The notes below the pieces were generated by a model, which ran no database searches, was not told where the DNA came from, and saw nothing but the letters and a program-made list of their open reading frames with translations. Below are positions 1 through 30,462 of a DNA stretch of 30,462 nt, in pieces. The translations under genes and the position numbers were made by a program. Numbering within the stretch: the stretch's first letter is position 1; each line of letters begins with the position of its first letter. The DNA comes from a virus, in IMG/VR virus record IMGVR_UViG_3300006032_000001, positions 1 to 30,462 of that record. The stretch is one strand, 5' to 3'.

Positions 1-411
1 AACGGCCAGCGGGAACAGCTCCATCTGGCTCTGCGTGGCCGAAGAGGTGATCGTCGGCGCGGTGGTATCGCCCCACTTGACCTTGTTCGAGAGGCTGGTG
101 CTGTCGGCTCCGGAATGCGAGCCGTACGCCTGGAAGAAGGTCGCTCCGGAAAGCGTCGGAATACCGATGCTGACCGAGCCGCCGGACACGTCGCCGCTGG
201 TCAGGGTATGGGTCAGGAGCGTTGGCGAGGTCATCGCCTCTGCTGACGAATAAGTGAGCTTGAGCACGTCGCCGACCTGCCAGTCGCTGCCGATGGTGAC
301 GGCAATGCTCGTCGGGTTGGTGGCGAGCGGCGAGGGATAGCCGAGGGTCGGCGCCGAGAGCCCCCCGGTCGGCGCAACACTGCGGTAGCGGCGGCGGCGG
401 CGCCCAATCAT
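1..411 (-). CDS. Partial Ig-like phage surface/appendage protein (C-terminus outside window)
   Basis: The reading frame is open from an ATG at 411 to the window edge, about 137 codons without a stop, so the C-terminus is missing. The N-terminus has a run of five arginines followed by a Ser/Thr/Gly-rich beta-type sequence with hydrophobic alternation. This resembles the Ig-like or surface-adhesion proteins found late in phage genomes. The ATG overlaps the stop of the preceding micro-ORF (TGATG), which supports this start. It is the last visible gene of the late operon, after the gp4-like gene. Function is not recognisable, and a virion appendage role is inferred from composition and position only. 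Confidence 0.6.
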   Translation of the reverse strand, partial: MIGRRRRRYRSVAPTGGLSAPTLGYPSPLATNPTSIAVTIGSDWQVGDVLKLTYSSAEAMTSPTLLTHTLTSGDVSGGSVSIGIPTLSGATFFQAYGSHSGADSTSLSNKVKWGDTTAPTITSSATQSQMELFPLAV

Positions 412-461
412 CACAGGTCGCCGGTCAGGGTCCAGGTATCGGCCGCATCCATCTCGATCAC
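411..461 (-). CDS. Possible 16-aa translationally coupled micro-ORF
   Basis: A GTG at 461 overlaps the stop of the gp4-like gene (GTGA). The 16-codon frame ends in a TGA that overlaps the ATG of the next gene (TGATG). It exactly fills the gap between two genes in an operon where almost all neighbours are coupled this way. It may encode a peptide, or it may only carry ribosomes across the gap. There is no homology evidence, and a chance frame cannot be excluded at this length. Confidence 0.25.
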   Translation of the reverse strand: MIEMDAADTWTLTGDL

Positions 462-907
462 GTTTCCGACCGGAAACGGCGCATGATATGCCGCCCTCCC
501 ATTCCGCCCATGATGATTGCCGGCACGGTCGCGATTGGAGCGGCGGCGTAATGCGCCATCAGCGCCGCCATGGCGGTGGACAGGATCGCCCTCGCATCGT
601 CCGAGAGAGTCGCTCCAAGACCGGGAGCAAGGCGCTGGGCGAGAAGGGCCGTAACCGGCTCGACCGCGTCATCGGGGATTCCGCTCGGCTCCTCAAGGAG
701 GCCGGCGCCGTAGGTGGGGAACTCATACGCAAGATCGATCCCGCGCTTTGCGAGCAGGGCCATCAAGGCGTTGAGCCTGCGAAGGCCCGCCGTCATTTCC
801 TCGGGGGTGCGCTCGTACTCGAATCCGTTGAGTCCGCAGAGCTCGTAAGCCCCTTCGACGATCGCGCTCTTGGGAACGCCGCTTGCGTCAAGGGTGATGG
901 TCGGCAT
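458..907 (-). CDS. P22 gp4-like head-completion / tail accessory protein
   Basis: This 149-aa protein matches the general layout of P22 gp4 (about 166 aa), which binds below the portal and starts tail assembly after packaging. An N-terminal helix pair carries a Leu-rich AxLRRLNALMALLA stretch. A short linker with an acidic/Pro segment follows, then a long Ala-rich helix (LLAQRLAP...AILSTAMAALMAHYA) that aligns with the gp4 helix containing CRIAPDYAL. The call rests on pattern and context rather than a search. It sits after the lysis genes, not beside coat and gp10 as in P22. A 15-bp repeat lies 32 nt upstream of the ATG. There is no clear Shine-Dalgarno sequence. Confidence 0.6.
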   Translation of the reverse strand: MPTITLDASGVPKSAIVEGAYELCGLNGFEYERTPEEMTAGLRRLNALMALLAKRGIDLAYEFPTYGAGLLEEPSGIPDDAVEPVTALLAQRLAPGLGATLSDDARAILSTAMAALMAHYAAAPIATVPAIIMGGMGGRHIMRRFRSET

Positions 908-939
908 GGGTCAGGTTTTGCCCGCGCACGGCTTATGGT

Positions 940-954
940 GCGATTGAACAGTTC
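940..954 (-). repeat. 15-bp late-operon repeat, copy 1
   Basis: GAACTGTTCAATCGC read on the minus strand, 6 nt after the stop of the Rz-like gene and 32 nt before the start of the gp4-like gene. It is identical to six other copies in the window. Confidence 0.9.
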
Positions 955-960
955 CCGCGG

Positions 961-1560
961 TCAGGGCTTGTCGTTCGGATCGATCGCGATCTGCTTCTCC
1001 GCCCAGCTCTGGAGGTGCATGAGCTGAAGTTCTATTTCTTGGGCTCGCAAAAGCTCTTCGGGAGGAAGTGGCAGTTTGTCGGCGCCATCAGCTCCGCTGG
1101 CGGCGGCTGAAGGCGCGGATGGACGGGCTGGACCGGCTGCACCTGAAGCGGCGGAAGGGGTCTGGCCGCGCACGCCGCCAGCGTGAAGCCGAGCACGATC
1201 GGCAAGATAGGCTTGGCGTTCATCGTCGCTGTTCCTCTGATATTGCTGTTCGACCTTGGCGACCTGAATCTTGTTCGCCGCCGCCGCATCGGACTGTGCC
1301 TTCGCATAGGTTCGGCGATCGGCGAGGCGGCCCGCGCGTTCGCCGCTCAGGGCCTTGACCGTATTGCCGAGCTGGGTTTGCAGCTTGGCGTTGTGGCGGT
1401 GCGCGGCGAGCAGCGCGACATGATCGACGATCAGCGCCAGCGCGAGGGCGATGGCGACGATCTCGCCGGGCGAGCGGCGCGAGAGCCATTGCACGAGGCC
1501 CTGCACGATTGCTTGCGCGGCGGTCAGGCCCAATCTGAGCAAGGCGAACAGCCAGCTCAC
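961..1560 (-). CDS. Rz: Rz-like inner-membrane spanin
   Basis: This 199-aa protein has one membrane segment at about residues 33-53 (Ala/Leu/Ile/Val-rich, preceded by RRSPGE). A long charged helical region follows at about 55-120, then an Ala/Pro/Ser-rich linker and a charged C-terminus. This is the plan of an i-spanin: N-terminal anchor, periplasmic coiled coil, and C-terminus that meets the outer-membrane partner. The identification is strengthened by a second frame inside the gene that encodes a proline-rich lipoprotein, the classic nested Rz1. The pair would fuse inner and outer membranes in the last step of lysis. The start overlaps the stop of the secreted HNH gene. Confidence 0.75.
   Translation of the reverse strand: MSWLFALLRLGLTAAQAIVQGLVQWLSRRSPGEIVAIALALALIVDHVALLAAHRHNAKLQTQLGNTVKALSGERAGRLADRRTYAKAQSDAAAANKIQVAKVEQQYQRNSDDERQAYLADRARLHAGGVRGQTPSAASGAAGPARPSAPSAAASGADGADKLPLPPEELLRAQEIELQLMHLQSWAEKQIAIDPNDKP
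1032..1223 (-). CDS. Rz1: Rz1-like outer-membrane spanin lipoprotein, nested in Rz
   Basis: This 63-aa frame lies wholly inside the Rz-like gene in another frame. From the internal ATG at 1223 it reads MNAKPILPIVLGFTLAAC. That is a basic n-region, a hydrophobic core and a lipobox (LAAC) whose cysteine would be lipidated at about residue 18. The mature part is short and proline-rich (PLPPLQVQPVQPVHP), as is typical of Rz1. Two further cysteines are near the C-terminus. The upstream in-frame ATG at 1307 would add an arginine-rich extension that spoils the signal peptide, so the internal start is preferred. Confidence 0.8.
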   Translation of the reverse strand: MNAKPILPIVLGFTLAACAARPLPPLQVQPVQPVHPRLQPPPAELMAPTNCHFLPKSFCEPKK

Positions 1561-2009
1561 CAGCCGAACCGCTGGCGATAGGCGGCAACCCAGTCGAGCG
1601 AGATTTCCCGCTGCGCCGCAATCAGCGACAGTTTCCTCGCACAGACCATGCGGTGGAGAGCGTTCTCCAGGCGGTCCTTTTGCCGCGCATTGACCGCCCC
1701 GGCATAAGGCTGGAGCCAGAGGTTGACCGGGGCCGAGGGAGCGCCGCCGAGGTCCAGCGGCACGTCATGGTCGAGTTCGTATGCCGGCGCCTGCGAACGC
1801 GGAACCCCGGCCCTCTTCAGGGCTGCAAACTTGAGCTTGTTGGTATAGGCTGCGGTCGGGCGAATGGTCTTCGTCCATCCCGAGACGCAGATGGTGCTGG
1901 CGATATTGGCCTGAGTGACTCGCGGGTTGACCGCTCCGGGCACGGTCGCCCGGCCATCGGCTGACGGCGGCGCTCCGGCGAGCAACGCCACAAGCAAGAG
2001 CCAACTCAC
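1557..2009 (-). CDS. Exported HNH-type nuclease in the lysis cassette
   Basis: The 150-aa protein begins with MSWLLLVALLAGAPPSADG, a likely signal peptide, so it should leave the cytoplasm. The mature part matches a family of small secreted HNH proteins: a TICVSGWTKTIRP block at about residues 40-52, then YELDHDVPLDLGGAPSAP with the DH pair of an HNH site, then NLWLQP with the expected Asn, and a basic helical C-terminus. It lies between a small membrane protein and the spanins and overlaps both by 4 bases. Cleavage of periplasmic or released DNA, or help with DNA entry, are both possible roles. Neither is shown by the sequence. Confidence 0.7.
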   Translation of the reverse strand: MSWLLLVALLAGAPPSADGRATVPGAVNPRVTQANIASTICVSGWTKTIRPTAAYTNKLKFAALKRAGVPRSQAPAYELDHDVPLDLGGAPSAPVNLWLQPYAGAVNARQKDRLENALHRMVCARKLSLIAAQREISLDWVAAYRQRFGW

Positions 2010-2206
2010 GCGAGGTTCCTTCGGTTCGGATAGAGCAACACGCCGTGAGGCTTGTCGAGCGGCCCCGGATGAACCGTGGCGCAGCGCTGATAGTCCGCCT
2101 TCACCAGCGGCAGGGTCTGCGGCGGTTCGGCGGCGACCAGCGCGGCCATGACCATGAGGCTCAGCAGCAGCGTCAAGGTGAGTGCGTCGAGCAGCTTAGG
2201 GAGCAT
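2006..2206 (-). CDS. Small membrane or exported protein (66 aa)
   Basis: From the ATG at 2206 the protein has a strongly hydrophobic N-terminal segment (LLDALTLTLLLSLMVMAALVAA, residues about 5-26). A polar tail of about 40 residues with one cysteine follows. It could be a single-pass inner-membrane protein or a secreted peptide. It overlaps the holin-like gene upstream by 11 nt and the exported HNH gene downstream by 4 nt (ATGA), so it is translated within the lysis block. An accessory lysis role is inferred from position; no family is recognised. Confidence 0.6.
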   Translation of the reverse strand: MLPKLLDALTLTLLLSLMVMAALVAAEPPQTLPLVKADYQRCATVHPGPLDKPHGVLLYPNRRNLA

Positions 2207-2456
2207 CGTCGCCCTTCCCGATTTCCGCCTTGGCGGCTCCGAACTCGACCATGACGCGACCGACATTTTCCGCGCCCACGAGCGCGACGAACAGGCCAAC
2301 GATCCCGCACAGCGCCATGGCGATCCGCGACAGGTCGGGAGCGCTCGCCGAGAGCAATTCGATCAGCCAGCCGAGAAACCCGACCAGCACGAGCACGATG
2401 ACCGCCTGAACCACCGAGCGAAGCGCCCGGCGGGCGTCGGGATTGTTGAGGCTCAT
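2196..2456 (-). CDS. Holin candidate with two membrane segments
   Basis: The 86-aa protein has a basic N-terminus, two predicted membrane helices (about residues 15-35 and 44-66) and a charged C-terminal tail ending in acidic residues. Size and topology fit a class II type holin or a related small phage membrane protein. It starts with ATGA overlapping the endolysin stop, directly downstream of the muramidase gene, the usual holin neighbourhood. A second small membrane protein upstream of the endolysin (3303-3494) is an equally good holin candidate. One may be the holin and the other an antiholin. Confidence 0.55.
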   Translation of the reverse strand: MSLNNPDARRALRSVVQAVIVLVLVGFLGWLIELLSASAPDLSRIAMALCGIVGLFVALVGAENVGRVMVEFGAAKAEIGKGDDAP

Positions 2457-3175
2457 GCCGCCAGTCCCTTGTCGAACTTGGCCGCCGCAGCTTCGAGCCG
2501 CTCGTCGTAGTGGTTCTTCCGGAAACTTGTCCCGTTATACTCGGATGCGACCGTCTGCCACAGGCCGAGGCGAAGCGGCTGAACAATCCCGCTCCTGGTA
2601 ATGAACGCCTCGAACGCGAGCAGCTGCTTGATCTCGTCGTAAGCCTGGCTGAACGCGAACGCCCACGGCGTGTCGTATCCGCAGGCGGCAAAGTTCTCGC
2701 CAAGCAGCTGAAACTTGCCATAGGAGCACGCCTGAAACCCGGCCCACGGGTCGAGCCCGACCGCTTCGAGAAGCTGCGTATAGCGCTCGTCGGTGGATCT
2801 GGGATAGGGTCGCATTCCCCACATCGGATAGCTGACACTCGGGTTCAGCTTGTCGAAGGCGTGCTTGGTCAGCTTGGAAAAGCGGTGCGGCTCGAACAGG
2901 ATTTTGAGGCGCTTGTTGTCGAACCCGGCGCCGTTCGCTTCCACCTCGGCGAAGGCCATGATGGACGACTGCTTGACGTTGAGCCGCTGGGCCGATTCGC
3001 GATAGTTGAGATCGGAGAGATAGGTTTCCGGGCCGTCCTCCATCGCCTCAAGGACCGCCTGCTTGGTCTGCGGTCCATATTGACCATCGACCGCGCCATG
3101 ATAGCGCCCGGTGTTCTTGAGATACATTTGCAGCGAGCGCATCCGGTCTCCGCTCGCGGGGAGAGCCGAGGGCAT
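2453..3175 (-). CDS. Endolysin: peptidoglycan-binding domain plus N-acetylmuramidase
   Basis: The protein is 240 aa from the ATG at 3175. Residues about 12-50 look like a peptidoglycan-binding_1 domain (RSLQMYLKNTGRYHGAVDG...YGPQTKQAV). Residues about 68-235 match the N-acetylmuramidase (DUF3380) family: AFAEVEANGAGFD with the likely catalytic Glu at 77 or 79, ILFEPHRF, an YGKFQLLG block, CGYDTPWAF and a C-terminal YNG motif. It would cut the glycan strand. There is no signal peptide, so it should depend on a holin. The start is supported by a TGATG overlap with a 43-aa ORF upstream. The frame continues further upstream, but those codons belong to that ORF's region. Confidence 0.85.
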   Translation of the reverse strand: MPSALPASGDRMRSLQMYLKNTGRYHGAVDGQYGPQTKQAVLEAMEDGPETYLSDLNYRESAQRLNVKQSSIMAFAEVEANGAGFDNKRLKILFEPHRFSKLTKHAFDKLNPSVSYPMWGMRPYPRSTDERYTQLLEAVGLDPWAGFQACSYGKFQLLGENFAACGYDTPWAFAFSQAYDEIKQLLAFEAFITRSGIVQPLRLGLWQTVASEYNGTSFRKNHYDERLEAAAAKFDKGLAA

Positions 3176-3306
3176 CACTTGATCCTCCGCAGCAGATCGT
3201 CGAAGCTCTTGGGTTCGGGCTCGGGGAACGCGGCGTCGAGCGCGGCCATGAGCTGCGTTCGCCAGTCGCGCGAGCGGAGGTCGATGACGGGCCGCGCCGG
3301 GCTCAT
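3175..3306 (-). CDS. 43-aa coupled ORF before the endolysin
   Basis: Its ATG overlaps the stop of the upstream membrane protein (ATGA), and its TGA overlaps the endolysin ATG (TGATG). The product is soluble and amphipathic (VIDLRSRDWRTQLMAALDAA, then a Pro/Glu stretch and DDLLRRIK). The exact coupling at both ends argues that it is translated. Function is unknown. It could be a lysis regulator or could only carry ribosomes to the endolysin. Confidence 0.55.
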   Translation of the reverse strand: MSPARPVIDLRSRDWRTQLMAALDAAFPEPEPKSFDDLLRRIK

Positions 3307-3494
3307 TCGCCGAGTTTTCTGCGGTTGATGCGGTACTCCTGAACCCCAACGACGATACGGAGCAGGATCAGGAGAAGTGCGGCAACGCCGGTCAGCGCCG
3401 GCAGGAGCTTGAAGAAGTACGCCACGCCCGCCGCTCCGATCGAATAGTCAACGAGATGCTTTCCGGCTTCGGACAAGTGCGGAAGCGGGTTCAT
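3303..3494 (-). CDS. Small membrane protein, second holin candidate (63 aa)
   Basis: The protein has a polar N-terminus, a hydrophobic region at about residues 18-50 (one long or two short helices around LLPALTGVAALLLILLR) and a basic tail (YRINRRKLGE). It resembles small phage holins of the T7 gp17.5 type in size, position and basic C-terminus, though not by any checked alignment. A strong ribosome-binding site (GAGGAGG) sits about 5 nt before the ATG. It is the first gene of the lysis block, followed by a coupled ORF and the endolysin. Confidence 0.6.
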   Translation of the reverse strand: MNPLPHLSEAGKHLVDYSIGAAGVAYFFKLLPALTGVAALLLILLRIVVGVQEYRINRRKLGE

Positions 3495-3504
3495 GCGATC
3501 CTCC

Positions 3505-3915
3505 TCACGCCGTCTTGGTCGCGGTGAAGGTGATGGTCGCGTTGTCGAGGATGACGGTCGGTGCCGAAGTCCGCCGCAGTTCCAGAAGAACAGTGCCGCT
3601 GACCGTGCCGATTGAGGAGGTGAACAACGACCAGCTTCGGTCGCTGCCGAGGTTGAGCCAGGTGCCGAACGTGCCGTTCGGCGGGTCTCCAGTCTCTAAC
3701 GTCGCGCGGACATCGTAATCGCTGGCGGAACCGGACAGCAGCCAGGTGAAACCGGACAGGTTTGTGCCGTCGCCGGTCCCCGCCGCGCGGAGGTTGTAGG
3801 TCGCGCCGACGGCAAAGCCGGTGCCCGATCCGCTGACCGATGCGTCGTCGAGCCGAACGCCATCGGGCGGCGCGGCTTGCCCGAGGGTGGCGGCGAGGCC
3901 GGCAACGCCGCTCAT
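3505..3915 (-). CDS. Beta-rich virion-associated protein, unknown
   Basis: The protein is 136 aa from the ATG at 3915, which overlaps the fibre gene stop (TGATG). It is rich in Gly, Ser and Thr. It has a repeated style (YDVRATLETGDPPNGTFGTW, then WLNLGSDRSW and ILDNATITFTA) seen in small phage proteins that follow fibre genes. No cysteine pair, signal peptide or membrane segment is seen. A fibre accessory or capping role is possible. Confidence 0.55.
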   Translation of the reverse strand: MSGVAGLAATLGQAAPPDGVRLDDASVSGSGTGFAVGATYNLRAAGTGDGTNLSGFTWLLSGSASDYDVRATLETGDPPNGTFGTWLNLGSDRSWSLFTSSIGTVSGTVLLELRRTSAPTVILDNATITFTATKTA

Positions 3916-5303
3916 CAGCTGACATCCCCGGAAATGACCGCTTCGCCGCTGGCCTTGTACCAGATGCTGCACATGCCCCGCGCGGCGAGCGAGCGATCCC
4001 CGGTCAATGCGGTCCCGTGCAGCCGCAAGGTGAGGCTTGCGCCTTGGGTGAGCGCGATCGGCGAGGCGCTGTCGTTATAGGCCATGTACATCTCGCCGGC
4101 ATTGGCGGTGTTGACGGTGAACCCGGCGGCGGTCGTAAAAACGGCGGCGCGCGTCAGTCCGCCATTCACCGACGGCACATCGCGGAGCCGGTCGACGAAG
4201 GCGGTGCTCGCGATCTGGGTCGTGGCGGTGTTCAGCGCCGCCGTGGGAGCGGTTGGAGTGCCGGTGAAAGCGGGCGAGGCGAGCGGGGCGGCGCCAATGC
4301 TGTTGTAGGAGATCGTGCGCGCGCTCGATCCGTCGAACGTCGAGCCCGAAGCCGATCCGCCGCCGCCATTGCTGAAGGTCAGCGCATTGGCGACGCTTCC
4401 CGCTTGGCCGCTGATGCTGCCGTCGTTGAAAACGACCGTCTTGATCGCGCCGTTGATCTGCCAGAAGGCGCCTGCGGTCGTGCTCCACAGATCGCCATTG
4501 ACCGGCGCGGTCGGCGCGGTGCCGTGCGGCACGTTGATTCCGGCACCGGCAGACGCCGAAGCGGCAATCAGCAGCCTCCCGGTCAGGGTTCCGCCGCCGA
4601 GCGGCAGCGCGCCGACGCTATTCGCCGAGATCGTGCGCGGGCTCGATCCGTCGAACGTCGAGCCGGAGGCCGCGCCGGCATTGCTGGCGTTGAAGGTCAG
4701 GGGATTGGCGGTGGTTCCAGCCCCCCCGCCGCCGCCGCCTGCCGGAGTCGCCCAACTGCCGTCGGCCTTGAGGAAGCGTCCCGCCGCCGCATCGCCCGCA
4801 GCCGGTGCCGGGACGCTGCCCTTGACGCCGCCTGCGCCCGTGTCCCCGCTGAAGCTCGGCAGCAGCGCCGCCGCCTGCGCGGCGGTCAGCGCCAGCGGCG
4901 TTGAACTCGCTCCGCTGGTGTTGCCGAGAATGGTCTGGGCGGGAAGCGCGGCCATCTTCGCCAGCGTGATCGCGCCGGCATCGACGGTCATCGACGCCCC
5001 GGTTCCGGAGACGACGATATCGCCATAGTCGCCGTCGGTCAGGGAAACCGCGCCGACCGTGCCGATGGTGATGACCTGGCGAAAGCGGCGCTTGCCACCG
5101 TACCAGATGTCCTCGCGATAGGTTCCGGCGTCGACATAATAAGCGTAGATTCCGAACTCGTCGGTCGTCAGCGGCTGCTCGACCGGCGACGACCCGTCGC
5201 TCGTCAGGAGGGCGTCGGTCCCGGTCGAAGTGGTGACGTAGATTTTCGCGCCCGGAACCGGACGGGCATATTCGTCGAGAACCTGATCTTGTTGCAGGAT
5301 CAT
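3915..5303 (-). CDS. Tail fibre protein with duplicated shaft modules
   Basis: The protein is 462 aa. The N-terminal part (about 1-80) has DEYARPVPGAKIYVTTSTG and an YAYYVDAGTYREDIWYGG block, typical of the virion-attachment domain of short-tailed phage fibres and spikes. The middle carries two copies of a shaft module, about residues 200-240 and 305-345 (LTF...SGSTFDGSS.RTIS.NS.GA.PL). They are encoded by a nearly identical 36-bp DNA repeat. A poly-Gly segment at about 190-197 interrupts the shaft. The C-terminus is beta-rich and probably binds the receptor. It follows an Ig-like protein with a 7-nt gap. Confidence 0.75.
   Translation of the reverse strand: MILQQDQVLDEYARPVPGAKIYVTTSTGTDALLTSDGSSPVEQPLTTDEFGIYAYYVDAGTYREDIWYGGKRRFRQVITIGTVGAVSLTDGDYGDIVVSGTGASMTVDAGAITLAKMAALPAQTILGNTSGASSTPLALTAAQAAALLPSFSGDTGAGGVKGSVPAPAAGDAAAGRFLKADGSWATPAGGGGGGAGTTANPLTFNASNAGAASGSTFDGSSPRTISANSVGALPLGGGTLTGRLLIAASASAGAGINVPHGTAPTAPVNGDLWSTTAGAFWQINGAIKTVVFNDGSISGQAGSVANALTFSNGGGGSASGSTFDGSSARTISYNSIGAAPLASPAFTGTPTAPTAALNTATTQIASTAFVDRLRDVPSVNGGLTRAAVFTTAAGFTVNTANAGEMYMAYNDSASPIALTQGASLTLRLHGTALTGDRSLAARGMCSIWYKASGEAVISGDVS
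4311..4346. repeat. 36-bp direct repeat in fibre gene, copy A
   Basis: Matches 4629-4664 with one mismatch (c/g at the eleventh or twelfth base). Both encode the FDGSS-RTIS shaft motif, so this is an internal gene duplication or a recombination hot spot within the fibre. Confidence 0.8.
4629..4664. repeat. 36-bp direct repeat in fibre gene, copy B
   Basis: Partner of 4311-4346, 318 bp away. That distance is a multiple of three, so recombination between the copies would remove 106 residues in frame. Confidence 0.8.
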
Positions 5304-5310
5304 CGCTCGT

Positions 5311-5760
5311 TCACCCGTGCATATTGGTCAGACTCGCCGAGACATTGGCGGTCGTCAGGGTCTGCCCGGCCGTGTCGGCAACCGTGCAATGAAAGGTGGC
5401 GGTCTCGGTCGTGCCCGCAGCGACGGTCGAGTGAAACGACACCGTGTCCGGGGTCGGGTTCGTGATCGTCCACGGATGCGCGCCGCCGTCAGTGCGCGTC
5501 CAGGTGTAGGTGACGGCGCCGACCGCGCCCGAGACATAAACCTGCACGACGAGGGTCACGAGGTTGACCGGGAATGACGCATTGCCGTACCCGACGGTTG
5601 AGTCCGAGGAAGTCCACACGGAGAACGCGCTGAACACCTGCTTGAGCGCACCATGAGTCCTGAGCCAGATGCGCGACACGGCCTTGGTGACGCCGCCGGT
5701 CACGACTCTGGGTTTGGCGACGGGCTTGGTGACTCCGCCCGAGCGGACCGCGATCCTCAC
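5311..5760 (-). CDS. Ig-like fold virion protein (149 aa)
   Basis: The GTG at 5760 overlaps the upstream stop (GTGA). The first 50 residues are basic, with a duplicated GGVTK(P/A)V motif and RIWLRTHGALKQVFSAFSVW, a segment often seen where phage proteins dock to a virion baseplate or capsid. The rest is a beta-sandwich type sequence (TYTWTRTDGG, ETATFHCTVADTAG) resembling phage Ig-like domains, which often bind weakly to cell-surface glycans. The exact role is unknown. Confidence 0.6.
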   Translation of the reverse strand: MRIAVRSGGVTKPVAKPRVVTGGVTKAVSRIWLRTHGALKQVFSAFSVWTSSDSTVGYGNASFPVNLVTLVVQVYVSGAVGAVTYTWTRTDGGAHPWTITNPTPDTVSFHSTVAAGTTETATFHCTVADTAGQTLTTANVSASLTNMHG

Positions 5761-6356
5761 GGCGCAAGCTCAAGCCAGATGTCGCCGTCCTGACTGGTCG
5801 GGTCGGCTCCGCCCGCTGCGGTCACGAAGAGGCGGCCCGAGACCATCGAGCCGTCGGTGTGGTAGAGATGCGGCCCAGCTCCGGAGCGCAGGATATTGCC
5901 CGTGAGCGTTCCGCCGGTCAGGGCGAGGGAGGCGATGATCCCGGCAGCCGAGCGCATCGCCGCCGCGTCGGAAAGCGTCAGCAACGCGCGCCCGAAACTG
6001 GTCGTGCCGAGCGCGGCAATCTCGGTCAGGTCCGGGTCGAGCGGCTGAAAGGACGTGCCGAGCGTTGCATTGGTCGATCGCGAATAGCTGACCTGGTTGC
6101 CGTCGGAATCGCGGACTCGTTGCGAATAGTCGCCGTCGGGAATGTAAACGACCGCCGGAGCGCCGTTATTGACGACCACCCCGCCCCGAGTCCGCAGCGG
6201 TTGGGCCGCAGGAATGGTTGCAGACACGTCCCAATAGACGGTGAGCGGCGATGCCTCTGGATCGTTGCCGGGCGTGCCGACATAGATTTTGCCGGCGTCG
6301 AGCAGCGCACCGTGCTGGTCAAGGAACAAGGGGAAGGGATAGGCAAGCCGCTGCAT
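5757..6356 (-). CDS. Tailspike/fibre head-binding domain protein
   Basis: This 199-aa protein fits the head-binding domain of P22-type tailspikes: FLDQHGALLDAGKIYVG at about 11-27, PLTVYWD, then GGVVVNNGAPAVVY and IPDGDYSQRVRDSDG at about 58-85, followed by a short shaft-like tail. It lacks the long beta-helix that carries endoglycosidase activity in P22 gp9. It therefore probably acts as an adaptor or short spike, with receptor binding done by the separate fibre at 3915-5303. A 15-bp repeat lies 32 nt upstream of its ATG, and no strong ribosome-binding site is visible. Confidence 0.7.
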   Translation of the reverse strand: MQRLAYPFPLFLDQHGALLDAGKIYVGTPGNDPEASPLTVYWDVSATIPAAQPLRTRGGVVVNNGAPAVVYIPDGDYSQRVRDSDGNQVSYSRSTNATLGTSFQPLDPDLTEIAALGTTSFGRALLTLSDAAAMRSAAGIIASLALTGGTLTGNILRSGAGPHLYHTDGSMVSGRLFVTAAGGADPTSQDGDIWLELAP

Positions 6357-6388
6357 CGGCGAGATTGTGCCGACGGGCGGCTATTCGC

Positions 6389-6403
6389 GCGATTGAACAG
6401 TTC
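6389..6403 (-). repeat. 15-bp late-operon repeat, copy 2
   Basis: GAACTGTTCAATCGC on the minus strand. It abuts the stop codon of the upstream gene (6404-6406) and lies 32 nt before the spike gene start. Confidence 0.9.
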
Positions 6404-6862
6404 TCAGACGGCGGCTCCGGTCGAGTCCACCCACGCCGTGCCAGTCCAGTAGATCGGCTTGCCGTTCGCGGCCAGAGTCGTGTCGAAATAGACGCCCTGC
6501 GTGCCGCTCGGCGGTGTTGGCCGGGACGTTGACGGCCCTTTGCCGAAGAAGCCCATGCCGTTGGCACGGCTGATCAGGCTGGCGGCATCCGGCGTATCGA
6601 CCGGGCGCGCCTGAATCTGGTCGATGCCGAGCAGCTCGACCACGCCGAACCGCCCGGAAAGCCCGGACAAGGCGGTGAGAAGGTTGGACTCGGGCTGGAA
6701 TGTGTCGGCGCCGATTTGCGATGCGACAATGTTCAGTTGCGCCTCAAGCGAGCTTGCCCGGTCCCTCAGAGTGTCGACGAGGTTGAACGCCGATTCCATC
6801 TCGGCGCGGAGGCGCGGATTGTTGGCGAACGCCTGCGCCAGGAGGGCGCGGGGGATGCTCAC
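6404..6862 (-). CDS. Virion-associated protein with helical N-terminus (152 aa)
   Basis: The start is the GTG at 6862, which overlaps the gp10-like stop (GTGA). The N-terminal 60 residues are helical and may form a coiled coil (AEMESAFNLVDTLRDRASSLEAQL). The C-terminus has a Pro/Ser/Thr linker and YFDTTLAANGKPIYWTGTAW, a motif common at the ends of phage tail proteins. It occupies the place of the P22 tail needle gp26 (right after gp10) and has a helical part. It is shorter and not obviously homologous, so the needle role is only a suggestion. Confidence 0.5.
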   Translation of the reverse strand: MSIPRALLAQAFANNPRLRAEMESAFNLVDTLRDRASSLEAQLNIVASQIGADTFQPESNLLTALSGLSGRFGVVELLGIDQIQARPVDTPDAASLISRANGMGFFGKGPSTSRPTPPSGTQGVYFDTTLAANGKPIYWTGTAWVDSTGAAV

Positions 6863-8238
6863 GACGACAGCGGCGCGATCTTGGCTTCGCACGCGGCAAT
6901 CCCCGGAAGCGCGCCGCCGCTGATCCTGAACCGCAGGCCGAGGTAATTGCCGATCCGCGAATGGGGCCGCCAGGCGATGCGCCGCGAGCGCTCGGCGGGC
7001 ATGAACGCGACCGCCCGTTCGGCCCCGAACGTCTCGCCGTCGCGGGTCGATGACATGAACACCGTTCCCGGCCGCCCGCGCCCCGGCAGTCCGACCAGCT
7101 CGACCGAGTGAACGATCGCCCCGGTCCCGCCGTTGTAGAGCAGCCCGACATCGAACTGCCCTCCCGGTTCGACGCCGAAGTGGCGGTCATCGCTTTCGGT
7201 CAAATATCCGAACGCTCCCGAAATGGTATCGCCGACGACGGTGACTCCATAGGCGTCCACCGCATTGCGGCATCGGTAGGCGCCCGAGCCGGTCTTGATC
7301 CGGTACCACACCGGCTGCTGCGCCAGTTCCGAAGCGTTGAGGAGGAACACCCATGTCTCGGTCGGAAGGTGAACCAGCAAGCGCCGTTCATTGCGGCCGT
7401 TGCGCGCCTCCACCTCGACCACCGAAGGGTCGGAGAGCGCATCCAAGGCGTCACACAGTTCGCGGCAGCCGATCGGCTTGGCTTCGCCCTGGACCGCGAA
7501 ATAGACGTTCAGCCCTTCATTCCGGGCCGATCCGACGAACGCGAAACCGTCCCCGAGAAGCGTCTTCGCCATCGGCCCGACGCAGCCGAACGGAAACCCG
7601 GCTCCCTTGTTGCCGGCGAACGGAAAGCCGTTCCCGCCGACGTTGGCGAACACCTGGGTCGTGTAGCGCCCCAGGACATAGGCTTCCTCGCGATATTTGA
7701 CGAGGCCGGTGATCGGGTCGGGGTCTTCTTCCGCCGAGCCGTATTTGAGCGGCTTGACGGCGGTGGGATCGGACAGTTCGGTCACGACGACGTAGGTGCC
7801 GTCAGTGGACATGAAATAGCCGTCGATCCACAGCCCGTCGATCGCCGTCCCGAGATTGGCGTTCGTGACCTGAATGAGACCGAGCGCGGCCGAGTAATAA
7901 TAGAGCCTCCCGCCGGACCAGACCGCCAGCCGGTCAAAGCTGTAGTCGAGCGCGCAGCGTCCGCCGCCGCCGACATCGCCGAGCACGCTCACGCTCCAGT
8001 CGGCAGCGATCCGGCACAGGCTGGTCCCGAGCACCCGGTAATGAGCCCCGTTCCACAAGATGCCGCCGCGATCGGGGCCGGGTCCGGTGCCCAGCGTCAG
8101 GGCTCCGGGGATCATTTTGAGCTGCCCGTTGCTGATGCCCGAGACGACGATCACCGGCTCGAGGTTGAGCGGATAGCTTTTGACGAACTCGCCCGCCTCG
8201 CTCCCGGCAATGCCGGAGAGAAGGGAAATCGCGGTCAT
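6859..8238 (-). CDS. P22 gp10-like packaged-DNA stabilisation / tail hub protein
   Basis: This 459-aa protein is close to the 472 aa of P22 gp10 and follows its pattern throughout. It has an early YPLNLEP segment, GILWNGAHYRVLGTSLCRI, GDVGGGGRCALDYSFDRLAVW, a GTYVVVTELSDP block at about 145-160, and YTTQVFANVGG. A long beta-propeller-like body follows, with LVHLPTETWVFLLN and a C-terminal SSTRDGETFG. In P22, gp10 assembles below gp4 and seals the portal after DNA packaging. Six nucleotides separate it from the decoration-like gene upstream. Confidence 0.85.
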   Translation of the reverse strand: MTAISLLSGIAGSEAGEFVKSYPLNLEPVIVVSGISNGQLKMIPGALTLGTGPGPDRGGILWNGAHYRVLGTSLCRIAADWSVSVLGDVGGGGRCALDYSFDRLAVWSGGRLYYYSAALGLIQVTNANLGTAIDGLWIDGYFMSTDGTYVVVTELSDPTAVKPLKYGSAEEDPDPITGLVKYREEAYVLGRYTTQVFANVGGNGFPFAGNKGAGFPFGCVGPMAKTLLGDGFAFVGSARNEGLNVYFAVQGEAKPIGCRELCDALDALSDPSVVEVEARNGRNERRLLVHLPTETWVFLLNASELAQQPVWYRIKTGSGAYRCRNAVDAYGVTVVGDTISGAFGYLTESDDRHFGVEPGGQFDVGLLYNGGTGAIVHSVELVGLPGRGRPGTVFMSSTRDGETFGAERAVAFMPAERSRRIAWRPHSRIGNYLGLRFRISGGALPGIAACEAKIAPLSS

Positions 8239-8244
8239 CGGAGG

Positions 8245-8625
8245 TTACGCCGCGACGGCTTTGAGAGCAGCGAAATTGAGGACCGGGGCTTCGGCTGAAG
8301 CGACGGCTGCCGGCGTATAGACCGAGACGTTGAACGAACCCGCCGCAACCGCCGTCACGAAGCACAGATAGACGCCCGTCACGCCGGACTTGACCGACAG
8401 ATTGATCGTGTCCGTCGCGGCAATCAGGCTATTGGTGACGGTGAAGCTCGTCACCTGTCCCGCCGTGGTTGTGGTCGAGAACAAGGTGATCGCGCCGCAC
8501 ACCTTGTTGAGCGTGACTCCGGTCGTGCGCGAGGTCGCTTGCGTAACCGCGCCGCCCGCGCCCGTCTGGTATCCGATCGCCGAAGAGCCGCTCAGCAGCG
8601 GCGCAGAGGAGCCGTGCAAGGCCAC
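8245..8625 (-). CDS. Decoration/head-fibre-like small virion protein (126 aa)
   Basis: The start is taken as the GTG at 8625-8623, which overlaps the TAG of the upstream gene (TAGTG). A longer frame exists but has no supported start. The protein has GVTLNKVCGAITLFS, then SFTVTNSLIAATDTINLSVKSG and AVAAGSFNVSVYTP, then APVLNFAALKAVAA at the C-terminus. This is a common small phage head-region family, often next to coat genes. It is probably on the capsid surface, but its true role is unproven. Confidence 0.6.
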   Translation of the reverse strand: MALHGSSAPLLSGSSAIGYQTGAGGAVTQATSRTTGVTLNKVCGAITLFSTTTTAGQVTSFTVTNSLIAATDTINLSVKSGVTGVYLCFVTAVAAGSFNVSVYTPAAVASAEAPVLNFAALKAVAA

Positions 8626-8936
8626 TACATTCCGATGCCGGGGGTGAAATAGACGTTCCCGGTCGCTCCGGCGGCGATAACCGCAGCGTAGAGCGGGCCC
8701 GCTGGACATTGCACCGTCAACACTTCGACGACGCCTGCCCCGATGGGGATGCTGGTGGTGAGAGACGCGGTGATCGTGCTGTCCCCGAACTCGACCCATG
8801 CCGTCGCCGAGCCGTTGTTGACGACCCGGACCTGGATGATGTTGCCGGGCGCGTTGACGAGCTGCACACTGGCGGTCGCAGCGCCGACGGCGATGTTCTT
8901 GGTCGAGGCCGGCGTGGGCTGGAACGGGCGCATCAT
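8625..8936 (-). CDS. Small beta-rich head-region protein (103 aa)
   Basis: The start at 8936 overlaps the preceding stop (ATGA). The protein is beta-rich with VRVVNNGSATAWVEFGDS at about 38-55 and a C-terminal cluster of Gly and hydrophobic residues. This is a pattern of small phage proteins near coat genes, sometimes called head fibre or cement proteins. It is likely a virion component made with coat, but there is no specific match. Confidence 0.55.
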   Translation of the reverse strand: MMRPFQPTPASTKNIAVGAATASVQLVNAPGNIIQVRVVNNGSATAWVEFGDSTITASLTTSIPIGAGVVEVLTVQCPAGPLYAAVIAAGATGNVYFTPGIGM

Positions 8937-9121
8937 TTCGCCGCCGCCTTCTTCGCGGCCTTCTCCTCGGCAGGGGCCAGAAGTGCCTCAATCCGCTTGA
9001 ACCCATCGGCCAGCGCTTCGGCTTCGTGCTCGGCGGATTCGACGATGCGCGTGGCGAGCTTCAAGCCCTCCCACTCGATCTCGTCGCCGAACTTGTAAAG
9101 CATGAGGGGAAATTCGTTCAC
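8933..9121 (-). CDS. 62-aa conserved-looking phage protein, unknown
   Basis: The GTG start at 9121 is preceded at about 9 nt by GGGAG. The N-terminus (MNEFPLMLYKFGDEIEWEG) and a helical Ala/Lys-rich C-terminus suggest a small soluble protein. Similar short genes are often found beside phage coat genes. It follows the hairpins downstream of coat, so it may be expressed at a lower level than coat. Confidence 0.55.
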   Translation of the reverse strand: MNEFPLMLYKFGDEIEWEGLKLATRIVESAEHEAEALADGFKRIEALLAPAEEKAAKKAAAK

Positions 9122-9142
9122 GATTAGCTCCCGCTGTCATCG

Positions 9143-9162
9143 GAACCGTGCGGACACGGTTC
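9143..9162 (-). terminator. Hairpin 2 after coat gene
   Basis: GAACCGTG and CACGGTTC form a perfect 8-bp stem with a 4-nt loop. It follows the larger hairpin in the coat transcript. No U-run is visible, so it may trim or stabilise RNA rather than terminate. Confidence 0.45.
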
Positions 9163-9172
9163 GGAAGAAAGC

Positions 9173-9206
9173 GGGAGGGGCGGCTAAGGGGGAAACCGCC
9201 CCTCCC
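9173..9206 (-). terminator. Strong GC hairpin just after coat stop
   Basis: An 11-bp perfect stem (GGGAGGGGCGG with CCGCCCCTCCC) and a 12-nt loop begin 7 nt after the coat stop codon. The minus-strand tail reads GCTTTCTTCC, a weak U-rich tract. It probably gives partial termination or protects the 3' end of the coat mRNA. Confidence 0.6.
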
Positions 9207-9213
9207 TCAGTCA

Positions 9214-10491
9214 TTACACCTGATTGAAGAGCATGATTCCGGTCATTTCCGGCTGCTTGTTCACGAGGCCGTAGAACACGTCCCAGCGGTATTTGCAGCT
9301 CAAGTCGCCGATCGCGCCCTGACGGGCCATCGTGACCTGGATGCCCTGATCCGTGGTCGCCGACATGATCGCCAGACCCGCCTCTTCCTGCGGACGGTAG
9401 TGACCGGGAACGATCTCGAACGCATCGCCCTGCCAGAACGGGTTGACCGGTGCAGTCGCGGTGTTGAGCCAGGTGATCGCCGCGCCCGAAGCCGGGGTTG
9501 CCGTGCAGTTGCGATACTGAAGCTCCGGATCGGTCGGAGACGAGTCCGCAGCGATGATCGGCGGGCTGATCTGGATGGTGCCCGTGCCGCCAGCGCCGGA
9601 GACGATACCCGTCACACGGAACGTCTTGAGCTGGCCCGTGTCCGCCTTCGTGATGTGATGGACTTCGTTCACACCCGCGATGGTGAAGCAGTCGCCGATC
9701 TTAACCGTTCCGGAAGTGACCGTGATGGCGAGGTTCTGGTAACGGTTGTCCTTGTTGACATAGACGAGACCGCCAGCATCCAGCGCCTGTGAGGCAGGAA
9801 CGAAACGCTGGTTTGCGCCATTGACGGTAACGGTCGTGCCCGCCGCGAGAGCGAGGCGGTAAGCGTAGTCGAGCTTGTAGGTGTCGAAGCCGGCGACATT
9901 GCCGACATTCGCCTTCTCATAGGCCGACAGCGACTTGCTGTTGTCGAGCACGCGCGAGGCGAGGTTCGACGCCATGCTGTTGTAATCAGCGCTCGACAGG
10001 GAGAGCTTGCGGTCGAACATATTGATGCCGTTGCGGTTCATCGCGTTGTCGCACTGCGCAACGTCATCGAAGCCGGTGGCGGCAACCGTGCGCTTGACAA
10101 CCATCGTGCCGGTGAGGGCGGCGAGGTTCGAGCAGTCCACGTTGATGTCCGATGCGAGGCGCTGCATCGCGGCATCGCCGAGACGGCCGCGCTGGAGCTG
10201 GTCGCGAAGCTCGGTCGCAGAAAGCGTCAGCGGAACCGAGTGGGTATAGTTGAGCGAGGTCGGAACGACGAGCTGCGTATAGTTGCGGGCGAAGTTCGCC
10301 GACTGGTCGATGCCAGTGAACGACTGCGCGATATAGGGCATCGGGCGCCAGATCGTGTTGCCGGTGCGCTCTGCAGTCACGTCGTCGAGATTGTACGTCT
10401 CGAACAGTTTGGAGACGACGAGGCCGTCGTTGAACTTCTCGAACACTTGGTCGAAAGCAACGACCTCTTCCTTCGCAAAATTGTTAGCCAC
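9214..10491 (-). CDS. P22-type major capsid (coat) protein
   Basis: This 425-aa protein is near the 430 aa of P22 gp5. Conserved points include RTGNTIWRPMPYIAQS at about 41-56 (compare NTIWMPVEQ in P22), TLSATELRDQ, a central AGFDTYKLDY region, an inserted beta-rich stretch at about 220-340, then NPFWQGDAFEIVPG and a C-terminal GIQVTMARQGAIGDLSCKYRWDVFYG block (known position of the P22 QGDIS-type motif). The likely fold is HK97 with an I-domain. The GTG start has AAAGGA about 7-9 nt upstream. A 15-bp repeat lies 143 nt upstream, and strong hairpins follow the stop. Confidence 0.9.
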   Translation of the reverse strand: MANNFAKEEVVAFDQVFEKFNDGLVVSKLFETYNLDDVTAERTGNTIWRPMPYIAQSFTGIDQSANFARNYTQLVVPTSLNYTHSVPLTLSATELRDQLQRGRLGDAAMQRLASDINVDCSNLAALTGTMVVKRTVAATGFDDVAQCDNAMNRNGINMFDRKLSLSSADYNSMASNLASRVLDNSKSLSAYEKANVGNVAGFDTYKLDYAYRLALAAGTTVTVNGANQRFVPASQALDAGGLVYVNKDNRYQNLAITVTSGTVKIGDCFTIAGVNEVHHITKADTGQLKTFRVTGIVSGAGGTGTIQISPPIIAADSSPTDPELQYRNCTATPASGAAITWLNTATAPVNPFWQGDAFEIVPGHYRPQEEAGLAIMSATTDQGIQVTMARQGAIGDLSCKYRWDVFYGLVNKQPEMTGIMLFNQV

Positions 10492-10634
10492 AGTGAAATC
10501 CTTTTGAGTGTGAGAGCCAAAAACAGGTTTCTCGGGTCACGCCCGGTCGGCACCGCTTCTGGTCTCTCCCGTCTCAGCCGGAGGTCGCTGGGGTTGCGGT
10601 CAGCTTCGGAAATTACGCGCCCGCGAACAGCCGC

Positions 10635-10649
10635 GCGATTGAACAGTTC
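10635..10649 (-). repeat. 15-bp late-operon repeat, copy 3
   Basis: GAACTGTTCAATCGC on the minus strand. It abuts a TGA that follows the TAG stop of the scaffold gene (tandem stops) and lies 143 nt before the coat start. The rest of 10492-10652 shows no gene. Confidence 0.9.
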
Positions 10650-10652
10650 TCA

Positions 10653-11456
10653 CTACTTGAGGCCATGCTGCCGCTTGAATGCCTGAATGTGCGAGCGATC
10701 GCCGCCCTTCCAGCCGGCCTCCAGCTTCGCGAGCTGCTTTTCGGCAGCGCCGACGCTGACTGACGACTTGGCCGAGCCGCGCTCCGGCGTGTCGGGGCTG
10801 ATCGGGGCTTTGCGCTTGACCATCTTGAGCGATCCTTCGAGCTTGGCGACTTCCTTGATGAACCGCGGCGCATCGGCGATTCCGGCCAGCGCGGTCAGGC
10901 GGTCGGGATTCTTCGCCAGCGCATAGATCAGCTTGGCGGTGTTGCCGTCGTCGGCGGTGGCGACGAGCAAGGACTGCTGGAACTCGCTCAGCGTCTCGCG
11001 CACCGTGTCGAACGCGTCGTCGACATCGGCACGGGCGAGCTCGCGCTTCTCCTTCTCGATGCGCTGGCGGGTGGCTTCGATCCGGGCCTGCTCGGCTTCC
11101 GAGGATTGGCCCTTGCGCGCCTCGGCGCGGGCCTGCCTCTTGGCCCATTCGAGCGCGGCGTCGCGGTGCTTGTCCTCGTCATAGTCGAAGTCGGACAGGG
11201 TTGGAGCGGGGCCAATGTCCTCGTCGGGTTCGGCCTCGGCGGGCTTGCGGGCTGCGGCGGCCTCCTTGCGGGCGCGCTTGAGCTCCTCGCGAAGGAGGCG
11301 GATGGTGGCGTTGTCGGTTTCCTGAACTTCGGTCGGTTCGTCGCCGAAGGTCGGAATGTCCTCGTCGTCGGCGGGGGTTTCGACCGGAGCCTCATCGGGC
11401 TCAACCACATCGGTCAGGAGCAGCTTGTCATTGGTCTCGGGGGCTTCGTCAGCCAT
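10653..11456 (-). CDS. Scaffolding protein (P22 gp8-like by position and composition)
   Basis: The protein is 267 aa, very acidic at the N-terminus (about 1-100, rich in Asp, Glu, Pro) and then strongly helical and charged (EWAKRQARAEARKG, RQRIEKEKRELARADVDDAF). It has a basic C-terminus (HIQAFKRQHGLK). P22 gp8 also uses a basic C-terminal helix to bind coat. It lies directly before coat. AGGTGAG precedes the ATG. A 15-bp repeat is 72 nt upstream. It should shape the procapsid and leave before DNA packaging. Confidence 0.8.
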   Translation of the reverse strand: MADEAPETNDKLLLTDVVEPDEAPVETPADDEDIPTFGDEPTEVQETDNATIRLLREELKRARKEAAAARKPAEAEPDEDIGPAPTLSDFDYDEDKHRDAALEWAKRQARAEARKGQSSEAEQARIEATRQRIEKEKRELARADVDDAFDTVRETLSEFQQSLLVATADDGNTAKLIYALAKNPDRLTALAGIADAPRFIKEVAKLEGSLKMVKRKAPISPDTPERGSAKSSVSVGAAEKQLAKLEAGWKGGDRSHIQAFKRQHGLK

Positions 11457-11528
11457 GTTCTCACCTGTTCCTCGCTGATCGGCCCAGCGGTTGCCTGGTG
11501 AGAAAGCTAGGCGTGGCGGATTAGGCTT

Positions 11529-11543
11529 GCGATTGAACAGTTC
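11529..11543 (-). repeat. 15-bp late-operon repeat, copy 4
   Basis: GAACTGTTCAATCGC on the minus strand, 72 nt before the scaffold start. This is the only copy not next to a minus-strand stop codon. The gap between the ejection gene and scaffold (11457-11732) instead contains two plus-strand mini-ORFs. Confidence 0.9.
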
Positions 11544-11563
11544 GGCGCGGTAATTATGCGCTC

Positions 11564-11677
11564 ATGGCGTACTTCATCGGCTTCGCGCTGCTATTCTGGG
11601 CGGCGGACTTGCTCCTGAAGGCGATGGGCGTCAGCTTCCATCTTGGCGCTGACGAAAAGAAGAGGAGCCCCGATTAA
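11564..11677 (+). CDS. Possible 37-aa membrane peptide, opposite strand to late genes
   Basis: The ATG frame encodes MAYFIGFALLFWAADLLLKA, a hydrophobic segment, then a charged tail (GADEKKRSPD). Size and shape fit a single-pass membrane peptide. It faces the late operon in a gap with no minus-strand gene. There is no clear ribosome-binding site, and the upstream TAATTAT is not well spaced to a -35. It could be real or a chance frame. Confidence 0.35.
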   Translation: MAYFIGFALLFWAADLLLKAMGVSFHLGADEKKRSPD

Positions 11678-11789
11678 GGTCTGGCAATATGGAGCGCTTG
11701 CGCTGCTGGCGTGGCTCCTCTTGCCCCGCGCGCTACGGAACTACGGGCTGATTGCCGTTCTTCTTCTGTGGGCTGTTGGCGTCGGGTGA
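11673..11789 (+). CDS. Possible 38-aa membrane peptide with ATT start
   Basis: The frame follows AGAGGAG by 5 nt and would begin at an ATT overlapping the previous stop (ATTAA). It encodes a very hydrophobic peptide (YGALALLAWLLLP, then LIAVLLLWAVGVG). ATT is a rare start and no ATG lies in frame. The 3' end runs 57 nt into the opposite-strand ejection gene. It is paired with the preceding membrane ORF, which slightly raises its credibility. Confidence 0.28.
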   Translation: MKVWQYGALALLAWLLLPRALRNYGLIAVLLLWAVGVG

Positions 11790-14255
11790 CGCGGCGACTT
11801 GCCTCAAGCCATTGTCGTTCGCTGCTTTCATGATCGCCTTCTGAAGACCTAGAAGGTCGCTCGCAATTGCCGGTTCGGCCGACGCAATGGACCCGAGGCG
11901 CTTGGTCAGCACCTTCATCGCCGTTTCGTTGCCGGACACGGCAGCCCTCATCGCCGATGAGGTCCAGTCGCGCATTGCCGGCGTCGCAAGGAGGAGCCTT
12001 GCGCCGCCCCACGTCGCGGGAATAGCCATTGCCGCATCCCCGGCCGCGCTGAAGTCGCCGTGCAGTACGGCCCCGCCAACCGTCGCCATGAACGCGCCCG
12101 CGAAATAGGTTTTCGCCGTGTTCGAGAAGTTGCGCGCCTTGTCCAACTGCCGCAGCCGATCGGCATAAGCGGCGATCTTCTGAAGGTCGGCATCGGCCTT
12201 CGCGCCAAAAACGATGTTTCGGGCCTGTGGCGACATCGTGTTCAGGTTTGTCAGGAAGCGATTGAACGACCATGCGGTGTTCGTATCATTCTGCTGTCCT
12301 GGAGCGGCCCGCCCGAGGTCATCGATCGCCGTCGCCGCGAAGGTGCTCTTGGCCTTGCCGGGCAGGCGGAACCATGTATCGCGAAGGCGCGCGAGGTTGC
12401 CGCTTTTGATGTTCATGTCGCCGAGAAGCTGATTGTAAACCGCCTCGCCGGAGACCTTCGTATCGTCCTTGGCGGACTGCATCGGCCTCTTCAGCGATCC
12501 GTTGAGTGCCGACGCGCGATCCGCCCAGAACTTGTCCGCGTCCTGTTGCGCCTTGACTGCGCTCCCTTCTGATCCGGGAACGCGACCCATCGCTTGGTCA
12601 GCCGCACGAGCGCCACTCATCACGTCGTTTTCTAGTGCCTGTTCAACACCTGCAACGCGAGAGATGACAACCGGGCTTGCGCTATTGGTGGCCTGGAGGT
12701 TGCGGAGAACGCCCCGGACATGACTCAGCGCTTCGGTTGCCTGTCCAAGCGTGACTTGCCCGTCTTCGGAGTTTGCGGCCTGCCCGAGCGCGCCCGTGAC
12801 TTGCCGGATGACCGGATGCTCGCGCAGCTGCTGCAACGCAGGCGAGTTGGGGAACTGTTGTGCGAGGTCATTGACCGACTTGCCAAAATTATCGAGCGAC
12901 ACTGGGGCGTCTTCGCCACCCATCGCGGAATCGCGCTGCCCGTAGAGCGCTTTTCCTGCGGCCTTGCTCTCCTGCGCGTAGGTCTGTGCGCCTTGGGCAA
13001 CCGCTTCGCCCGCGCCCTGGCGGTTGGAAACGGTGCCGACGCCTTCGGCAACACCTTTCACGGCGCTCGCAAGGTCGCCCGTCTCGCGCTCGGCAGCCTT
13101 GCCGATCGGCGCGCCGCCGGGAAGCGCGCCCAAGCCCGCCTGGACGACGGTGGCAACGCCCGATTTGCTGTTGGTCGCCGGAGTGCGCCGGATGTTGAGG
13201 TCGCGAGCAAGCTGGACATAGCTTTGCGGCTGCGTGGCGGCCTCCTCGGCGGCATTGCCAACGCCGGAAAGGGACTTGGCGATCGACGTGGCAGTCTGCC
13301 CCACCTTCGCCAGCGCATAGCCTCCAGCGCCTCCCGTGACACCCCCTACGATAGCTCCAGGAATGCCCTGACCGGGGGCGGCGCTGTCGAAGCCGTGGGA
13401 GGTGCCGACAACCGCCCCCTCTTTCGCGAGCTGCATCCGGGCGGCAGCGGCGGCGGCGGCGCGAGCCTCGACCATCGACCCGCCCGCCTTGAGAACGGAC
13501 TTGCCGGCGTTGAGCGCGGCGCCTTCGAACCCGGACGGAATGGCGAGACCGCCGATAAGCTGCCCAACAAGTCGAGCGGTGCCGTGGTGCTCCTCGTCGC
13601 GCAGCTGGGTGCCGTAGTTGATGTCACTCCAGCGGTTGAAGTCGGCGGCGATCCCGTCCGGCGCGTTTCCGGAGATCGCATCGACGCCAGCGTGAAGAGC
13701 GGAGTTGAGGGTGTTCATAGGAAGGAAACTCGCTGCCCCACGAAGGAAGCTGCGGGCGGCGTCGGCCGTGTCGCCCTGTAGGATATAGTCCTGCTTCGCT
13801 GGCGCGAGCTGCGTGATGATGCTGTCGCTGATCGCACCATGCTGACGACGGTAGGCGATCGCCTGCGCCACGCTGTCGGCGTAGTGGGGATCGGTCGAAG
13901 GACCAACTGAATAGCCGTGCTGTGCCGCGACCTGACGCGCATGGCTTGCCGCCGTGTCGAGCGGGTCATTGGCGAGAATATCGAGCAGTGTATGTTCGAG
14001 CTCGGGCGGCATCGGGTGAGCGTGCGCCGGGAGCGTGTCCTCGAACCCCGCTTGCTTGGTATAGCCCGCCGCCACCTTCTGCGCGGGATGATCGGCGGGA
14101 TCTGCACCCGGCGGCACGTTGCCCGGCGGCGGGGCGGCCCCGCTCCCTGCGCTGGTGCCGAATTGCGCATAAGGATCGTCGGCTTGTGGCGCTACCTGAC
14201 TGGGCGCATTCCCCTCAACCGGAGAGCCGAGTGCTGCGTAGGGATCGTCGGCCAT
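11733..14255 (-). CDS. Large ejection (DNA transfer) protein, 840 aa
   Basis: The N-terminus has two copies of an acidic DDPYA(A/Q)(L/F)G motif in a Pro/Gly/Ala-rich region. A helical body follows with glycine-rich hydrophobic segments (for example AIVGGVTGGAGGYAL at about 300) that could insert in membranes during ejection. Long Ala/Gln-rich helices follow. There is no enzyme motif. It begins directly after the stop of the muramidase-bearing ejection gene (TAGATG). With its two upstream neighbours it forms the set expected for P22 gp7/gp20/gp16-type ejected internal proteins. Which P22 protein it corresponds to is uncertain. Confidence 0.65.
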   Translation of the reverse strand: MADDPYAALGSPVEGNAPSQVAPQADDPYAQFGTSAGSGAAPPPGNVPPGADPADHPAQKVAAGYTKQAGFEDTLPAHAHPMPPELEHTLLDILANDPLDTAASHARQVAAQHGYSVGPSTDPHYADSVAQAIAYRRQHGAISDSIITQLAPAKQDYILQGDTADAARSFLRGAASFLPMNTLNSALHAGVDAISGNAPDGIAADFNRWSDINYGTQLRDEEHHGTARLVGQLIGGLAIPSGFEGAALNAGKSVLKAGGSMVEARAAAAAAARMQLAKEGAVVGTSHGFDSAAPGQGIPGAIVGGVTGGAGGYALAKVGQTATSIAKSLSGVGNAAEEAATQPQSYVQLARDLNIRRTPATNSKSGVATVVQAGLGALPGGAPIGKAAERETGDLASAVKGVAEGVGTVSNRQGAGEAVAQGAQTYAQESKAAGKALYGQRDSAMGGEDAPVSLDNFGKSVNDLAQQFPNSPALQQLREHPVIRQVTGALGQAANSEDGQVTLGQATEALSHVRGVLRNLQATNSASPVVISRVAGVEQALENDVMSGARAADQAMGRVPGSEGSAVKAQQDADKFWADRASALNGSLKRPMQSAKDDTKVSGEAVYNQLLGDMNIKSGNLARLRDTWFRLPGKAKSTFAATAIDDLGRAAPGQQNDTNTAWSFNRFLTNLNTMSPQARNIVFGAKADADLQKIAAYADRLRQLDKARNFSNTAKTYFAGAFMATVGGAVLHGDFSAAGDAAMAIPATWGGARLLLATPAMRDWTSSAMRAAVSGNETAMKVLTKRLGSIASAEPAIASDLLGLQKAIMKAANDNGLRQVAASPDANSPQKKNGNQPVVP

Positions 14256-16349
14256 CTAGTGTCTGGTCAGCACGCGGCCGTCGGGGGTCGCGAATACGGC
14301 CCCATGCGGCAGCTTGGCGGCTTGTGCCGCGCTGGTCACGACCACCGGCAGCGCACCGTTGGCGCGGTAGTATTCCAGCGCTGCTGCCTTGGCCCTGGTG
14401 GCCTGTCCAGGCGCGTAGTCATCGACGTTCAAATCCTTGCCGGTACTGTCCTTGTAGGCTTGGATCAGGGGCTGATACCGACCGTAAAGATAATCCACGT
14501 CGGTGGAGAGCGCGGTTTGAATGCCGCCCTTGCCCTTCGAGGGGGAATAGCTGTCGTAATGATCTCTCTGCTCGCCCTCGGTCGGCGCCTTGCCGTTGAG
14601 GAACTTCGGCAGCTCGCTCGCGACAAACTTGCGGCCTTCATTGAATTTGATGAGCCACGGCGCATTGGTCTGCCCCGCAATCCAGCCCGAGAATGCGTTT
14701 TGCGCCCTGGTTGAATGGTCAGGCAGCTCGCGCGCCGCCTGCGCCAGCTCGTACATATGGTTGATGAGCGTTGCCGCGCTCAACATCGAGGCTCCCGGGC
14801 CGGTGTGTCCCGGTGTGTATTGCTGGATTGTCGTTTGGCGGCGCTTGTAGGCTTGCTCGTCGTAACTGGGATCGGCCTGCAAAACGGCAGCGCGAAGTTG
14901 CTGCGCCTGCGGACTGCGAGCGGTCGCGGGAGGATATGCCAGCCGAGTGTCCAAGACGCCCTGCACCTGATTGGCAAGCGACGGATTACGCTTCTGAAGG
15001 TCGGCAATATAGGCTGGACCGGACAGGTCCGCATTCCCCGGCGGCTGTTCGTTCCCCGGCTTCCTCTGGCTGGGAGCGGAATAGACGACGTTTCCGGTAT
15101 TGCCTGGCGGCTGTGCAGCCGGAGCGCCGGGCGCCTGCCCCGTGGCAATCGCCGCATTGCCCGCGTCCCGCGTTGCCCACGCATGGGCGTAGGGAGCCGC
15201 CTTGGGGTTCCTGGCGGCCATGTTCTGGAACGCGGCGTTGGTGATCTCGGCGAATTTCGCGGGATCGCCGCCAGACTGAGCCAGCGCCTTCTTCGCCAGC
15301 GCCGGGGAGCGCACATAGACGTCGAAATACGGCGCCTGAAGGTTCGCCGGCAGCTTCTCGGCTCCCGACTGCGGCCAGTATTTCGCGGCATAGATTTGCG
15401 CCGCCTGATCCTTGGTCAGATTGGCCATCTGGTCAGGCGAGGTGATCCCGAGCTTTGCCAGCTCGGGCTTGTTGGCCGCATAGTTGATGCCGAAGTTGGT
15501 CGGCGCGCCGTTCATGTCGGACGGGTTCAATCCGCCTTCATTGCCGAGGACGTGGGCGACGGAGGCTTGCACGCCGCCCGTCGCTCCACCGCCAGATGCT
15601 GGACCACCTCCTCCCTGTGCTGAGCCGCCGCCAACGGCGACGATCTGCGTAACGGAATTGCCGTTCGCGTCAGTCGTCTGGATTTCCCGGTATTGCGGCG
15701 CATCGGGATCGCGGTAATCGACGACCCATTGCCCATCATCGCCGTAATGTCCGATCGCACGGCCGACGACCTGGCCCTTGCGCCCCTCTCCCGGCATTCC
15801 GAACACGTCGTGGAAGTGGGTCGGGTCGGCCGCATAAATATGCGCTCCGATGAGGCTGGCAGCGGCCTTCTGCTGCGCCGGATCGCCGCTTTCCAGCGAC
15901 TTGACGATATCCTCCTCGCCGGGCGTGACATTGCCCGCCGCCTTGTCCGCCTCGAACCGGGTACGCGCCTGCCTGGCCGCCAAGGTGTAATTGCCAGCCT
16001 GCGCCGGGAAGTAGATTTCCGACAGCGCCGTGAGATTGCTCTGCTTGGTGTCGGCATCGGTCGCGTCGTGGATCGTCTTGAGCGTATCCGTGAACTCGAG
16101 GAACTGCCCCATCAGCTTCGACACGCTGCCCGGCGAGCCGTCCGACTGAGCGAACGCGGTCTGGAACTCCTGCGCGCGGGTCGCCTTCTGCTTGAGCGCC
16201 GCCATCTTCTGCTTGACGGCCTGGTTCTGGAGCTGCTGCGCCTGAAGCTGGGCGCGCTGGGCATCGTCAGCCATCGGGTTCGGCACGAGGCTCTGGGCAT
16301 TGCCGAGGATCGTGGAATAATCGACCGGCTGGGCGGCGAACTCGGCCAT
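14256..16349 (-). CDS. Ejection protein with GH108 muramidase domain (697 aa)
   Basis: The start is the ATG at 16349, overlapping the upstream stop (TGATG). An upstream in-frame start adds a low-complexity Arg/Gly shadow of the previous gene. The N-terminus (about 20-190) is helical and Gln-rich (AQLQAQQLQNQAVKQKM). At about 265-400 there is a glycoside hydrolase 108 type domain: VLGNEGGLNPSDMNGAPTNF, with the catalytic Glu of the EGG motif at about 271, then GIN and an IYAAKYW block. The C-terminus is helical. It is probably ejected into the periplasm to open peptidoglycan for DNA entry, a role given in other phages to lysozyme-bearing internal or tail proteins. Confidence 0.75.
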   Translation of the reverse strand: MAEFAAQPVDYSTILGNAQSLVPNPMADDAQRAQLQAQQLQNQAVKQKMAALKQKATRAQEFQTAFAQSDGSPGSVSKLMGQFLEFTDTLKTIHDATDADTKQSNLTALSEIYFPAQAGNYTLAARQARTRFEADKAAGNVTPGEEDIVKSLESGDPAQQKAAASLIGAHIYAADPTHFHDVFGMPGEGRKGQVVGRAIGHYGDDGQWVVDYRDPDAPQYREIQTTDANGNSVTQIVAVGGGSAQGGGGPASGGGATGGVQASVAHVLGNEGGLNPSDMNGAPTNFGINYAANKPELAKLGITSPDQMANLTKDQAAQIYAAKYWPQSGAEKLPANLQAPYFDVYVRSPALAKKALAQSGGDPAKFAEITNAAFQNMAARNPKAAPYAHAWATRDAGNAAIATGQAPGAPAAQPPGNTGNVVYSAPSQRKPGNEQPPGNADLSGPAYIADLQKRNPSLANQVQGVLDTRLAYPPATARSPQAQQLRAAVLQADPSYDEQAYKRRQTTIQQYTPGHTGPGASMLSAATLINHMYELAQAARELPDHSTRAQNAFSGWIAGQTNAPWLIKFNEGRKFVASELPKFLNGKAPTEGEQRDHYDSYSPSKGKGGIQTALSTDVDYLYGRYQPLIQAYKDSTGKDLNVDDYAPGQATRAKAAALEYYRANGALPVVVTSAAQAAKLPHGAVFATPDGRVLTRH

Positions 16350-17038
16350 CAGAACAGCTGCGACAGGAAGGACGGCATTCCGCCGCCGCCCCCGGCTCCA
16401 CCCATTCCGCCGCCGCCACCCATTCCGCCAGCCACGGCGCTCGCCACCTGATCGAGGAATTGGCCCGTGCTGTTCCACATGCCGGCGGTCAACCCGCCCT
16501 TGCCGAGATAGCCCGACGCCTTGGCGCCGCCGATATTGCTCAGCAGGCTGGTGATGTTGTTGGTTTCCTGCTGGTTGAAGCCGGTGACGCTGTTGGTCGC
16601 GCCCTCGCCGAGGCCGACGAGGCTGCCGAGATTGCCGATCTGGTTCTGGATGACGCTCGACAGCGTATCCCTGCCGAAGTCGGCCAGCGCGCCCTGCGTA
16701 TTGCCGCCGCGGATTCCGCCCGTCGCGGAAGCGTTCTGAAGCACCGCCTCCTGCCCGTTGTTGTAGAGGCTCTGGTAGAGCGGTGAATCCTTGAGCGCGG
16801 CGATCTGCGCTTGCGACGCATCGACGCCCTTCAGTCCGAGCAGGCTTTCGAGCGGATCAAGCGCCGAGGTTCCAGCGCCCATGTATGGAGCGAAGTCGGA
16901 GCGGGCGAGGTCGAACTCGCGATGCTGCTCGCCGATGCCCTTGTTGTAGGCGTCAACCTGGGCATTCGTCGCCTGAGAGATGGCATGTTTCTGTGCGCCG
17001 GCACCGAGCAAGCCGCCGATAAACGAGAAAAGTCCCAA
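16349..17038 (-). CDS. P22 gp7-like ejection protein (229 aa)
   Basis: The likely start is TTG at 17038, preceded at about 9 nt by GGAGGA. The N-terminus MGLFSFIGGLLGAGAQ is hydrophobic and glycine-rich. The middle (about 80-160) has SLYNNGQEAVLQNASATGG and IRGGNTQGALADFGRD, a pattern shared by small phage DNA-transfer proteins. The end is an unusually glycine-rich tail (GGMGGGGGMGGAGG) before PSFLSQLF. It lies between portal and the muramidase ejection protein and overlaps the latter by one base. Expected to be packed in the virion and released into the cell. Confidence 0.65.
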   Translation of the reverse strand: MGLFSFIGGLLGAGAQKHAISQATNAQVDAYNKGIGEQHREFDLARSDFAPYMGAGTSALDPLESLLGLKGVDASQAQIAALKDSPLYQSLYNNGQEAVLQNASATGGIRGGNTQGALADFGRDTLSSVIQNQIGNLGSLVGLGEGATNSVTGFNQQETNNITSLLSNIGGAKASGYLGKGGLTAGMWNSTGQFLDQVASAVAGGMGGGGGMGGAGGGGGMPSFLSQLF

Positions 17039-17088
17039 GGCCGCAGTCCTCCGCTGCGGCGAACCTTACCGAGCCCGCCTTCGCTCTG

Positions 17089-17103
17089 GCGATTGAACAG
17101 TTC
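17089..17103 (-). repeat. 15-bp late-operon repeat, copy 5
   Basis: GAACTGTTCAATCGC on the minus strand. It abuts the TAG of the 115-aa gene and lies 50 nt before the TTG start of the gp7-like gene. Confidence 0.9.
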
Positions 17104-17451
17104 CTAGCCGTCCACCCACTGGAACATATCGTGGAACACGTCGGTCGCCTCGGCATCGACGATCAAATCACGCCGAATAACCTCCGCCAGCCATGACGGA
17201 ACAAGCGCTCGCGGGATCGGGCAGGTGTCAGGATTGTGATAGATGCCGACGCTGGTTTTCCCGCTCTCAAAGAAACCGACAATCAGGTGACCGACTAGCT
17301 GATCTTCTGGGTCCGAGGCATCGCAGACGAGCTTGGCGTGGCGGATCACTTCACCCTGCCGGTTCTCGCGCGGCTCGGCTTGCTGGAGCACATGGATATC
17401 AGCACCACCCTTCATGCGAACCCTGCCGATGCGGGCGCGGAACTCGGTCAC
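17104..17451 (-). CDS. Unknown protein after portal (115 aa)
   Basis: The GTG start at 17451 overlaps the portal stop (GTGA). The protein is soluble with mixed alpha/beta character (IGRVRMKGGADIHVLQ, HLIVGFFESGKTSVGIYHN) and an acidic C-terminus. The ESGKTS string resembles a P-loop by chance, but there is no Walker B context. Its coupling to portal suggests a head-assembly or packaging accessory. No family is recognised. Confidence 0.6.
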   Translation of the reverse strand: MTEFRARIGRVRMKGGADIHVLQQAEPRENRQGEVIRHAKLVCDASDPEDQLVGHLIVGFFESGKTSVGIYHNPDTCPIPRALVPSWLAEVIRRDLIVDAEATDVFHDMFQWVDG

Positions 17452-19646
17452 TGGCCCTTGCCTCCGAACAGCTTGGCGAGCCCGGCAAACCGAGCGCTGT
17501 GCGCCGATGCCTGCGCCTTGACTCGATTGGCAACCGCATTGTTCGCTTCGATCGCGAGCTGCGCCGGGAGATGCTGGGTCTGAGTCTCCAGGTGATCGGC
17601 CTCGGCCTGGGTCTTCCTGATCTGGACCACCTTGTGTGCCGCCTCCAGCCCGTCGGGAACCTGCGGAGCCGCTTCTGGCCCGCCGACCGCCTGCGCCTGG
17701 GCGAGCTTGAGCATGGTATCGGCCTTGCGCTGGCCCGCCGATGCGGCGAGGTCGGCAGCCTTGGCGGCGGCGAGGTCGGCCTGTGGATCGGGCGCCTGTT
17801 GCTGCTGGGCCTGCGCCATCTGCGCTTTCTCTTCGTCGGTGGGCTCGGCAAGGCCGCTCAGCAGCGCCTTCTTGCGGGCGAACTTCTGAAGGTCGGTCAT
17901 GCCTTCGCCGTCCATGTTGGAAACGGCGGTGATGATCGCCGCCTGCGCCAGCTCGGGATCGAGCTGCATGGTGATCTCGGCCAGGCTGATCATCGACTTC
18001 GCGGTCTTGTCGCGACGCGTGGCGGTGGCCTCGGTCACGTCGGCGACGACCTTGTAATGCCCGCGCGAGAAGTCGTTGAGGTTGATCTGCCGGCCCTTGG
18101 GATCGATCGCCGGCTGAACCAGAGTCGCGGTCCCGTCGTTGCCGTCCTCGGCCATCGTCTCGACTTCGCGGCCCGGCTCGTAATAGACGTCCGCCGCCAT
18201 CGACAGGTAAATCTCGCCTTCGCGCTGGACCGACTGGCGCATGTTGTCGAGATAGATTCCGGACTTCGCATCGACCCGCGTTGCCGCCACTTCCAAAGCA
18301 TCGGCCGAGGTGTTGGCTTTCACCTCATCCGAGCCGTCGCGCTGGTCATCGGTCAATGCCGACTGGGTCAGTTGAAGGATCGCCGCGTCCACCGGAGCGA
18401 GCTGCGGCGCCTCGACCTTGCCGATCGGGCCGGCGGAGAGGATTTGTCCGCTTTCCGGATCGACCAACGGTTCAACCACGGCATAGGCATGGCGATCGAC
18501 CACCTGCCGGGCCCACAGGTCGGCAAGGTGCGGCGGCATCTGCGACGCGGCGAAGATCGGGATTTCGCGCGGGCTCATCGCGCTGGTCTCGGCAAGCCTC
18601 GACACCACGGCATTGTACAGCCGGTTGGAGTCCATCTTGTCCTGGACATAGCCCTTGAAGCGCTCGACCCCATCGACATAGGAGCGCTTGCCATAGACCG
18701 GCACAACCGGAATCTGGTCGCCCGCGATCAGCCCCTTGTCGTGCAGCACCTCGGCGCCGCTCAGCACATATTTGTGGACCCGCTTGCGCTTGAGATTGCG
18801 CGTCTGGACGCTCCAGCCCATCTTCTTGAGGTCAGTGAGTTCGCCCGGCTCAAGCTCGCTTGCCCAATAGCGCTCCTGCTCCCCGGAGAGCTTGTGCGTC
18901 AGGACATAGAGCTTCTCGTCGGCCTGCTCGGTCTCGTAATATTCGCACAGCTTCACCACGTCCGGCGTGAACCAGTCGTAGATCGGCTTGAGCATGTTCT
19001 CCGGCCAGCTACAGATCGCCCCGTCGTTCTCTTCCTCGAACGACACGCGGTCCTTGGCGGTAATCACGAACGCGAACGCGGCGTCCGACTTGTCATAGAG
19101 GATCGAATCGGGATCGAAGAACACCCGCTGGTCGGCATCGACGATCGCCAGCGCCGGATTGATTCGCTGCTCGTCGGAATCCTTGTCGTATGGGTCAGCC
19201 CATTCGTTGGTCAGCCGGTAGGCGCCGAACCCGCCGCTGGCAGCCTCGAGAAAGCCGTTGTCGCGCGCCTGCTGGGCCTTGAAGCGGTGGCTGTCGGCAC
19301 GGTGCAGCCCGTCGAGCGTCTGCGCGCTGTCATCGTCGCCCTTGCCTCCCGCCGGCCGGAAGTCGGGGACGATCCGGTTCTCGTTGTAGTCGCGGTAAAT
19401 CTTCTCCAGGCCGTCCTTGGTGAGGTTGATCTCCATCTTGATCGCGTTGCAGAAGGATTCGCCAAACTCGCCTTCCCACATCGCGCCGGGAATGGAGACG
19501 AAGCGGCGCGCGGCAAGCGACAGGGAGCGCTGTTCGAGCTGCGGCGGGACGGTTCGGTCGAAGCGGCGCATGGCGCGCTCGTGAACGGCGTCGAGCGCCT
19601 TGTCGGACGATTTGTGGTCCTCTAGCGCTTCGTCATGTTCCGCCAT
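17448..19646 (-). CDS. P22-type portal protein (732 aa)
   Basis: Length is close to the 725 aa of P22 gp1. The N-terminal region has the family features IYRDYNENRIVPDFRP at about 83-98 and then SHRFKAQQARDNGFLEAASGGFGAYRL. The central part holds charged wing-type sequences and FDPDSILYDKSDAAF. The C-terminal 130 residues form a long Ala/Gln-rich helix (MAQAQQQQAPDPQADLAAAKAADLAAS), like the barrel of P22-type portals. It is the dodecameric entry point for packaging and ejection. The 15-bp repeat lies 32 nt before the ATG. It shows no clear Shine-Dalgarno sequence. Confidence 0.9.
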   Translation of the reverse strand: MAEHDEALEDHKSSDKALDAVHERAMRRFDRTVPPQLEQRSLSLAARRFVSIPGAMWEGEFGESFCNAIKMEINLTKDGLEKIYRDYNENRIVPDFRPAGGKGDDDSAQTLDGLHRADSHRFKAQQARDNGFLEAASGGFGAYRLTNEWADPYDKDSDEQRINPALAIVDADQRVFFDPDSILYDKSDAAFAFVITAKDRVSFEEENDGAICSWPENMLKPIYDWFTPDVVKLCEYYETEQADEKLYVLTHKLSGEQERYWASELEPGELTDLKKMGWSVQTRNLKRKRVHKYVLSGAEVLHDKGLIAGDQIPVVPVYGKRSYVDGVERFKGYVQDKMDSNRLYNAVVSRLAETSAMSPREIPIFAASQMPPHLADLWARQVVDRHAYAVVEPLVDPESGQILSAGPIGKVEAPQLAPVDAAILQLTQSALTDDQRDGSDEVKANTSADALEVAATRVDAKSGIYLDNMRQSVQREGEIYLSMAADVYYEPGREVETMAEDGNDGTATLVQPAIDPKGRQINLNDFSRGHYKVVADVTEATATRRDKTAKSMISLAEITMQLDPELAQAAIITAVSNMDGEGMTDLQKFARKKALLSGLAEPTDEEKAQMAQAQQQQAPDPQADLAAAKAADLAASAGQRKADTMLKLAQAQAVGGPEAAPQVPDGLEAAHKVVQIRKTQAEADHLETQTQHLPAQLAIEANNAVANRVKAQASAHSARFAGLAKLFGGKGQ

Positions 19647-19678
19647 GCGCCAGGCTTACCGTTTCCCGACGGCAGGCG

Positions 19679-19693
19679 GCGATTGAACAGTTC
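19679..19693 (-). repeat. 15-bp late-operon repeat, copy 6
   Basis: GAACTGTTCAATCGC on the minus strand, 5 nt after the terminase stop and 32 nt before the portal start. Confidence 0.9.
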
Positions 19694-19698
19694 CCGCC

Positions 19699-21192
19699 CT
19701 ATCTCCTGAAGGCCAGCGTCGGGATCGACACCGGGCCGTGCTCTTTCTTCGGCATGGCGTCGATCGCGAACGTCAATGCCAAGCTGTCGGCGCGGTCAGG
19801 CGACTTGCCGACCCGTTTCTTGTATTCCTTCTTGTTCTCCATCAGCAGATTGCCGTCGCGGTAGCTGTAGCGCATCGCCGTCGCCTCCGCCTTCAGCTCA
19901 CCGTCCCTCGCGATGCTGCAGGGCGGCTCCTTCAGCCAGTCGAGCAGCCCGCGCCACATCTTGGCCCGGAGATTGTAGTTCTTCCCGTCGCTGCGTCTGG
20001 CGCCTGTATGCACGCCCACGGTCACGCTGCCGTATTTCGAGCGTTTGAGCTGGTCGTAAACGCTCACCCCCGGCCCATCCAGTTCAATCACGATGGCGTC
20101 TACGCCACCGATCGCGTCGGCTTCCGCAATGACCCATCCGGCCTGGTCTGGACCATCCAGTTTGCCGCTCTTCGATTTCGTCCACGGACAGACGCGACCG
20201 CGCCTGAACGTAATACAGCTACGGTCATCGCCCTCATGGGCGGCGTCCACGCCGAGAATCTTTGCGCCGACCTGCTCAAGATCGGCGGGCCCGACCGAGA
20301 ACGCATCCTCGAATAGCGACCCCTCGATCCACGCATTCGACACCGAGGCGGAGTAATCAATGTCCACCTCCTGGGCCAAGATGACCGGATCGAGCTTGCG
20401 CCGCTGATCGTCGTACCACGCCTGGTTCTTGCGCGGGTCGTCCTTCCAATGGAAGGTGAATATCTTGGTCGTGCCGTTGTGGCGCTTTCGATAGAAGCTG
20501 TTGCCCGAACCGTTCGGTGTGGACACGTCGATCTTGCAGTTCGAGGTCTGGCTTAGCGCTGCCTCGATCTTCTCCGAGCGCTCATAGAACGCGCTTTCGT
20601 CCTTGAAATAGATGCCCGTTCTCGCGCCGCGTCCGATGTTGTCGCCGGCCTCGCCGATGATGCTCGCCCCATTCTCCGGGTTGTTGATGAGCATGAACTT
20701 GCCGCCGTCCCAGCCACTCGGGCGGAACTCACGCGGCAGCAGATCCACGAACAGCCTGATCTTGGGGAACAACGCTTTGAGGTTGCCGATCTCATCGACA
20801 TACTCTTCCTTGCGGCTGCCGAACCCGATCTGCATGTCGGGATAGAACAGCCACATATGCGCCGCCACCGCCACGCACAGCCACGAGACGCCCATGTCGC
20901 GGCTCTTCTCGGCAAGCCCGTCCTCGCGCCCCTTCCACAGCACATAGACCCATTCGACGAACTCGGCCTGTTTGGGGAACAGCACGAACGGGACATGCAC
21001 CGGCAAGCCGATCTCGACGTTGCGCGGGTCGCTCGTCATGCCCCAGTCGTTGATGAACTCGACCGGATGCTCGCGGTAGAACAGCTTGAGCGCCGCGACC
21101 TCTTCGGGCTTCATGGCGCGAAGGCGCTTCATCCGCTCGGCACGTTCGGCCAGGACTGCCGCGTAGTCTGGAGCTTTCCAGTCGAAGCTCAT
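19699..21192 (-). CDS. terL: Terminase large subunit
   Basis: This 497-aa DNA-packaging motor has an N-terminal ATPase with a Walker A-like motif EKSRDMGVSW at about 95-104 (Arg-rich variant usual in terminases) and Walker B IYFKDES at about 194-200. The C-terminal RNase H-like nuclease has ILGVDAAHEGDD (Asp about 316), VIELDGPGVSVYDQL (Asp about 372) and SPDRADSLALTF (Asp 466/469). All key acidic residues appear present. It overlaps the small subunit by 4 bases (ATGA). It would cut and translocate DNA, probably by a headful mechanism as in P22-like phages; that last point is inferred. Confidence 0.92.
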   Translation of the reverse strand: MSFDWKAPDYAAVLAERAERMKRLRAMKPEEVAALKLFYREHPVEFINDWGMTSDPRNVEIGLPVHVPFVLFPKQAEFVEWVYVLWKGREDGLAEKSRDMGVSWLCVAVAAHMWLFYPDMQIGFGSRKEEYVDEIGNLKALFPKIRLFVDLLPREFRPSGWDGGKFMLINNPENGASIIGEAGDNIGRGARTGIYFKDESAFYERSEKIEAALSQTSNCKIDVSTPNGSGNSFYRKRHNGTTKIFTFHWKDDPRKNQAWYDDQRRKLDPVILAQEVDIDYSASVSNAWIEGSLFEDAFSVGPADLEQVGAKILGVDAAHEGDDRSCITFRRGRVCPWTKSKSGKLDGPDQAGWVIAEADAIGGVDAIVIELDGPGVSVYDQLKRSKYGSVTVGVHTGARRSDGKNYNLRAKMWRGLLDWLKEPPCSIARDGELKAEATAMRYSYRDGNLLMENKKEYKKRVGKSPDRADSLALTFAIDAMPKKEHGPVSIPTLAFRR

Positions 21193-21671
21193 CCGATCAG
21201 CTTGGTATAAGCCTCCGCCGCTTGCGCGGGCGTCATCTCGGCGGTGATTTGCGCAACCGGGATCGGACCATGCCCATCAGCGCCGGACAGCTTGAGCAAG
21301 TCACCGTAGCGCTTGGGATCCCACTTCGCGAGCAGCTTGAGACGGGTTTCGACCCGGAGACGCGACCGCGTGATCCACTCGCTGTTCGGCATTTCGTCGC
21401 CGTTCGCGCCCTTCTTCGTGTCGTGGTGCGTTTCGTCGGCAATCTCAAGCGCTTCAACCGCGATCGCATCAAAACCATCGTCGCGCGCACGCGCATACGC
21501 GATGGCAAGCGGTTCACCGTCCAACTCTCTCTCGGCATCGCACCATCTGCGGAACGTCGTCGGATGTGGCATCCCCTCATCCCGGCATATCTGCGCTAGT
21601 GGCTCACCGGCACTCAGGCGCTCAAGGAGCGCCGCTGCCACCTCTTCGCTATATTCGGACTGGCGCGCCAT
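21189..21671 (-). CDS. terS: Terminase small subunit
   Basis: The protein is 160 aa with an N-terminal HTH region (SEEVAAALLERLSAGEPLAQICRDEGMPHPTTFRRW, about residues 8-43). A long helix with YARARDDGFDAIAVEALEIAD follows, then a conserved RSRLRVETRLKLLAKWDPKRYG segment at about 102-123, as in the Sf6 gp1/terminase small family. It recognises the packaging start site and loads the large subunit. The start ATG overlaps the stop of the 25-aa ORF (TAATG). A pac site is often within this gene, but none can be identified by eye. Confidence 0.9.
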   Translation of the reverse strand: MARQSEYSEEVAAALLERLSAGEPLAQICRDEGMPHPTTFRRWCDAERELDGEPLAIAYARARDDGFDAIAVEALEIADETHHDTKKGANGDEMPNSEWITRSRLRVETRLKLLAKWDPKRYGDLLKLSGADGHGPIPVAQITAEMTPAQAAEAYTKLIG

Positions 21672-21748
21672 TACGCCACCTTGACCGGGGAATAGTCGCG
21701 GATCGCCGCTGCCACAGCCTCACAGGCGCCGTTGTGTGCAGCACTCAT
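21671..21748 (-). CDS. 25-aa coupled micro-ORF between HNH and terS
   Basis: The frame starts at an ATG overlapping the HNH stop (TGATG) and ends in a TAA overlapping the terS start (TAATG). The predicted peptide is MSAAHNGACEAVAAAIRDYS plus a short tail, mildly helical with one Cys. Perfect coupling on both sides suggests translation. It may be a leader that feeds ribosomes to terS, or a functional peptide. Confidence 0.45.
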   Translation of the reverse strand: MSAAHNGACEAVAAAIRDYSPVKVA

Positions 21749-22029
21749 CACACTCGCTCCAACGTCAGGCTCTCAAGCCGACAGCGGGCGGCGCTCGGCT
21801 TGGTCTCGGCAATCATCCCGCGCTCACTGTTGCATTGCTCATGGGCGAGGCGGAGATTGGCCAGCTCGTTTCCGCCGCCACGGGCTTTCGGAATGGCGTG
21901 ATCGATCGTCGCCCGGCCCTTGCCGTTGCCCTGATGGAAGCCGTCGTGACACAGCCAGCAGCGAAAGCCGTCGCGGCGCGTGATCGCCCGGATGCGCCAG
22001 TTGCGGATTCGAGACGTTCCCCAGGACAC
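21748..22029 (-). CDS. HNH endonuclease next to terminase
   Basis: The protein is 93 aa from the GTG at 22029, chosen because GGGAGGG lies about 8 nt upstream. The longer frame would read through the 15-bp repeat and its neighbouring gene. Motifs are FRCWLCHDGF at about 22-31, IDHAIPKARGG at about 41-51, and NLRLAHEQCNSERG at about 57-70, which together form an HNH nuclease site. Small HNH proteins beside terminase assist cleavage or packaging in HK97-type phages. This one may do the same, or be a mobile nuclease. Confidence 0.85.
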   Translation of the reverse strand: MSWGTSRIRNWRIRAITRRDGFRCWLCHDGFHQGNGKGRATIDHAIPKARGGGNELANLRLAHEQCNSERGMIAETKPSAARCRLESLTLERV

Positions 22030-22060
22030 TGATCCACCCTCCCATTTTCCCCGGTCATCA

Positions 22061-22075
22061 GCGATTGAACAGTTC
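22061..22075 (-). repeat. 15-bp late-operon repeat, copy 7
   Basis: GAACTGTTCAATCGC on the minus strand. Its first two bases overlap the TGA of the upstream HTH gene, and it lies 31 nt before the HNH start. It is the first copy in the late region, at the early/late boundary. Confidence 0.9.
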
Positions 22076-22382
22076 ACGGCGCTTCGCTCGGATTGATGAT
22101 CCAGATCGACGCATCGCGGACGGTCCAGCCGAGCATGTTCATGCGCCGCCATACCGAGCGCTCGGTCCGGTCCATCAGGATCGCGATCTGCTTGGGCTTC
22201 TTGCCGTTGAGCAGGTGACGACGAAGCCGGAGCAGGTCGGCAGTCGACCAGTGCCAGCGTTCGAACTTGCGTTCCGAGCCTCTGAGAGCGCGCTCCAGGC
22301 GCAGGGTTTCGAGCGGAGTCAGCTCGCGGGTGCGGCTGAGCGCGTCGAGCCGTTCAAGCGTCGATTTGAACTCCCTCCCCAT
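22074..22382 (-). CDS. HTH protein at the early/late boundary (102 aa)
   Basis: The C-terminal half has LRRHLLNGKKPKQIAILMDRTERSVWRRMNMLGW (about 52-86, in two overlapping stretches), a helix-turn-helix resembling GcrA-like or sigma region-4-like domains. The N-terminal half is charged and helical (ETLRLERALRGSERKFERWHW). GGGGAGGGG lies just before the ATG. As the last early gene before the terminase block it is a good candidate for a late-gene activator or antiterminator. This is a positional inference. Confidence 0.6.
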   Translation of the reverse strand: MGREFKSTLERLDALSRTRELTPLETLRLERALRGSERKFERWHWSTADLLRLRRHLLNGKKPKQIAILMDRTERSVWRRMNMLGWTVRDASIWIINPSEAP

Positions 22383-22490
22383 AACCCCTCCCCAATTGTG
22401 CTTCAGTTGCCCTACATGGGGCGCTGATCCGACTCTCGTCGCGATCGAGCCTGTTTCACGTCTCGACCAAAGGCTTCGATCCGGGCGGGA
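22383..22490 (-). other. 108-nt gap before the late-boundary HTH gene
   Basis: No gene of useful length is seen. A 12-codon frame overlaps the upstream stop (ATGA) and another very short frame follows, both probably chance. It may hold a promoter, but no convincing -35/-10 pair can be named. No copy of the 15-bp repeat is present. Confidence 0.4.
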
Positions 22491-22949
22491 TCATGCCGTC
22501 CAGTTTCGCTTCAATCCGAACTCTTCGAGGATTCTCGCGGCTTCTTCTGGCGTGCAGCGTGCCGGTTCCGGCAAGGCCAGTGGTTCCCCTCCGGACTCAC
22601 GCACCGCATTCCGCCGCCACCTGAGCATTTCTCTGGTCTCGGCAATGATCGTCGGCACGATCTTGGACGGGTGGTCGCAGGTCTCTCGGGCAATCCGGCA
22701 GCCGCTTGAGAGAACGTCGGGCGGCAAATGCTTCAGCGTCTGCCACGCCACCGCCAGCCATTCGCGCCGGGCTTCCTCGGTCATTCCCGCAGGAGCCGTC
22801 AGGGCAAGGCAGGCGGTCAGCTCATTGCGGAACTGCTCGGTCGACGCGGGTTTCAGTCGGTCCAAAGACCGCAAGTGCTGCTCGTGTCGTTGGGCTAAGC
22901 CCATCGCTGGATTGATATCTTCCCAGGGTGTTGGTTCGCTGCTGTCCAT
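22491..22949 (-). CDS. Replication-module protein, possible helicase loader (152 aa)
   Basis: The protein is helical with a central WLAVAWQTLKHLPPDVLSSG region, then CRIARETCDHPSKIVPTIIAE and a basic segment. There is no Walker motif. It follows the O-like initiator, which is the place of lambda P, the DnaB loader, so a loader or initiator partner is suggested by position only. The start is uncertain: ATG at 22949 overlaps the upstream gene by 128 nt, whereas in-frame ATGs at 22904 and 22784 give less or no overlap. Confidence 0.5.
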   Translation of the reverse strand: MDSSEPTPWEDINPAMGLAQRHEQHLRSLDRLKPASTEQFRNELTACLALTAPAGMTEEARREWLAVAWQTLKHLPPDVLSSGCRIARETCDHPSKIVPTIIAETREMLRWRRNAVRESGGEPLALPEPARCTPEEAARILEEFGLKRNWTA

Positions 22950-23541
22950 CTCTCTCGAACTCGCTTGCTCGTTGAATCCATGTCCGCCACGCCGCGTCCC
23001 AATCGCTCCATTGGGTGTCGCCTTTCAGGTGATGATCTCGGAACTTGGACAGCTCGCGCTCAATCCGTCCTGGCTGCCATGCGGCGACGGTCTGCGCGCA
23101 GATGCTTCCGGCGGTCAGTTCCTTCGGCTGCCAATCGTCAGGCAGAGAATGCTTTGGCTTTGCGCGCGCTCTCGAAGAAGGCTTGTCCTTCTTCGAGGTG
23201 ATGGTTCTTGAAGGTTTGGGTGCAGCTTTTGCCACCGGTTTGTGCGTGTTTTTGCTACCGGTGCGGCTTTTGCCACCGGTAGTAGTTTCTGCTACCGGAT
23301 GAACGGTGTAGTTCATCCCTTTGCCGGGGTTCTCTTGGCGGGTAATGTGCCCCGCCTTGTCGAGCATCCGCAGCGACTCCTGGAGGCTCCGTTTGCACCT
23401 GCCTGTTTTACGGGAGAGCGATGCCAGTCCCGGCCAGCAGCGGCCTTCGTCATTGGCGCAATCGGCCAGGGCGAGAAGCACCAGCTTGTCGCTGGCGGGG
23501 AGCTCGATCTCCCACACGAGGGCCATCATGCGGACGCTCAT
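22822..23541 (-). CDS. O-like replication initiator with wHTH and DnaT-like C-terminus
   Basis: The protein is 239 aa from the ATG at 23541, which overlaps the upstream stop (ATGA). Residues about 1-80 match the HTH_36/phage replication winged helix: PASDKLVLLALADCAND, then GRCWPGLASLSRKTG and a conserved helix. A basic Thr/Lys/Pro-rich linker (about 85-140) follows. The C-terminus has FRDHHLKGDTQWSDWDAAWR at about 188-207, the DnaT/phage replication motif. The linker DNA contains four GC-YACCGG iterons, as the lambda O gene contains its own origin. It should bind those sites and open DNA with host helicase. Confidence 0.75.
   Translation of the reverse strand: MSVRMMALVWEIELPASDKLVLLALADCANDEGRCWPGLASLSRKTGRCKRSLQESLRMLDKAGHITRQENPGKGMNYTVHPVAETTTGGKSRTGSKNTHKPVAKAAPKPSRTITSKKDKPSSRARAKPKHSLPDDWQPKELTAGSICAQTVAAWQPGRIERELSKFRDHHLKGDTQWSDWDAAWRTWIQRASEFERDGQQRTNTLGRYQSSDGLSPTTRAALAVFGPTETRVDRAVPQ
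23227..23299. repeat. Four iterons inside the initiator gene: probable phage origin
   Basis: Copies at 23227-23239, 23250-23262, 23268-23280 and 23287-23299 share TTTTGCYACCGGT. The last is TTCTGCTACCGGA. Start-to-start distances are 23, 18 and 19 bp. They lie in the linker-coding part of the replication initiator, exactly as lambda iterons lie in gene O. The core ACCGGT is palindromic. Confidence 0.7.
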
Positions 23542-23822
23542 GCCGGGCACCCGAGCAGGATTCCGCGCTTCTCAAGCTCGGCCAGCAACTCGCTGGTCCG
23601 GAACCGGTCGAGACTGCGCGACGGGTCGAGCGCAACAATCGTCCGGGCCTTGCAGGGCAAGTAGCGGACATAGCCGCGTTCGCTCAGTGACGTGACCAGC
23701 GCGTTGATCCGGCTCTTGCTCGAAACCCCCATCGCCGCCGCCATTTCGGCATAGCTTGGCGAGCGCTCGCAGCTCTGGATGAAGCGCCACAGCTGCTCCT
23801 GCTTTTCAGTCAGAGGAATCAT
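23538..23822 (-). CDS. Stand-alone LexA-type winged-helix regulator (94 aa)
   Basis: Residues about 1-63 follow the LexA N-terminal domain: LTEKQEQLWRFIQS, a PSYAEMAAAMGVSSKSRINA recognition region, then LVTSLSERGYVRYLPCKART. There is no S24 peptidase domain, so it cannot be inactivated by RecA-type self-cleavage. The C-terminal 30 residues are a charged helix. It is coupled to the HNH-AP2 gene upstream and the initiator downstream by 4-base overlaps. It could block or mimic host LexA, or act as an early/late switch. LexA half-sites of the GAAC/GTTC type resemble the palindromic core of the 15-bp repeat. Confidence 0.7.
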   Translation of the reverse strand: MIPLTEKQEQLWRFIQSCERSPSYAEMAAAMGVSSKSRINALVTSLSERGYVRYLPCKARTIVALDPSRSLDRFRTSELLAELEKRGILLGCPA

Positions 23823-24364
23823 GCCGCTTGGCGGCCGTGGTTTGGGTGAAATCCAAGCTTTCGCTCGGCTTCCTTACGAGCGGCTATTGCGCCTTCGATC
23901 GTCTCAAAGGAGCCCAGACAGAATTTGGTGCCACGATGATTTATCCCTGCAACGTAGCGCCCCGTGTCCTTCCTAAACCCCACGCCGATATGGCCTGAAG
24001 TGTTGCGGCTAGAAATCGCTTGATTAGTCGAGTTGCCCGTCCAGTCGGTCGCGCGAAGGTTGGTCCACCGATTGTCGGAGCGATCGCCGTTTATATGGTC
24101 AATCACCGTTGGCTCATCGCCCGTCATCAATTTCCAGATGACTCGGTGCGCCCTGCGCGTCGCCCCGAGCATCTTGGCACTCAGATAGCCGGCGTTGTCG
24201 ATGACCTTCCACGGCTTGCCAGCCATCTTGGAGTTCCACGCCCGTTGAGTACGGACGCGCTTGAACATGGATAGGGGGCGCTCTTTCCAACGCAGCTCGC
24301 CAGTTTCTGAATTATAATCGAGCAGTTGCCGCAGCTGATCCTGCCCAGGCAGTGGACACCTCAT
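23819..24364 (-). CDS. HNH-AP2 homing endonuclease
   Basis: This 181-aa protein has the HNH_3 plus AP2 plan. At about 70-104 it has RRAHRVIWKLMTG and then VIDHINGDRSDNRWTNLR (DH and Asn residues of the nuclease site). At about 119-172 it has SRNTSGHIGVGFRKDTGRYV and LGSFETIEGAIAARKEAE, an AP2 DNA-binding domain. It is a free-standing mobile endonuclease, not in an intron, joined to its neighbours by ATGA overlaps. Such genes spread by cutting related phages that lack them. Somewhat lower GC than flanking genes fits acquisition. Confidence 0.88.
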   Translation of the reverse strand: MRCPLPGQDQLRQLLDYNSETGELRWKERPLSMFKRVRTQRAWNSKMAGKPWKVIDNAGYLSAKMLGATRRAHRVIWKLMTGDEPTVIDHINGDRSDNRWTNLRATDWTGNSTNQAISSRNTSGHIGVGFRKDTGRYVAGINHRGTKFCLGSFETIEGAIAARKEAERKLGFHPNHGRQAA

Positions 24365-24558
24365 ATCGCTTGGCCCCCCATCTTTTCGCGCAGCATTCGA
24401 AGAAGAACTGCCGCAGTTCCTCGGCTGATCCCCATCCGCACCGCGATCGCATCCAATGACAGGTCGTGCGACAGATGCTCGGCGAACTCATTGAGGCTTG
24501 CCGCGATCTGGCGGGCGCTTGGCGGAGCGGTTCCGGCAATGAAGTAATAGCGGCTCAT
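24361..24558 (-). CDS. Small HTH protein (65 aa)
   Basis: The start at 24558 overlaps the methyltransferase stop (ATGA). A longer frame upstream is a shadow of that gene. The C-terminal part (SLDAIAVRMGISRGTAAVLL, about 33-52) looks like a sigma region-4/LuxR-like HTH. The N-terminus has a YYFIAGTAPPSARQI segment. It is probably a DNA-binding regulator; the target is unknown. Confidence 0.55.
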   Translation of the reverse strand: MSRYYFIAGTAPPSARQIAASLNEFAEHLSHDLSLDAIAVRMGISRGTAAVLLRMLREKMGGQAI

Positions 24559-26222
24559 GCGGCGCTCCTCCGGGCGATGTCCTGCGGACCCGCGCTCTCG
24601 CCTGCGGTCGAGCCAATCTGCGTTGTCTCGACGCCTGACGGCGCTTCGATCGCTATCGCGGCGAACATCCCCGCCGCATCGCGAATCCTCCGCTCGGCAA
24701 TGGCCGCGTAATCGGCGCTCAGCTCGCAGCCGATCGCATCGAATTGCTCGGCGTCGGCGGCGATCAGAGTCGAGCCCGAGCCCATGAACGGGTCGAGCAC
24801 GGTTCCGCCTTTTGGAGTGATCAGCCGGACCAGCCAGCGCATCAGCGAGATCGGCTTTACGGTCGGGTGATTGTTGCCCTCGCCGCGTTCGTCTGTCGTT
24901 GCCTTGGCGCAATATTTGAAGCGACTAGCGGACGCTGAGTCCTTCGCCCCAAGTTCCGAGCTCAGCGGCGTGATGCTGAATGTGACAGGATCGGCACAGC
25001 CACTCGATTTCCAGTGGCTTATCGTAATCGCGATGGTGTCGGTCCGCTTTGGGATTTCCGCACACGGAGCAGGGCCGTTTGACCGGGTGAGCCTTTCTTG
25101 CAGCCACTCGGGCAAGCACCCGCTTTCTATACTCAGGATCGCTGCGGTAAAGTTCGTTGCGAGATTGTTTAACTCGCTCGGCGTTGCGCTCGTAGAAAGT
25201 CCCGTCAAAGCGCTTAACCGCCTGCCCTCGGGGAGCGCCAATGTTGCTGCAAGTCTTAGAGCAAAAACGGCGTGTTCGTTTGACAGGATTGAACTGCCGT
25301 CCGCACTGCTCGCAAGCTCTTGTGACCATTCCGACAACATAGCTTTTGCGCGGCAAAAAAGCAATTCATCTTCGCTATACTTCGCCTCGAAGAAGAAGCG
25401 AGCGGCTGAACCGGAGTCGCCGCGCGGCTCCATGAGCTGACGAGGGCCCCATTCGCCGTAAGCATTGACGCTCGATTTCGGGCCATATTGCGGGCCGACT
25501 GCAGCCGCCTGCCCATCACTGTCAGGAAACCCCGCCAGCACTTCCTGTGAGCCGTCGTGGATGATGTTGGCGGGCCAGCGGCCAATGTCAGTCGGTATCT
25601 TCTTGCCGGTCGTTCCGGTGCGATAATTCTCACGCGAGCGTGTGCCGGCATGCCGCTCGGCTGCCGTCGTGTTGTCCGTGCCTTCGATCCGGCACCCGTC
25701 GATATTGATTGCGCCGGTTCCGTGTTTCAGCACGTTGCCCGCAACGGTGCCATCGAGCGGCTTGCGGGCAAGGCAAATCGGCTCCCACGACGGCTTGAGA
25801 GCGGTGCCCCATCCGCCCGGTTGATTGTGCGATTTGGGAAATCCCGAGCCGTAAATCCACGCGAGCTGATCGCGGACTTCAAAGCCCGCGTCCTCGATGG
25901 AACAAGCCATCCGGTGATACGTTCTCGTGCCAGAGAAGGCGACGAGATGCCCACCGGGTTTCAGAACGCGGAGAACTTCGGCCCATGTCTCGGGCTGAAA
26001 CGCAACGTCGCCGCCGTCCCAAGTCTGGCCCATGAAACCCTTAGAGGCGCGGGCATAAGCGCCCGTCGCGCCGACCTTGGCCGGGGCTGCATTGGCCGCT
26101 CCGAAGCGCTTGACGATGCTGGTCAGGTGATACGGCGGATCGCAGACCACCGAGTCCACGCTCGCCTCGGGCAGCTCGCGCAGCCGTTCACGGCAATCGC
26201 CGATGAGGATTCGAACGCTCAT
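24555..26222 (-). CDS. Beta-class DNA methyltransferase carrying a 159-codon insertion
   Basis: The catalytic motif VVCDPPYHLTS is at about 25-35, and the AdoMet-binding motif VLDPFMGSGSTLI is near the C-terminus (about 475-487). This order is that of beta-class N6-adenine or N4-cytosine methyltransferases. The expected conserved run SAARF...YCAKA...NNHPTVKP is interrupted: SAARF is at about residue 275 and KYCAKATTDERGEGNNHPTV resumes at about 435. Removing the 477 bp between GAAGCGA direct repeats restores a normal 396-aa enzyme. The inserted stretch has no stop in this frame. The enzyme may protect phage DNA from host restriction. Whether the insertion-bearing form is active is unknown. 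Confidence 0.8.
   Translation of the reverse strand: MSVRILIGDCRERLRELPEASVDSVVCDPPYHLTSIVKRFGAANAAPAKVGATGAYARASKGFMGQTWDGGDVAFQPETWAEVLRVLKPGGHLVAFSGTRTYHRMACSIEDAGFEVRDQLAWIYGSGFPKSHNQPGGWGTALKPSWEPICLARKPLDGTVAGNVLKHGTGAINIDGCRIEGTDNTTAAERHAGTRSRENYRTGTTGKKIPTDIGRWPANIIHDGSQEVLAGFPDSDGQAAAVGPQYGPKSSVNAYGEWGPRQLMEPRGDSGSAARFFFEAKYSEDELLFCRAKAMLSEWSQELASSADGSSILSNEHAVFALRLAATLALPEGRRLSALTGLSTSATPSELNNLATNFTAAILSIESGCLPEWLQERLTRSNGPAPCAEIPKRTDTIAITISHWKSSGCADPVTFSITPLSSELGAKDSASASRFKYCAKATTDERGEGNNHPTVKPISLMRWLVRLITPKGGTVLDPFMGSGSTLIAADAEQFDAIGCELSADYAAIAERRIRDAAGMFAAIAIEAPSGVETTQIGSTAGESAGPQDIARRSAA
24918..24924. repeat. GAAGCGA direct repeat, distal edge of the methyltransferase insertion
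   Basis: Matches 25395-25401. The 477-bp unit between the two copies contains the nested HNH gene. Confidence 0.55.
24924..25400 (-). mobile_element. 477-bp insertion with HNH gene inside methyltransferase gene
   Basis: The boundaries are inferred from a 7-bp direct repeat and from the point where methyltransferase conservation breaks and resumes. Length is 159 codons, so the host frame is kept. The HNH gene takes 432 of 477 bp, leaving about 45 bp, too little for a group I intron core. No intein splicing motifs are seen in the host frame. Codon use (AGA, GGA, CTT) differs from neighbours. Confidence 0.65.
24925..25356 (-). CDS. HNH endonuclease nested out of frame in the methyltransferase
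   Basis: This 143-aa frame has a first zinc-binding set C15, C18, C32, C36 (ACEQCGRQF...FCSKTCSN). A charged helical middle follows, then PCSVCGNPKADRHHRDYDKP at about 95-114 and WLCRSCHIQHH at about 119-129, a typical HNH site with structural C96, C99, C121, C124. The start is TTG at 25356 or ATG at 25329; no good ribosome-binding site is seen. Its TAG falls at the downstream edge of the insertion. It should be the enzyme that mobilised the insert. Confidence 0.8.
   Translation of the reverse strand: MPRKSYVVGMVTRACEQCGRQFNPVKRTRRFCSKTCSNIGAPRGQAVKRFDGTFYERNAERVKQSRNELYRSDPEYRKRVLARVAARKAHPVKRPCSVCGNPKADRHHRDYDKPLEIEWLCRSCHIQHHAAELGTWGEGLSVR
25395..25401. repeat. GAAGCGA direct repeat, proximal edge of the methyltransferase insertion
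   Basis: Matches 24918-24924. On the coding strand this is TCGCTTC, which ends the SAARF codons of the methyltransferase. Confidence 0.55.
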
Positions 26223-26545
26223 GCGCGCACCTCAGTGATCTTCACATAAGGATAGAGCGCTTCGACCAGCTTCTTCTTGAGCCGGTACACCGGCGTCGCC
26301 TGGCCCTTCACGTCCTCGATCACGATCCGCCCGCCCTCATCGCGATAGGAGAAGTCGGCAACGTAGGTGCAGACCTTGGCGCCGTTGACGACGCACGGAA
26401 ACTTGGGCTGCTGGGTCAGCTCGTGGATGATCCGGCTCCGCTGGAGCAGAGTCAGGTCGTCGCAGCGCTTGGCTTCCGCCTTCGACGGGTGCGAGTGGCC
26501 AGCGGAGCAGTTAGTGCGCGTGGCGCCGTACTTGTTCGCCCTCAT
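26219..26545 (-). CDS. DUF1064-type PD-(D/E)xK nuclease-like protein (108 aa)
   Basis: The start at 26545 overlaps the upstream stop (ATGA). The protein has the DUF1064 pattern: RANKYGA, then SKAEAKRCDDL with a Glu at about 24, and QPKFP. It then has YVADFSYRDEGGRIVIEDVK at about 61-80, where Asp64 and the E-x-x-K (EDVKG) pair form a PD-(D/E)xK active site. In phages this family is often placed with replication or recombination genes and has been linked to Holliday-junction or endonuclease activity. It overlaps the methyltransferase by 4 bases. Confidence 0.75.
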   Translation of the reverse strand: MRANKYGATRTNCSAGHSHPSKAEAKRCDDLTLLQRSRIIHELTQQPKFPCVVNGAKVCTYVADFSYRDEGGRIVIEDVKGQATPVYRLKKKLVEALYPYVKITEVRA

Positions 26546-26766
26546 GCGCTCTTCGCCTTGGGCACATAGCCGGCGGGGACGAGGATCGCTCCCGCTCCAG
26601 GACGGAAGCCGTGCTTCCACTCCCACTTGCGGAAATAACGGTCGAGACGTTCGCGAAATTGAGTATTGGCCTGGTCGAGACCCGCTCGGCGCTTGTTTTC
26701 GCCATCGTCCCATAAAGGTTGGGGAGGGGCTCCGTCGAAGCGGCGGTAGGAGGCGTGGGGTTTCAT
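26542..26766 (-). CDS. Unknown early protein (74 aa)
   Basis: Overlaps neighbours by 4 bases on both sides (ATGA), which supports both ends. The product is basic and aromatic (YRRFDGAPPQPLWDDGENKR, then RYFRKWEWKHGFRPGAGA). No domain is recognised. Rich Arg/Lys/Trp content would fit a nucleic-acid-binding helper of the adjacent nuclease, but this is a guess. Confidence 0.55.
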   Translation of the reverse strand: MKPHASYRRFDGAPPQPLWDDGENKRRAGLDQANTQFRERLDRYFRKWEWKHGFRPGAGAILVPAGYVPKAKSA

Positions 26767-26990
26767 GCCGCCTCCGGTCGGGCGATTGCCCGTTGGACAC
26801 CGCCGCTGGTCGTGCTGCGCACCGAGCCCTGTTGCACGGTCTCGGCCATCCGGCGACCATCGGCTATCGCGAGCCCGCGCAATGGGACACCCACCGCAGG
26901 CGGAGACAACGAAGATTGGCTCCGTTCATGGGTGGCCCGGTCCTCGCGAAGCGAGGATGCGTCCGTATCTGATTGTCCCCCCGGACCCAT
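26763..26990 (-). CDS. Unknown early protein (about 75 aa), start uncertain
   Basis: The frame ends with a TGA overlapping the next start (ATGA), a good sign of a real gene. The ATG at 26990 follows the upstream stop by 4 nt. An alternative at 27053 overlaps the upstream gene. The product is low in hydrophobic core and rich in Ser, Arg and Gly, so it looks disordered. Its 5' end contains a 7-bp hairpin (TCCTCGC-TTC-GCGAGGA). The coding call is modest. Confidence 0.4.
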   Translation of the reverse strand: MGPGGQSDTDASSLREDRATHERSQSSLSPPAVGVPLRGLAIADGRRMAETVQQGSVRSTTSGGVQRAIARPEAA

Positions 26991-26994
26991 CAGT

Positions 26995-27132
26995 CTAAGT
27001 CCCCGTCCGAGTATGTCTGAGCGCAGCTTCCCGCTTCCTGCGATATTGTTCACAAGCGAAGCTGTTGCGGGTCTGGTCGACCATGCGCTGCAATCTGCGG
27101 GCGGCGAGCCATTGGCGGATAAGGCGGGTCAT
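26995..27132 (-). CDS. Basic 45-aa early protein
   Basis: The ATG at 27132 overlaps the upstream stop (ATGA). The product begins MTRLIRQWLAARRLQRMVDQ and is strongly basic and helical, with one Cys. It could bind nucleic acid. No family is recognised. Confidence 0.5.
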   Translation of the reverse strand: MTRLIRQWLAARRLQRMVDQTRNSFACEQYRRKREAALRHTRTGT

Positions 27133-27449
27133 GCGGCGAGCTCGTCTGGCGATGGCATCGGCAGGCTCAACGACCGCTGGCGGGCGCGGAATGCTTTCTC
27201 GGCTTCGTCCAGATTGTGGATCAGCCGATCCGCAAGCTCGGGCCATTTGGCGACGGCCTTGAGCCAGCATGACGCGGGCATTTCGGTCGTGCCGCAGACA
27301 TATTGCTGGACCGACTGCTTCTCGCGCTCAATGACCTTGCCGATCTTCTCGTACGTCAGACCGTTCGCGTTTTTGTGCTGCAACAGCGCAACGGCCATAG
27401 CCGCCTGAATCGCCTCGCATTCCTTGTCTATGATTATTGACGCGTTCAT
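27129..27449 (-). CDS. HTH DNA-binding protein of the early operon (106 aa)
   Basis: Residues about 28-60 (NGLTYEKIGKVIEREKQSVQQ, then YVCGTTEMP) form a helix-turn-helix in the style of Cro/C1 or CII-like regulators. The C-terminus is helical and charged. It overlaps the small membrane protein upstream by 4 bases. Position in the first part of the leftward early operon suits a CII/Cox-like decision regulator, which remains an inference. Confidence 0.6.
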   Translation of the reverse strand: MNASIIIDKECEAIQAAMAVALLQHKNANGLTYEKIGKVIEREKQSVQQYVCGTTEMPASCWLKAVAKWPELADRLIHNLDEAEKAFRARQRSLSLPMPSPDELAA

Positions 27450-27694
27450 AAACTATCCACAGATTTGTCGTGGCGTTTTACATGACCAGCGCGGGCGGCC
27501 TTGGGCTCCTCCCTCCCCCCCGGCGATCCCGCCGTCCGCGCTCCTGTTTCCCCCGCGAGCCATTCGGCGTGAACCTGGTCATGGACCCGCTCGGCATGAG
27601 CAAGGACGCGAGCGATGAAGATCGCAGCGAAGATGCACCACACGGCGTACCCGGCGGCGACAAGTGCGATGGTGATGAGTGCCCCCCCGGACAT
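27446..27694 (-). CDS. Small single-pass membrane protein (82 aa)
   Basis: From the ATG at 27694 there is one hydrophobic segment (about residues 5-31, ALITIALVAAGYAVWCIFAA) followed by a polar, His/Arg/Gly-rich cytoplasmic or periplasmic tail. The upstream extension of the frame is a shadow. The stop overlaps the next start (ATGA). A superinfection-exclusion or host-takeover role is possible. Confidence 0.5.
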   Translation of the reverse strand: MSGGALITIALVAAGYAVWCIFAAIFIARVLAHAERVHDQVHAEWLAGETGARTAGSPGGREEPKAARAGHVKRHDKSVDSL

Positions 27695-27756
27695 GGCTAT
27701 GTTCGCCAGCGAACAGGGGGATGGGCGCCGAGCGGCGATCCGGCGGCAAGGCTTCC

Positions 27757-27783
27757 GGGGAGAGTGTTTCTCGCACCCTCCCC
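27757..27783. terminator. Hairpin ahead of the plus-strand ORF
   Basis: GGGGAGAGTG and CACCCTCCCC pair with one mismatch around a 7-nt loop. No U-run follows on either strand. It lies in the gap 27695-27825, where no other gene is seen. It could attenuate leftward early transcription or shape the leader of the plus-strand ORF. Confidence 0.4.
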
Positions 27784-27825
27784 GTCGGCTATCCTGCGAC
27801 TGTCGAGGTTCGCAGGAGAAACACA

Positions 27826-28068
27826 ATGGATGCCCACGTTGCCGGACGCCTCATGGCGCTCGAAGCCACAGTGCTTTATCTCGCTCAGCAGCTGCCCAGC
27901 GACGACGCACGGATCGACGCTCGCCGGGTCATCACCGACTACATCGAGAACTCGTATCGGGGCGGGACTACCGATCATGATCATCAGGCCCGTCAGATTG
28001 CTCTGGAGTGGGTGGGAGGATTGCTCCACCCTCGGCAGCCTCAGCGGCCCGTGCCTGACGCCACTTGA
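27826..28068 (+). CDS. Plus-strand 80-aa ORF inside the leftward early operon
   Basis: CAGGAGAA lies about 6 nt before the ATG, one of the better ribosome-binding sites in the window. The product is MDAHVAGRLMALEATVLYLA then a charged helical region and a Pro-rich end. The 3' third overlaps the opposite-strand gene 27968-28174 by about 100 bp. No family is recognised. A host-expressed prophage gene or an antisense-generating transcript are both possible. Confidence 0.5.
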   Translation: MDAHVAGRLMALEATVLYLAQQLPSDDARIDARRVITDYIENSYRGGTTDHDHQARQIALEWVGGLLHPRQPQRPVPDAT

Positions 28069-28174
28069 TGCCGAGGGCATCGGGCAGCAGTTCGATGTTC
28101 GCCCAACGCTCGCGGTGGACCAGATCGATGATCTCGCGAACCCGCGCTTCCTGTTCGGCAGTGAATACCGTCAT
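27968..28174 (-). CDS. Small early protein after Cro (68 aa)
   Basis: The ATG at 28174 overlaps the Cro-like stop (ATGA). The product is helical at the start (TAEQEARVREIIDLVHRERW) with an HTH-like turn (LLPDALGIKWRQARAAEA) and an acidic disordered tail. It may bind DNA. It is the second gene of the leftward early operon. Confidence 0.55.
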   Translation of the reverse strand: MTVFTAEQEARVREIIDLVHRERWANIELLPDALGIKWRQARAAEAAEGGAILPPTPEQSDGPDDHDR

Positions 28175-28392
28175 GCGGCGGTCTTCCGCTCGCTTTCGAG
28201 ACGGTCGAGCACGTCCGTGATTGCTGACAGGCTGCGGATGGTGGCGCCTATCGGCTGAGGGTTCTTCTCGCTCTTTTTCCAGCGAGAGAAGGTTGTGGGG
28301 TGGACCTTCGCTTGCTGACAAACATCACTGATCGAAAGATGTAGCTTGGCGGCGCGATCTTCGATCACGGCGATGATGTCCTGCTGGTCCAT
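28171..28392 (-). CDS. Cro-like repressor (73 aa)
   Basis: A single HTH_XRE-type domain at about 18-55: KLHLSISDVCQQAKVHPTTF, then SRWKKSEKNPQP and a C-terminal helix. It is divergent from the S24 repressor with operator sites between, the classic cI/cro layout, so it probably competes for the same operators and allows lytic growth. AGG sits about 6 nt before the ATG. Confidence 0.75.
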   Translation of the reverse strand: MDQQDIIAVIEDRAAKLHLSISDVCQQAKVHPTTFSRWKKSEKNPQPIGATIRSLSAITDVLDRLESERKTAA

Positions 28393-28402
28393 GCAGACCT
28401 AA

Positions 28403-28418
28403 TTAGCAGGATTGCTAG
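28403..28418. promoter_or_regulatory. Operator 1 (TTAGCA-GGAT-TGCTAG)
   Basis: Inverted repeat of consensus TTAGCA-N4-TGCTAA with one base off. It lies 11 nt upstream of the Cro-like start and covers the likely cro promoter start region. Confidence 0.75.
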
Positions 28419-28445
28419 ACAATGCAAAGCATTTCTCTGCATTAT
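28416..28445 (+). promoter_or_regulatory. Candidate promoter for the S24 repressor
   Basis: TAGACA (28416-28421) and CATTAT (28440-28445) are separated by 18 bp. Operators 1 and 2 overlap the two elements, so repressor binding could tune its own synthesis. The match is moderate. Confidence 0.4.
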
Positions 28446-28451
28446 TGCAGC
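28436..28451. promoter_or_regulatory. Weak operator 2 (TCTGCA-TTAT-TGCAGC)
   Basis: Shares the GCA-N4-TGC core and spacing of the operators, with a CTGCA/TGCAG palindrome in place of the outer bases. Centre-to-centre distances to operators 1 and 3 are 33 and 26 bp. Confidence 0.5.
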
Positions 28452-28461
28452 AAGCAGCCGT

Positions 28462-28477
28462 TTAGCATGTCTGCTAA
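28462..28477. promoter_or_regulatory. Operator 3 (TTAGCA-TGTC-TGCTAA)
   Basis: Perfect consensus inverted repeat. It contains the ATG at 28467, a possible repressor start codon, so binding here would also block translation-proximal transcription of the repressor gene. Confidence 0.8.
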
Positions 28478-29204
28478 TCTACTGCTGATGGAGCAGGGCC
28501 TTGAAGCCGACCGCGAGCTTGTCCGCTCCCTAGTGGAGTGGACCCGCCTTGCGCCGAGCAGGGTGGCGGCTGAATCCGGGCTTGCCGCAACCACCCTGAC
28601 GCGCCCGCTCAAGGGCACCGCGACGACGCGGATCAGCCGGCCAACGCTCGACAAGCTGCGCGAGCGCTTTCCCGATTTCCCCGGATGGATCGAACACAGC
28701 GGCCATGTGCGCTCGGAGCTGGCGGGCTTTGGGGATCGGCCGTTTGATGAGCAATATGGTTCGGCCGACCTGAAGCGGATTCCCGTGCTCGGCTCGGCTA
28801 TCGCTATCGAGGCGTTCGATCCTGAGCGGCACATCGAGTTGACCGAAGTGGACACGGGAGACGTACTCGACACCGTGGCGCGACCGACGAGCCTTGCGCG
28901 GGACAAGGAAGCCTATGCGCTAACCGTCGTTGGCGATTCGATGTGGCCTCGCTTTCGCCCCGGCCGGCGCGTCATTGTGAGCCCGCGAGCGCCGGTATCG
29001 ATCGGCGATGATGTGATTGTCCAGCTGCGCGGCGCGGAGGGCGATCCCGATTATCGGGAGCGCATTGCCCTGGTGCTCGTCAAGGAGCTGGTCAGGCGCA
29101 CTTCGACCTATGTCGAGCTGCGGCAGTTTAACCCGGACGTGACATTTCGGGTGGAAACCGAGCGCGTTGCGAAAATTCATAAGGTGATTGGGGAGGTGTT
29201 CTGA
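28467..29204 (+). CDS. CI-like prophage repressor with S24 peptidase domain
   Basis: The protein is about 245 aa from the ATG at 28467; ATGs at 28422 and 28488 are alternatives and none has a clear ribosome-binding site. The N-terminal HTH has SRVAAESGLAATTLTRPLKG. The C-terminal S24 domain has ALTVVGDSMWPRFRPG with the catalytic Ser (about 158) and ALVLVKELVRRT with the Lys (about 206). The linker region IPVLGSAIAIEA shows no Ala-Gly or Cys-Gly scissile pair, so self-cleavage is doubtful. It is divergent from the Cro-like gene and coupled to an exported protein by TGATG. It should hold the prophage silent through the 16-bp operators. Confidence 0.82.
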   Translation: MSANLLLMEQGLEADRELVRSLVEWTRLAPSRVAAESGLAATTLTRPLKGTATTRISRPTLDKLRERFPDFPGWIEHSGHVRSELAGFGDRPFDEQYGSADLKRIPVLGSAIAIEAFDPERHIELTEVDTGDVLDTVARPTSLARDKEAYALTVVGDSMWPRFRPGRRVIVSPRAPVSIGDDVIVQLRGAEGDPDYRERIALVLVKELVRRTSTYVELRQFNPDVTFRVETERVAKIHKVIGEVF

Positions 29205-29560
29205 TGCTATTTGCCTTAGCGCTGTTAGCAGCGCAGCCCAACCAAGCGAAAATGGCGACTATGACGGCGGAAACACCGCGTCATCCTGACCAGATTTACG
29301 GCTTCCCCGATTCCGATTCATGCGGAACGTGGACCAGATATCGTGCGGACAAGACTAGCCAGATGTTGGAGGGTTGGGTGCTTGGTTTCGTCAGTGGACG
29401 GAATGCGTTCGGAGCCGGGAACGGCGATCTCGCTCCGGGCGTCAAAGCGGAGGGACTGCTCGGATGGATCGACCAATATTGCACTGCAAATCCGCTCGAC
29501 AGCGTTTCGGCGGCCGGGTTCAGACTGGTGGACGAGCTACAAAAGCGGGCTAAGCGCTAG
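29204..29560 (+). CDS. Exported protein coupled to the repressor; Rap1a/Tai-like pattern (118 aa)
   Basis: The start overlaps the repressor stop (TGATG), so it should be made in lysogens. It begins with a short signal-like segment (MLFALALLAAQPNQA). The mature part has SCGTWTRYRADKTSQMLEGW, then VLGFVSGRNAF and GWIDQYCTANPLDSVSAAGF near the C-terminus. The two cysteines may form a disulfide. The Cys-Trp/Gly-Phe-x-x-Gly/Tyr-Cys-x-x-x-Pro spacing recalls the Rap1a/Tai immunity fold, but this is pattern-based. Superinfection exclusion or lysogenic conversion is a reasonable hypothesis. Confidence 0.55.
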   Translation: MLFALALLAAQPNQAKMATMTAETPRHPDQIYGFPDSDSCGTWTRYRADKTSQMLEGWVLGFVSGRNAFGAGNGDLAPGVKAEGLLGWIDQYCTANPLDSVSAAGFRLVDELQKRAKR

Positions 29561-29589
29561 GTCGCACCAATCTTAGGCGTGCTATTTTT

Positions 29590-29605
29590 TTAGCATCCCT
29601 GCAAA
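29590..29605. promoter_or_regulatory. Operator 4 (TTAGCA-TCCC-TGCAAA)
   Basis: Matches the operator consensus with one base changed in the right half. It lies 32 bp (centre to centre) from operator 5 in the leader of the second rightward operon. Confidence 0.65.
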
Positions 29606-29608
29606 ATA

Positions 29609-29638
29609 TTGGTTGCGCAGATTAGCAATCGTGCTAAA
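29609..29638 (+). promoter_or_regulatory. Candidate promoter of the second rightward operon
   Basis: TTGGTT (29609-29614) and GCTAAA (29633-29638) are separated by 18 bp. Operator 5 covers the -10 side, so the repressor should shut this promoter in the lysogen. Confidence 0.4.
29622..29637. promoter_or_regulatory. Operator 5 (TTAGCA-ATCG-TGCTAA)
   Basis: Perfect consensus inverted repeat, 32 nt before the start of the next gene, over 1.1 kb from operators 1-3. This shows that the rightward operon belongs to the same repressor regulon. Confidence 0.8.
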
Positions 29639-29669
29639 CCGTCCCTCACCACATCAGGGGTAGGGACGA

Positions 29670-29912
29670 ATGGCACAGAGCGATTTCACCATCATCGAGC
29701 GCGACGGCAGCCGCCGCAGCGTTCGCCCGATCCCGTTTGAGCATCTCAAGCTGGTCGATCGCTCGCCGGTCGATCTCTACGCCGGGCTGACCCAGCCGGA
29801 CCCGTGGCAAGTCCCGCTCTACACTCGCGAGGAGCTGATCTTCGCGGTGTTTGCCGGGTGGTTCTCAGGGTTGCTGAGCGCTGCGCTGCTGCTCGCGTGG
29901 TGGGTGCGATGA
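29670..29912 (+). CDS. Small protein with C-terminal membrane anchor (80 aa)
   Basis: The soluble N-terminal part (residues about 1-50: FTIIERDGSRRSVRPIPFEH and a DLYAGLTQPDPW block) is followed by one membrane segment at the end (LIFAVFAGWFSGLLSAALLL). GGGTAGGGACGA lies before the ATG. It is the first gene of the operator-5 operon. It overlaps the next gene by 4 bases (ATGA). Function is unknown. Confidence 0.65.
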   Translation: MAQSDFTIIERDGSRRSVRPIPFEHLKLVDRSPVDLYAGLTQPDPWQVPLYTREELIFAVFAGWFSGLLSAALLLAWWVR

Positions 29913-30268
29913 GCGAGCGCGTCCTTCAGTCGGGCGAATTCCGCTGCCCGAAGTGCGGCAAGCCCCGGTTCGCTATCGAGCGGTGCTGCGATGTTTACGC
30001 GAGCGAGGTCCAGACGTTCTGGAACGGTGAGCCGGCGCCAGCACGCATCGTGCGCGTGATCGTCGGACCTTCGCCGGTCAAAACGTGGTGGTGCGCCCAG
30101 CTCGCCGGAACCGAACGCAAGGCCGTCGAAGTCAACTATCACGGGGACAAGTTCTACCTCGATAACGAGGACGGCAGCGGCTGGAACAAGGTCACGCATG
30201 GTCGCGGCTCTCCGCACTGGGGCCATAACTCGCTTCCGGTCGAGCGCGTGGTGGAGGCGGGGCAATGA
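29909..30268 (+). CDS. Zinc-ribbon-bearing phage protein (119 aa)
   Basis: The start overlaps the preceding stop (ATGA). An earlier in-frame start is not favoured. The N-terminus has FRCPKCGKPRFAIERCCD, a CxxC and CC pair suggesting a zinc ribbon. The rest is beta-rich (VEVNYHGDKFYLDNEDGSGW, NKVTHGRGSPHWG). No enzyme motif is seen. It ends in ATGA with the next gene. Confidence 0.6.
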   Translation: MSERVLQSGEFRCPKCGKPRFAIERCCDVYASEVQTFWNGEPAPARIVRVIVGPSPVKTWWCAQLAGTERKAVEVNYHGDKFYLDNEDGSGWNKVTHGRGSPHWGHNSLPVERVVEAGQ

Positions 30269-30462
30269 ACGCGCCGCAGTTCACACCGGGACCGTGGTTC
30301 GTGCATCAGGCGTTCGGGACCGATCTGTTCTTCGTCAAGCGGCAAGACGGTGATCGAACCCTCCGCCTTGATCCTGAGTCAGGCAAGTTTGCCCGCGCAG
30401 ACGCCCGCCTGATCGCCGCCGCGCCTGAGATGTTCGAGGCGCTGGTCGCAATTCACAACATG
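30265..30462 (+). CDS. Partial small phage protein of the TPGPW...NARLIAAAPE-type family
   Basis: The frame starts at an ATG overlapping the preceding stop and runs off the window after 66 codons. It has QFTPGPWFVHQAFGT near the start and ADARLIAAAPEMFEALVAIH near the visible end. This pattern is common to many small early phage proteins of unknown function. The C-terminus is missing. Confidence 0.7.
   Translation, partial: MNAPQFTPGPWFVHQAFGTDLFFVKRQDGDRTLRLDPESGKFARADARLIAAAPEMFEALVAIHNM

Follow-up and report, generated by a model that had tools for sequence, protein, structure and literature searches.

The window, by which we mean the whole stretch of DNA analysed here, is a virus record of 30,462 bases (IMG/VR IMGVR_UViG_3300006032_000001), and a portal match to PF16510 (E 3e-122) places it among the P22-like phages. 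Isolate relatives of its terminase and endolysin are distant, the best-listed endolysin match being that of Caulobacter phage Seuss (48%). The phage is probably temperate, because the window carries an S24-type repressor-like gene; the end of this gene is overlapped by the start of another, at 29204-29560, for a small protein with a hydrophobic leader and no Pfam match. On the minus strand, genes for an endolysin, a holin-like protein, a 66-aa protein, a nuclease and the spanin pair Rz/Rz1 follow one another in this order, so that the parts of a Gram-negative lysis cassette, namely endolysin, holin-like protein, i-spanin and o-spanin, lie in one operon. The features to which the text refers are listed below, related records being designated by L and a number.

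2453..3178, minus strand: endolysin with a peptidoglycan-binding domain and an N-acetylmuramidase domain (PF11860, E 7.7e-38; PF01471, E 1.1e-6; PHROG endolysin, E 5.5e-51)
2196..2456, minus strand: holin-like protein of 86 aa with hydrophobic segments, called from phrog_785 holin (E 0.04) and from its position
2006..2206, minus strand: 66-aa protein with a single hydrophobic N-terminal segment (12/24 identity to a 58-aa protein in the same place in L169)
1557..2009, minus strand: gene with a GTG start for a probably exported, likely HNH-type nuclease of 150 aa, as judged from relatives, predicted fold and invariant residues
1953..2009, minus strand: hydrophobic leader and probable signal peptide of the nuclease, residues 1-19, with a possible cut after ADG
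1722..1778, minus strand: putative catalytic motif E78-x-D80-H81 ... G88G89 ... N96, from invariance and predicted strands and helix
961..1560, minus strand: Rz-like i-spanin of 199 aa (weak match to phrog_2466; homologues in L169, L170, L171, L002 and L013)
1546..1560, minus strand: start of Rz, GTGAGCTGGCT..., similar to the nuclease start (12 of 15 bases the same as 2009-1995)
1032..1223, minus strand: Rz1-like o-spanin lipoprotein, encoded within Rz in a different frame and recognised by identity to the Rz1 of L002 and L169
28422..29204: S24-type repressor-like gene

The open reading frame at 1557-2009 had been picked out from the letters alone as a secreted HNH nuclease gene locked by 4-base overlaps into a lysis cassette, and its coordinates, its strand and the locking all proved right. 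Three of the four operon junctions are 4-base overlaps (ATGA, GTGA, GTGA): ATGA joins the endolysin and holin-like genes at 2453-2456, one GTGA joins the 66-aa gene, which ends at 2006, to the nuclease gene at 2006-2009, and the other joins the nuclease gene to Rz, which starts at 1560, at 1557-1560. The holin-like and 66-aa genes overlap by 11 bases. The start of the nuclease gene is well fixed, because GTG at 2009 is the first ATG, GTG or TTG past the preceding stop in its frame. The GTGA overlaps on either side leave no room for a promoter of its own, and a scan of 900-3600, which covers sigma-70-like sites only, returned no promoter-like or terminator-like site. Since the nuclease and Rz starts are so similar, an inserted gene perhaps took over the start of Rz. 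The holin is the weakest call among the operon parts in view of its phrog_785 match, and it has no viral relative among the records searched. The spanins next to the nuclease gene are real, as had been supposed: the embedded Rz1 shares 51% identity with the Rz1 of L002 and 66% with the Rz1 of L169, and Rz homologues occur in five relatives. Remote from the operon, at 14256-16478, lies the gene for a GH108-domain protein of 740 aa that is probably a peptidoglycan hydrolase carried by the virion.

The HNH residues noted in the original prediction are borne out by conservation. In an alignment of 162 rows, comprising the window, 81 viral and 80 cellular loci, E78, D80, H81, G88, G89, N96, K111 and E115 are identical throughout (162/162), and so are R50, K60, C41, C123 and W140. 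Among six aligned plasmid relatives, D replaces N96 in two (L008 and L012). N106, a possible third HNH position after N96, is variable, with G in 49 and N in 28 of the 82 viral rows. The set of D80, H81 and N96 corresponds to that of active HNH nucleases, Cas9 among them. The family is under purifying selection, with a median dN/dS of 0.12 and a maximum of 0.21 (92 pairs in 8 viral clusters).

These residues fall on a predicted beta-beta-alpha core. The fold alignment comprised 61 sequences, namely the window protein and 60 of the 76 representative loci, after removal of five plasmid loci and of 11 whose C-termini were long or carried extensions, and the AlphaFold2 model built on it has a mean pLDDT of 90.2 and a pTM of 0.80. 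Its core consists of strands at 77-81 and 97-101 and a helix at 108-123; D80-H81 is placed on the first strand, N96 just ahead of the second and K111 on the helix, which is the arrangement of the HNH superfamily (D-H on strand 1, N before or on strand 2).

Searches with the window protein alone against Pfam, PHROGs and NCBIfam matched no curated nuclease family and no HNH model, and PDB sequences gave nothing usable; a match to eIF2_C (E 0.049) was taken as chance. For PF01844, PF14279, PF13395 and PF13930 the window protein is likewise without a match, and the 61 family members give weak matches only: Endonuclea_NS_2 in 21 (best E 1.7e-4; where bits are given, 18.2 and 17.7 against a curated cut-off of 27), HNH_5 in nine and a PHROG HNH family in 28. 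Two ordinary HNH genes lie in the other half of the window and are recognised by Pfam, one as PF13392 (HNH_3) at 23819-24364 and one as PF01844 (HNH) at 21748-22152. The family profile has a single match among PDB sequences, to the pyocin AP41 DNase (E 0.47), the alignment covering E..H....GG....NL. Foldseek found no significant match for the window protein model in the PDB, and a second structural comparison listed mostly HNH/beta-beta-alpha-metal nucleases, each of them weak: Gme HNH nickase (Z 4.5, the best), I-F HNH (3.6), Sda1 (3.6), EndoG (3.0), pyocin AP41 (2.9), Serratia nuclease (2.6) and colicin E9 (2.4), together with several Cas9 proteins. Among the predicted structures of BFVD there are three significant matches, two of which, from uncultured phages, are named HNHc domain (E 1.4e-8 and 2.1e-8). 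Motif, fold and family matches combined make an HNH-type nuclease likely; none of the relatives found is a family member with a known function.

The proposed signal peptide stood up in part. A hydrophobic core and an A-D-G site can be seen in the leader of the window protein (MSWLLLVALLAGAPPSADG), and relatives have ordinary leaders, but the window leader has no basic residue in its n-region. In the model, pLDDT is 63 and 52 in the first two ten-residue blocks, and residues 1-20 lie outside the confident domain. A hydrophobic-core test was passed by 77 of the 81 viral relatives and 59 of the 80 cellular loci against 29 of 235 other open reading frames, a comparison that tilts to the nuclease in that any start 12-90 residues upstream was allowed for it and the first start was used for the background; two viral and six cellular loci without a recognisable anchor motif were scored as misses. 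All four viral misses have leaders visible by eye, one of them being cut at a contig end. A lipobox-like site is seen in three viral and six cellular members. Because relatives have ordinary leaders, the nuclease of the window is read as probably exported. The conserved region has exactly two cysteines in 153 of the 162 rows and more in the other nine, and the invariance of C41 and C123 fits a disulfide formed outside the cytoplasm.

Relatives of the nuclease were found in 53 plasmid records, at least 540 genome stretches and 215 viral stretches, of which 81 (the best 80 and L006) make up the 82 viral rows together with the window. The original prediction regarded a nuclease as unusual in a lysis cassette. 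The gene does lie inside a lysis operon, but it is no isolated oddity, as the family repeatedly adjoins endolysins, holins and spanins. The distance from nuclease to endolysin is at most 1.5 kb in 44 of the 82 viral rows (48 within 3 kb), and in none of the 80 cellular and none of the six plasmid loci. Per 10 kb, endolysins number 1.87 in the first 1.5 kb and 0.18, 0.37 and 0.06 in the three shells that follow. The endolysin seeds were all confirmed by Pfam or PHROGs except one GH104-like seed. As these seeds were drawn from the same neighbourhoods and favour the viral over the cellular set, whole contigs were also counted with Pfam, using 44 cluster representatives of the 82 rows and six Pfam families chosen after the neighbourhoods had been seen. 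By this count, 16 of 25 endolysin-family matches, three of them below the cut-off, lie within 1.5 kb of the nuclease, against 3.55 expected from uniform placing (P ~ 6e-10, an optimistic value because the rows are related by descent and not independent); on contigs of at least 25 kb the figures are 13 of 20 against 1.65. The muramidase of the window was excluded from this count, and its virion GH108 protein was counted as a miss.

The nearby endolysins are of nine types (muramidase, GH108, GH24, GH19, M15, glucosaminidase, CHAP, amidase and M23), so that it is the partners that vary and the nuclease that persists. For 38 of the 82 viral rows the search saw no endolysin within 1.5 kb; some of these rows are on short contigs or may carry endolysin types outside the search, and several family members adjoin unrelated genes. 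Moreover, the family occurs commonly on plasmids and in cellular genomes, away from lysis genes, and its general function is therefore not lysis. C-terminal DUF3761 is fused in four of the ten extended cellular members scanned (L154, L156, L161 and L094, from actinobacterial and other genomes), and an MG2-like C-terminal domain in one of the ten. In the tree, where few branches are firm, lysis-linked members are mostly in viral clades close to the window, which groups with L002 and L013 (SH-aLRT 88, a branch not among the firm ones). The lysis-linked L040 falls, with weak support, within a clade of mostly cellular members, and this may point to the family having been recruited more than once. 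A holin-like 82-aa protein of L040 (6387-6635) matches phrog_26427, named 'nuclease'; we regard this as a matter of naming, as the label may derive from the neighbouring nuclease gene. Five family members had no match in 50,697 INPHARED phage records, and this search therefore brought up no isolate of known host.

The place of the nuclease can be compared across seven records that share a homologous Rz, namely the window, L169, L170, L171, L172, L002 and L013, the match of L172 covering the first 68 residues only. The P22-like L169 has an Rz 49% identical to that of the window, and there a probable homologue of the 66-aa protein runs straight into Rz with the same kind of 4-base overlap. The nuclease is absent from the 44.6-kb contig of L169, which is thus an empty version of the nuclease site, and also from the contigs of L170, L171 and L172. 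In L002 and L013, whose contigs have no P22-type portal, the nuclease is followed by a secreted trypsin-like protease and then by Rz. These proteases match phrog_9683 (E 6e-15 and 6e-4), and Trypsin_2 is above the cut-off in L002 and below it in L013. L171 has a trypsin-like protein without the nuclease (Trypsin_2 E 5.7e-5, below the cut-off), with an exported DUF1996 protein upstream; the latter (1670-3124, E 2.9e-33) has a GH24 endolysin on one side and a membrane protein on the other. L170 and L172 have in the same slot an exported protein with an HExxH...H motif, a putative metalloprotease that matches no protease family, that of L172 having a weak match to eCIS_core. The proteins found just before Rz in relatives are as follows.

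L002 5389-5976, L013 6703-7317 and L171 3319-3888: exported trypsin-like serine proteases with His and Gly-x-Ser-Gly-Gly motifs
L170 3269-3703 and L172 3566-3922: exported HExxH...H proteins, putative metalloproteases

Scans for further proteases in this slot returned only contigs already known. The nuclease gene is thus an optional cassette, absent or replaced by other exported hydrolases in relatives, and the arrangements of these six relatives indicate that these phages keep exchanging exported hydrolases or hydrolase-like proteins between holin and spanin. We tentatively propose, while giving the proposal somewhat less than an even chance, that the lysis operons of some phages contain, between holin and Rz/Rz1, an exchangeable place for exported hydrolases (nuclease, trypsin-like protease and putative HExxH metalloprotease, alone or together), which would be stored in the periplasm, would condition the lysate and would form a further lysis class beside holin, endolysin and spanin.

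For the window protein itself, the best reading, in which we place moderate confidence, is that of a Sec-exported, disulfide-bonded HNH nuclease that is stored in the periplasm and cuts the DNA freed at lysis. It would be produced late from the lysis operon through translational coupling and, as its leader and its relatives suggest, exported by Sec, the phage DNA remaining safe in the cytoplasm and in capsids. A periplasmic disulfide, for which the invariant C41 and C123 are the candidates, would finish the enzyme. Once the cell is opened by holin, endolysin and spanins, the nuclease kept in the periplasm would, to judge from the position of its gene, cut the freed chromosome, and from this we infer a benefit to the phage: cleavage would thin the lysate, free virions and perhaps remove DNA that binds or competes. 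Three roles had originally been offered, namely degradation of DNA released on lysis, removal of competing phage DNA in the periplasm and action on a periplasmic target, and the first fits best, since the gene sits in a late operon and is swapped for secreted proteases in relatives.

An alternative, unlikely but the best of those considered, is that the gene is cargo for the benefit of the lysogen (a moron), whose secreted nuclease helps the living lysogen, for example in feeding on extracellular DNA, its operon position being a tolerated landing place. The repressor-like gene, which suggests a temperate phage, and the wide occurrence of the family in free-living bacteria and on plasmids agree with this, and secreted phage DNases tied to host benefit are known from streptococcal prophages (PMC4710455). 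Such cargo is difficult to reconcile with GTGA overlaps on both sides, where no promoter of its own was found or has room, and with an endolysin link that recurs across all nine endolysin types. It is quite improbable that the nuclease instead acts in the periplasm against competitors by cutting incoming DNA of other phages (superinfection exclusion): an exported nuclease would be expected to reside there, but production from a late operon would restrict its action to the end of the cycle, and a protease and a putative metalloprotease as swap partners do not suggest DNA exclusion. Indeed, because the swap partners are proteases, general digestion of lysis products is favoured over a DNA-specific role against competing phages. 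We give equally little credence to an inactive or repurposed HNH fold serving as an exported binding or lysis-timing factor, for which the lack of conservation at N106 might speak, since the other likely catalytic positions, including D80, H81 and N96, are invariant in all rows. Least credible of all is a protein that is not exported and acts in the cytoplasm, its leader being an uncleaved anchor or part of the fold; the missing basic n-region would suit it, but the model gives residues 1-20 low confidence and sets them outside the confident domain, relatives have ordinary leaders or lipoboxes, and two cysteines are invariant.

Among known systems, the window protein has its closest analogues in Spd1, Spd3 and Sda1 of streptococcal prophages, which are phage-encoded secreted nucleases, as is proposed for the window protein. 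Streptococcal prophage DNases are of the HNH/beta-beta-alpha-metal type. Sda1 is a weak structural match, and in the PDB sequence set none of the three matches the window protein or the family profile. Their hosts are Gram-positive, and the window gene differs in lying inside an overlapping lysis operon between holin and spanins. With colicin E9, pyocin AP41 and Gme HNH nickase the window protein has the predicted HNH core in common, a likeness at the superfamily level only; colicin and pyocin DNases and HNH nickases are bacteriocin cargo or intracellular enzymes. Serratia nuclease, which is exported, is linked to the family by the weak Endonuclea_NS_2 and structural matches given above and is larger (241 residues in the listed chain against 150 aa). 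Compared with the canonical Gram-negative lysis cassette, of which holin, endolysin and Rz/Rz1 are all present and overlapping in the window, an exported nuclease is built in as an extra, and in relatives an exported protease. Phage-borne secreted nucleases are already known; what appears to be new is an unnamed HNH family and its placement inside a lysis operon. Among the papers listed in searches of the open-access PMC literature, none deals with this nuclease family or with a nuclease inside a holin-spanin operon.

Phage lysis has been described as the breaching of three envelope layers, and the DNA freed in this process, being sticky and viscous, can retain virions. The recurrence of the nuclease beside lysis genes in many uncultured phages suggests that, in some of them, the DNA set free is digested while the cell is being opened. 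If nucleases and proteases are indeed exported from lysis operons, lysis would include the processing of released material, with effects on burst size, plaque spread, the DNA available for transformation and for biofilms, and what becomes of dissolved DNA in the environment, and a large uncharacterised protein family would gain a function-rich hypothesis.
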